DNA from: Duncaniella sp.
GTDB taxonomy: Bacteria; Bacteroidota; Bacteroidia; Bacteroidales; Muribaculaceae
Reading direction: 5' to 3'
Assembly: GCA_029056055.1 (NCBI GenBank)
Contig: JAIDCC010000039.1
Span: 1 to 42,438, forward strand
Length of the DNA stretch: 42,438 nt
Both the position numbers and the translations under genes were made by a program. Below the pieces are notes generated by a model. It searched no databases, was not told the DNA's origin, and worked only from the letters and a program-made list of their open reading frames with translations. This document shows, piece by piece, positions 1-42,438 of this stretch (within the stretch, counting starts at the first letter, position 1; each line of letters begins with the position of its first letter).

Positions 1-74
1 CACTCCTCTTTTGGGCGCCTGCGCCCGTTGTTTATATCCTCCGGGGGGGGGGGATGCGGGTGCGGTGGGAAGGG

Positions 75-911
75 TTAGTTGCCTTCGGGGGCTTCGTCGA
101 TGAGGTCGAGGAATTGGTCGAGTTTGGGGGTGATGATGATTTGGGTGCGACGGTTCTTCTGTCGGCCATACTCGGTGGAGTTGTCGGCCACGGTGTTGTA
201 TTCGCCGCGTCCGGCAGCCGAGAGTCGAGCGGGATTTACGCCGAAGTCGTCCTGAAGGGCCTGCACGACGGAGCTTGCGCGGAGAGCCGAGAGGTCCCAG
301 TTGTTGCGGATGTTGGGACGGGAGATGGGCACGTCGTCGGTGTTGCCCTCGACGAGAACGTCGTAGTCTTTGTAGTCTTTGATGATTTTAGCCACTTTGC
401 CGAGGATTTCCATGGCATCGGGCGAGATTTCGTAGCTGCCGCTGCGATAGAGCATGTTGTCGGCGAGCGAGATGTAGACTACTCCCTTGAGCACCTGAAT
501 GTCGACATCCTGGCGTTCGGCAGGGCTGAGCGAGCGGGTGAGCTTGTTGGAGAGGGCGAGGTTGAGCGAATCGCTTTTTGATTTGGCGTCGACGAGCTGT
601 TTGATGTATTTGTTTGAGGCGTTGATTTCGTCGACGAGTTTGGCGATGTTGGCGTTGCCCTGCGAGTTTTGCGACATGGCAGTGGCGAGAGTGGCCTTGA
701 GGTCGTCGTTCTGTCGGCGGGCGTCTTCAAGCATAGAGTTGAGGCTGCGTGCATAGGCTTTGCTCTCGGCAAGGTCGACCGTGGCGGCATTGTAGCGCGA
801 GTTGAGGTCGTCATACTGACCTTGGAGGAGGGCGTATTTCTTATTGCTGACGCAGCTGCTGAGAGCGGCGGCTCCGATGAGGGCGGCAATCAGTAGACGT
901 ATTGATTTCAT
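75..911 (-). CDS. OmpA-like peptidoglycan-binding lipoprotein
   Basis: This is an outer-membrane lipoprotein of about 278 residues that probably tethers the envelope to peptidoglycan. The start chosen is the ATG at 909-911, because it puts a short hydrophobic signal peptide directly before the lipobox LSSC (Cys20). An upstream in-frame start would add about 20 residues with no signal character. Residues about 25-125 are polar and coiled-coil-like. Residues about 135-262 form an OmpA C-terminal domain with the motifs EGNTDDVPI, NWDLSALRA and RLSAAGRGE, and QKNRRT near its end. It lies about 100 bases downstream of pgk on the same strand. I see no clear promoter of its own, so read-through from pgk is possible. 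The family assignment is firm; the tethering role is known for the family and not shown here. Confidence 0.88.
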   Translation of the reverse strand: MKSIRLLIAALIGAAALSSCVSNKKYALLQGQYDDLNSRYNAATVDLAESKAYARSLNSMLEDARRQNDDLKATLATAMSQNSQGNANIAKLVDEINASNKYIKQLVDAKSKSDSLNLALSNKLTRSLSPAERQDVDIQVLKGVVYISLADNMLYRSGSYEISPDAMEILGKVAKIIKDYKDYDVLVEGNTDDVPISRPNIRNNWDLSALRASSVVQALQDDFGVNPARLSAAGRGEYNTVADNSTEYGRQKNRRTQIIITPKLDQFLDLIDEAPEGN

Positions 912-1010
912 AGTCGGGAGGGGGGAATGATTACAATCAGAGGGCACTGCAAAACGGCGGTTCGGCAGCACCCTCGTAAGAAAATTTCTATCGTTCAGAA
1001 ATGTGTCGGC

Positions 1011-2258
1011 TTAGCCCTTGATGGCAGCGATGCCGGGGAGCACTTTGCCCTCGATAGCTTCGAGGAGGGCGCCGCCACCGGTAGACACGTAGCTCACCTT
1101 GTCGGCGAGACCGAACTTGTTGACGCAAGCCACAGAGTCGCCACCGCCTACGAGCGAGAATGCACCCTTTTCAGTGGCCTCGACGATAGCGTCGGCGATA
1201 GCGCGCGAGCCACCGGCGAAGTTGTCGAATTCGAAGACGCCTGCGGGGCCGTTCCAGAGGATGGTCTTGGCGTCGCGGATTGCAGCTGCGAAGTCTTCGC
1301 GGGCCTTGGGGCCGGCGTCGACACCTTCCCATTCGGCGGGGATTTCCATCACGGAGCAAACCATGGTGTTGGCGTCGTTAGAGAAGTCGTCGGCAGCGAT
1401 GCAGTCGGGGGCGAGCACGAGGTTGACACCCTTTTCCTTGGCCTTCTTGATGATGTCGAGGGCGAGGTTGAGCTTATCGTTCTCGCAGATTGACTTGCCA
1501 ACTTCGCCGCCCTGAGCCTTGGCGAAGGTGTAGGTCATACCGCCGCAGAGGATGAGGTTGTCGACCTTGTCCATGAGGTTTTCGATGATGCCGATTTTGG
1601 TGGACACCTTCGAGCCACCCATGATGGCGGTGAAGGGACGTTTGATGTCGGAGAGGATAGCGTCGACAGCGTTGACTTCCTTCTCCATGAGGTAGCCGAG
1701 CATCTTAGCGTCGGCGGGGAAGTAGTCGGCGATGACAGCAGTAGAAGCGTGGCGACGGTGGGCGGTGCCGAAAGCGTCGTTGACGTAAACGTCGGCGTAA
1801 GAAGCGAGGGTCTTGGCAAACTCCTTCTGAGCTTCCTTCATGGCCTTCTTGGCGTCGTCGTAAGCGGGGTCTTCCTTGTCGATGCCTACGGGCTTGCCTT
1901 CTTCTTCGGGGTGGAAGCGGAGGTTTTCGAGGAGGAGCACTTCGCCGGGTTTGAGAGCCTTGGCAGCTTCTTCAGCCTTGGCGCAGTCTTCGGCAAACTT
2001 CACTTCGGTGCCGAGAGCCTTGGCCACGGCGTCCTTGATTTGAGCGAGCGAGAGCTTGGGGTTGACTTTGCCTTTGGGTTTGCCCATGTGGCTCATAATG
2101 ATGAGCGAGCCGCCGTCGGCGAGGATTTTCTTGAGTGTGGGGAGGGCGCCGCGGATGCGGGTATCGTCGGTGATGTGGCCGTTTTCGTCGAGGGGCACGT
2201 TGAAGTCAACGCGAACGATGGCCTTCTTGCCGTTGAAATTGTACTGATCGATGGTCAT
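1011..2258 (-). CDS. pgk: Phosphoglycerate kinase
   Basis: This cytoplasmic glycolytic enzyme transfers phosphate from 1,3-bisphosphoglycerate to ADP. The 415-residue length is normal for bacterial Pgk. Visible signatures are the N-terminal [30 protein letters not shown] in the substrate-binding domain, [11 protein letters not shown], and the C-terminal nucleotide-binding motifs GPAGVFEF and GGGDSVA. The ATG at 2258 gives the standard N-terminus. A good Bacteroidota-type promoter lies about 75-105 bases upstream. The gene is complete with no odd features. The OmpA-like lipoprotein follows in the same direction after about 100 bases. Confidence 0.98.
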
Positions 2259-2308
2259 TGGAATGATGTTATAATTGATTTTGGAATTTGAGTAATCTGC
2301 GAGGAAAG

Positions 2309-2330
2309 AGCGTCAGCGCAGTGTGACGCT
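2309..2330. repeat. Inverted repeat at the predicted pgk transcription start
   Basis: AGCGTCA (2309-2315) and TGACGCT (2324-2330) form a perfect 7-bp inverted repeat with an 8-base spacer. It overlaps the predicted start of the pgk transcript, so it could be an operator or a 5' UTR hairpin. Function is inferred only from position. Confidence 0.35.
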
Positions 2331-2331
2331 G

Positions 2332-2362
2332 CAAATTTATTAAAATATTTCGGTATGACAAA
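2332..2362 (-). promoter_or_regulatory. Promoter for pgk (TTTG-N19-TAAATTTG)
   Basis: On the minus strand a -33 TTTG (plus 2359-2362) is separated by 19 bases from a -7 TAAATTTG (plus 2332-2339). This fits the Bacteroidota vegetative consensus TTTG-N19..21-TAnnTTTG. The predicted transcription start is near 2326, about 70 bases before the pgk start codon. Confidence 0.75.
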
Positions 2363-2409
2363 ACTTTTAACCACTTTTCACGCGAGGGGGCGAGAGCGGG
2401 TGCGGGGGG

Positions 2410-3222
2410 TCAGTCGAAGGTGCCGAGCTCGCGGTCGGGGTGTTCGAAGCTCTTGCGGTAGAACATGAAGTCGCGGCCGAGGTATTTCTCGCGGACGGTC
2501 TGATTTTCGGCCAATTCCTCGCTTGTGCCCTGAAAGAGGATTTTGCCTTCGAAGAGGAGGTAGGCGCGGTCGGTGATGCGAAGGGTTTCCTGGGCGTTGT
2601 GGTCGGTGATGAGGATGCCGATGTTTTTTTCCTTGAGGCTGTAGACGATGCTCTGGATGTCTTCGACGGCGATGGGGTCGACGCCGGCGAAGGGTTCGTC
2701 GAGCATGATGAATTTAGGGTTAATGGCCAGACAGCGTGCAATCTCGGTGCGTCGACGCTCGCCGCCAGAGAGCTGGTCGCCGAGGTTTTTGCGCACCTTC
2801 TGGAGACGGAACTCGCGGATGAGGCTTTCGAGCTTCTCGGCCTGCTCCTCCTTGCTGAGAGGAGTCATCTGGAGGACAGCTTTGATGTTGTTTTCGACAG
2901 AGAGTTTGCGGAAAACGCTCGGCTCCTGAGCGAGGTAGCCGATGCCGTTCTGTGCGCGCTTGTAGACGGGAAACTTGGTGATGTCGAGCGAGTCGAGGTA
3001 GATGTGGCCTTCGTTGGGAGTGACGAGGCCGACGGTCATGTAGAAGGTGGTGGTCTTTCCGGCACCGTTTGGGCCGAGGAGTCCGACGATTTCGCCTTGC
3101 GTCACTTCGATGGAGACGTGGTTGGCCACGGTGCGCTTGCCATACTTCTTGACGAGGTTGTCGGTGCGTAGCACCATCTTGTGGTCGGGCGCGAGAGAGT
3201 CGGAAGATGCGTGTGTATCCAT
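2410..3222 (-). CDS. lptB: LPS export ABC transporter ATP-binding protein LptB
   Basis: This is the cytoplasmic ATPase of the LptB2FG complex that extracts lipopolysaccharide from the inner membrane. The 270-residue protein has Walker [10 protein letters not shown] (50-58), Q-loop [10 protein letters not shown], signature LSGGE (151-155), Walker B FIMLDE (171-176) and the H-loop His in ITDHNAQ (208). LptB-typical stretches such as [13 protein letters not shown] and [12 protein letters not shown] separate it from generic ABC ATPases. It begins 15 bases after udk stops, so the two are probably co-transcribed. An internal ATG (residue 16) would remove a poorly conserved N-terminal tail and is a possible alternative start. 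Confidence 0.93.
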
Positions 3223-3237
3223 AAAGCAGAGAGGGGT

Positions 3238-3858
3238 CTACTTGCGGCTCTTAGCGAGGCGCGATTCGATGTAATCGGTGAGGAGCTGAATGGCCACGGC
3301 GTTGCTGCCGCCCTGTGGCACGATGAGGTCGGCACACTTTTTGGAAGGCTCGATATACATTTCGTGCATGGGTTTGAGCACTTCCTGATAGCGGGTGAGC
3401 ACCATCTGTGGAGTGCGGCCGCGCTCGACGCAGTCGCGGGCGATGACACGGATGAGACGTTCGTCGGCCTCGGCGTCGACAAACACCTTGACATCCATCA
3501 TGGAGCGGAGCACGGGGTCGGTGAGCACGAGGATGCCCTCGACGATGACCACCTCGCGGGGTTCGACGTGGACAGTCTCAGGCTGGCGTGTGCAGGTGAG
3601 ATAGGAGTAGGTGGGCATTTCGATGGAGCGGCCCTCCTTGAGCTCCTTGAGCTGGCCGACGAGGAGCGACCACTCGATGGCGGCCGGTTCGTCGAAATTC
3701 ACCTTGGCGCGCTCGGCCATGGGGAGCGCACTGAGGTCTTTGTAGTAGGAGTCCTGAGGGAGGACGGCCACCTCGCCCTGCGGGAGGGCGTTTATGATTT
3801 TGTTGACGACGGTGGTCTTGCCCGACCCAGTGCCGCCTGCGATGCCGATAACAATCAT
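3238..3858 (-). CDS. udk: Uridine kinase
   Basis: This pyrimidine-salvage enzyme phosphorylates uridine and cytidine to UMP and CMP. The 206 residues match the usual length of bacterial Udk. The P-loop GGTGSGKTT sits at residues about 8-16, followed by QDSYYKD and NFDEPAAIEWSLL, which are typical of the uridine kinase/PRK family, and later RDCVERGR in the lid region. It is the first gene of a udk-lptB unit and has a strong promoter immediately upstream. It is divergent from rubrerythrin. Confidence 0.95.
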   Translation of the reverse strand: MIVIGIAGGTGSGKTTVVNKIINALPQGEVAVLPQDSYYKDLSALPMAERAKVNFDEPAAIEWSLLVGQLKELKEGRSIEMPTYSYLTCTRQPETVHVEPREVVIVEGILVLTDPVLRSMMDVKVFVDAEADERLIRVIARDCVERGRTPQMVLTRYQEVLKPMHEMYIEPSKKCADLIVPQGGSNAVAIQLLTDYIESRLAKSRK

Positions 3859-3877
3859 AATTTCGAAATATTTTCGA

Positions 3878-3908
3878 CAAAAGTAGAAAAAAAAACGCTA
3901 TTCTCAAA
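3878..3908 (-). promoter_or_regulatory. Promoter for udk-lptB (TTTG-N19-TACTTTTG)
   Basis: On the minus strand a -33 TTTG (plus 3905-3908) and a -7 TACTTTTG (plus 3878-3885) are separated by 19 bases, a full match to the Bacteroidota consensus. The predicted transcript starts near 3872, giving a leader of roughly 14 bases before udk. Confidence 0.8.
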
Positions 3909-3944
3909 AACCATTCGGCGTTAAAGGGTGTTATAGGAATGTAA

Positions 3945-3962
3945 CGACACTTACGGGTGTCG
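3945..3962. promoter_or_regulatory. Palindrome upstream of rubrerythrin (possible operator)
   Basis: CGACAC and GTGTCG form a perfect 6-bp inverted repeat with a 6-base spacer, 40 bases before the rubrerythrin start. No consensus -7 box is visible for rubrerythrin, so this element may belong to an atypical regulated promoter. Assignment as an operator is inference. Confidence 0.35.
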
Positions 3963-4001
3963 AGAAATTCATCCGTTAACTTATAAACATCCCCCGACAA
4001 T

Positions 4002-4544
4002 ATGAAAGAACTCAAAGGCACCAAGACCGAAGCCAACCTCATGACCGCCTTCGCAGGCGAATCGCAGGCCACCGTGAAATACTCCTTCTATGCCAAGCAG
4101 GCCAAGAAGGACGGCTACGAGCAGATTGCAGCCATCTTCAAGGAGACCTCAGACAACGAGCACGCCCACGCCAAAATCTGGTTTAAGCTGCTCCACGGCG
4201 GCGACATGCCCGACACCACGGTCAACCTGGCCGATGCAGCAGCCGGCGAACAGTTTGAGTGGACCGACATGTACGCTCAGTTTGCCAAGGAGGCACGCGA
4301 AGAAGGTTTTACCAAAATCGCTACCCTCTTCGAGAAGGTAGGAGCCATTGAGAAGACCCACGAAGAGCGCTACCTGCGTCTGCTCGCTAACATCGAAGAA
4401 GGCATCGTCTTCTCTCGCGAAGGCGACTGCATCTGGGTTTGCCGTGAATGCGGCAACATCCACGTTGGCAAGAAGGCACCCGAAATCTGCCCCGTTTGCT
4501 CGCATCCGCAGGCCTACTTCCAGCTCGAAGCGCATAACTATTAA
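4002..4544 (+). CDS. Rubrerythrin
   Basis: This cytoplasmic non-haem di-iron protein reduces hydrogen peroxide in anaerobes. The 180-residue protein has the canonical two domains. The N-terminal ferritin-like four-helix domain contains Glu20, ExxH at Glu53-His56 and a second ExxH at Glu117-His120 as likely iron ligands. The C-terminal rubredoxin-like domain contains CREC (147-150) and CPVC (163-166), which bind the single iron. It is monocistronic, divergent from udk, and followed by a clear terminator hairpin. Peroxide-responsive control would be expected in this phylum, but no OxyR site was identified with confidence. Confidence 0.96.
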
Positions 4545-4568
4545 TTTGTAACATACTCTCCCTCTGCC

Positions 4569-4599
4569 AAGCCCCGCCCTTCACCAAAGGACGGGGCTT
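4569..4599 (+). terminator. Terminator hairpin after rubrerythrin
   Basis: AAGCCCCG (4569-4576) pairs with CGGGGCTT (4592-4599), with further CCTT/AAGG pairing inside. It starts 25 bases after the rubrerythrin stop codon. A long T-tract is absent. Confidence 0.7.
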
Positions 4600-4667
4600 A
4601 ATGTGTGTTTCGGGGCGCGGAAGAGAAAAAACGTCGGCATCGCACCATGAATGTCGGAAAAATTGCG

Positions 4668-4675
4668 TACTTTTG
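4668..4675 (+). promoter_or_regulatory. -7 promoter element for the GDP-fucose operon
   Basis: TACTTTTG is an exact match to TAnnTTTG, 48 bases before the gmd start codon. No TTTG lies at the usual 19-21 base spacing upstream, so the -33 element is weak or absent. Confidence 0.6.
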
Positions 4676-4723
4676 TAAATAAGTTAAGCAAAACACAAAA
4701 ATCTCCACCATATCCCCACCACC

Positions 4724-5821
4724 ATGACAATGAAAACCGCACTCATCACAGGCATCACGGGGCAGGACGGGTCGTTTCTGGCCGAGCTGCTCCTCGAAAA
4801 GGGTTACGCCGTCCACGGCACGATACGCCGCTCGTCGGTGGACTTCCGCGAAAGAATAGCGCATCTGGAAGGGCGCCCCAACTTCCATCTGCACTATGCC
4901 GACCTGAGCGACTCGATGTCGATAATCAAAGTGCTCAATCTGGTGCGACCCGACGAAGTCTACAACCTTGCGGCGCAGAGCCACGTGCAGGTGTCGTTTG
5001 ACTCTCCCGAGTACACGGCCAACGTAGATGCAACCGGGGTGTTGCGCATCCTTGAGGGGATACGTCAGTGCGGGTTGGCTGAGACGTGCCGTTTCTATCA
5101 GGCGTCGACGTCGGAGCTTTACGGCAAGGTGGAGGAGGTGCCCCAGAACGAGAAGACGCCGTTTCATCCTTATTCGCCATATGCCGTGGCCAAGCTCTAC
5201 GGGTTCTGGATTGTGAAGGAATACCGCGAGGCCTACGGGATGTTTGCCTGTTCGGGCATTCTGTTCAACCATGAGTCGGAGCGTCGCGGTGAGACGTTCG
5301 TGACGCGCAAAATCACTCTTGCCGCCGCGCGCATCGCGCAGGGCAAGCAGGAGAAACTCTATCTGGGCAATCTGTCGAGTCTGCGCGACTGGGGCTATGC
5401 CAAGGACTACGTGGAGTGCATGTGGCTCATCCTCCAGCAGCCTAAGCCGGAGGACTACGTGATAGCCACGGGCGAGCAGCACTCGGTGCGCGAGTTCTGC
5501 CTTCATGCGTTCCGCCGCGCGGGCATCGAGCTTGAATTCAAGGGTGAAGGCGCCAATGAGAAGGGTATCGACAAGGCCACGGGACGGGTGCTCGTGGAGG
5601 TGTCGCCCGATTTCTACCGTCCGACCGACGTGGTGAACCTCTGGGGCGACCCGTCGAAAGCCCGTCAGGAGCTTGGCTGGGACCCCGCGAAGAAGACCTC
5701 GTTCGTCGAGCTGGTCAATCTGATGGTGGATGCCGACATGGCCAAGGTGGCGGCCGAGCGCGCGGGCGAACAGGTGCGCACCAACCTGGCCGAATACCTC
5801 GAAAAGGGCATCGTCAAATAG
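4724..5821 (+). CDS. gmd: GDP-mannose 4,6-dehydratase
   Basis: This catalyses the first step of de novo GDP-L-fucose synthesis, GDP-D-mannose to GDP-4-keto-6-deoxy-D-mannose. The 365 residues form an NAD(P)-dependent extended SDR enzyme, with the nucleotide-binding motif GITGQDG (10-16), SELYGK, and catalytic Tyr153/Lys157 in YAVAK. It could also start at the ATG two codons downstream (4730). It heads the operon gmd, transporter, nucleotidyltransferase-GHMP fusion, fcl. The product feeds fcl, three genes downstream. Fucosylated capsule or glycoprotein is the usual use of GDP-fucose in Bacteroidales (family knowledge). Confidence 0.97.
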
Positions 5822-5857
5822 AGCACACACCGAACAGACAACCGACATCACGACACC

Positions 5858-7126
5858 TTGACAACCTCAACGAAAACACTCAGCCGCGGCCTTCCCTTCT
5901 GCCTTGTCTCGCTCCTCTTCCTGCTCTGGGGCGTGGCCAACAACATGAACGACACCCTGTTGGCGGCGTTCAAACGCATCATGTCGATGACGGACCTCCA
6001 GACGTCGCTGGTGCAATTCGCGTTCTACGGGGCTTACTTCTGTTTCGCCATCCCGACGGCGATGTTCCTGCGGAGGTACAGCTACAAGAGCGGCATCCTC
6101 CTGGGGCTTCTGCTCTACGCGGCGGGCACGATGCTCTTCTATCCGGCGGGACAGGCGGCCTCCTACGGTTTCTACCTCTTCGCCATCTACGTCATGGCGG
6201 GAGGGTGTGCGGTGCTCGAAACCACGGCCAACCCCTACATCCTGCTGATGGGACCGCAGGCCACCGCCACGCGCCGCCTCAACATCGCGCAGAGTCTCAA
6301 TCCGATAGGTGCGGTGGCCGGCATCCTCATCAGCCGCCACTTCATACTCTCGGAACTTCATGCGGCCGACGCCGCCGAGCGCGGCAAGATGGGGGCTGAG
6401 GCCCTCGAAGCACTTCAGGCGCACGAGCTGACGGCGGTCTCGGCCACCTACATGGGCATAGGCATAGTGCTGCTCTGCCTGACCGTGGTGATAGCCTGCG
6501 TGAAGATGCCGGACAGCCGCGAGAGCGAGGCGTCGACGGGACTCCTCGCGACATTCAGGCAGCTGTGGCGACGCCGGAGATGGCGCTACGGCGTGGTGGC
6601 GCAATTTTTCTATGTGGGCGTGCAGACGGGCGTGTGGTCGTTTACCATCCGTCTGGCCATGCAGGAGACGGGGATGCTCGAGCGCGAGGCGTCGATGATT
6701 TTCCTCTACTCCATCATAGCCTTCACGCTGTGCAGATTTCTCTTTACATGGCTCATGGGCTTCGTGAGTCCGGCGAGGCTGCTGGCGGGCGCCTCCGTCG
6801 CGGCGCTTGCGGCGACGGTCACGGTGATAGCGGCAGACGGCATGACAGCCATCGCCGCCCTCGTGGTCATCTCGGGGTGCATGTCGCTCATGTTTCCAAC
6901 CATCTACGGCATAGCGCTCGAAGGCATCAATGCCGAGACAGCCAAAACGGCGGCGTCGGGGCTAATCATGGCCATACTCGGCGGCGCGCTCATCACGCCG
7001 GTGCAGGCATTCGTGTCAGACAGCTGCGGCATCAGCGCTTCGTTTTCCGTCCCGGCGGTGTGTTTCGCGGTAGTGCTCGCCTACGCAATTTTCTCTCTAA
7101 CATCTTTCGACACCAACAATGGATAA
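5858..7126 (+). CDS. FucP-like MFS sugar:proton symporter
   Basis: This is an inner-membrane major-facilitator transporter of 422 residues related to the L-fucose:H+ symporter FucP. The start is a TTG at 5858. The first in-frame ATG (5945) would remove most of TM1 (LLFLLWGVANNMND), so the TTG or another non-ATG start is needed. Asp32 in NNMND and Glu121 in LETTANP align with the two acidic residues important for FucP transport. It lies 36 bases after gmd and overlaps the next gene by 8 bases (the stop lies inside ATGGATAA), implying translational coupling. The substrate is inferred as L-fucose or another monosaccharide from homology and operon context; related FHS-family members carry glucose or galactose. 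Confidence 0.85.
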   Translation: MTTSTKTLSRGLPFCLVSLLFLLWGVANNMNDTLLAAFKRIMSMTDLQTSLVQFAFYGAYFCFAIPTAMFLRRYSYKSGILLGLLLYAAGTMLFYPAGQAASYGFYLFAIYVMAGGCAVLETTANPYILLMGPQATATRRLNIAQSLNPIGAVAGILISRHFILSELHAADAAERGKMGAEALEALQAHELTAVSATYMGIGIVLLCLTVVIACVKMPDSRESEASTGLLATFRQLWRRRRWRYGVVAQFFYVGVQTGVWSFTIRLAMQETGMLEREASMIFLYSIIAFTLCRFLFTWLMGFVSPARLLAGASVAALAATVTVIAADGMTAIAALVVISGCMSLMFPTIYGIALEGINAETAKTAASGLIMAILGGALITPVQAFVSDSCGISASFSVPAVCFAVVLAYAIFSLTSFDTNNG

Positions 7127-8285
7127 GAAAAAAGTATTTGTCAGCGGTTGCTACGACATGCTCCATTCGGGCCACGTGGCCTTCTTCAAGGAAGCGTCGC
7201 GCTACGGCGACCTCTACGTGGGCATCGGGTCGGACAAAACCATCGAGGAGCTCAAGCACCGCAAGACGGTCTACTCCGAAAAGGAACGCCTCTACATGGT
7301 GAAGGCCATACGCTACGTCACCGATGCCGTCATCAACCCCGGTTCGGGCATGATGGACTTCGTGGAGAGCGTAGAGCGCATACGCCCCGACGTCTTCGTG
7401 GTAAACTCAGACGGCGGGAGCGACACCAAACGCCGCTTCTGCGAGGAGAGGGGCATCGAATACGTGGTGCTCGAGCGGCAGCCCGACGCGGGGCTCGAAG
7501 CGCGTTCCACCACATCGCTGCGTAAGAACGTAAGCTCCCACCTGCCCTACCGCATCGACCTTGCCGGCACGTGGATAGACCAGCCCTACGTCTCGGAACA
7601 TGGCGGAGGCTGGGCGCTGACCGTCTCGATAGAACCGACCGTCGAATTTATGGAACGCGGAGGAATGTCGACCTCGACGCGCAACGCCGCAAAGAAAATC
7701 TGGCCTTACGAACTGCCCAACTACAACGAGGAGATGCTGGCGAGGCTGCTGTTCTGCTTCGAGAACGACCCCGAAAACGAGGGTCACATCTCGGGGGCGC
7801 AGGACGCCATAGGCATCTGCATGTCGGGGCTGACCCGTCATTACTACGACGGCCATTACTGGCCGCAGCGCATCGAGTCGTGTCACGACGAGGCCATCCT
7901 CTCGTGGCTCGAAGACCACCTCGTGCTCGTGCCGATGTTTCCGCGCCGCCCCGGCTGTTCGGTGGTTGAAGGCAAGGAGATCACCCCGGCCAAGGTGAGA
8001 AACCTCACCGAAGCCGCCTCGCGGGCGTGGGATGCCATCATGGCGCGCGACCTCGAGGCGTTCGCCCGCGCGTTCGCCGACTCGTTTGACGCGCAGGTGG
8101 CCATGTTCCCGGCCATGATGCAGCCCGGCGTGCAGGAATACATCGACAGATACGCCGGCAGGGCGCTCGCATGGAAGATGCTCGGAGCCGGGGGCGGCGG
8201 CCATCTGGCCCTCGTGCTGCCCGACGGCGCGGAGCGCACCGAGGAAATGATAGACGTGAAAATCAGACGTAAAGACTCATTCTGA
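7119..8285 (+). CDS. Fusion of cytidylyltransferase-like domain and GHMP-kinase-like domain
   Basis: This 388-residue cytoplasmic protein has two parts. Residues 1-140 are a cytidylyltransferase-like nucleotidyltransferase with the LHSGH signature (15-19) and a RSTTSLR loop (129-135). Residues about 143-388 resemble a GHMP sugar kinase, with PYRIDLAGTWID (143-154), SGAQDAIG (225-232) around the likely catalytic Asp, and the Gly-rich GAGGGGH (356-362). The usual second GHMP motif (P-x3-GLGSSA-like) is not visible, so kinase activity is uncertain. It overlaps the transporter by 8 bases and ends 3 bases before fcl, so it belongs to the GDP-fucose operon. A role in activating a sugar phosphate taken up by the transporter is inference. 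It is much shorter than the bifunctional fucokinase/pyrophosphorylase Fkp. Confidence 0.82.
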   Translation: MDKKKVFVSGCYDMLHSGHVAFFKEASRYGDLYVGIGSDKTIEELKHRKTVYSEKERLYMVKAIRYVTDAVINPGSGMMDFVESVERIRPDVFVVNSDGGSDTKRRFCEERGIEYVVLERQPDAGLEARSTTSLRKNVSSHLPYRIDLAGTWIDQPYVSEHGGGWALTVSIEPTVEFMERGGMSTSTRNAAKKIWPYELPNYNEEMLARLLFCFENDPENEGHISGAQDAIGICMSGLTRHYYDGHYWPQRIESCHDEAILSWLEDHLVLVPMFPRRPGCSVVEGKEITPAKVRNLTEAASRAWDAIMARDLEAFARAFADSFDAQVAMFPAMMQPGVQEYIDRYAGRALAWKMLGAGGGGHLALVLPDGAERTEEMIDVKIRRKDSF

Positions 8286-8288
8286 CAT

Positions 8289-9230
8289 ATGGAAAAGGAT
8301 TCCAAAATCTACGTGGCAGGCCATCGCGGCATGGTGGGGTCGGCCATAGTGCGCGCCCTCCGCGCGCAGGGTTACGACAATATCATCACGCGCACCCATG
8401 CCGAACTCGACCTGACCGACCAGCGCGCCGTAGCGGAATTTTTCGCCGCCGAAAGGCCGGAATATGTGTTTTTGGCCGCTGCCAAGGTGGGCGGCATCGT
8501 GGCCAACTCGGAACACCTCGCCGACTTCATGTATGAAAACATGATGCTTGAGATGAACGTGATACACTCGGCGTGGCAGAACGGGTGCCGCAAGCTCGAA
8601 TTTCTCGGCTCGTCGTGCATTTATCCTCGCCTCGCGCCACAGCCGATGCCAGAGAGCTGCCTGCTGACCTCATCGCTCGAACCGACCAACGAGGCCTACG
8701 CCCTGGCCAAGATTTCGGGGCTGAAATACTGCGAATATCTCAACCGCCAGTATGGTACGGACTACATTTCGGTGATGCCCACCAACCTCTACGGCCCCAA
8801 CGACAACTATCATCCGCGCCACTCGCACGTGCTCCCCGCCCTCATCCGCCGCTTCCACGAAGCAAGGGAGCAGGGCCTCGACGAAGTGGTGTGCTGGGGC
8901 GACGGCTCACCGCTGCGCGAGTTTCTCTACGTCGACGACCTGGCCGACCTCTGCGTCTTCCTGATGAACAACTATTCGGGCGACGAGACGGTCAACGCCG
9001 GGACGGGCAAGGAAATCACCATCAAGGAGCTTGCCGAATTAGTGGCCCGTACCGTGGGCTACGAAGGTCGCATCGTGTGGGACACCACCAAACCGAACGG
9101 CACCCCGCGCAAGCTGCTCGACGTGTCGAAAGCCACCCGCCTCGGTTGGACGGCTAAAACCCCGCTCGCCGAAGGCATCCGCCTCTCCTACGAAGATTTC
9201 CTCCACAATCCTTTGAGAGCTGAGAGATAA
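8289..9230 (+). CDS. fcl: GDP-L-fucose synthase
   Basis: This epimerase-reductase converts GDP-4-keto-6-deoxy-D-mannose to GDP-L-fucose with NADPH, completing the pathway begun by gmd. The 313 residues match the family length. The SDR nucleotide motif GHRGMVGSA spans 11-19, GSSCIYP about 107-113 contains the catalytic Ser/Cys, and Tyr137-x3-Lys141 (YALAK) is the catalytic dyad. It starts three bases after the preceding stop codon and ends 15 bases before the next gene, so all are one transcription unit. Confidence 0.97.
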
Positions 9231-9245
9231 AGCAGAGAGATAAAT

Positions 9246-10466
9246 ATGCGTGTCCGACGCTGCATAATCGCGATGATAGCATTCTTCCTCGCCATTCTCA
9301 CTATGGAGGGGAAGAACGGTTATGTCGTCGTGGTTGATTCGGAGACCGGTTTCCCGTTGCCAAACGCATCCGTCTATGACCGCCACGGCAAACCGGTCGG
9401 CATGAGCGACCGCGCCGGACGGCTCGAGTCACTTCCTCAGAAATCGTTTCCCATAACCATTCGCTACCTCGGTTTTCAGGATATGAAACTTAAAACACTG
9501 GATGCCGATACCGTATTCATGCAGGAAGAGTCGGCCGTGCTGCCGGAGGTAGTGATAGAGTCGACGCGGCGCAAACTGCTGCATATCCTCGCCTACATCC
9601 GCGAGTATTCCACGCTGACCACCTATACGGATACGGTGTTTCTCTTTCGCGAGAAGATGGTAGACTATATGCTGCCGACCGATGATAAGGTGAAATTCAG
9701 AGGATGGTCGAATCCGAGAACGCTGACAGCCAAATCGTACGTCAGATTTACAGACGTCAACGGGCTCGACAGTGTGAGCGATGCCACATCGAATCATTTT
9801 TCATGGTCTGACTGGGTGGGACTACCTCCCGCCATGCCGCTGCCCGACAAACTCAACAATGCGGAAAACGGGCGCGAAACGATATTCGGACGCTACAGTC
9901 AGACTGAAACGTGGGAGAAGGCCGGAGACAAAGTGGCAGTCAAGGTAGATGTGCTTGCCGATGCAACGAGCCGGCGATGGGTGCCTCAGCTTGCGGGGTT
10001 TGCCCGGAATAAAGTCGATTTCGAAACACTGAAATTATCATGCTTCTATGAAGATGTGGTGTCGGACAAAATCACACCCGTCGATATCGAGAAAATCGCC
10101 TACCGTATCGAGTCGCAAGGCAGAGGACGAGACATGTTTCGATTTAACAAGAAAGACGAGCCATTCTTTGTCAGCACCGACGCGGAGGTCTACGTTATCG
10201 ACCACGAATACCTTACTGAGAAAATGGCCCGGAAATGGGAAGCCAAGAAAACCGAGGCTGATTTGACAGAAATACTTTTGCCGCCCACAGCGCCCGAATT
10301 GCCTTCTGACATTCAGTATTTGGTCAGTCGCGTTGAAGGCATCGACAAGTATGGCATCCGCCTCGGTATCAAGCCTGACCAAAAGCTGATACGGACCGTC
10401 AAAAACCCGAAGTATGGCCCCGTAGGACGAACTTTCCATTTCCTGAAGAAACGCCTCGGCATATAG
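9246..10466 (+). CDS. Exported protein with carboxypeptidase-regulatory-like N-terminal domain
   Basis: This is a 406-residue protein of unknown function. An N-terminal hydrophobic segment (about residues 5-20) looks like a signal peptide or anchor. Residues about 25-105 form a transthyretin-like carboxypeptidase-regulatory-like domain (DSETGFPLPNASV, then a GFQD strand and a typical AVLPEVVIE exit), which is common in surface proteins of Bacteroidota. The remaining about 300 residues show no motif I recognise. It begins 15 bases after fcl, so it may be co-transcribed with the fucose operon, but its base composition is less GC-rich and functional linkage is unproven. It is the last gene before the AT-rich island. 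Confidence 0.7.
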   Translation: MRVRRCIIAMIAFFLAILTMEGKNGYVVVVDSETGFPLPNASVYDRHGKPVGMSDRAGRLESLPQKSFPITIRYLGFQDMKLKTLDADTVFMQEESAVLPEVVIESTRRKLLHILAYIREYSTLTTYTDTVFLFREKMVDYMLPTDDKVKFRGWSNPRTLTAKSYVRFTDVNGLDSVSDATSNHFSWSDWVGLPPAMPLPDKLNNAENGRETIFGRYSQTETWEKAGDKVAVKVDVLADATSRRWVPQLAGFARNKVDFETLKLSCFYEDVVSDKITPVDIEKIAYRIESQGRGRDMFRFNKKDEPFFVSTDAEVYVIDHEYLTEKMARKWEAKKTEADLTEILLPPTAPELPSDIQYLVSRVEGIDKYGIRLGIKPDQKLIRTVKNPKYGPVGRTFHFLKKRLGI

Positions 10467-10535
10467 CCAACTCAAACGAAGGTCCCCGGAACTCGTGGAT
10501 AATCTGAGCCGGATTACTCCCGTCTCAATGACATG

Positions 10536-10558
10536 GATAGCCGAACACTTCGGCTATC
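10536..10558 (+). terminator. Hairpin downstream of the fucose operon
   Basis: A perfect 10-bp stem (GATAGCCGAA with TTCGGCTATC) closes a 3-base loop, 70 bases after the last gene of the operon. No T-tract follows, so the terminator role rests on position and stability. Confidence 0.5.
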
Positions 10559-10666
10559 GCCTGACATCCGAGACGCACGCCGAGCATGGGATGTGTCACG
10601 GCACAATGCCGTATCATCTCTGAAAAAATTAAGATGCATCAGCCGTGAAATTTTCTCTGCGTCTTC

Positions 10667-10697
10667 TTGGTGGAGTAGAGAAAATGCACTAACTTTG
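10667..10697 (+). promoter_or_regulatory. Promoter candidate for the island operon (TTGG-N19-TAACTTTG)
   Basis: A perfect -7 TAACTTTG (10690-10697) has a near-consensus -33 (TTGG, 10667-10670) 19 bases upstream. The nearest downstream gene on this strand starts at 11064, so the transcript would have a leader of about 360 bases. No other -7 match was seen closer to that gene. Confidence 0.55.
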
Positions 10698-11063
10698 CGG
10701 TCAAACAGAGGACTTTGAAAGTCGGGTATAAGTACAGGATACTGTATAGCCTGTGCAAACCCCTCAAAACGTTATAAAATAGCAGTGTAGCATCTGGAGA
10801 TTTTCTCCTCAAGATACCAACTAAAAAACTGATAATCAGTTGCATTGCATTTTTAAATCAATGCTGGTGGTACCACCTCCAATGGTCGCTAATAATCTAA
10901 TTCACAAATTGTTAGCAATTTCCACTAAACCCCAATTGGACGAGTTTCCTATAAAGTTACCTATAATACCACTCCCTAAACTCAACTGAACGGCACTCAA
11001 CCGACCTGAATGAATCAAAACTGAATTCTTTAACATTTAATAGCACCATATTATTTTAATTAT

Positions 11064-11591
11064 ATGATCGGTAATCATCCCTCGGGTAACGCCCCAATCA
11101 ACACTAACGTGAAATTCGTAATTGTTTACGAAAAATTCACAAAGCCTGCTGCTGTTTCCCTTTCAAACCAGCTTTCTAATAAGTTTGAATGTACCATCTG
11201 GGACAAAAGACATTATTTAGCTAATGAAGCTGGCCTAAACAACAAAAATAGGATAATTCTTCTCAACGAGGATTTGATTAACGAAAATCTTGCGAATCCA
11301 TCTTTACACTCTGATCAAATAGTTCCCGGCATGGATTATAAACGAGAAGGGAACATGATAGGCGTCGTATATAACGAAGTCAAATCCCCCAAAAAATTAT
11401 CCGATATTCTCAAAGAAAACTGGGGAAAATATGCTGCGGCTATAATTGGATCTTCAGTATTAGGCATTCCTGGAGCAGCAATTACTGCATGGCTCTTGAC
11501 AAGTCAAAAGAAAAAGATTAAATTTAAACTATATATGGACGCGGTTGATGTCCTTGCGAAATCAAAACTCCAAGATATTCTAAATGGATAA
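11064..11591 (+). CDS. Unknown protein: alpha/beta domain plus C-terminal membrane hairpin
   Basis: I do not recognise this 175-residue protein. Residues 15-104 read as alternating strands and helices (VKFVIVY, AAVSLSNQL, CTIWD, RIILLNED, MIGVVYN), suggesting a small Rossmann-like or TIR/flavodoxin-like fold. Residues about 122-146 are hydrophobic with a Gly-Pro turn (AAAIIGSS...GIPGAAITAWLL) and could form a membrane hairpin, followed by a basic stretch. The gene is AT-rich compared with the host flanks. Its last 8 bases (ATGGATAA) overlap the start of the next gene, so the two products are probably made together. A sensor or effector role is speculation. Confidence 0.6.
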   Translation: MIGNHPSGNAPINTNVKFVIVYEKFTKPAAVSLSNQLSNKFECTIWDKRHYLANEAGLNNKNRIILLNEDLINENLANPSLHSDQIVPGMDYKREGNMIGVVYNEVKSPKKLSDILKENWGKYAAAIIGSSVLGIPGAAITAWLLTSQKKKIKFKLYMDAVDVLAKSKLQDILNG

Positions 11592-13095
11592 TCCATTTTC
11601 CGAAGGTTTCAATTCGGCCACCCAGAATGTTGGGGGCTGTTTAGGGGATAATGCCGGGCATCAGTATGTCGGGCGAATTGATAATGCCATTCAGGAGCTT
11701 GCCGAGAGAATTAACTCATTTAATGGTTATAATACGCCGACCGACAGATTACAGGGAGATATAGCGGAAATGTGGCACGGTAGTACGTTTAATATTGATG
11801 CTGCTGTAAATGATTCCCAATATTCCGCTACAATTGATAGAAGTCACGGATTCGCTTCTCCTGATATTCGTGGAAACTGGGAAAATTCAGAATATGGGCT
11901 TAAATATTATAAGTTTGCGGATAAGTCGGTCAATGCCCAAGCACTTAGCTATTTCCAGAGATATAAGGAATATCAGGCATCTCATGATGGAATCTCTTTT
12001 GAACAATTTCTCCAAGATAGGAATCTTCCCGTTGACACTTCGCCTTTCGATGCAATCTATTCCGGCCAATTACGACTTATTCCTTCTGACCAAATGGAAG
12101 CCGCAATTGCTTATCTTGACATTAAAATAGCAAAAGAGCTGTTGACTCGTCCTGAACAAGCACAAAGATTTCAAGAAGTTCGCGATATGCTGACGTCTTG
12201 TATCAAGTCACCCGATGGCGCATCATCTTATGAATTAGATAGGAATTCATCGGAAAGAATGGCACGACTTGCAAAGGAAGGAAAATTCTCCCCTACTGAT
12301 GAGGGAATAACATTGGATAACCTTGTTCATTTAGAACACATTATTAAACAAGGAGTAAAAGCAGGTTTGTCAGCGGCTGTTATTACTTTGGTAATGAAAA
12401 CTGCTCCAAGTATATATAACTGTATCGAACAATTGATTAATCGAGGGTATATATCAAACGAGCAACTGGAAAAATTGGGAGCAGCGGCTTTTACCGGTAT
12501 TAGCGAAGGCTTTCTTCGCGGCTTTATAGCTGGAACTGTAACCGTTGCCTGCAAAACCGGCCAATTTGGAGCAGCATTACAATCAGTCTCTCCAGGTGTT
12601 ATTGGTGCTTTGACCGCTATAGTCTTTCAAACTTTTGGTGATTCAATTGCTTTAGCCAATGGAAGCATTAGTAATACTACATTTGTCAATAATCTTACTA
12701 AATCTGTAATTGTATCCGGAGTTGCTATAGGTATGGGATCCTTATTCCAAGCCATATTGCCGGTGCTTCCTTTTGCTTATTTATTAGGTAATTTTGTTGG
12801 ATCATTTGTCGGATCTTATATTTACATAGCCGCTGACAAGGCCATAATGTCTCTCGCAATAGATAAAGGTTGGACATTCTTTGGACTTGTAGATCAAGAC
12901 TATCAACTTCCAAAAGAAGTACTTAATGAATTAGGTATTGAAATATTTGAATATGAAGGATTTCTACCCAATGAATTTGAACATGAGCGTTTTGAGCCCG
13001 AATACTTCCAATGCGAATACATCCAACCTAAAATGATTAGACTATTAAGACGGGGGGTTATTGCGGTTCACCAGATTGGTTATATTTATGAATAG
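11584..13095 (+). CDS. Unknown 503-residue protein with hydrophobic glycine-rich C-terminal half
   Basis: No named family could be assigned. Residues 1-250 are soluble and polar, with a striking EMWHGSTFN (62-70) and the stretch HGFASPDI (88-95). Residues about 255-425 contain several hydrophobic, Gly/Ala-rich segments (about 258-275, 310-325, 335-352, 375-418), including a glycine-zipper-like GNFVGSFVG (402-410), so membrane insertion or a compact helical bundle is likely. Then comes FGLVDQDYQLP (433-443) and an acidic tail rich in Glu-Phe/Tyr (about 453-480). There is no signal peptide. It is translationally coupled to the preceding gene. From memory, proteins with a similar VDQDYxLP ending occur in other gut bacteria without known function; this needs a database search. 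Confidence 0.6.
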   Translation: MDNPFSEGFNSATQNVGGCLGDNAGHQYVGRIDNAIQELAERINSFNGYNTPTDRLQGDIAEMWHGSTFNIDAAVNDSQYSATIDRSHGFASPDIRGNWENSEYGLKYYKFADKSVNAQALSYFQRYKEYQASHDGISFEQFLQDRNLPVDTSPFDAIYSGQLRLIPSDQMEAAIAYLDIKIAKELLTRPEQAQRFQEVRDMLTSCIKSPDGASSYELDRNSSERMARLAKEGKFSPTDEGITLDNLVHLEHIIKQGVKAGLSAAVITLVMKTAPSIYNCIEQLINRGYISNEQLEKLGAAAFTGISEGFLRGFIAGTVTVACKTGQFGAALQSVSPGVIGALTAIVFQTFGDSIALANGSISNTTFVNNLTKSVIVSGVAIGMGSLFQAILPVLPFAYLLGNFVGSFVGSYIYIAADKAIMSLAIDKGWTFFGLVDQDYQLPKEVLNELGIEIFEYEGFLPNEFEHERFEPEYFQCEYIQPKMIRLLRRGVIAVHQIGYIYE

Positions 13096-13119
13096 CTCTG
13101 TGAACTAAGACGATTTACA

Positions 13120-13173
13120 TAGGGATATTCAGTTAATCGCTTGAAAAATCAAGCGATTAACTGAATATCCCTA
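13120..13173. repeat. Perfect 25-bp inverted repeat with AAAA loop
   Basis: Arms 13120-13144 and 13149-13173 are exact reverse complements, starting TAGGGATATTC on one side and ending GAATATCCCTA on the other, with a 4-base loop. It lies between the convergent island operon and the Abi-like gene, 25 bases from the first stop codon and 34 from the other. A bidirectional terminator is the simplest role, but a perfect AT-rich 25-bp stem is unusual for that, and no T-tract follows on either strand. Confidence 0.85.
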
Positions 13174-13206
13174 ACTTATGCGTTATCCCGAACTCGCGTT
13201 CATGGG

Positions 13207-13917
13207 TTAGTATTTTGAAATACACGGCTTCAGATTATTGATTTTTGAGCAAACCTGCTGCACATGGTCAAGACCATACAGAAGGGAATGGCTGTCAATC
13301 CCCATCCACAAAAATAGTTTGTGAAGTGTCTGATAGGCGTTCAGTATGTAGGTGGTAGCAATCTCAGGCTGGCGACGTGCAAAGCAGATAGGCTCGTGAT
13401 GCGCTATTCGGTTACGGAGAATGTTGATTCCGTCCAACTCATTGAAGATATAGGTGTTGTTATACTGAACTTCCGCCGATGAACGGGGCTTGTTTGGGAA
13501 AATCGCAAGTAATGTTCTTCCGACAGCCCTGTATTGTGGATTGGCGAACATATATTTCCAAACTCCGAACTCCATTTCTGCGAGCAACTTTGGGTGAGTA
13601 TATGAGTTGTCGCGCTGTAGTCTGTTATATGCCTTCCTGATTATCTTGGCACTGTCCCGACATCCCGGCACGTCAAATACTCCGCCGGGTAATATCGCAT
13701 CGCGTAGCCAGTCAGTCCCAAGGGATGCTATAAGAATACGATCAATGGCGTTCCTGACCGCAACCTCAAAGCAGCTCAGAAGGGTAAAGACTTCCTGTGA
13801 CAGATTCAGGTTCAACCTATATAGGGTCATTGTCTTGCGAGTGTCATGGTCACAAGCCAACAGGTAGCGTTGTAATCTTTCCTCCGATAGTATATGTTGA
13901 AATTCTGAGAATTGCAT
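13207..13917 (-). CDS. Abi-like (Abi_2 family) HEPN protein
   Basis: This 236-residue protein resembles the Abi_2/AbiD-AbiF family, linked to abortive phage infection. The N-terminal half has helices with the family-like CFEVAVRNAIDR (about 69-80). The C-terminal half carries LRNRIAHHEPI, an RNxxxH motif (RX4H) that is the presumed RNase site of HEPN domains. It converges on the two-gene operon across a perfect hairpin and shares its AT-rich setting. No consensus -7 box is evident upstream on this strand. Anti-phage activity is inferred from the family; many members remain untested. The start at 13917 (MQFSEFQHILS) gives a full-length family N-terminus. Confidence 0.8.
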   Translation of the reverse strand: MQFSEFQHILSEERLQRYLLACDHDTRKTMTLYRLNLNLSQEVFTLLSCFEVAVRNAIDRILIASLGTDWLRDAILPGGVFDVPGCRDSAKIIRKAYNRLQRDNSYTHPKLLAEMEFGVWKYMFANPQYRAVGRTLLAIFPNKPRSSAEVQYNNTYIFNELDGINILRNRIAHHEPICFARRQPEIATTYILNAYQTLHKLFLWMGIDSHSLLYGLDHVQQVCSKINNLKPCISKY

Positions 13918-13946
13918 CTTGTTTCACAATTTTTATAGCCAAATAT

Positions 13947-13977
13947 TTTGCTGTCTAAAAAAATTTTACTACCTTTG
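13947..13977 (+). promoter_or_regulatory. Orphan promoter (TTTG-N19-TACCTTTG)
   Basis: A consensus -33 TTTG (13947-13950) and -7 TACCTTTG (13970-13977) with ideal 19-base spacing point rightward, away from the Abi-like gene. No annotated gene lies downstream before the convergent lpxB. A terminator-like hairpin begins about 6 bases after the predicted start site. Confidence 0.7.
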
Positions 13978-13982
13978 TAGCG

Positions 13983-14030
13983 TTGATTCCCGGTAGCCCC
14001 TGACTTGTCAAGCTGCCGGGTTTAGTTTTT
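13983..14030 (+). ncRNA. Predicted short transcript of about 48 bases
   Basis: The candidate RNA runs from the predicted start of the orphan promoter to the end of the T-rich tract of the adjacent hairpin. It is nearly all hairpin. It could be a small RNA, an attenuated leader, or the remnant of a displaced gene's 5' region. The bounds are estimates from promoter and terminator positions only. Confidence 0.35.
13989..14030 (+). terminator. Intrinsic terminator after the orphan promoter
   Basis: CCCGGTAGC (13989-13997) pairs with GCTGCCGGG (14012-14020), nine pairs with one G-U, followed by TTTAGTTTTT (14021-14030). Confidence 0.65.
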
Positions 14031-14084
14031 ATGTGGCAATCGTTCGCATTTCACGATACTTTTTACCGCCGGGTATGTTTGTAA
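14031..14084 (+). other. 17-codon open frame downstream of the orphan promoter
   Basis: An ATG directly after the T-tract opens a 17-residue frame (MWQSFAFHDTFYRRVCL). No ribosome binding site is evident. It could be a tiny leader peptide if transcripts read through the hairpin, but chance is equally likely. Confidence 0.15.
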
Positions 14085-14101
14085 ACCCTTCTCATGGAAG
14101 C

Positions 14102-14139
14102 TAAGTAAATGAAAAAATGAGATTTTGCTCACTTACTTA
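14102..14139. terminator. AT-rich imperfect hairpin downstream of lpxB
   Basis: TAAGTAAATGA (14102-14112) and TCACTTACTTA (14129-14139) pair with one mismatch, with AAAAT/ATTTT pairing inside. It lies 18 bases past the lpxB stop codon and faces the orphan transcript from the other side, so it may act in both directions. Confidence 0.45.
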
Positions 14140-14157
14140 ATGAATTAATTCTCCGGG

Positions 14158-15348
14158 CTATTTCCGGGATTTGGCGAGGTCGTAGATGGCTTGAGCGGCG
14201 CGGCGGGCGGCAGGGTCAGCGGTGGCAAGGCGCGAGCGGAGCAGGGCGTAGCCTGTGAGTTGAGCTTCGCGGGCGGGGCCGGGATGAAGGAGAGGCACGA
14301 GCTGATTGTCAACCTCGTCGGGGTTGCAATGGTGCATGAGCATTTCGGGCACGATGCCCATTCTGACCCCTGAGCGGGCCGACTCTTCGTTGACGCGATG
14401 GCGTGTGAGTTCGTCGGTAGGATTTGTGATGAGATTGGGCAGCGAGACGAAGGGGATTTTGAGAATGCGTTCGAACACGGCATGAGCCGCCGACCAACCC
14501 ACGGATTTGTAGCAGACCACCTGCGGCGTACCGGCCAGGGCACATTCGAGCGAAGCTGTGCCCGACGTGACGAGAGCAGCTTCGGCCATGGCCATGAGAG
14601 TGAGCGTGTCGCCCGAAATCAGTTTGAAAGGTGTGAGGTCGCGGTAGAAATCTTTGTCAAGCCCGGGCGCACCGCCCACGACAATCTGCATCTCGGGATG
14701 GCGCCGCGCCACTTCGGTCATCACCGGGAGATTGTCTTTGATTTCGCCCCGGCGGCTGCCCGGAATGAGAGCCAGAATGGGGCGTGAGTCGAGACCGTAG
14801 CGGGCGAGCCACTTCTTGCGGTCGGGGAGCGCCGCGAGGGCAGCCTCGACCTCCTCGACAGAAGGATTGCCGACGTAATCGACCTTCAGGCCGCGCTCGC
14901 CAAACCACTGCTCTTCGAAAGGCAGAATCGAGAGCGTGCGGTCGACCACCTTACGCATCGAGCGCAGGCGGTATTCCTTCCAGGCCCAGAGCTTCGGGGC
15001 GATATACCAGGCTGTCTTCACCCCGAGCGACGCCGCATAGGAGAGCATCTTGAGGTTGAAGCCGGGATAGTCGACGGCCACGAAGACATCGGGCTTGAAC
15101 ACCCGGAGCGCCGAGCGGGTAATGCGGATGTTGCCGACGACGTCGGGCATATGGCGCGCCACGTCGACAAACCCCATGAAAGCCATGCGGTCGAGCGAGA
15201 TGAGCGGACGAGTCCCGGCAGCCTTCTGCATGGCCTCGCCACCGAGGAAAAGAATCTTCGCCTCAGGGTCGAGTTCACGCAGACATTTTATGACTCCGGC
15301 GGCATGGATGTCGCCGGAAGCTTCTCCGGCCGAAAAGAAATATTTCAT
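14158..15348 (-). CDS. lpxB: Lipid-A-disaccharide synthase
   Basis: This peripheral inner-membrane GT19 glycosyltransferase joins UDP-diacylglucosamine and lipid X to form the lipid A disaccharide. The start is placed at the ATG 15346-15348 because MKYFFSAGEASGDIHA is the conserved LpxB N-terminus. The open frame extends 60 codons further upstream across the divergent promoters, which would be artefactual. The resulting 396 residues fit the family. Other signatures are VAVDYPGFN, IAPKLWAWKEYR, LIPGSRRGEI and TSGTASLECALAGTPQVV. It complements lptB elsewhere in the window as part of LPS biogenesis. It has its own promoter, interleaved with that of the divergent glucosaminidase. Confidence 0.95.
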   Translation of the reverse strand: MKYFFSAGEASGDIHAAGVIKCLRELDPEAKILFLGGEAMQKAAGTRPLISLDRMAFMGFVDVARHMPDVVGNIRITRSALRVFKPDVFVAVDYPGFNLKMLSYAASLGVKTAWYIAPKLWAWKEYRLRSMRKVVDRTLSILPFEEQWFGERGLKVDYVGNPSVEEVEAALAALPDRKKWLARYGLDSRPILALIPGSRRGEIKDNLPVMTEVARRHPEMQIVVGGAPGLDKDFYRDLTPFKLISGDTLTLMAMAEAALVTSGTASLECALAGTPQVVCYKSVGWSAAHAVFERILKIPFVSLPNLITNPTDELTRHRVNEESARSGVRMGIVPEMLMHHCNPDEVDNQLVPLLHPGPAREAQLTGYALLRSRLATADPAARRAAQAIYDLAKSRK

Positions 15349-15452
15349 AAAGCACAGTGGTTTAGCTGATTGAGAAGAGAAACGAGGGATTATCCGGCCT
15401 GAAAGCGAAGGGAGCGAGAACGCTTCGCATAGGCCGAAACCTCTACTTTCTA

Positions 15453-15484
15453 CAAAATTAACACTTTTTTTCTTTGCCGACAAA
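15453..15484 (-). promoter_or_regulatory. Promoter for lpxB (TTTG-N20-TAATTTTG)
   Basis: On the minus strand a -33 TTTG (plus 15481-15484) and -7 TAATTTTG (plus 15453-15460) are spaced by 20 bases. The predicted start is near 15447, about 100 bases before the lpxB start codon, which supports the downstream lpxB start over the longer open frame. Confidence 0.75.
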
Positions 15485-15503
15485 GATTTTTGGTGCATAT
15501 TTG
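15473..15503 (+). promoter_or_regulatory. Promoter for the glucosaminidase-helicase pair (TTTG-N19-CATATTTG)
   Basis: A -33 TTTG (15473-15476) and a -7 CATATTTG (15496-15503, one mismatch from TAnnTTTG) are spaced by 19 bases. The predicted start is near 15509, about 24 bases before the start codon. It overlaps the divergent lpxB promoter. Confidence 0.65.
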
Positions 15504-15532
15504 CGTTGTAAATACGACTACCCTCCATTCAC

Positions 15533-16213
15533 ATGAAGAGACTGCTATTCATCATCAGCCTTCTCGCGGCCACCTTGACGGCGGCTGCGACAGTACCGAT
15601 ACGCGGCGAAGCCGAGGCCGACGTAGAACGCATCTACCAATACATCTCGGCGCGCAATCCGAAATTTGAGCGCGAGGTGGCCGAAGCCTTTTTCGAGGTA
15701 GGACAGCTCTACGGCATACGCGGCGACATAGCCATCTGCCAGGCCATCATAGAGACAGGCTGGTTCAGGTTTGACAACGGCACCCACGTGCCGGCATCGG
15801 CCCACAACTATTGCGGCCTCGGCGTCAAGCAACGCGGCGACAAGGGATGCAGTTTCCCGACGGTGCGCGAAGGGGTCACGGCCATGATGCAGCACCTCTT
15901 CGCCTACAGCACCAAGGAGCCGCTTCCCGAAGGGGAAAGCATAGTCGACCCGCGGTTTACATTCGTGAGCCGCGGCTGCGCCCCCACGTGGGACGAACTT
16001 TCGGGCCGCTGGGCCATGAGCCACGACTACGGAAGGAAAATTCTGAGTCTGCACTCGGCCATGATGAAACACCCGGTGAAGGAAGTGCCCAAGGCGCCGG
16101 AAGTGATAGTAGAAACCGAGCTGCCCGACTCGATAGAACTCGAAATACTCAACGAATTAAGATATGAAGCCGAACGAAATTACAAGCAACATAGCATCGC
16201 GTCTGGGGATTGA
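15533..16213 (+). CDS. Exported glucosaminidase-domain protein
   Basis: This is a probable periplasmic peptidoglycan hydrolase of 226 residues in the FlgJ/Bax-like glucosaminidase family. A signal peptide covers about residues 1-20 (RLLFIISLLAATLTAAA). The catalytic domain spans roughly 30-185, with the likely catalytic Glu74 in QAIIETGWFRF and family stretches HNYCGLGVK and FPTVREGV. The tail after about 185 is acidic. The last 50 bases overlap the start of the downstream helicase in another frame, so the two genes are co-transcribed. The cleaved bond (GlcNAc-MurNAc) is known from the family, not shown here. Confidence 0.9.
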   Translation: MKRLLFIISLLAATLTAAATVPIRGEAEADVERIYQYISARNPKFEREVAEAFFEVGQLYGIRGDIAICQAIIETGWFRFDNGTHVPASAHNYCGLGVKQRGDKGCSFPTVREGVTAMMQHLFAYSTKEPLPEGESIVDPRFTFVSRGCAPTWDELSGRWAMSHDYGRKILSLHSAMMKHPVKEVPKAPEVIVETELPDSIELEILNELRYEAERNYKQHSIASGD

Positions 16214-17483
16214 AAACCTAAACCCGATGCAGCAGCGCATGACACAGACAGCCACGCGCGGCACCTACATACTTCTGGCCCCGACCGGCTCGGGCAAGAC
16301 CGTGGCGTTCGCCATTCCGCTGCTCAAGAGCCTTCGCAAGCCCGACGGACACGTGCAGGCCGTGGTGATGGCCCCTTCGCGCGAACTTGTGCTTCAAATC
16401 TACGACGTAATCCGCCCCATCGCCCCCGACTACAAGACGGTGGCATTCTACGGCGGCCACTCGATGCAGGAGGAAACGCGCTCGCTGGCCGTCACACCCG
16501 ACATCATCGTGGCCACTCCCGGGCGTCTTCTCGACCATATCAACCGCCGGCAGCTTGACCTCGGAGCCGTGTCGGCGCTCGTCATCGACGAATATGACAA
16601 AGCCCTCGAACTCGGTTTCGCCGATGAGATGCGTCGCGTGTGCCGCAGTCTCAAAGGCCTCGGCCTGGTGATACTCACATCGGCCACACCCCTGGCCGCT
16701 CTCCCCGACTACCTGCCGCAGACTTCGGTAGAAAAAATCGACTTTTCGCAGAGCATCGAAGCCCCCGGAAGGAGAATGCAGGTGGTAGAAGTCGAGTCGC
16801 CCGCCCGCGACAAACTCGACACGCTCATCGAACTGCTTCGCTCGCTGCCCGACGGCCGCGTCATAGTGTTTGTCAACCACCGCGATGCCGCCGAGCGCGT
16901 CCATTCGGCACTCCGGGCCGCAAGCCTGCCCGCCGGACTCTATCACGGAGGTCTCGAACAGAACGAGCGTGAGAACGCCATCGAATTGCTCGCCAACGGG
17001 TCGACCCCGATACTCGTGGCCACCGACCTCGCCGCACGCGGTCTGGATATACCCGAATTGTCGGCCGTCGTGCATTACCATCTGCCGGTTTCGCCCGAGG
17101 CGTGGACCCACCGCAACGGCCGCACGGCGCGTCAGGATGCCACCGGCGACATCTACGTCATCGTCAACGAGGGGGAAGACATCCCCGAATACATCAATTT
17201 CGACCGTTCGTATGTGCCCACCGGCCACAACGACCGCCCCATCAGGTCGGGCGTGGCGACGCTCTACTTCAACGTCGGTAAGAAAGAAAAGATTTCGCGC
17301 GGCGACATCGTCGGTTTCCTCATCGCCAAAGGCGGCCTCGCTTCCGACGAAATAGGCCGCATAGCCCTGCGCGACCATTGCGCCCTCGTGGCCGTGCCGC
17401 GCGACAAAGCCGCCGCGCTTGTCAAGACCCTCGCCCCCGAGAAAATCAAAAACACCCGCGCCCGCATCACGCGCTTATCCTGA
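16164..17483 (+). CDS. DbpA-like DEAD-box RNA helicase
   Basis: This is a cytoplasmic ATP-dependent RNA helicase of 439 residues. Motifs in order are Q-motif NPMQQ (about 21-25), I APTGSGKT, Ia APSREL, Ib TPGRLLD, II DEYD in place of DEAD, III SAT, IV VIVFVNH, V ATDLAARGLDI and VI HRNGRTAR. The C-terminal about 75 residues (KKEKISRGDIVGFLIAKGGL...IGRIALRDHCALVAVPRDKA) match a DbpA RNA-binding domain, which in DbpA recognises 23S rRNA hairpin 92, so a role in large-subunit assembly is likely. The start at 16164 lies 50 bases inside the glucosaminidase gene but is needed to keep the Q-motif region. Confidence 0.92.
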   Translation: MKPNEITSNIASRLGIENLNPMQQRMTQTATRGTYILLAPTGSGKTVAFAIPLLKSLRKPDGHVQAVVMAPSRELVLQIYDVIRPIAPDYKTVAFYGGHSMQEETRSLAVTPDIIVATPGRLLDHINRRQLDLGAVSALVIDEYDKALELGFADEMRRVCRSLKGLGLVILTSATPLAALPDYLPQTSVEKIDFSQSIEAPGRRMQVVEVESPARDKLDTLIELLRSLPDGRVIVFVNHRDAAERVHSALRAASLPAGLYHGGLEQNERENAIELLANGSTPILVATDLAARGLDIPELSAVVHYHLPVSPEAWTHRNGRTARQDATGDIYVIVNEGEDIPEYINFDRSYVPTGHNDRPIRSGVATLYFNVGKKEKISRGDIVGFLIAKGGLASDEIGRIALRDHCALVAVPRDKAAALVKTLAPEKIKNTRARITRLS

Positions 17484-17507
17484 CCCGACAGACAAGTATT
17501 GTATTTT

Positions 17508-17539
17508 TTTCACCCCCACTACCGGTAGTGGGGGTGAAA
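17508..17539. terminator. Perfect 32-bp palindrome between convergent genes
   Basis: The 16-base half TTTCACCCCCACTACC is followed immediately by its exact reverse complement. It lies 24 bases after the helicase stop codon and 122 bases before the end of the histidine kinase gene. A bidirectional terminator hairpin (14-bp stem, CCGG loop) is the likely role. Confidence 0.75.
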
Positions 17540-17661
17540 TCGTTAATTAATCAATTAAGATACACATCATTGAGGGCTACGTTATATAACTTCCCGCGTT
17601 GCCAATTTGCTGCGAGAAATCGCGGCCATACCTTCTGCCATACGTCAGTCTCATGAGGGGA

Positions 17662-18951
17662 TTAGGGGCGGAGGGAGATGGCGAAGAGGGTGTGGCGGGG
17701 GGAGGGGGTGGTGAGCGAGAAGCGGAGCTTATGGGAGCTGAGGATTTCGCGCACCACGGTGAGGCCTATGCCGTGGCCTTCGGGGCGCGTGGTGAAGAAG
17801 GGGGTGAAAAGCTGGCGCGACACTTCGGGCGAAATGCCGGGGCCGTTGTCGGATATCACCAGGCTGTCGGGGGTGAGCGTCATCTCGACGCGCCCGTCGG
17901 CGTAGTCAGCGGCACTCTCGGCGCCGTTTTTGACGATGTTGACCACCGCTTGCTCGATGAGCACAGGGTCGAGCCTGACTATGACAGGCTTTTCGGGAAT
18001 AGATGAAACAAACTCTACGCCGCGCGGGCTGCAGAGACTCTGGAGCATGGGACGCATGTCGCTCAGGAGCGCGCAGAGGTCGACTTCGACGGGTTGCGGA
18101 GCGGGGATTTTGACAGCCTCGGCCAGACGGCCTATGAATTGCGACGTCTCGCGGCAGCGGTCGCTGCACGAGCGGAGGCTTTCGGAAATGTCGGGGTCGG
18201 TGTCGTCGAAAATCCCTGTCAGGGTGTCGAGCGTGGAGGTTACTCCCGCCATGAGATTGTTGACCTCATGGCTCATGATGCGTATCACCTTGCCGTAGCT
18301 GCGGCGTTCGGCGCTGCGCACCTCGTCGGTGAGCACTTCGATGATGTAGAAGGGATGCTGATAGCCGAGGTTCATGAACCCGTGGCGGCTGATGCGGTAG
18401 ATGGTCGAGTCGGAGAGGCGCAATTCCATGGCTGCGTCATGGGGGAGCGAGCGCATGGCATCGACCACATCGCCCTTGAGCGAGTCGAAGCGCAGCCCCT
18501 CGGGATTGCAGTCGTCGGGAATGGCAAGAATGGTGCGCGCGGCGGGATTGACCAGCGAAATGTGTATGCCGTCGTTGACCATCACCACCCCCAGAGGCGA
18601 CACGTCGAGCAGCCGCGAGAGCAGAGTGTCCTGCTCCTGCTTGCGGAGTCGCTCGGAGCGCATTTCGGCCATCATGCGGTTGAAGATGTCGATGATGCGG
18701 TCGATGTCCGGCTGCCCCACCTTGGCCAGACGCGTGGAAAACTCGCGGGCACGCAGGAGGTCGGCTCCGAGATTGATGCGCGAGAGCGGACGGATTATCT
18801 TGAAATGGAAAACGAAGGCGAGGAGCACGAGGAGCAGCGAGGCGGCGCGCAGCATCCACACCACCCACTCGGCCCCCTGACATTCGGAGGCACCCACTCC
18901 GCAGGCTATGGCCGCGGCTATTATGACGATGAGGAGAGAATAGGCATTCAT
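17662..18951 (-). CDS. Sensor histidine kinase with minimal periplasmic loop
   Basis: This 429-residue inner-membrane kinase partners the preceding NtrC-type regulator, overlapping it by 4 bases (ATGA). TM1 (about 4-20) and TM2 (about 30-50) are joined by only about nine residues, so no periplasmic sensor domain exists. A HAMP-like linker (51-100) and PAS domain (about 110-210) follow. The H-box His228 is in IMSHEVNN, the N-box in EQAVVNIVKNGAES (about 333-346), G1 DNGPGI (368-373), F-box FTPFFTTR and G2 GHGIGL (392-397). It likely phosphorylates Asp51 of the regulator. The lack of an external sensor suggests it senses the membrane, the linked transporter or an internal ligand through PAS (inference). 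Confidence 0.93.
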   Translation of the reverse strand: MNAYSLLIVIIAAAIACGVGASECQGAEWVVWMLRAASLLLVLLAFVFHFKIIRPLSRINLGADLLRAREFSTRLAKVGQPDIDRIIDIFNRMMAEMRSERLRKQEQDTLLSRLLDVSPLGVVMVNDGIHISLVNPAARTILAIPDDCNPEGLRFDSLKGDVVDAMRSLPHDAAMELRLSDSTIYRISRHGFMNLGYQHPFYIIEVLTDEVRSAERRSYGKVIRIMSHEVNNLMAGVTSTLDTLTGIFDDTDPDISESLRSCSDRCRETSQFIGRLAEAVKIPAPQPVEVDLCALLSDMRPMLQSLCSPRGVEFVSSIPEKPVIVRLDPVLIEQAVVNIVKNGAESAADYADGRVEMTLTPDSLVISDNGPGISPEVSRQLFTPFFTTRPEGHGIGLTVVREILSSHKLRFSLTTPSPRHTLFAISLRP

Positions 18952-20300
18952 CGGGGAATATCAAATTTTTCGAGGCGGCGGTATAGTCCCTGACGGGTGA
19001 TGCCGAGCAGCGAAGCCGCGCGCGTCAGATTGCCTCCCGACTCGGCCAGCGCGGCCATGATGGCCTGCCGCTCGGTCATGGCGAGACGCCCCTCGGGCGA
19101 AAGGTCGGGAGTGCCGAGGTCTTGCACCGTGAAGGCTTCGAGAGGCAGCGGGGCCGAAGGGTCGGAGGTGATGAGGGCGCGCTCGACGGCGTTGCGGAGC
19201 TGACGCACGTTGCCGGGCCACTGGAGCGAGCGCAGATAGTCGAGTGCTTCGGGCGTGATGAGCTGCGAAGGGAGCTGAGTCGCGCCGTCGGAGGTGCGCA
19301 GCGAGGATGTGCGTATCAGATGGTCGACGAGCAGGGGGATGTCGTCGCGGCGCTCGCGCAGGGCGGGGAGGCGCAGCGTCACGAGGTTGATGCGATAGAA
19401 GAGGTCTTCGCGAAACGTCCGGTCGGCCACCATGGCCGGAAGGTCGGCATTCGTGGCACACACCACGCGGATGTCGGCGCGGAGGGTGCGGCTGTCGCCA
19501 AGCGGCTCGAAAGTGTGTTCCTGAAGCACGCGCAGCAGCTTCACCTGACTGTTGAGGTCGAGGTCGCCTATCTCGTCGAGAAAGATTGTGCCCCCCTGCG
19601 CGGTCTCGAAACGCCCTTTGCGGTCGGCTACGGCACCGGTAAACGCTCCTTTCTTATGGCCGAACATCTCGCTTTCGAAGAGCGACGTGGCTATGCCGCC
19701 GAGGTTGACCTTGACCAGCGGGCCGCCACGGCGCAGACTGTTGCGGTGGATGGCGTCGGCGATGAGTTCCTTTCCCGTGCCGTTTTCGCCGGTGATGAGC
19801 ACCGGGGCTTCCGTCGGGGCCACGCGGCGCACCGTGTCGAGCAGATTGAGCAGCGCGGGGTCGCGCCCGATGATGGCCGAGCGGTCGAACGACGGGTCGG
19901 AGGCGTCGTCGGCGTCCGACTCCCTTTTCGAGGCGAGCGAGATGGCCGATTCGACATGAGCCAGCAGCGAGCCGTTGTCCCAGGGCTTGGTGACGAAGTC
20001 TACCGCCCCGGCCCGCATGGCCTCGACTGCGAGCGGAATCGAGCCCCAGGCGGTGATGAGAATCACCGGCACGTCGGGGATGAAGAGCTTGATTTGCCGC
20101 AGGAGCGTTAGACCCTCCTCGCCCGTGGTGCTCCGCGAATAGTTCATGTCGAGCAGCACAAGCGAGAGCGGTGCGCCCGAGCGCACTGCCGCCATGGCCT
20201 CCTCGGGGCCTGAGGCCTCGAGGGTGTCGTAGCCGTTGCGCCGCAGAAGCAGACGCAGCGACAGGCGCACCGATTTATCGTCGTCGACAATGAGAATCAT
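18948..20300 (-). CDS. NtrC-family sigma-54-dependent response regulator
   Basis: This 450-residue transcription activator remodels sigma-54 RNA polymerase. The receiver domain (1-120) has Asp51 (LVLLDMNYS), Thr83 and Lys105. The AAA+ domain has Walker A GENGTGKE (171-178), the sigma-54 contact loop GAFTGA (218-223) and Walker B TIFLDEIGDL (238-247). A Fis-type HTH ends the protein (NLTRAASLLGITRQGLYRRL). It overlaps the kinase by 4 bases and follows the efflux genes, whose promoter has a sigma-54-like element and upstream half-sites, so autoregulation of the cluster is likely. A vegetative-type promoter lies directly upstream. Confidence 0.95.
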   Translation of the reverse strand: MILIVDDDKSVRLSLRLLLRRNGYDTLEASGPEEAMAAVRSGAPLSLVLLDMNYSRSTTGEEGLTLLRQIKLFIPDVPVILITAWGSIPLAVEAMRAGAVDFVTKPWDNGSLLAHVESAISLASKRESDADDASDPSFDRSAIIGRDPALLNLLDTVRRVAPTEAPVLITGENGTGKELIADAIHRNSLRRGGPLVKVNLGGIATSLFESEMFGHKKGAFTGAVADRKGRFETAQGGTIFLDEIGDLDLNSQVKLLRVLQEHTFEPLGDSRTLRADIRVVCATNADLPAMVADRTFREDLFYRINLVTLRLPALRERRDDIPLLVDHLIRTSSLRTSDGATQLPSQLITPEALDYLRSLQWPGNVRQLRNAVERALITSDPSAPLPLEAFTVQDLGTPDLSPEGRLAMTERQAIMAALAESGGNLTRAASLLGITRQGLYRRLEKFDIPR

Positions 20301-20320
20301 AAATTTGAAAAAGTTACTTA

Positions 20321-20352
20321 CAAAATTAACTAATTATCCTTTGATTTCCAAA
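20321..20352 (-). promoter_or_regulatory. Internal promoter for the regulator-kinase pair (TTTG-N20-TAATTTTG)
   Basis: On the minus strand a -33 TTTG (plus 20349-20352, within the last codons of tolC) and a -7 TAATTTTG (plus 20321-20328) have a 20-base spacer. The predicted start is near 20315, 15 bases before the regulator start codon. It would give basal regulator and kinase independent of sigma-54. Confidence 0.7.
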
Positions 20353-21830
20353 TCGGGCTCGATGGGGGTGTCGGTCAGGTAGTCCCAGAGAGTGAGCGAA
20401 CGCAGCTGATAGTAGTAATACCACGCCAGGTAGAGGCGGTCGATGACCGAACGACGGTTTTCGTCCTTGCTGACACGCGAGTCGTTGAGGTCGAGCGTCG
20501 AGATGCGCCCTACGAGAAAAGTCTCTACGTTGGTGTCGTAGCGGCGTGCCGAAATGGTGTCGGCGCGCTCTGCCAGGGCGAGCTGCCGGCGCTGATGGTT
20601 GAAGCGCTCCACGAGGATGAAGATGTCTTGCTCGAAGTCGAGGCGCTCCTTGCGCAGACGGCTTTCTACGACGTCGCGGTTTGACTGCGCCACCTTCACC
20701 TTGCCCTCGCGTTTGCCCCAGTCGAGGATAGGTATCTTAAATCCGATTTCCACCATCTGATTGTCTTTCAGCGGCCCGTAGGCACCGCCCAGACGGGAGT
20801 CGGCGCCTGTGAAACCCACCTGCGCGAAGAGGTCAATCTGGCGGCGGTTGCCTTTGGCCGTGGCCACCGAGTAGTCGGCTTCGAGCTGACGGCGGCGCAG
20901 CGAGGCTGAGAGCGCGTTGCGGTCGAGGGCCTTTTCGAGCACGTCGGGATAGGCCACTTCGCCGAGCGCGATTTCGCCGGGCAGCTCCGTGGCCACTTCG
21001 ACATCCTGACTGATGCCAAGGAAGGAGCGCAGGGCAAACATCGACGCTTTCATGTCGGTGAGAGCCGAGGTCAGGTCGCCCTCGGCCGAAAGGCGGTTGA
21101 GTTCGAGTTGCAACAGGTCGTTGCGCGAAATCTGCCCCATGCCATACTTCGCCTCGGCCACTTCGTAGAGTTTCACCGAGTTTTCGAAGTTCTGACGCGC
21201 TATGTCGAGGTTCACCTCGGCCATGAGCAGATTGAAGTAGTTGGTGATGGCGCTCATGGCCACCCCTTCGGTCTGACTGATGTATTGCGCGAGGGCTTCG
21301 CGATAGCGCACCGGCTCGATGCGCCGGCGCCATTTGAGGCTGTTGACGCCCAAAATCGGCTGGTTGAGCCGAAGCACCACGGGGACAGCCATAAAGCGGT
21401 TGGCCGTGCCGGCGGGTGCGTCGAGCTGCCGCAGCCAGTCGAGCGACGTGGTGAGCGAGAGCGAGCCACCCGTCAACCATATGTTCTGTGTGATAGACAC
21501 TTCGCCGGTCATCTGCATGACGTTGTTTCGCACGAAGGTGTAGCGGCCGTCTTCGAGCTGATAGGAGCTGTAGGTCTTGCGATAGGAGGGTATCGTGGCG
21601 GCGAAATCCATCTCGGGCAGAAGGTCGGCACGATAGGTGCGATAGTTCCAATAGGCTTCGCGCAACTGATTGCGCGCCACTGCGGCGTCGACGCTCGAAG
21701 CGCGTGCCATGGCTATGGCGCGGTCGAGACTGAGGCGCAGGGTGTCGGCGCCCCCCGCGGCCTCGGCATGACACCGCTGACCGCAGGCAAGCGCAAACAC
21801 TATTGCCAACACTTTAATGTAACATTTCAT
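20334..21830 (-). CDS. TolC-family outer-membrane efflux protein
   Basis: This outer-membrane channel of 498 residues completes a tripartite efflux pump. The start is placed at the ATG 21828-21830, where a signal peptide begins at once (MKCYIKVLAIVFALACG, cleavage near HAEA). The longer frame from 21866 adds 12 non-signal residues and overlaps the permease gene. The body is long amphipathic helix with the two-fold repeat typical of outer-membrane efflux proteins, for example the NYFNLLMAEVNLDIA and RKERLDFEQDIFILVERF regions. It lies 28 bases after the second permease. The regulator gene follows after 33 bases. Confidence 0.9.
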   Translation of the reverse strand: MKCYIKVLAIVFALACGQRCHAEAAGGADTLRLSLDRAIAMARASSVDAAVARNQLREAYWNYRTYRADLLPEMDFAATIPSYRKTYSSYQLEDGRYTFVRNNVMQMTGEVSITQNIWLTGGSLSLTTSLDWLRQLDAPAGTANRFMAVPVVLRLNQPILGVNSLKWRRRIEPVRYREALAQYISQTEGVAMSAITNYFNLLMAEVNLDIARQNFENSVKLYEVAEAKYGMGQISRNDLLQLELNRLSAEGDLTSALTDMKASMFALRSFLGISQDVEVATELPGEIALGEVAYPDVLEKALDRNALSASLRRRQLEADYSVATAKGNRRQIDLFAQVGFTGADSRLGGAYGPLKDNQMVEIGFKIPILDWGKREGKVKVAQSNRDVVESRLRKERLDFEQDIFILVERFNHQRRQLALAERADTISARRYDTNVETFLVGRISTLDLNDSRVSKDENRRSVIDRLYLAWYYYYQLRSLTLWDYLTDTPIEPDLEIKG

Positions 21831-21858
21831 CGGATTGTCGAAAAGAGAGAGTGCTATG

Positions 21859-23115
21859 TCATTCATCTTTGAGAGCCACGGCAGGAGCCACGTGCATGGC
21901 GCGGCGCGCCGGAAACAGAGAGCCGAGGAAAATCATCAGCGACACGAGCGCCCAGGTGATGACCACACAGGCCACGAAGCGCGGAGCCACGAAGTAGCCG
22001 CCGTTGTGCCACGTGTTCATCTGATACTTGGTCAGCAGCCAGTCGCACACTATGGCTACGGGCGTCACGAGCAGGAGCAGCACTTCGCCCTCGCTGACTA
22101 TGCGGCGGAACACCGACGTGCGCGATGCGCCGCAGGCCATTCGCAGGGCTATCTCGCTCATGCGCTGGCGGGTGCGAAACCAGAATGTGCCCAGAATGCC
22201 GAGAAAGATGTTGAGGGCGAGAAACAGCGAGGCTATCGCCATCTGAGTGAGTCCTTTCACCGTGTTGCGCTGGAAGTTGTTGCGGATTTCAGTGAAGGGC
22301 TTCACCGAAGCGATGTAGAAGTTGCCGAAACGATAGTTGTCGGCCTCCTTCATCAGAAGCTCGTCGAAATGGCCGTCGTCCATCTTCTCTTTCACCCTGA
22401 CCACGAGCTCGCCGTTCGAGGTGTGGCGCGGTGCGCGGGGGATGATGATTGAGGGCGAACTGTAGCCGGGATAGAAGTCGGCGTAGCGGGCGGTCTGATA
22501 GACCCCGGCCAGCACGAGCGAGTCGCCCGAGACGTCAAACACTTCGCCGATGTGGTCGCGCAGCTCGCCGGCGCGGCTTTCGTCGCCAAGCAGGTTGGCC
22601 GAGGCGAGGAAGCATCCGCGCTGTTTCTCGTGCAAGATTTTGGCGAGTTCTTCCGAGCTCTCGCCGAGCGAACCGCGCAGCCTGAACACTATGGGGAAGT
22701 CGGCCGTCACGCGGCGATGGACAATGTAGCGCCCGTCGTTGGGGATGTCGAGCGTCTCGTGTCGCACGGGACCTCCCGAGTTGGAGCCGTTATAGAAGAA
22801 GGCGTTGTAGCCGGCTTCTACAGCCTCCACGTCGGGGCGGTTCCGGAGTGCCTCGAAAAGTTTCTGGAAGTCGTCGCGCTCGGCGCCGCCATCTTCATAC
22901 TCCTTGTATTCGGGACTCTTGGGGCTGAGTTCGCGCTGGTTGATGAGATAACAGTTTTCGGTGTTAAATCCGCGCGGTTCGTTGAACACCGAGATGTTGA
23001 CGTAGAAGAGGTCGACGAGATACCAGAGCACCACGCTGACTATGAGCAGCTCAAGGCTGAGCCACGTGTTGGCGCGCCATTCGTTGGATATCTGGCGCAG
23101 GAGTTTTCTTTTCAT
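21859..23115 (-). CDS. MacB/FtsX-type ABC transporter permease (second)
   Basis: This inner-membrane permease of 418 residues belongs to the MacB/FtsX family. It has TM1 at about 17-38, a large periplasmic domain (about 40-280), then three membrane segments near 284-310, 335-360 and 380-405. A conserved stretch (RQRMSEIALRMACGASR) typical of FtsX permeases follows TM2. It overlaps the first permease by 4 bases, so the two permeases may form a heterodimer with the single ATPase upstream. It lacks a fused ATPase, unlike classic MacB. Confidence 0.88.
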   Translation of the reverse strand: MKRKLLRQISNEWRANTWLSLELLIVSVVLWYLVDLFYVNISVFNEPRGFNTENCYLINQRELSPKSPEYKEYEDGGAERDDFQKLFEALRNRPDVEAVEAGYNAFFYNGSNSGGPVRHETLDIPNDGRYIVHRRVTADFPIVFRLRGSLGESSEELAKILHEKQRGCFLASANLLGDESRAGELRDHIGEVFDVSGDSLVLAGVYQTARYADFYPGYSSPSIIIPRAPRHTSNGELVVRVKEKMDDGHFDELLMKEADNYRFGNFYIASVKPFTEIRNNFQRNTVKGLTQMAIASLFLALNIFLGILGTFWFRTRQRMSEIALRMACGASRTSVFRRIVSEGEVLLLLVTPVAIVCDWLLTKYQMNTWHNGGYFVAPRFVACVVITWALVSLMIFLGSLFPARRAMHVAPAVALKDE

Positions 23116-24404
23116 TTCTTTCCTGATAATGCGTTAACGATATTGGTGCGCGAGGCCTGCAAGGCGGGGATGCCGGCGCTGAGGAGGTTGAGCAGGAAGC
23201 AGAAGAACAGGGCCCAGCCGAAGGTGCTCCACTGCATGAGCGAGCCGACGGAGACTCCGGTGATGTCATCGGCACCCCACGTGGCCGAAAAGAATGTCTC
23301 CTTGAAGAGCAGGGCGAAAATCATCGAGAGGAGCCAGCCCACCAGACCTGCCGCCACAGTGATGACGAGGTTTTCCATGAAGAGGTCTGACATGATTTCG
23401 AAGCGTGTGGCGCCAAACGCGCGGCGCACTCCTATCTCCTTGGCGCGGCGGCTCAGGCGGCTGTTGGTCATCGACGAGAGGTTGACCGCGGGCACGAGCA
23501 GCAGGATGGCATAGGTGATGAGGTGGCGCTTACGCAGGGCTTTCACATCGGGTTCCTGATTGGCCCACGGGGCGGAAAGTTCTTCCTCGATGTCGTAGGG
23601 ACGGCCCATTCGTTTGATTTCCCAGCCGGCCTCGCCAATCTGTGCGTTGTATTTGGCCAGCATCTTTCCGTATTCCTCGCGGATGGCGGGGAAGTCGGCC
23701 TTGTCGCGCGCCAGAATGAGCGCGGAGAGCATTCCCATGTAGCCGTCGTTCCATACGTCGTCTATGGTTGTCGTGGCTGAAAACGGCACCCACACGTCTC
23801 CATAGGTGAAGTGTGACACCGAGGGCACGTCGGCCACAACGCCGCAAATTCTGTAGGGCATGTGGTCGAGCTCCACCTGACGGCCTGTCACGTCGGTGTT
23901 ACCGAAGAGCTTTTTGGCCACCGAGGCCGAAATGACCACCACGGGGACACCTGAGTCAAACTGCTCGCGGGTGAAGGGCTCGCCGGATTTCCAGTCGAAG
24001 TCGAACACCTTGAAGAAACGGTCGTCGACATCTTTGCGCAACACCGGCACGGGCGTTCCGCCGGCGGCCGCGATGGGCGTCGTGGTGAAGCCGTTGCCGA
24101 AGGCGGTCACCTCTTCGGGTGTGGTGAGCGAATAGATGGTCTCTTTGATTGTCTTAAACGATGTGGCTCCGTTCGAGGTGTTGAATCCGTCGCCCCAGTT
24201 GTTGTTGCTGATTGTGGTATAGGAGCAGGCGAGCCAGCGGTCTTTGTTGGTTTCGGGCCGCAGGTCGGAGTAAGGGAGGTTGACGGTCATCACCACCACC
24301 ATGATGAGGAAGATGGCGAGGGCCGAACCGATGAGCGAGAGGGCGCTGACCAGCGGCTGCTGCTTGAGCGACGCAAACGCCCTTGATATGAGATTGTTTT
24401 GCAT
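23112..24404 (-). CDS. MacB/FtsX-type ABC transporter permease (first)
   Basis: This 430-residue inner-membrane permease pairs with the overlapping second permease. TM1 (about 17-42, VSALSLIGSALAIFLIMVVV) precedes a MacB-type periplasmic domain (about 45-275), followed by membrane segments near 285-305, 340-365 and 390-415. SRRAKEIGVRRAFGATR is the FtsX-family cytoplasmic signature. It begins 32 bases after the ATPase gene. The substrate is not evident from sequence; related systems in Bacteroidota export peptides, lipids or drugs. Confidence 0.9.
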   Translation of the reverse strand: MQNNLISRAFASLKQQPLVSALSLIGSALAIFLIMVVVMTVNLPYSDLRPETNKDRWLACSYTTISNNNWGDGFNTSNGATSFKTIKETIYSLTTPEEVTAFGNGFTTTPIAAAGGTPVPVLRKDVDDRFFKVFDFDWKSGEPFTREQFDSGVPVVVISASVAKKLFGNTDVTGRQVELDHMPYRICGVVADVPSVSHFTYGDVWVPFSATTTIDDVWNDGYMGMLSALILARDKADFPAIREEYGKMLAKYNAQIGEAGWEIKRMGRPYDIEEELSAPWANQEPDVKALRKRHLITYAILLLVPAVNLSSMTNSRLSRRAKEIGVRRAFGATRFEIMSDLFMENLVITVAAGLVGWLLSMIFALLFKETFFSATWGADDITGVSVGSLMQWSTFGWALFFCFLLNLLSAGIPALQASRTNIVNALSGKK

Positions 24405-24436
24405 GAGAAAGTCTTATGTGATGATTGTGACTAAGG

Positions 24437-25108
24437 TCAGCCCACCTGGCGGCCGTCGAAGAATCGGATGATGCGGTGTGTCAGGCGTGCCTGTTCTTCG
24501 TTGTGGGTCACCATGACGATGGTGTGGCCTTCGTCGGCGTTGAGCGAGAGCAGGAGGTCCATCACCTCGGCACCCATCTGCGAGTCGAGGTTGCCGGTAG
24601 GTTCGTCGGCAAGAAGGATTTCGGGCTGACCGACGATGGCGCGGGCTATGGCCACACGCTGGCACTGACCGCCCGACAGCTGCGAGGGGCGGTGGTTGAG
24701 ACGATGCGACAGCCCTACGCGGTCGAGCACCTTGCGCACGCGCTCGTCGCGGTCGTGGCGCGACATGTTGCGATAGGTCAGCGGCAGCTCCACGTTGTCT
24801 CTGACTGAGAGCGAGTCGATGAGGTGGAAGCTCTGGAACACAAATCCGAGCTTGGTGTTGCGGAATCGGGCGAGGGCGGCGTCGGAGAAGCGCGAGGGGT
24901 CGGAGTTGTCGAGAAGCACGCGCCCCGTGGTGGGCGTGTCGAGAAGTCCTACTATGTTGAGAAGCGTTGACTTGCCGCAGCCCGAGGGGCCCATGATGCT
25001 GACGAAGTCGCCTTTTTCGATTTCGAGGTTGACGTTTTCGAGGGCCACGGTTTCTATCTCTTCCGTGCGATAGAGTTTGCCGACGTTTTCGAGTTGAATG
25101 ATTGCCAT
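24437..25108 (-). CDS. MacB/LolD-type ABC transporter ATP-binding protein
   Basis: This is the cytoplasmic ATPase of the efflux ABC module, 223 residues. Walker A GPSGCGKST (about 39-47), the Q-loop region FVFQSFHL, signature LSGGQCQRVAIARA, Walker B ILLADEPTGNLDS and the switch His in VTHNE are all intact. The LADEPTGNLD form is typical of the MacB/LolD subfamily. It lies 12 bases after the adaptor gene and upstream of two separate permeases, so the split architecture is ATPase plus two FtsX-type permeases. Confidence 0.95.
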   Translation of the reverse strand: MAIIQLENVGKLYRTEEIETVALENVNLEIEKGDFVSIMGPSGCGKSTLLNIVGLLDTPTTGRVLLDNSDPSRFSDAALARFRNTKLGFVFQSFHLIDSLSVRDNVELPLTYRNMSRHDRDERVRKVLDRVGLSHRLNHRPSQLSGGQCQRVAIARAIVGQPEILLADEPTGNLDSQMGAEVMDLLLSLNADEGHTIVMVTHNEEQARLTHRIIRFFDGRQVG

Positions 25109-25120
25109 ACTATGTTTTCT

Positions 25121-26365
25121 TTATTTGATTTTCAGTGTTTTGTTGTTAAGGAGGTCTTTGAGGTCGGAGACTACGACTGTCTCGCCTTCGCGGAGGCCCG
25201 AGCGCACTTCCACCCACTGGTGGTTGGCGTCGCCCAGCTCGATGTCGCGCACGTTGAGACGGTCGCCGTCGGCCACGAACATCTTATACGAGCCGGGGCC
25301 GGAGTAGTAGGAGCCGCGCGGCAGGCGGATTGTCTCGTCGACGATGCCGCACTGCACGTAGATGTCGGTCTTCAGACCCGAGCGAAGCACCGGGTCGGCG
25401 TCTTGGTCGAGCGACACTTCAAACGAGATGACGCCGTTTTCCGACAGTGGCGTGAGGTTGCTCAGCGTGCCTTCGAGTTCCTTCTTGCCGATGACCACCG
25501 AGGCTCGCGCGCCCACACCCACTTTCGAGGCGTAGGCGTCGGGCATTGTGCCTTTCACCTTGAAGTGGCCGAGGTCGGAAATCACGGCGAGGCGCGTGCC
25601 TTCGCTCACCTGCTCGCCGATGTGGTCGTTTATCCATGTCAGCGTGCCGCGGCGCGGGGCCACGATGCGTGCGTTGTCGAGGGTGCGGCGCATTTCGTCG
25701 AGATTGCGCGCTGCAATGGAGCGTTCGAGCTGCTTGACGCCCACAGCCGCGTCGGCCACACGGGTTTCATTGTCTATCAGCTGACGCAGTTGGTCGAGCT
25801 CGAGGCGTCCGGTGTTGACTGCGAGTTCGGCCTGACGCACGCGGTCGCCGGTGCCCGAGCCGATGCTGTCGAGGTAGCGCTCGTTGCGCAGCTCCACTTC
25901 GAGGCGTTTCAGGGTCATTTCCTTCACCTCGGCCTGCATGCGCAGGTCGGAGAGATGCGAGGCGTTGTTGAGCTCCTGACGATGCACTTCATGCTCTTCC
26001 ATTGCGATGCGGTCGGCCAGACGCGAGAGCTCGGCCTCGGTGCTGAGCAGGTCGAGACGCATGATGGGCGTGCCGGCCACGACGCTGTCGCCCGAGGTGA
26101 GAAACACTTCCTCGATGCGCGAGGCGATGGGCGATGTGATGATTTCCTCGTAGGCGGGTGCCACCTGCCCCGCGCCGCTCACCGTCACCGAGATTGTCCC
26201 CCGGTCGGGGGTGGCAAACGTGAGGTCTGACCTCTTCACCGAGGTCTCCATTGCTCCGAGCGTGAGCCACACGACGGCCACTACGGCTGCTATCGAACCG
26301 CCCCACACCATCAGGCGGCGGTTGCGGCGTGATTTGATTTCGGAGTCTGAAATTGGTCTGTCCAT
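25121..26365 (-). CDS. HlyD/MacA-family periplasmic adaptor
   Basis: This membrane-fusion protein of 414 residues links the ABC permeases to the TolC channel. The start is placed at the ATG 26363-26365. The longer frame from 26398 would begin at or upstream of the transcription start predicted from the sigma-54-like promoter. After a basic N-terminus, TM about 18-38 anchors it (MVWGGSIAAVVAVVWLTLG). It then has half of a lipoyl domain (SPIASRIEEVFLTSGDSVVAGTPI), a coiled-coil hairpin (about 105-225), the second lipoyl half (ARIVAPRRGTLTW) and beta-barrel/membrane-proximal domains. It is the first gene of the seven-gene cluster. Confidence 0.9.
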   Translation of the reverse strand: MDRPISDSEIKSRRNRRLMVWGGSIAAVVAVVWLTLGAMETSVKRSDLTFATPDRGTISVTVSGAGQVAPAYEEIITSPIASRIEEVFLTSGDSVVAGTPIMRLDLLSTEAELSRLADRIAMEEHEVHRQELNNASHLSDLRMQAEVKEMTLKRLEVELRNERYLDSIGSGTGDRVRQAELAVNTGRLELDQLRQLIDNETRVADAAVGVKQLERSIAARNLDEMRRTLDNARIVAPRRGTLTWINDHIGEQVSEGTRLAVISDLGHFKVKGTMPDAYASKVGVGARASVVIGKKELEGTLSNLTPLSENGVISFEVSLDQDADPVLRSGLKTDIYVQCGIVDETIRLPRGSYYSGPGSYKMFVADGDRLNVRDIELGDANHQWVEVRSGLREGETVVVSDLKDLLNNKTLKIK

Positions 26366-26404
26366 TGTTGCTTTAAGTGATGAATAGGTTTTTGCCATAA
26401 TTCA

Positions 26405-26420
26405 TGCCAAAACCGTGCCA
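26405..26420 (-). promoter_or_regulatory. Sigma-54-like -24/-12 promoter of the efflux operon
   Basis: The minus strand reads TGGCACGGTTTTGGCA, against the consensus TGGCACG-N4-TTGCW, with one mismatch in the -12 box. The GG and GC dinucleotides are exactly 10 bases apart. The predicted start is near 26394, giving a leader of about 29 bases to the adaptor ATG. A partial vegetative -7 match (TAATTTTG, plus 26419-26426) overlaps it but has no -33 at proper spacing. Confidence 0.7.
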
Positions 26421-26465
26421 AAATTATAATCGTTTGATTTTCAAGATATATTAATTTCATCGTGC

Positions 26466-26520
26466 GTCCGAAAACGGACACCGGAGTGTCCGCTGCGTAA
26501 AGCTGTCCTCCCGACGGACA
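26466..26520. promoter_or_regulatory. Array of TGTCC/GGACA half-sites (candidate enhancer)
   Basis: Three inverted repeats cluster here: GTCCG-N4-CGGAC (26466-26479), GGACAC-N4-GTGTCC (26476-26491) and TGTCC-N7-GGACA (26504-26520). They lie about 72-126 bases upstream of the predicted sigma-54 start, the usual position for NtrC-type enhancer sites. Binding by the cluster's own regulator is inference. Confidence 0.55.
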
Positions 26521-26598
26521 CACAATATAGCACCCTCCGCATCAAAAATAGTGCGATAAAACCCAAATGAATCCTTTTTCAGCCCCGAAAAACATCAA

Positions 26599-26638
26599 AA
26601 CGCCCCACTCCCCCGCAACTGCGGAGAAATGGGGCGTT
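26599..26638 (-). terminator. Stable hairpin between the repeat cluster and the efflux promoter
   Basis: AACGCCCCA (26599-26607) pairs with TGGGGCGTT (26630-26638), and CCGC/GCGG pairs inside the loop. It could insulate the efflux promoter from upstream transcription. Confidence 0.4.
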
Positions 26639-26957
26639 AGGTCAAATGTCGTCTAAAGGCAGGGACGCGCTATGGAGCGTCCGCGGAGACGTTGGCGCGG
26701 CGAGAGGGGGTAATTCGTAGTCGTGGGTCTGCGTGGACGCGCCATGGTGCGTCCCTACCTGCTAATCAGGCAATTACAGCGCAATGCATTCCCGAATGGG
26801 ATGTGTCAATTCTTTATTTGAACCGCATTGTGCCTTCGGCACGTTTCCAATGCACCTCGACGGGGGTAATTCACAATTCTGCAACGCACGACGCGGGGGG
26901 TGTCTCGGTGAGACGCCCGGCCTATCACACGTGCCAAAGGCACGTCCTTACATGGTC

Positions 26958-26987
26958 GCGCTGCATCCCCCGGAGGGGATGCAGCGC
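26958..26987 (-). terminator. 13-bp hairpin just past the malQ stop codon
   Basis: GCGCTGCATCCCC (26958-26970) and GGGGATGCAGCGC (26975-26987) form a perfect stem with a 4-base loop, 24 bases downstream of malQ. It is probably both a repeat unit and the terminator of malQ. Confidence 0.5.
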
Positions 26988-27010
26988 AATCGTTTGATTT
27001 ACAAGCGTCG

Positions 27011-29692
27011 TCAGCCGCGGGTAGAGAGGATGAGGTCGCGCACGCGAGTGTTGAAATCCTTCTCGGCGTTGAGCTGTTCGAGGGTGAGGTGCATGCGGTA
27101 GCGCCAGTAGTGACGGGGATTGGCGGGGATGTTGATGAGCTCCTCGCGTGGGTCGCGGCGGCGCAGCACGCCGTCAATCGACATCCAGTCTTGCAGGGGC
27201 AGGATGCAGAGCATCGAGGGCGATTCGAGATGCAGGCGCAGGATGCGTTCGCATATCCACGGCTCGGCGTAGAACGGCGCCTCGCCCGGCTCGCGGAGCA
27301 CTTCGTTGTAGAAACGCTGCGTCACGGCGCGGTCGGCCTCCCACCAGCGGCGTATGCCGTCCATGTCGTGGGTCGACGTGGTGCAGACGCTGTTGTAGGG
27401 GTAGCGCCACGTGTTGCCGAAGGGTGTTGTCGGGTCCTTGGGCATGCGCTGGATTTCGAGCACGAGTATCTGAAGGGCGTTCATCACTGCGGGCACGCAG
27501 GCGGGAATCATGCCGAGGTCTTCGGCGCAGACGAGCATGTCGGTGGCGTCGATGAGCGGCGGCAACTTCCACATGGCCTGCCCATACCAGAAGTCGTTGT
27601 TGCGGCGATAGTAGAAGTCGTTGTAGAGACGGTCGAAACACCAGCGCTCGTAGTCGTTGAGCATGCGGTACTGATAGGTGAACTGTGCCGAAATGCGCGG
27701 GTGATACTTGCCCTTCTCGTAGGGGTCTTCGATGAAGAGCACGTCGTCGATGAGACCCATCAGGCCGTTGCAGATGCGGGTGTTCTTGTCGTCCTTCTCC
27801 TGCGTCGCGAAGTAGGCGGCCACCTTGCGCTGGGTGTCTACCTCGGGGCGGAGGTGATAGCGGTCGTAGCCCTCCGATTCGAGGAAGCGGGCGCGCACCT
27901 CGTCGGCATACTCGCCGAAGAAGTCGGCAAGCATCCAGTCGAGCACGAGGGGGCGTGTCTGGCGGTCGGTGTCGAGCCAGAAGTCATAGTCGTGACGCAG
28001 TTCGTCGGGCGAGAAGGGCAGCGCGCGGTTGAAGATGCCGAGCAGACCGTGGAGCGCGTCCATCGGAATCTGCCAGATGCGGAAGAAGCCGAGCACATGG
28101 TCTATGCGGTAGGCGTCGAAGTATTCGGCCATCTTGCGGAAACGTGCCTTCCACCAAGCGAAGCCGTCGCGCGCCATCTCTTCCCAGTTGTAGGTGGGGA
28201 AGCCCCAGTTCTGACCGAGCACCGAGAAGTCGTCGGGCGGCGCGCCGGCCTGACAGTCGAGGTTGAAGAGCCGCGGGTCAATCCACGCGTCCACGCTGTC
28301 GCGCGAGATGCCGATAGGTATGTCGCCCTTGATGGCCACGCCGTTGGCATGGGCGTAGTCGTGGACTTCGCGCAGCTGACGGTCGAGGTGATATTGCAGG
28401 TAGCACACGTAGTCGATGTCGGCGCGGTGGGCGGCGCTGAACGCTTTGATTTTCTCTTCGTCATAGACGGCATAGTCGCCCCAGCGCGAGAAGTCGGCGG
28501 TGCCGTTGAGGTCGCGCAGCACGCAGAATGCGGCGTAGGGGGCGAGCCAGTAGGCGTTGCGGTCGTAGAACGCCTTGTAGTCGGCGGTCGAGAGTGTAGC
28601 GTCGCCCTGCTCGTCGAAGAGTTCGCGGGTGAAGGCGTTCTTAGCGTTGTTGACGGCCTCGTAGTCTATCTGCTCCAGACGGTTGAGCTCGCGGCCGAGG
28701 TTGTCGTAGTAGCGCTGACGCTCCTGGTCGGCGAGGCGCCCCATGGCGTCGAGGCGCAGATACATCGGATGGAGCGCGAATGTCGAATTGGCGTTGTAGG
28801 GATAGGAGTCCTGCCAGGTGCCGGTCATCGTGGTGTCGTTGATGGGGAGCACCTGTATGAAGTTCTGGCGAGTCTGCACGGCCCAATCTACCATCTTCTT
28901 GAGGTCGTAGAAGTCGCCCACGCCGAAGTCTTCTTCCGAACGGAGCGAGAACACGGGGATGGCCACGCCCGAGCCGCGCCACGGCGCGAGCGGATTGACG
29001 AGGCGCTGACCGCTGTCGACGAGGGCGGCCGAGTCGGGCAGCGAGGCTTCTACGTCGAGGTGGCGGTTGTCACGCCCTTCCCAGGCCACGACTTCGCCCG
29101 TGCGCTTGCTGACGATGAGAAACTTGTAGTCGCTTCCGGGCCGGAGGGCGCTCAGGGGCAGGTTGACTTTCCACGTGGGATAGTCGGCGTCGCTCATCAC
29201 GACGGCCTTCGCGGGGTCCCACGCTCCGAGGGCCTCAGCCTCGCCCGACACGGCCACGGCCTGGTCGGCCATTACCATGGGGGCGTCGACGCTCAGCGTC
29301 ACCATTCCCGCCGCAGGCACTGCGGGCGCGCTGCGGTCGGCGCGGTGGCAGATACATTCGGTGAAGGCCGAAGCATAGTAGGGTTTGTCCCAAGGCATGT
29401 CCTGCCAGCGGTCGATGAGCTCGGCGCGGTGCAGCCCGGCGGCATGAACGAAGCGGCGCGGTTTGCCCCACTCGCGGCGCACACTGCCGTTGTCGTGGCG
29501 CACGATGTAAGAATAGGTGAAGTCGCCTATGGTCTCGGGCACATCCACTTCGGCGGTCCAGCGGTCGCCTCCGGCAAGCTCCATCGTGACGGCGCGCGAC
29601 AGGTCGCCTCCGCCAAGTGCCTCGGCCGAACCGGTCAGCAGCAGCGATTCGCCCCAGTTGGTGTGATAGTCGACATTAAATCTAAGTTTCAT
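27011..29692 (-). CDS. malQ: 4-alpha-glucanotransferase (DPE2-like, GH77) with two starch-binding domains
   Basis: This enzyme transfers alpha-1,4-glucan segments among maltose, maltodextrins and glycogen-like acceptors. The start is placed at the ATG 29690-29692 (MKLRFNVDYHTNWGE), since the extra 34 codons upstream run across the promoter. The 893 residues contain two N-terminal CBM20-like domains (about 1-100 and 130-235) and a GH77 barrel. Likely catalytic residues are Asp531 (YRIDHV), Glu724 (CAEDLG) and Asp776 (STHDMDG). This layout is the DPE2-like form found in plants and Bacteroidota. No other starch-utilisation gene lies nearby. Confidence 0.95.
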   Translation of the reverse strand: MKLRFNVDYHTNWGESLLLTGSAEALGGGDLSRAVTMELAGGDRWTAEVDVPETIGDFTYSYIVRHDNGSVRREWGKPRRFVHAAGLHRAELIDRWQDMPWDKPYYASAFTECICHRADRSAPAVPAAGMVTLSVDAPMVMADQAVAVSGEAEALGAWDPAKAVVMSDADYPTWKVNLPLSALRPGSDYKFLIVSKRTGEVVAWEGRDNRHLDVEASLPDSAALVDSGQRLVNPLAPWRGSGVAIPVFSLRSEEDFGVGDFYDLKKMVDWAVQTRQNFIQVLPINDTTMTGTWQDSYPYNANSTFALHPMYLRLDAMGRLADQERQRYYDNLGRELNRLEQIDYEAVNNAKNAFTRELFDEQGDATLSTADYKAFYDRNAYWLAPYAAFCVLRDLNGTADFSRWGDYAVYDEEKIKAFSAAHRADIDYVCYLQYHLDRQLREVHDYAHANGVAIKGDIPIGISRDSVDAWIDPRLFNLDCQAGAPPDDFSVLGQNWGFPTYNWEEMARDGFAWWKARFRKMAEYFDAYRIDHVLGFFRIWQIPMDALHGLLGIFNRALPFSPDELRHDYDFWLDTDRQTRPLVLDWMLADFFGEYADEVRARFLESEGYDRYHLRPEVDTQRKVAAYFATQEKDDKNTRICNGLMGLIDDVLFIEDPYEKGKYHPRISAQFTYQYRMLNDYERWCFDRLYNDFYYRRNNDFWYGQAMWKLPPLIDATDMLVCAEDLGMIPACVPAVMNALQILVLEIQRMPKDPTTPFGNTWRYPYNSVCTTSTHDMDGIRRWWEADRAVTQRFYNEVLREPGEAPFYAEPWICERILRLHLESPSMLCILPLQDWMSIDGVLRRRDPREELINIPANPRHYWRYRMHLTLEQLNAEKDFNTRVRDLILSTRG

Positions 29693-29795
29693 ACGTCTGT
29701 TTAAGTAATTCGGAAAGAGAGATGATATAATTCTGAGAAAACAATCAATAGGCGCGGACGCACACCGCAGACAGGTGTGGCGCACATGATACATA

Positions 29796-29803
29796 CAAAG
29801 TTA
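29796..29803 (-). promoter_or_regulatory. -7 element for malQ (TAACTTTG)
   Basis: The minus strand reads TAACTTTG, an exact match. The predicted start is near 29790, about 98 bases before the start codon. TTTG occurs only at a 15-base spacing upstream, so the -33 is not ideal. Confidence 0.55.
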
Positions 29804-29898
29804 ACTCTTTCTCCTCAACAAAAAAAGCCTCTCCACCACTTTTCAGATTTTTTAACCCCGCCGCCTCATCCTTCCTCCTCCCCATGCCGCCGCGTGCA

Positions 29899-29960
29899 GA
29901 CACACCACACCCCCGCCGCGCTTTTCGGTCATCGCGCGGCGGGGGTGCTTGGAGTGTGTC
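29899..29960 (-). terminator. Long GC-rich hairpin after the LruC gene
   Basis: A perfect 14-bp stem (CACCCCCGCCGCGC 29908-29921 with its complement 29934-29947) is extended by GACACAC/GTGTGTC outside an internal loop. It starts 16 bases beyond the LruC stop codon. There is no T-tract. Confidence 0.6.
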
Positions 29961-29975
29961 GGTAGAGGGGCGGTC

Positions 29976-32900
29976 TTACTCTTTGCCTTTGATGTGGTCG
30001 CGGGCGGCGCTTGAGCCTTCCCACGGGCTGTTGATGACCGAGCCTGAGTTGGGGGTCTTATACCATTCGAGGTTCTGATAGCCGTAGCCGTCGCCCTTCT
30101 CCACCCAGTCGGTAAACGAGCCGGAGCCCTCGCCGCCGCTGTAGGCGTCGTGGATGGGAATGCGTTCGATGGGCCACTTCCAAACGCACGGCAGCACAAT
30201 CATCTGCGGGGCCTCGCCCTGCGCCTTCGGCGGTGTGATGTCGGTGATTTTGGTCTCATTGCCGTCATAGCGGCGCACTTTCACCGAGAAACCCTTGTTG
30301 AAGTTTTCGTTATCGGCCAGCGAGAAAGATTTGTCAACCTTGAAGCGTATCGTGGTCAGACGGTCGTCGGTGAAGCCTGTCTCCTCGCCGTCGCCCACGT
30401 TGACAAAGGTTGTCACATCGTCGATGCCAAACCATTCGTTGACGTGCAGGAAGCCTTTCGACTGTCCTTTGTAGGGGCCGCTCACTATCTCCTGCTCAGT
30501 GGTGCCCCCGGTGATTTGCACGCCGTTGAAGTAAATCTGACTCTCCAGCTCACCGCCGGCGGCAAGCATCGTTACGTACATCCAGTTGTGTGCTTCGTCG
30601 TTGACGTCGGGCACGAGCTCGGCGGCAAACACGATGTCGTTGAAGTCAAGGTCGCTCGAATCCATCGCGCCCAAGTCTTCCACTGCGAAAATGTAGGGCA
30701 TGGTGTCTACCTCGCCGTCTACAATCTCAACGTCGCCCGTTTCGGGTGCCACCATAAACACGATGTCGTTGAAGTCGCAGTCTATCCAGTCTTCGAAGCT
30801 GAAATAGCGCATTTCGTGACCATCGATGTCTACCGTGTAGGTCGACGCGGTAGAATACTTTCGGCTTGTGGCGATTTCAACTCCTTTTATTTCCTTCTTA
30901 ACCTCGCCATTTACTTTTGTTCCCCATCCGTTCCGGAAATATTCGGCTTCAGAGCCGACGCAGTCATAGTCAAGGCGATTGAAGAACGAGTTGGGCATCT
31001 CTTCGTTGAGCGACGACATCGAGTAGTTGTAGAAGTCGCGCGGTCCTTCGCCTTCGCGCGGTCCGGTGATGCATATCGCGCCGCTTTCGTTGTGGAGGTA
31101 GAAACCGAACACCACGCCCTTGGGCAGGGTGAACGAGATGCGGTTGGTGAGGATTTCGGTGCGCGATGCTTCTGGATTGAGCATCGACTTGCTGGTTTCC
31201 TTGCGCGAATTGCGGGTGAAGCCCGCGGCGACAACTCCGTCGGGATAGTAGGTGGGTATGGTGCCGTTCACGCCGAAGTCTTCCGTTTCGGTGGCGCGAC
31301 TCGTTGCGCCGGGCACGCCCTGACGCTTGGCCGCCGGATTGGCGCGGAAGAATCGACGCACGTCGCGACGTCCTGCGTCACCGCTCACCCCGGCATCGCC
31401 GTCGGCTATCTCGGCATGCGTGGCAAAGCCGCACACCTGACCTACATGATCCTTGTCAAAGAATACCACGTATTCCCTACCCGCCAACAGTTCAAATGAC
31501 GTGGTGAGATAATGAGTTTCGCCGTCCACCTTCTCATCGGTAGCTCGCGTCTGGAGTTCTTCTACAGTCGCGGCATCAAGCATTCGAGGCCTGATGCTTC
31601 CACTTGTTTCTACCGAGAAAATATCAAACAGCATATTCACGTCAGGCACAATCTTAAGCATACAGTAGTCTGAGCTTCCTTTCGAATAGGTTGCAATACC
31701 TTTCAGGTCTGTACTTGTCACTCTCAACGGTAAGGCCACCTTATAGGTTTGAGAAACACCATCCGCTATAGGAAAGACAATATCTTTATGGGTGATTATG
31801 ATAGCATTCCCTTTATCTCCCGGTTTGGGTTTTACAGTGATTTTCACATCTTCTATCGAAAATTCGTGCTCAAATTTGAGGCCGTCTTTTTCGGTTTCAC
31901 TATCTTCCAAGATATAGAGACGTTCACTGCTGTTACAACCTACAGGTAATGTGATATACGTCGGCTCGGCGGCATACTCTTTCTGCTTCGTGCCGCTCTG
32001 GAAGAGGTTGTAGTTGTGCGAGCTGTCGGTAAACTCGTTCCACGACAGGAGTGCGCCGTCGAGGTCGGTCACCATCTCGGCATCCGGAGTGAGGCGATAG
32101 GCCTTGTCATAGTTGCTCACCTCAAACGTCTTGCTGACGCTCAGCCCGTCGGGGGAAAGCGTCCAGCCATCAATCACGGTCCCATCGTCGAGCTTGGCCG
32201 TGAGCGACCCTGCCTTCACAGCTGATGTGAAGTTGATGACACAATCCACGTGCAGACCGTCTACCTTAAACGAGGCCGACTGCCACTTCGCGCCGCTCAC
32301 CGTCTGAAACGCCAGCGTCGCCTGCGGGTTTTCTACAACTTTGTTTTCCTCATACCAATCCTTGCCGTCGGTAGAGCGCACTGCCCCGGCGGGAATAGTA
32401 AATGTATAGTTGCTGTCTTTCTCAAGGCCTTCGTAGGTGAACGTGGCCACATTGCCGTTCATGGTCGGCCCCGAGAGAGTGCCACCCGAAAGCGTGGCCT
32501 GACCGCCCTTCCACTCCACGTTGCGGTTGAACGTGACGGTTATGGTGCCGCTCGTGGGATAACCGTCGCCGACCTTACCCGCCACCTCAATCGAGGCAGT
32601 CAGCGCGGCGCCGCGCGTCTCGCGGTAAAGAATGTTATGGTCGCCGTTCAGGTCATTGTCAAAAATGTCCTGCATGTGCATGCGGCCGTTCTCATACCAG
32701 TAGACGCCGAGCACGTCGTGACCGCCGGTTTCCCAGAAGACGGGATAGAGCACAAACTCTTGCCCGGTAGAAACGAAGCTGAAGTCGGCCACGATGTCTT
32801 TGGCGTTGATGTTTTGAGCCTTACCCTCGGGCAACTTCGAAAACATCGCCTTGACGTAGGGATTTTCCCAGAAGTAGCCGTTGTCAATCTTAAAACCGGG

Positions 32901-33317
32901 GAGCGACGAGCCTGTGGTTTCGCCCGCACGCGACGCCGCCACATTCGACACGGCCACCGTAGCGCCCAACTCCACCTTGGCCATCATGCCCGACGACTTG
33001 ACAAACACTTCCTCCACTTGCTTGGGGCAGTCAAACGACAGTTCGGCGGTGCCCTGCACGCCTTTCCACGCTCCGAGCAGCACGGTGCGCCCCTCTACGG
33101 TGGCAAGCACCCTCACGTCGGTGGGTTGCGACGAGGTCACGGTGACTGAGGCCTGCTTGACCACAGACCAATCCTGCGACGGGTCGATGAGACCCATCGT
33201 CTTGATGAAATTTCTTAAATACAGTTCGTCAGCCGGGATGTCTTGCTTCAAATCCTGACAACCCGTGCTCAGTGCGAGTAGTGCCGCTCCGGCGAACAGC
33301 ACGCCTACGTTTTTCAT
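29976..33317 (-). CDS. LruC-domain surface lipoprotein
   Basis: This is a large lipoprotein of 1113 residues. The signal peptide ends in the lipobox LSTGC (about 16-20), followed by CQDLKQD. The middle third contains Ig-like stretches, such as GTITVTFNRNVEWKGG near 260, that resemble bacterial Ig/SbsA-like repeats. The C-terminal third has features of LruC-domain proteins in Bacteroidota: two copies of an acidic motif, DCDFNDIVF and DLDFNDIVF, which could bind calcium. The final strand-rich region ends with an Asn/Gly-rich tail. The function of the family is poorly known; surface location and glycan or matrix contact are inference. It is monocistronic with its own strong promoter. Confidence 0.8.
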   Translation of the reverse strand: MKNVGVLFAGAALLALSTGCQDLKQDIPADELYLRNFIKTMGLIDPSQDWSVVKQASVTVTSSQPTDVRVLATVEGRTVLLGAWKGVQGTAELSFDCPKQVEEVFVKSSGMMAKVELGATVAVSNVAASRAGETTGSSLPGFKIDNGYFWENPYVKAMFSKLPEGKAQNINAKDIVADFSFVSTGQEFVLYPVFWETGGHDVLGVYWYENGRMHMQDIFDNDLNGDHNILYRETRGAALTASIEVAGKVGDGYPTSGTITVTFNRNVEWKGGQATLSGGTLSGPTMNGNVATFTYEGLEKDSNYTFTIPAGAVRSTDGKDWYEENKVVENPQATLAFQTVSGAKWQSASFKVDGLHVDCVINFTSAVKAGSLTAKLDDGTVIDGWTLSPDGLSVSKTFEVSNYDKAYRLTPDAEMVTDLDGALLSWNEFTDSSHNYNLFQSGTKQKEYAAEPTYITLPVGCNSSERLYILEDSETEKDGLKFEHEFSIEDVKITVKPKPGDKGNAIIITHKDIVFPIADGVSQTYKVALPLRVTSTDLKGIATYSKGSSDYCMLKIVPDVNMLFDIFSVETSGSIRPRMLDAATVEELQTRATDEKVDGETHYLTTSFELLAGREYVVFFDKDHVGQVCGFATHAEIADGDAGVSGDAGRRDVRRFFRANPAAKRQGVPGATSRATETEDFGVNGTIPTYYPDGVVAAGFTRNSRKETSKSMLNPEASRTEILTNRISFTLPKGVVFGFYLHNESGAICITGPREGEGPRDFYNYSMSSLNEEMPNSFFNRLDYDCVGSEAEYFRNGWGTKVNGEVKKEIKGVEIATSRKYSTASTYTVDIDGHEMRYFSFEDWIDCDFNDIVFMVAPETGDVEIVDGEVDTMPYIFAVEDLGAMDSSDLDFNDIVFAAELVPDVNDEAHNWMYVTMLAAGGELESQIYFNGVQITGGTTEQEIVSGPYKGQSKGFLHVNEWFGIDDVTTFVNVGDGEETGFTDDRLTTIRFKVDKSFSLADNENFNKGFSVKVRRYDGNETKITDITPPKAQGEAPQMIVLPCVWKWPIERIPIHDAYSGGEGSGSFTDWVEKGDGYGYQNLEWYKTPNSGSVINSPWEGSSAARDHIKGKE

Positions 33318-33651
33318 GACGGTTATACGTGTTTTGATGATTAAGATTCTATCTGTGTCGCCGCAAAGTTAACTATTAAATTTCTAAACACCAAACCTTT
33401 CCGACATAAATTTTACAAATTTCACGAAATCGCGCCCTCAGCCTCTTCAAAGCCCTCCGCTCGCCGCCTCGCTTTGACCGGTCTCCCCTGCCGCCGCAGC
33501 GCAATGCCACTCTTTTTCAGCCCGCGTGGCAATAATTCGCGCGCGACAGCGTTATTATTCATGCCGAGGTGTGTGCTGCCGGACACCGCTTCGCCCCTAT
33601 CACTTCTCATCTTCACTTTCATTCCGGTCTTCCATACCCTCTGTCACAACC
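33318..33651. other. Divergent intergenic region between the LruC gene and ruvA
   Basis: The first 80 bases hold the LruC promoter. The remaining about 250 bases before ruvA contain no convincing gene, hairpin or consensus plus-strand promoter. The open frame of ruvA extends upstream through this stretch, but without RuvA-like sequence. Confidence 0.6.
33364..33395 (-). promoter_or_regulatory. Promoter for the LruC gene (TTTG-N20-TAACTTTG)
   Basis: On the minus strand a -33 TTTG (plus 33392-33395) and a -7 TAACTTTG (plus 33364-33371) have a 20-base spacer. The predicted start is near 33358, about 40 bases before the start codon. Confidence 0.75.
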
Positions 33652-34260
33652 ATGCTCGAATACATATCCGGACCGATAGCCACCCTCACCCCCGCCTACG
33701 CCGTAATCGAGGCCGGGGGGCTCGGCTACATGGCCACCATTTCGGTCAATTCGTTCAACGACCTCTCCAACAGTCAGGGCGCGGTCAAGCTCTACGTCCA
33801 CGAGGTGATTCGCGACGACGCCCACCTGCTCTATGGCTTCACCTCCGAGGCCGAGCGCGAGATGTTCCGCCTGCTCATCGGCGTGTCGGGCGTAGGCTCC
33901 ACCACCGCCATCCTCATCCTTTCGGGCCTCTCTGTGGCCCAGCTCGAAGAGGTAATCCGCTCCGGCGAACACGCGCGCCTCAAATCGGTCAAGGGCATAG
34001 GCACCAAGACCGCCCAGCGCATCATCGTCGACCTCAAAGACCGCATCAAGCCGGCACTCCCCGGCGCTCCCGGCTCGGAGACCGCTCCCGCCGGCGCAGC
34101 CCCCGCAGGGCGCACCGCCGACTTCGACGACGCTCTCGCCGCCATGCTGGCCCTCGGCTTCCCGAAACCTGCCGCCACGAAGGCTCTGCTGCGGGTGTTT
34201 GATTCCGACCCCGCCGTCAAGGTGGGCGATGCCGTCAAGAAAGCCATCGCCTTAATGTAA
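33652..34260 (+). CDS. ruvA: Holliday junction branch migration protein RuvA
   Basis: This DNA-binding tetramer holds Holliday junctions and recruits the RuvB motor. The start is at the ATG 33652 (MLEYISGPIATLTP), the conserved RuvA N-terminus; the open frame upstream is not RuvA-like. The 202 residues show domain I (1-63), two helix-hairpin-helix motifs (LLIGVSGVGSTTA and LKSVKGIGTKTAQ), a Pro/Ala linker (about 140-158) and the C-terminal RuvB-contacting domain (DDALAAMLALGF onward). It lies 20 bases before sprA, an adjacency I recall as common in Bacteroidota. Confidence 0.96.
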   Translation: MLEYISGPIATLTPAYAVIEAGGLGYMATISVNSFNDLSNSQGAVKLYVHEVIRDDAHLLYGFTSEAEREMFRLLIGVSGVGSTTAILILSGLSVAQLEEVIRSGEHARLKSVKGIGTKTAQRIIVDLKDRIKPALPGAPGSETAPAGAAPAGRTADFDDALAAMLALGFPKPAATKALLRVFDSDPAVKVGDAVKKAIALM

Positions 34261-34280
34261 CCACCCCTCTACCTCAGGCC

Positions 34281-37200
34281 TTGACACTGCCCTCGCTCAC
34301 ATATCGTCTGCCCCTCGCCCTGCTTGCCGTCGTGATGTTTGCCGTCGCGTCGGCTTTCGGCGTGTCCGCACAGCAGACCTCCGGAGGCTTTGTCACACCC
34401 GGCTTCACTCCCCCCGCCACGGTCATCTCGTCGCAGCCGCTCGTCAGCGCGGCCGACTCGGTAATGATGCCCTGGCCCGTGGCCAACGCCATCCCGCAGA
34501 GCTACGAAGACCTCATGCAGGCAGAGTATGCCGCCGACCTCGCCTCGCCCTCAAACATCCGCACCGTCGTAGACTTCGACCCCTCGCTCGGCTTCTACGT
34601 GGTGCGCACCCTCCTGGGCGACCGCGACGTCACCACTCCGTTCTATCTCACTCAGGCGCAATACAACGCCTGGCAAAACCGCCTCTCGATGCAGCGCTAC
34701 CTGCGCGAGCGCAATTCGGCCGCGGCCAAGGGCGAGAAAGACAAGGAGCCGTTCAACATCCTCGACATGAACTTCGCCCTCGGTCCCCTCGACAAGATTT
34801 TCGGCCCGGGCGGCGTAAGCCTCAAGACCCAGGGACAGGTGACGATTCAGATGGGTGTCAAGTCAAACAAGACCGACAATCCCGCCCTCTCGCTCGAATC
34901 GCGCCGCCACACCTATTTCGATTTCGACCAGAAAATCCAGGCCACCGTCCAGGCCGGCGTCGGCACGCGCATGAAGTTCAACATGACCTACAACACCGAC
35001 GCCACGTTCGACTTCGACTCGAAGAACATCAAACTCGCCTACGACGGCGAGGAAGACGACATCGTCAAGCAAATCGAGGCGGGCAACGTGTCGATGACCA
35101 CCGGCTCGTCGCTCATCCGCGGCTCGACGGCTCTCTTCGGCATCAAGACCAAGCTCCAGTTTGGCAAACTCACCGCCACGGCTCTCATCTCGCAGCAAAA
35201 TTCGCAGTCTACCTCGGTCAGCTCGAAAGGCGGCGCGCAGACCACCGATTTCTCCGTCCGCGCCGACGAGTATGACCAGAACCGCCACTTCTTCCTGGCC
35301 CACTACTTCCGCGACAATTACGACCGCTTCGCCTCGAAGCTCCCCTTCGTCTCGTCGGGCATCAAAATCACGCGCATCGAAGTGTGGATTACCAACAAGA
35401 ACTCCAACTTCGAGCAAGCGCGCAACTTCGTGGGCTTCGCCGACATCGGCGAGGCCTCGCGCCTCACGTCGTCCTACTGGCAGCCCGACCCTTCGGTCAT
35501 CGTGCCCTCCAACCTCTCGAACAACCTCCTCGCCGTCATCAAGGCCGACTATCCCGGCGCGCGTCAAATCAACACCGTGACGCAGGCGCTCGCCCCCCTC
35601 GCGGCCATGGGCATCGAGGGCGGACGCGACTACGAGAAAGTCGAGTCGGCCCGCCTGCTCTCGTCGTCGGAGTACACCCTCAACTCAACCCTCGGTTACA
35701 TTTCGCTCAAAAGCGCCCTCAACAGCGACGAGGTGCTCGCCGTGGCCTACGAATACACCTACAACGGCAAGGCCTACCAGGTGGGCGAGTTCTCGGCCGA
35801 CATCACGCAGACCGACCAGAGCCTCTACCTCAAGATGCTCAAGTCTACCACCATCGACCCCCGCACGCCAGCGTGGGACCTCATGATGAAAAACGTCTAC
35901 CCCCTGGGGGCCTACCAGGTGCAGAAGTCAAACTTCCGCCTCAACATCAAATATCTCTCCGACACCACAGGCACCGAAATCAACTACCTGCCCGTGCCCT
36001 CCATCGCCAATCAGCCGCTGCTTCAGGTGATGGGGCTCGACCGCATCGACTCAAACGAGGCCTCAAACCCCGACGGTTTCTTCGACTTCATCGAGGGCTA
36101 CACCATCCTCGCCTCGCAGGGCAAGGTGATTTTCCCCGTGGTCGAACCGTTCGGCAGCCACCTCGCCGAGAAAATCGGCGACCCCGTGCTGGCCGAACGC
36201 TATTGCTACAACGAGCTCTACGACTCTACGCTCATCGTGGCCCGCCAGTTTGCCGACAAAAACAAATTTGTCCTTGCAGGTCGCTACCAGGCTTCGTCGG
36301 GCTCGCAGATTCGCCTCAACGCCATGAACGTGCCCCGAGGGTCGGTGGTGGTGATGGCCGGCGGCGTGCCCCTCACCGAAAACGCCGACTACACCGTCGA
36401 TTATGCCATGGGCATCGTCACCATCACCAACCAGAGCATCATCGACTCGGGCCAAAGCATCTCGGTCACCCTCGAAAACCAGAGCCTCTACTCCACACAG
36501 CGCAAGACCCTCCTCGGCCTCGACCTCAACTACAAGTTTAACAAAGACTTCGAGTTGGGCGCCACGGTCATGCACTTCTCCGAGAAGGCACTCACCGAAA
36601 AGGTCAACATCGGCGACGAAGTGGTCAATAATACAATGTGGGGACTCAACCTGCGCTACAACACCCGCTTCATGTGGCTCACGAACCTCCTCAACAAAAT
36701 CCCCACGGTCAACGCCACCCAGCCCTCCACCCTCAGCGTGCAGGCCGAGTTTGCCCAGCTCGTCCCTCACTCGGGCAAATCGGGCTCTACCAAGGGGTCG
36801 AGCTACGTCGACGACTTCGAATCAACCCAGACCGGCATCGACCTCCGCTCCCCCTACTCGTGGAACCTCGCCTCGACACCCTACGACCCGTCGCCCACCG
36901 CGCTCTTCCCCGAAGCCGCCCTCTCAAACAATGTGGACTACGGCAAAAACCGCGCCCTCATCAACTGGTATTTCATCGACCGTATGTTTACCATACGCAA
37001 TTCGTCGCTCTGCCCCGCCTACATCAAAAACGACCCCGCGCAGGTCAACAACCCCTACATCCGTGAGGTCACGAGCCGCGAAATCTTCCCCGGGCGCCAG
37101 CTCACCTACGGCGAAAGCAACACCATCCAGACGCTCAACCTCTCGTTCTACCCCACCGAGCGCGGCCCCTACAACCTCGACGCCACAAACATCGACCGCG

Positions 37201-40200
37201 ACGGCTCGCTCCTCAACCCCGAGCGCCGCTGGGGCGGCATCATGCGCAAGATGGACAATCCCAACTTCGAGGCCACCAACATCGAATACGTGCAGTTCTG
37301 GATGCTCGACCCCTTCCTCGACCCCGACGCTGACAACCGCGACGGCGGCGACCTCTACCTCAACTTCGGCGAGGTGAGCGAGGACATCCTCAAAGACGGA
37401 CTCAAGAGCTACGAAAACGGCATACCCGTCGACGGTGACGACCGCTTCATGGAAGAAACGGTCTGGGGACGTGTGTCTACCCAGAACTCCCTCACCTACG
37501 CCTTCGACAACAATTCCTCGTCGCGCCCCGTGCAGGACGTCGGCTTCGACGGTCTCGTCAACGAAGACGAATTCTCCTTCTCTTCCTACGCCGACTATCT
37601 CACCGCCCTCCGCACCAAGCTCTCGCCCGATGCGATAGGCCGCATGGAGGCCGACGCCTTCTCGCCCTTCAACGACCCCGCCGGCGACAACTATCACTTC
37701 TTCCGCGGCTACGACTACGACGAGCAGCGCCTCGGTGTGCTCGAACGCTACAAACGCTACAACGGCGTGGAGGGCAACTCCCTCTCGCCCGAGACGGCCC
37801 CCGACGCGCTCTACCAGTCGTCGCGCTCCACCCCCGACGTCGAAGACATCAATCAGGACAACACCCTCAACGAATACGAACGCTACTATCAGTATCGCGT
37901 CTCAATCCGTCCCGCCGACCTCGAAGTGGGCAAAAACTTCATCACCGACAAGCAGGTGAGCATCGTGGCCAACAACGACGGCTCCACCCAGGAAGTCGTC
38001 TGGTATCAGTTCAAGGTGCCCCTCGCGGCCTACGAGAAGAAAGTGGGCTCTATCAACGACTTCTCTACCATTCGCTTCGCCCGAATGTTCATGACCGGTT
38101 TCCGCGCGCCCACCCACCTGCGTTTCGCCACATTCGAACTCGTCAAGGGTGAATGGCGCCCCTACCAGTTCAACCTCAACAACCGCGGCGACTCTCCCGC
38201 CGAGGGCACTCTCGACGTCGGCGTGGTCAACATCGAAGAAAACGCCGACCGCGAGCCGGTCAACTACGTCCTTCCCCCGGGTGTCACCCGCATCACCGAC
38301 CCCGGACAGAGCCAGATTGTGCAGCTCAACGAGCAGTCGATGTCGCTCAAGGTTGAAGACCTCCGCGCCGGCGACGCCCGCGGTGTCTACAAAAACACCC
38401 TCCTCGACCTGCGCAACTACAAGCGCCTCCAGATGTGGGTTCACGCCGAGCGCCTCATCGACGATGCCACAAACCTGCGCAACGGCGAGCTCTCCGTATT
38501 CATCCGCCTCGGCTCCGACGTCAAGGCCAACTACTATGAATACGAAGTGCCCCTCGAACTCACTCCCTTCAAGCACTACGACGACGATGCCGCCGGACGC
38601 GCCGCCGTCTGGCCCCGAGAAAACTACCTCGACTTCGCCCTTCAGAGCCTCGTCGACCTCAAGAAGGAGCGCAACCGCGCCAAAAACGAAAATCAGCCCG
38701 GCGTGGGCTACGGGGTGGTCTTCACCGGTCGCGACCCCGCCAACGAACGAAACCGCATCAGCGTCATCGGCAACCCCTCGCTCTCCGACGTGCGCGTCAT
38801 GCTCATCGGCGTGCGCAACAACTCCGCACATACCAAAGACGGCATCGTATGGGTCAACGAGCTAAAGGTCACCGACTTCAACAACGAGGGCGGCTGGGCC
38901 GCCAAGGCCAACGTCAACCTCGCGCTCTCCGACGTGGCCACCTTCAACGTGGCCGGGCACGTCGAGACCGCCGGCTTCGGCAGCGTAGACCAGCCGCTCA
39001 ACTCACGCCGCCTCGACGACTACCGTCAGCTCAACTTCGCCATGCAGGTTGATGCCGGCCGCTTCCTCCCCGAGAAAGCCAAGCTCCGCGCCCCAATCTA
39101 CTACTCCTACTCCGAAGAGGTCACCACCCCCAAATACAACCCCCTCGACCAGGACGTAGAGCTGAAAGACGCTCTCGACGCCTGCACCACGCAGGCGCAG
39201 CGCGATTCTATCAACAATTTCGCCATCGAGCGCTCCACCGTCAAGAGTTTCTCCATCTCAGGCCTGAAGTTCGACGTCAAGTCGAAAAACCCCATGCCCT
39301 GGGACCCCGCCAACTTCACCCTTAATTTCTCGTTCAACAAGCAGCACAAGAACGACCCCAACACCGAGTACGAGAACACCAACGACTACCGCGGCTCTCT
39401 GCAATACTCCTACACCCCCTTCCTCAAGGGGGTGCGTCCCTTCGCATTCATCAAGAGCAAGAGCAAACACCTCAAGTTCTTCAAGGAATGGGAGTTCAAC
39501 TACGCGCCATCCAACATCTCGTTCCTCACCAACATCTCGCGCTACTACTACGAGCTCCAGACCCGCTCCGAAGTCGACCAGGATTTCCAGCTCCCCGTCT
39601 CGGTCAGCAAAAACTTCATCTGGGACCGCCAGCTCTCGCTGACGTGGAACCTCACCAAATCGCTCACGGCCACTTTCCAGAGCAACACCTCGGCGCGCAT
39701 CGAAGAGACAATGGGCGCCGTCAACCGCCGTCTCTTCCCCGACGAATACAAGCAGTGGAAAGACACCGTCCTCCAGAGCCTCCTCCACCTCGGCACGCCC
39801 TGGAGCTACAACCAGACTTTCACCGCCAACTACCGCGCCCCCTTCTCGCGCATTCCCGCCATCGACTTCCTCACCGCAACGGCCACCTACAACGCCACCT
39901 ACCGCTGGGACCGAGGCGCCGAGGTAGACGGCATCTCGATGGGCAACTCCATCGCCAACCAGGCCACGTTCAACACCGACGGCCGCATCAACTTCGAGAC
40001 CCTCTACAACAAATGGGGCTGGGCCAAGAAGGTCAACCAGCGTTTCTCGACCCGGCGCGCCGCGGCCGCGGCCAAAAAGCCCAAGAAGTTTGAACGCACT
40101 TTCACTCTGCGCCCCGACACCACCCTCGAAATCCGCCACAACCTGCGCACCACCCGCGTCAAGGTCACTGCCACCGACACCAAGGGTGTCCCCTTCCGCG

Positions 40201-41741
40201 TCACACACAAGGTAGTCGACCCCAACAACATCACCATCCTCACGCGCGGCGACCAAAACATCAAATTCACCATTGAGGAAATCATCAAGGAAGACCGCAC
40301 GTTCTGGCAGAACTTCTCGGAGTATGCCGGCCGCTTCATCATGTCGCCCCGCTCCGCCTCCGTGCGCTATCGCGACACCCGCTCCATGTCGCTCCCCCTC
40401 TTCCGCCCCAACATCGGCGCCGCCTTCGGCCAGTCGGCCGCTTTCGGCCCCCTCTCGCCCGGCCTTGACTTCGCTTTCGGTTTCGCCGGCAGCGACTACA
40501 TCGACAAAGCCCTCTCGCGTGGCTGGCTCATCACCGACGACGGACAGACTTCGCCCGCCATCTCTACCCACGGCCACGAACTCAACATCGAGCTGAACCT
40601 CGAACCCATCCGCGGCCTCAAAATCCAGCTCACCACCAACCGCACCGACAATCGCACGCAGTCCACTCAGTTCATGTATGAAGGAATGCCCACTTCCCTC
40701 TCCGGCTCCTACACCAAGACCCACGTGGCGCTGCGCACCGCCCTGCGTCGCTTCAGCGCCGACGACGGATACGCCTCCGACGCTTTCACGCAGTTCCTCG
40801 ACAACATCCCCGTCATCGCCTCGCGCATCGAGCAGCAATATGCCGGCGCGCTCTACCCCACCACAGGCTCCTTCGCCGACAACATCCATGCCGGGCAGCC
40901 CTTCAACCCCGAGATAGGCACCATCAGCCCCACTTCGCCCGACGTCCTCATCCCCGCTTTCATCGCCGCCTATACCGGCACCGATGCCAAGCGCCAATAC
41001 CTCACGCCCTTCCCCTCGTTCCGCTTCGCCCTCCCCAACTGGCGCATCACCTACGACGGCCTCATCCAGATAGGCAATCTCAAAAACATCTTCAAGACCT
41101 TCACCCTCTCGCACGCCTACCAGTGCACCTACTCCGTAGGCTCCTACGGCTCGTTCCTCAACTGGCAGGCCGCGCCCAACAACCCCTCGCTCGGTTTCAC
41201 TCTCGACGAACTCTCAGGCTCGCCCGTCCCCTCGTCGCTCTACAACATCTCGTCGGTAGCCATCACCGAGAAATTCGCCCCCCTCATCGGTGCCTCCGTC
41301 ACTCTCAAAAATGAAATGACCATCTCAGCCGAATATCGCAACTCGCGCACCCTCACCCTCAACACCTCGGCCGGACAGATAGTGGAAGCCGGACAGACAG
41401 GTCTCAAATTCGGCCTCGGTTACAAAATCATCGGCTTCAACACCGTCCTCAAGATGAAAGGCTCCGGCCACGGCATTTCAAACGACCTCACCCTCAACGC
41501 CGACTTCAACCTCTCCGAGACGCAGGCCCTAATCCGTCGCATCGAGACTGCCTACACTCAAGCCACCTCGGGCACCCGCTCTCTCAACATCAACGTCATG
41601 GCCAACTACGTCATGTCGCGACGCCTCACAATCGGCGCGTTCTTCGACCATCAGGTCAACACCCCCATCGTCTCCTCGACCGCCTTCCCCACATCATCCA
41701 CATCATTCGGCATCAACTTCAACCTTTCGCTCGCACGATGA
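34281..41741 (+). CDS. sprA: SprA/Sov, type 9 secretion system outer-membrane translocon
   Basis: This giant outer-membrane beta-barrel, 2486 residues, forms the protein-conducting channel of the type 9 secretion system. The size matches SprA of Flavobacterium and Sov of Porphyromonas. The start appears to be a TTG at 34281, since it supplies a full signal peptide (about 1-32: basic-hydrophobic, LPLALLAVVMFAVAS, then VSAQQ). The first in-frame ATG at 34338 would destroy that signal. The N-terminal region after about residue 170 includes FNILDMNFALGPLDKIFGPGG and GQVTIQMG, typical of SprA. Many strand-rich blocks follow up to the C-terminal barrel strand ending LSLAR. It ends in ATGA, overlapping the next gene. 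Other T9SS genes are not in this window. Confidence 0.93.
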   Translation: MTLPSLTYRLPLALLAVVMFAVASAFGVSAQQTSGGFVTPGFTPPATVISSQPLVSAADSVMMPWPVANAIPQSYEDLMQAEYAADLASPSNIRTVVDFDPSLGFYVVRTLLGDRDVTTPFYLTQAQYNAWQNRLSMQRYLRERNSAAAKGEKDKEPFNILDMNFALGPLDKIFGPGGVSLKTQGQVTIQMGVKSNKTDNPALSLESRRHTYFDFDQKIQATVQAGVGTRMKFNMTYNTDATFDFDSKNIKLAYDGEEDDIVKQIEAGNVSMTTGSSLIRGSTALFGIKTKLQFGKLTATALISQQNSQSTSVSSKGGAQTTDFSVRADEYDQNRHFFLAHYFRDNYDRFASKLPFVSSGIKITRIEVWITNKNSNFEQARNFVGFADIGEASRLTSSYWQPDPSVIVPSNLSNNLLAVIKADYPGARQINTVTQALAPLAAMGIEGGRDYEKVESARLLSSSEYTLNSTLGYISLKSALNSDEVLAVAYEYTYNGKAYQVGEFSADITQTDQSLYLKMLKSTTIDPRTPAWDLMMKNVYPLGAYQVQKSNFRLNIKYLSDTTGTEINYLPVPSIANQPLLQVMGLDRIDSNEASNPDGFFDFIEGYTILASQGKVIFPVVEPFGSHLAEKIGDPVLAERYCYNELYDSTLIVARQFADKNKFVLAGRYQASSGSQIRLNAMNVPRGSVVVMAGGVPLTENADYTVDYAMGIVTITNQSIIDSGQSISVTLENQSLYSTQRKTLLGLDLNYKFNKDFELGATVMHFSEKALTEKVNIGDEVVNNTMWGLNLRYNTRFMWLTNLLNKIPTVNATQPSTLSVQAEFAQLVPHSGKSGSTKGSSYVDDFESTQTGIDLRSPYSWNLASTPYDPSPTALFPEAALSNNVDYGKNRALINWYFIDRMFTIRNSSLCPAYIKNDPAQVNNPYIREVTSREIFPGRQLTYGESNTIQTLNLSFYPTERGPYNLDATNIDRDGSLLNPERRWGGIMRKMDNPNFEATNIEYVQFWMLDPFLDPDADNRDGGDLYLNFGEVSEDILKDGLKSYENGIPVDGDDRFMEETVWGRVSTQNSLTYAFDNNSSSRPVQDVGFDGLVNEDEFSFSSYADYLTALRTKLSPDAIGRMEADAFSPFNDPAGDNYHFFRGYDYDEQRLGVLERYKRYNGVEGNSLSPETAPDALYQSSRSTPDVEDINQDNTLNEYERYYQYRVSIRPADLEVGKNFITDKQVSIVANNDGSTQEVVWYQFKVPLAAYEKKVGSINDFSTIRFARMFMTGFRAPTHLRFATFELVKGEWRPYQFNLNNRGDSPAEGTLDVGVVNIEENADREPVNYVLPPGVTRITDPGQSQIVQLNEQSMSLKVEDLRAGDARGVYKNTLLDLRNYKRLQMWVHAERLIDDATNLRNGELSVFIRLGSDVKANYYEYEVPLELTPFKHYDDDAAGRAAVWPRENYLDFALQSLVDLKKERNRAKNENQPGVGYGVVFTGRDPANERNRISVIGNPSLSDVRVMLIGVRNNSAHTKDGIVWVNELKVTDFNNEGGWAAKANVNLALSDVATFNVAGHVETAGFGSVDQPLNSRRLDDYRQLNFAMQVDAGRFLPEKAKLRAPIYYSYSEEVTTPKYNPLDQDVELKDALDACTTQAQRDSINNFAIERSTVKSFSISGLKFDVKSKNPMPWDPANFTLNFSFNKQHKNDPNTEYENTNDYRGSLQYSYTPFLKGVRPFAFIKSKSKHLKFFKEWEFNYAPSNISFLTNISRYYYELQTRSEVDQDFQLPVSVSKNFIWDRQLSLTWNLTKSLTATFQSNTSARIEETMGAVNRRLFPDEYKQWKDTVLQSLLHLGTPWSYNQTFTANYRAPFSRIPAIDFLTATATYNATYRWDRGAEVDGISMGNSIANQATFNTDGRINFETLYNKWGWAKKVNQRFSTRRAAAAAKKPKKFERTFTLRPDTTLEIRHNLRTTRVKVTATDTKGVPFRVTHKVVDPNNITILTRGDQNIKFTIEEIIKEDRTFWQNFSEYAGRFIMSPRSASVRYRDTRSMSLPLFRPNIGAAFGQSAAFGPLSPGLDFAFGFAGSDYIDKALSRGWLITDDGQTSPAISTHGHELNIELNLEPIRGLKIQLTTNRTDNRTQSTQFMYEGMPTSLSGSYTKTHVALRTALRRFSADDGYASDAFTQFLDNIPVIASRIEQQYAGALYPTTGSFADNIHAGQPFNPEIGTISPTSPDVLIPAFIAAYTGTDAKRQYLTPFPSFRFALPNWRITYDGLIQIGNLKNIFKTFTLSHAYQCTYSVGSYGSFLNWQAAPNNPSLGFTLDELSGSPVPSSLYNISSVAITEKFAPLIGASVTLKNEMTISAEYRNSRTLTLNTSAGQIVEAGQTGLKFGLGYKIIGFNTVLKMKGSGHGISNDLTLNADFNLSETQALIRRIETAYTQATSGTRSLNINVMANYVMSRRLTIGAFFDHQVNTPIVSSTAFPTSSTSFGINFNLSLAR

Positions 41742-42438
41742 CCCCCAACACACTCCCCGAAATCCACCGCCTCACCTCACTCTCCGACCCCCTCGCAGCC
41801 CCCTACACATCACTCACCGAAGCACAACTGCGCTCCCGCCTCGACCCCGCGCGCGCGCTCTTCATAGCCGAAAGCCCCAAAGTCATCAACGTGGCCCTTG
41901 ACGCAGGCTACACACCCGTCAGCATCCTTTGCGAAGAACGCCACCTCACAGGCGACGCCGCCCCCATCATCACCCGTTGCCCCGGAATACAAATCATCAC
42001 CGGCTCGCGCGAACTCCTCGCCTCCCTCACCGGCTACACCCTCACACGCGGAGTGCTCTGCGCCATGCGCCGCCCCGCCCCGCGCCCCGTGGCCGACGTC
42101 ATCGCCGGCGCATCCACAATCTGCGTCATCGACTCCGTAGTCGACACCACCAACATCGGCGCAATCTTCCGCTCGGCCGCCGCACTCGGCATCGACGCAA
42201 TCCTCCTCACCCCAACATCATGCGACCCCCTCAACCGACGCTCAATCCGCGTCTCGATGGGCTCCGTCTTCCTCATCCCCTGGACATGGATTGACGCACC
42301 CCTCACCACACTCTCCACCCAAGGCTTCGCCACCATTGCCATGGCCCTCACCCCCGACTCCCTCCCCCAGCCCCACCCCAGGCGAGGGGGCAAAAGAGGC
42401 GAGGGCGGCCGCAAATGGGAGGTGGGTGGGGGGGGGGG
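41738..42438 (+). CDS. TrmH/SpoU-family RNA 2'-O-methyltransferase (3' end outside window)
   Basis: This is a SPOUT-class methyltransferase that probably modifies ribose in rRNA or tRNA using S-adenosylmethionine. It starts at the ATG overlapping the sprA stop by 4 bases. Residues 1-100 resemble the N-terminal substrate-binding domain (FIAESPKVINVALDAGY). SPOUT motif 1 is visible as TNIGAIFRSAAALGIDAI, followed by NRRSIRVSMGSVFLIPW. The next expected motif (LGTEGxGL-like) is missing: after about residue 205 the frame becomes low-complexity Pro/Arg/Gly (PHPRRGGKRGEGGRK) and then poly-G up to the window edge. Either a repeat inserts here, the gene is broken, or the contig end is unreliable. Confidence 0.75.
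   Translation, partial: MTPNTLPEIHRLTSLSDPLAAPYTSLTEAQLRSRLDPARALFIAESPKVINVALDAGYTPVSILCEERHLTGDAAPIITRCPGIQIITGSRELLASLTGYTLTRGVLCAMRRPAPRPVADVIAGASTICVIDSVVDTTNIGAIFRSAAALGIDAILLTPTSCDPLNRRSIRVSMGSVFLIPWTWIDAPLTTLSTQGFATIAMALTPDSLPQPHPRRGGKRGEGGRKWEVGGGG

Follow-up and report, generated by a model that had tools for sequence, protein, structure and literature searches.

Results

Gene content of the locus

The sequence analysed is a 42,438-nt contig of Duncaniella sp. (JAIDCC010000039.1, assembly GCA_029056055.1), which we refer to in its entirety as the window; it comes from a genome of 2.88 Mb in 129 contigs that is 99.8% complete. Seven closely spaced genes lie on its minus strand: a periplasmic adaptor of the HlyD/RND-MFP type (25121-26365), an ABC transporter ATPase of the MacB/LolD type (24437-25108), a MacB-like permease (23112-24404), an FtsX-type permease (21859-23115), a TolC-type outer-membrane efflux protein (20334-21866, PF02321), an NtrC-family response regulator (18948-20300) and a sensor histidine kinase with a PAS domain (17662-18951). 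Domain matches bear out the operon as it had been outlined in a preliminary description of this DNA, with an NtrC-type regulator carrying an intact GAFTGA loop as the sixth gene. Adaptor, MacB-type permease, ATPase and TolC-type channel thus stand together in one predicted operon, the make-up of a MacAB-TolC-type tripartite ABC efflux system, which suggests a role in efflux. A terminator-like hairpin of 18 pairs on the minus strand (26599-26638) separates the operon from the upstream 4-alpha-glucanotransferase gene; the window holds two terminator-like sites, against an average of 1.1 in shuffles. Two observations on gene content can be added: several Bacteroidaceae relatives (L156, L163, L184, L188, L189 and others) have extra permease genes after the adaptor, and the plus strand of the window contains an open reading frame of 2486 aa at 34281-41741.

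The -24/-12 element upstream of the adaptor

Upstream of the adaptor, on the minus strand at 26420-26405, lies the sequence TGGCACGGTTTTGGCA, which differs from the consensus TGGCACGNNNNTTGCW at a single position, a T to G change in the -12 box. It places GG at -25/-24 and GC at -13/-12 with the GG-N10-GC spacing, exactly as the preliminary description had it, and sets the predicted transcription start at 26394. Taken alone, this match is no better than chance within the window: there is one match with at most one mismatch to TGGCACGNNNNTTGCW, and shuffled windows contain 0.48 on average and at least one in 41 out of 100 cases. Genome-wide counts were discarded as evidence, since a slightly looser pattern with up to two mismatches occurred less often than in the control (599/556 versus 954/980).

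The comparison with relatives gives a different picture from the shuffles. The named-genome sample consisted of the best 80 of 399 relatives, and two loci without upstream sequence (L115, L161) were left out, giving 79 assessable regions, that is, the window and 78 of the 80 named Muribaculaceae/Bacteroidaceae loci, L133 included. An element was present upstream of the orthologous adaptor in all 79, in a set of regions that share ancestry and therefore do not count as independent events. Within 160 nt, an element score of at least 10/12 was reached in 68 of 78 regions (the window and 77 others) compared with 0.8% of 1560 shuffles. Seven of the 78 scored just 8 or 9, a range in which 43% of shuffles reach at least 8, and these were accepted because the upstream palindrome described below sits at 52/53 bp. 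In three loci (L122, L150, L181) the element was found beyond 160 nt in a 900-nt search, at -172, -178 and -228, with scores of 10, 12 and 10; L181, which has no strict match to the palindrome, is the weakest of the 79 regions. None of 76 regions deviates in TGGC or in the G of the -12 box; the C of that box is kept in 53, and positions -6 to -4 before TGG are variable. The form of the -12 box found in the window, TGGC, is a minority variant (5/76 regions, including the window). Within the genus, all 19 upstream regions of genomes with an adaptor show a TTGGCAC-type element when read by eye. The conservation leads us to reject a pure chance match, despite the shuffle result within the window, and the loss of the -24/-12 bases in relatives that keep the operon, which the preliminary description had named as grounds for abandoning its reading, was seen in none of the 79 regions.

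The position of the element also bears on the start of the adaptor. A longer reading frame would begin with an ATG at 26398-26396, and because the predicted +1 lies 3' of this codon, the adaptor probably starts with the ATG at 26365 (MDR...), as had been proposed. In agreement with this, M1, D2 and R3 are invariant in 14 aligned sequences (14 of the 19 genus adaptors).

A predicted enhancer palindrome and an IHF-like site

Further upstream on the minus strand we found two features that the preliminary description had missed and that, judged from their conservation in sequence, are part of the promoter. One is a palindrome, TGTCCGTTTTCGGACG (26465-26480, one mismatch), which has the character of an upstream activating sequence (UAS), or enhancer, and to which the NtrC-type regulator is predicted to bind. 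Its consensus TGTCCGNNNNCGGACA is matched at 10/12 or better in 74 of 76 regions, and the distance from its centre to the first T of the element is 52 bp in 39 regions, 53 bp in 34 and 73 bp in one, with the fixed offset from the element serving as the control for the UAS score. In L178 the upstream sequence comprises 110 nt only, which is too short to show a UAS. The distance from the element to the start codon, by comparison, ranges from 44 to 228 nt across regions, indicating that the spacing between UAS and element is constrained while the surroundings drift. An additional upstream half-site of the UAS, CGGACA, is located at 26487-26492 on the minus strand, and CGGACA or CGTACA is common near this offset in relatives (columns -70 to -65).

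The other feature, AATCAAACGATTA (26427-26439, minus strand), is situated between the UAS and the promoter and matches the IHF consensus, WATCARNNNNTTR, at 9/9 positions in the window. At the fixed offset, 63 of 75 regions match at least 8/9 positions, compared with 0.3% of shuffled spacers (5% at any offset), where the motif was scored on the same regions in which it was first noticed; a stricter pattern, WATCAANNNNTTR, is matched at 8/9 or better in 48 of the 75. Directly before the motif (columns -23 to -21) there is an invariant T (75/75) followed by a conserved GA, and since these fall outside the IHF consensus, the site could also be that of another bending or binding protein. The arrangement has the IHF-like site between UAS and -24 that an IHF-assisted enhancer-promoter would have; the genome has four matches to PF00216, the DNABII family, and bending by a DNABII protein is predicted.

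The promoter arrangement is kept from Muribaculaceae to Phocaeicola vulgatus. Searching 297 genomes of the family for a composite of UAS and element, we counted by hand 70 places in 61 genomes, compared with 19 places for the reversed control. Of the 30 composite loci returned, 28 have an adaptor, and the two that lack one (L194, L206) look like chance occurrences; among 18 chosen composite places, two of them already included in the 30, 15 have an adaptor or ABC gene and the three exceptions all belong to one genome, G133. Across the order, the exact UAS-plus-promoter pattern was found in 6 of 393 genomes, a count that says little on distribution, as the exact form misses the window and many variants.

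Some of the composite places merit description in their own right. In G133 (L225, L226, L227) the composite is found in front of two genes for outer-membrane beta-barrel proteins (PF14905) and, at a distance of 350 nt, before a gene whose 685-aa product has no Pfam match; the regulon may have spread to these genes. In G183 three composite sites (L229, L230, L231) precede three different ABC transporter operons, and two of these operons have their own regulator and kinase. Three bins labelled Staphylococcus, Lachnospiraceae and Paenibacillus (L130, L135, L153) carry this Bacteroidales operon and are probably mislabelled records.

RpoN and the candidate activator

The genome encodes RpoN, with one PF04552 match (E 1.3e-44), so that GG and GC at N10 spacing, an upstream enhancer palindrome and the sigma factor itself are all present. 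Within the genus, RpoN was found in 24 of 27 genomes. The three in which it was not found are 77-87% complete; two of them, G008 and G010, carry the adaptor, and the third, G007, has a partial one at a contig end. The product of the sixth gene has the make-up of an NtrC-family response regulator, with a receiver domain (PF00072), an AAA+ domain (PF00158) with Walker motifs and GAFTGA at residues 218-223 (19649-19632, minus strand), and a Fis-type HTH (PF02954). Among 37 regulator sequences, 27 read GAFTGA, two GSFTGA, two GAYTGA, four GAFTDA and one GAYTDA, and one has no readable loop. The Asp-containing forms belong to Bacteroidales relatives (GAFTDA in L148, L150, L157 and L159, GAYTDA in L187), whose promoters still keep the -24/-12 element. 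A Gly-to-Asp change in the loop that contacts sigma-54 is reportedly a bypass change in NorR.

Regulator and transporter co-occur across the genus. The adaptor is present at E <= 1e-40 in 19 of 27 genomes, including that of the window, and an orthologue of the regulator (at least 56% identity) in 20, namely all 19 with the adaptor and G022, which is 71% complete. Six genomes that are 84-99% complete (G002, G009, G011, G014, G020, G021) have RpoN and a match of the second-activator type, and in these neither an adaptor nor a linked-regulator match at 1e-40 nor the composite pattern was found. This co-occurrence supports the regulator as the likely activator, as the preliminary description had suggested. 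The genome holds two strong PF00158 matches of 226 bits each, the linked regulator and a protein on contig C128, and two further ones that are above the cut-off yet weak (37 and 28 bits).

Elsewhere in the genome, a second candidate sigma-54 target is TGGCACGGTTTTTGTT on the minus strand of L100, 94 nt before an 851-aa ORF that is Clp-ATPase-like by its N-terminus; a UAS was not evident in the 110 nt examined. The only mismatch-free place among the matches listed in the genome is TGGCACGGTTTTTGCT at position 93 of L102, 48 nt before a 735-aa ORF, with a TANNTTTG box in between; the part of this ORF that was scanned has no Pfam match.

A probable second promoter in front of the regulator

In the available text of PMC7366714, the housekeeping promoter of the phylum takes the form of a -7 box TAnnTTTG and a -33 box TTTG. 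Such a sequence is found on the minus strand directly before the regulator gene (20321-20352), where a -33 TTTG (20352-20349) has its TTG 20 bp from a -7 box TAATTTTG (20328-20321). Within 70 nt upstream of the regulator, the window has TANNTTTG, as do 30 of 33 entries from relatives, the exceptions being L118, L120 and L110; for entries with the regulator inside the operon the count is 26/28, and 11 entries have a TTG at 17-23 bp. (L153 and L107 represent the same contig, which is thereby counted twice among the entries for the regulator promoter and the kinase.) Before the other genes apart from the adaptor TANNTTTG was absent in every case, 0/71 for the ATPase, 0/47 and 0/47 for the permeases (0/165 for these three together), 0/6 for the channel and 0/5 for the kinase, and before the adaptor it was found in 8/79.

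The location of the regulator varies. In 29 of the 80 named loci it is found downstream on the same strand, in one it is divergent, and 50 show no regulator in the stretch covered, many of these stretches being incomplete. In Duncaniella muris DSM 103720 (L138) regulator and kinase come after the transporter genes; in Phocaeicola vulgatus ATCC 8482 (L156) the regulator falls outside the stretch covered. In two genus genomes, G003 and G012 (L106, L107), the regulator is divergent from the adaptor with the UAS in the shared intergenic stretch, and no -24/-12 element was found there in the sense of the regulator. In two others, G015 and G018 (L108, L110), it is far from the adaptor, and no UAS half-sites and no above-chance -24/-12 match were found for these unlinked copies. 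The adaptor promoters of all four genomes keep both UAS and -24/-12 element. Because the regulator seems to have its own promoter and occurs in divergent and unlinked copies, its basal supply looks independent of the efflux promoter, with read-through feedback as an option. In the window, autoregulation by read-through across the 33-bp gap before the regulator is possible, yet it is not a conserved requirement.

Discussion

Proposed mechanism

The most coherent reading of these data, and one in which we have high confidence, is that 26405-26480 constitutes a complete sigma-54 enhancer-promoter that drives the efflux operon, with the regulator-kinase pair on a housekeeping promoter of its own. 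The anatomy of the promoter, its fixed spacing, the co-occurrence of regulator and transporter and the second promoter-like sequence can be read directly from the genomes, and both promoters are presumably active. The partner kinase would phosphorylate the NtrC-type regulator, which would then occupy the palindrome TGTCCG-N4-CGGACA, some 77 bp before the start. Between palindrome and element the DNA would be bent by a DNABII protein of the IHF/HU type. The GAFTGA loop of the regulator would then remodel RpoN polymerase at -24/-12, with transcription of the tripartite efflux operon (MacB type) beginning near 26394. The housekeeping promoter at 20321-20352 would hold the regulator-kinase pair at a basal level, and where the pair lies at the 3' end of the operon it may gain expression by read-through. 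Much of the preliminary description survives in this mechanism, that is, the sigma-54 promoter, supported by the near-total conservation of element, UAS and IHF-like site, the likely activator and the start at 26365; its closed feedback circuit does not.

Alternative explanations

The main alternative named in the preliminary description was a vegetative promoter. On the minus strand at 26419-26426, overlapping the -24/-12 element, there is indeed a -7 match, TAATTTTG, which fits TAnnTTTG exactly, and one could imagine that a housekeeping promoter of the sigma-ABfr type drives the operon and that the resemblance to -24/-12 is fortuitous, the more so as an equally good match arises in 41 of 100 window shuffles. 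The relatives speak against this: TANNTTTG is found at this place in just 8 of 76 regions including the window, while TGGC and the -12 G never vary. In the window itself the closest TTG on the upstream side is at 15 bp, where about 20 would be expected, and a UAS and an IHF-like site at fixed spacing would be left without a role. We therefore reject the -7 match as the main promoter of the operon and regard this explanation as extremely improbable. A somewhat less remote, though still very improbable, scenario accepts the sigma-54 promoter and assigns it to another activator, for instance the one on contig C128, making the linked regulator merely a target. That the genome has a second strong sigma-54 activator match could be taken to favour it, as could the retention of a protein of this second type in genus genomes without the transporter; the module, however, goes together with the linked regulator, for the six genus genomes with RpoN and a second-activator-type match but no adaptor or regulator match yielded no composite pattern, and the UAS palindrome would suit a dimeric Fis-type HTH.

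The remaining alternative concerns the wiring, and is compatible with the sigma-54 part of our preferred reading. In a strictly closed loop, as the preliminary description envisaged, the sigma-54 promoter would be the sole promoter of the regulator that activates it. The gene order is suggestive of this, with the regulator sixth of seven close minus-strand genes and downstream on the same strand in the 29 named loci, and in the two divergent cases the UAS between both genes could in principle serve both. Against it weigh the conserved -7 box that immediately precedes the regulator in the window and the 30 entries, the divergent regulators without -24/-12 and the unlinked ones without UAS or -24/-12, and we consider a strict loop very unlikely. 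As far as can be judged from sequence, the regulator does not depend solely on the promoter that it is predicted to activate, and the feedback loop is at best partial.

A possible link to transporter sensing

The kinase has two N-terminal hydrophobic helices separated by a loop of less than 10 aa, an arrangement that hydropathy shows for the window and for 30 of 33 entries from relatives, one entry being a 6-aa fragment. The kinase may thus be of the intramembrane-sensing type, and its place next to FtsX-type permeases recalls Bce modules, in which the kinase reads the state of its own exporter. One could speculate, with considerable doubt, that the locus is a transporter-sensing detoxification module built on sigma-54, in which the intramembrane kinase reads its own MacB/FtsX-type exporter and drives the NtrC-type regulator, the regulator is supplied from a housekeeping promoter, and a rigid 52/53-bp enhancer with an IHF bend replaces free looping. 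If so, read-through would act as a tunable gain rather than as a locked loop.

Relation to known systems

Few papers on sigma-54 in gut Bacteroidota were found, and no title or abstract among them concerned this operon or its UAS. Sigma-54 control of this permease class has already been predicted in Bacteroidia: the available text of PMC12316311 reports predicted sigma-54 promoters for COG0577 (MacB/FtsX-type) permeases, which it calls first evidence, and for 414 COG2204 (NtrC-family) genes, notably in other phyla. That text differs from the present analysis in giving no UAS, bend site, cognate regulator or housekeeping promoter of the regulator, and its main text does not contain the string 'ihf'. 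In Flavobacterium psychrophilum, mapped -24/-12 promoters (motif SM4) are tied to protein quality control and envelope stress, and the available text of PMC9723704 names other genes (gliding motility, protein quality control, the sprB operon) and assigns no activators. In the portions of the literature covered here we found no mention of the enhancer or the IHF-like site, of the near-fixed spacing, or of the cognate regulator and its promoter, and to that extent these appear to be new. At this locus regulator, enhancer, bend site and promoter are all defined, so that the regulon, the DNA code of the activator and the efflux signal become testable in cultured species, and the near-fixed enhancer spacing offers a test of how tightly the geometry of looping is set in the presence of a built-in bend site.

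The best NCBIfam models for the regulator are AtoC, NtrC and ZraR, at 373.8, 367.9 and 346.5 bits, far below the respective equivalog cut-offs of 714, 558.6 and 760, so that by this measure it is not an orthologue of any of the three; its relatives in the PDB are 4l4u (NtrC family) and 1ojl (ZraR). Like the MacAB-TolC and darobactin (Dar) exporters, the operon combines the domains of an adaptor, an ATPase, a permease and a TolC-type channel; it differs from them in having two separate permeases and an unfused ATPase, and its scores against the MacA/MacB and DarC/DarD models stay under the equivalog cut-offs. The promoter resembles NtrC-controlled sigma-54 promoters with IHF, of the glnA, nifH and pspA type, which likewise combine a UAS palindrome, a bend site, a -24/-12 element and an AAA+ activator with GAFTGA. 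In those promoters the distance from UAS to promoter is variable, whereas here 73 of 74 regions have 52/53 bp, and the genes under control form a tripartite efflux operon of the ABC type.
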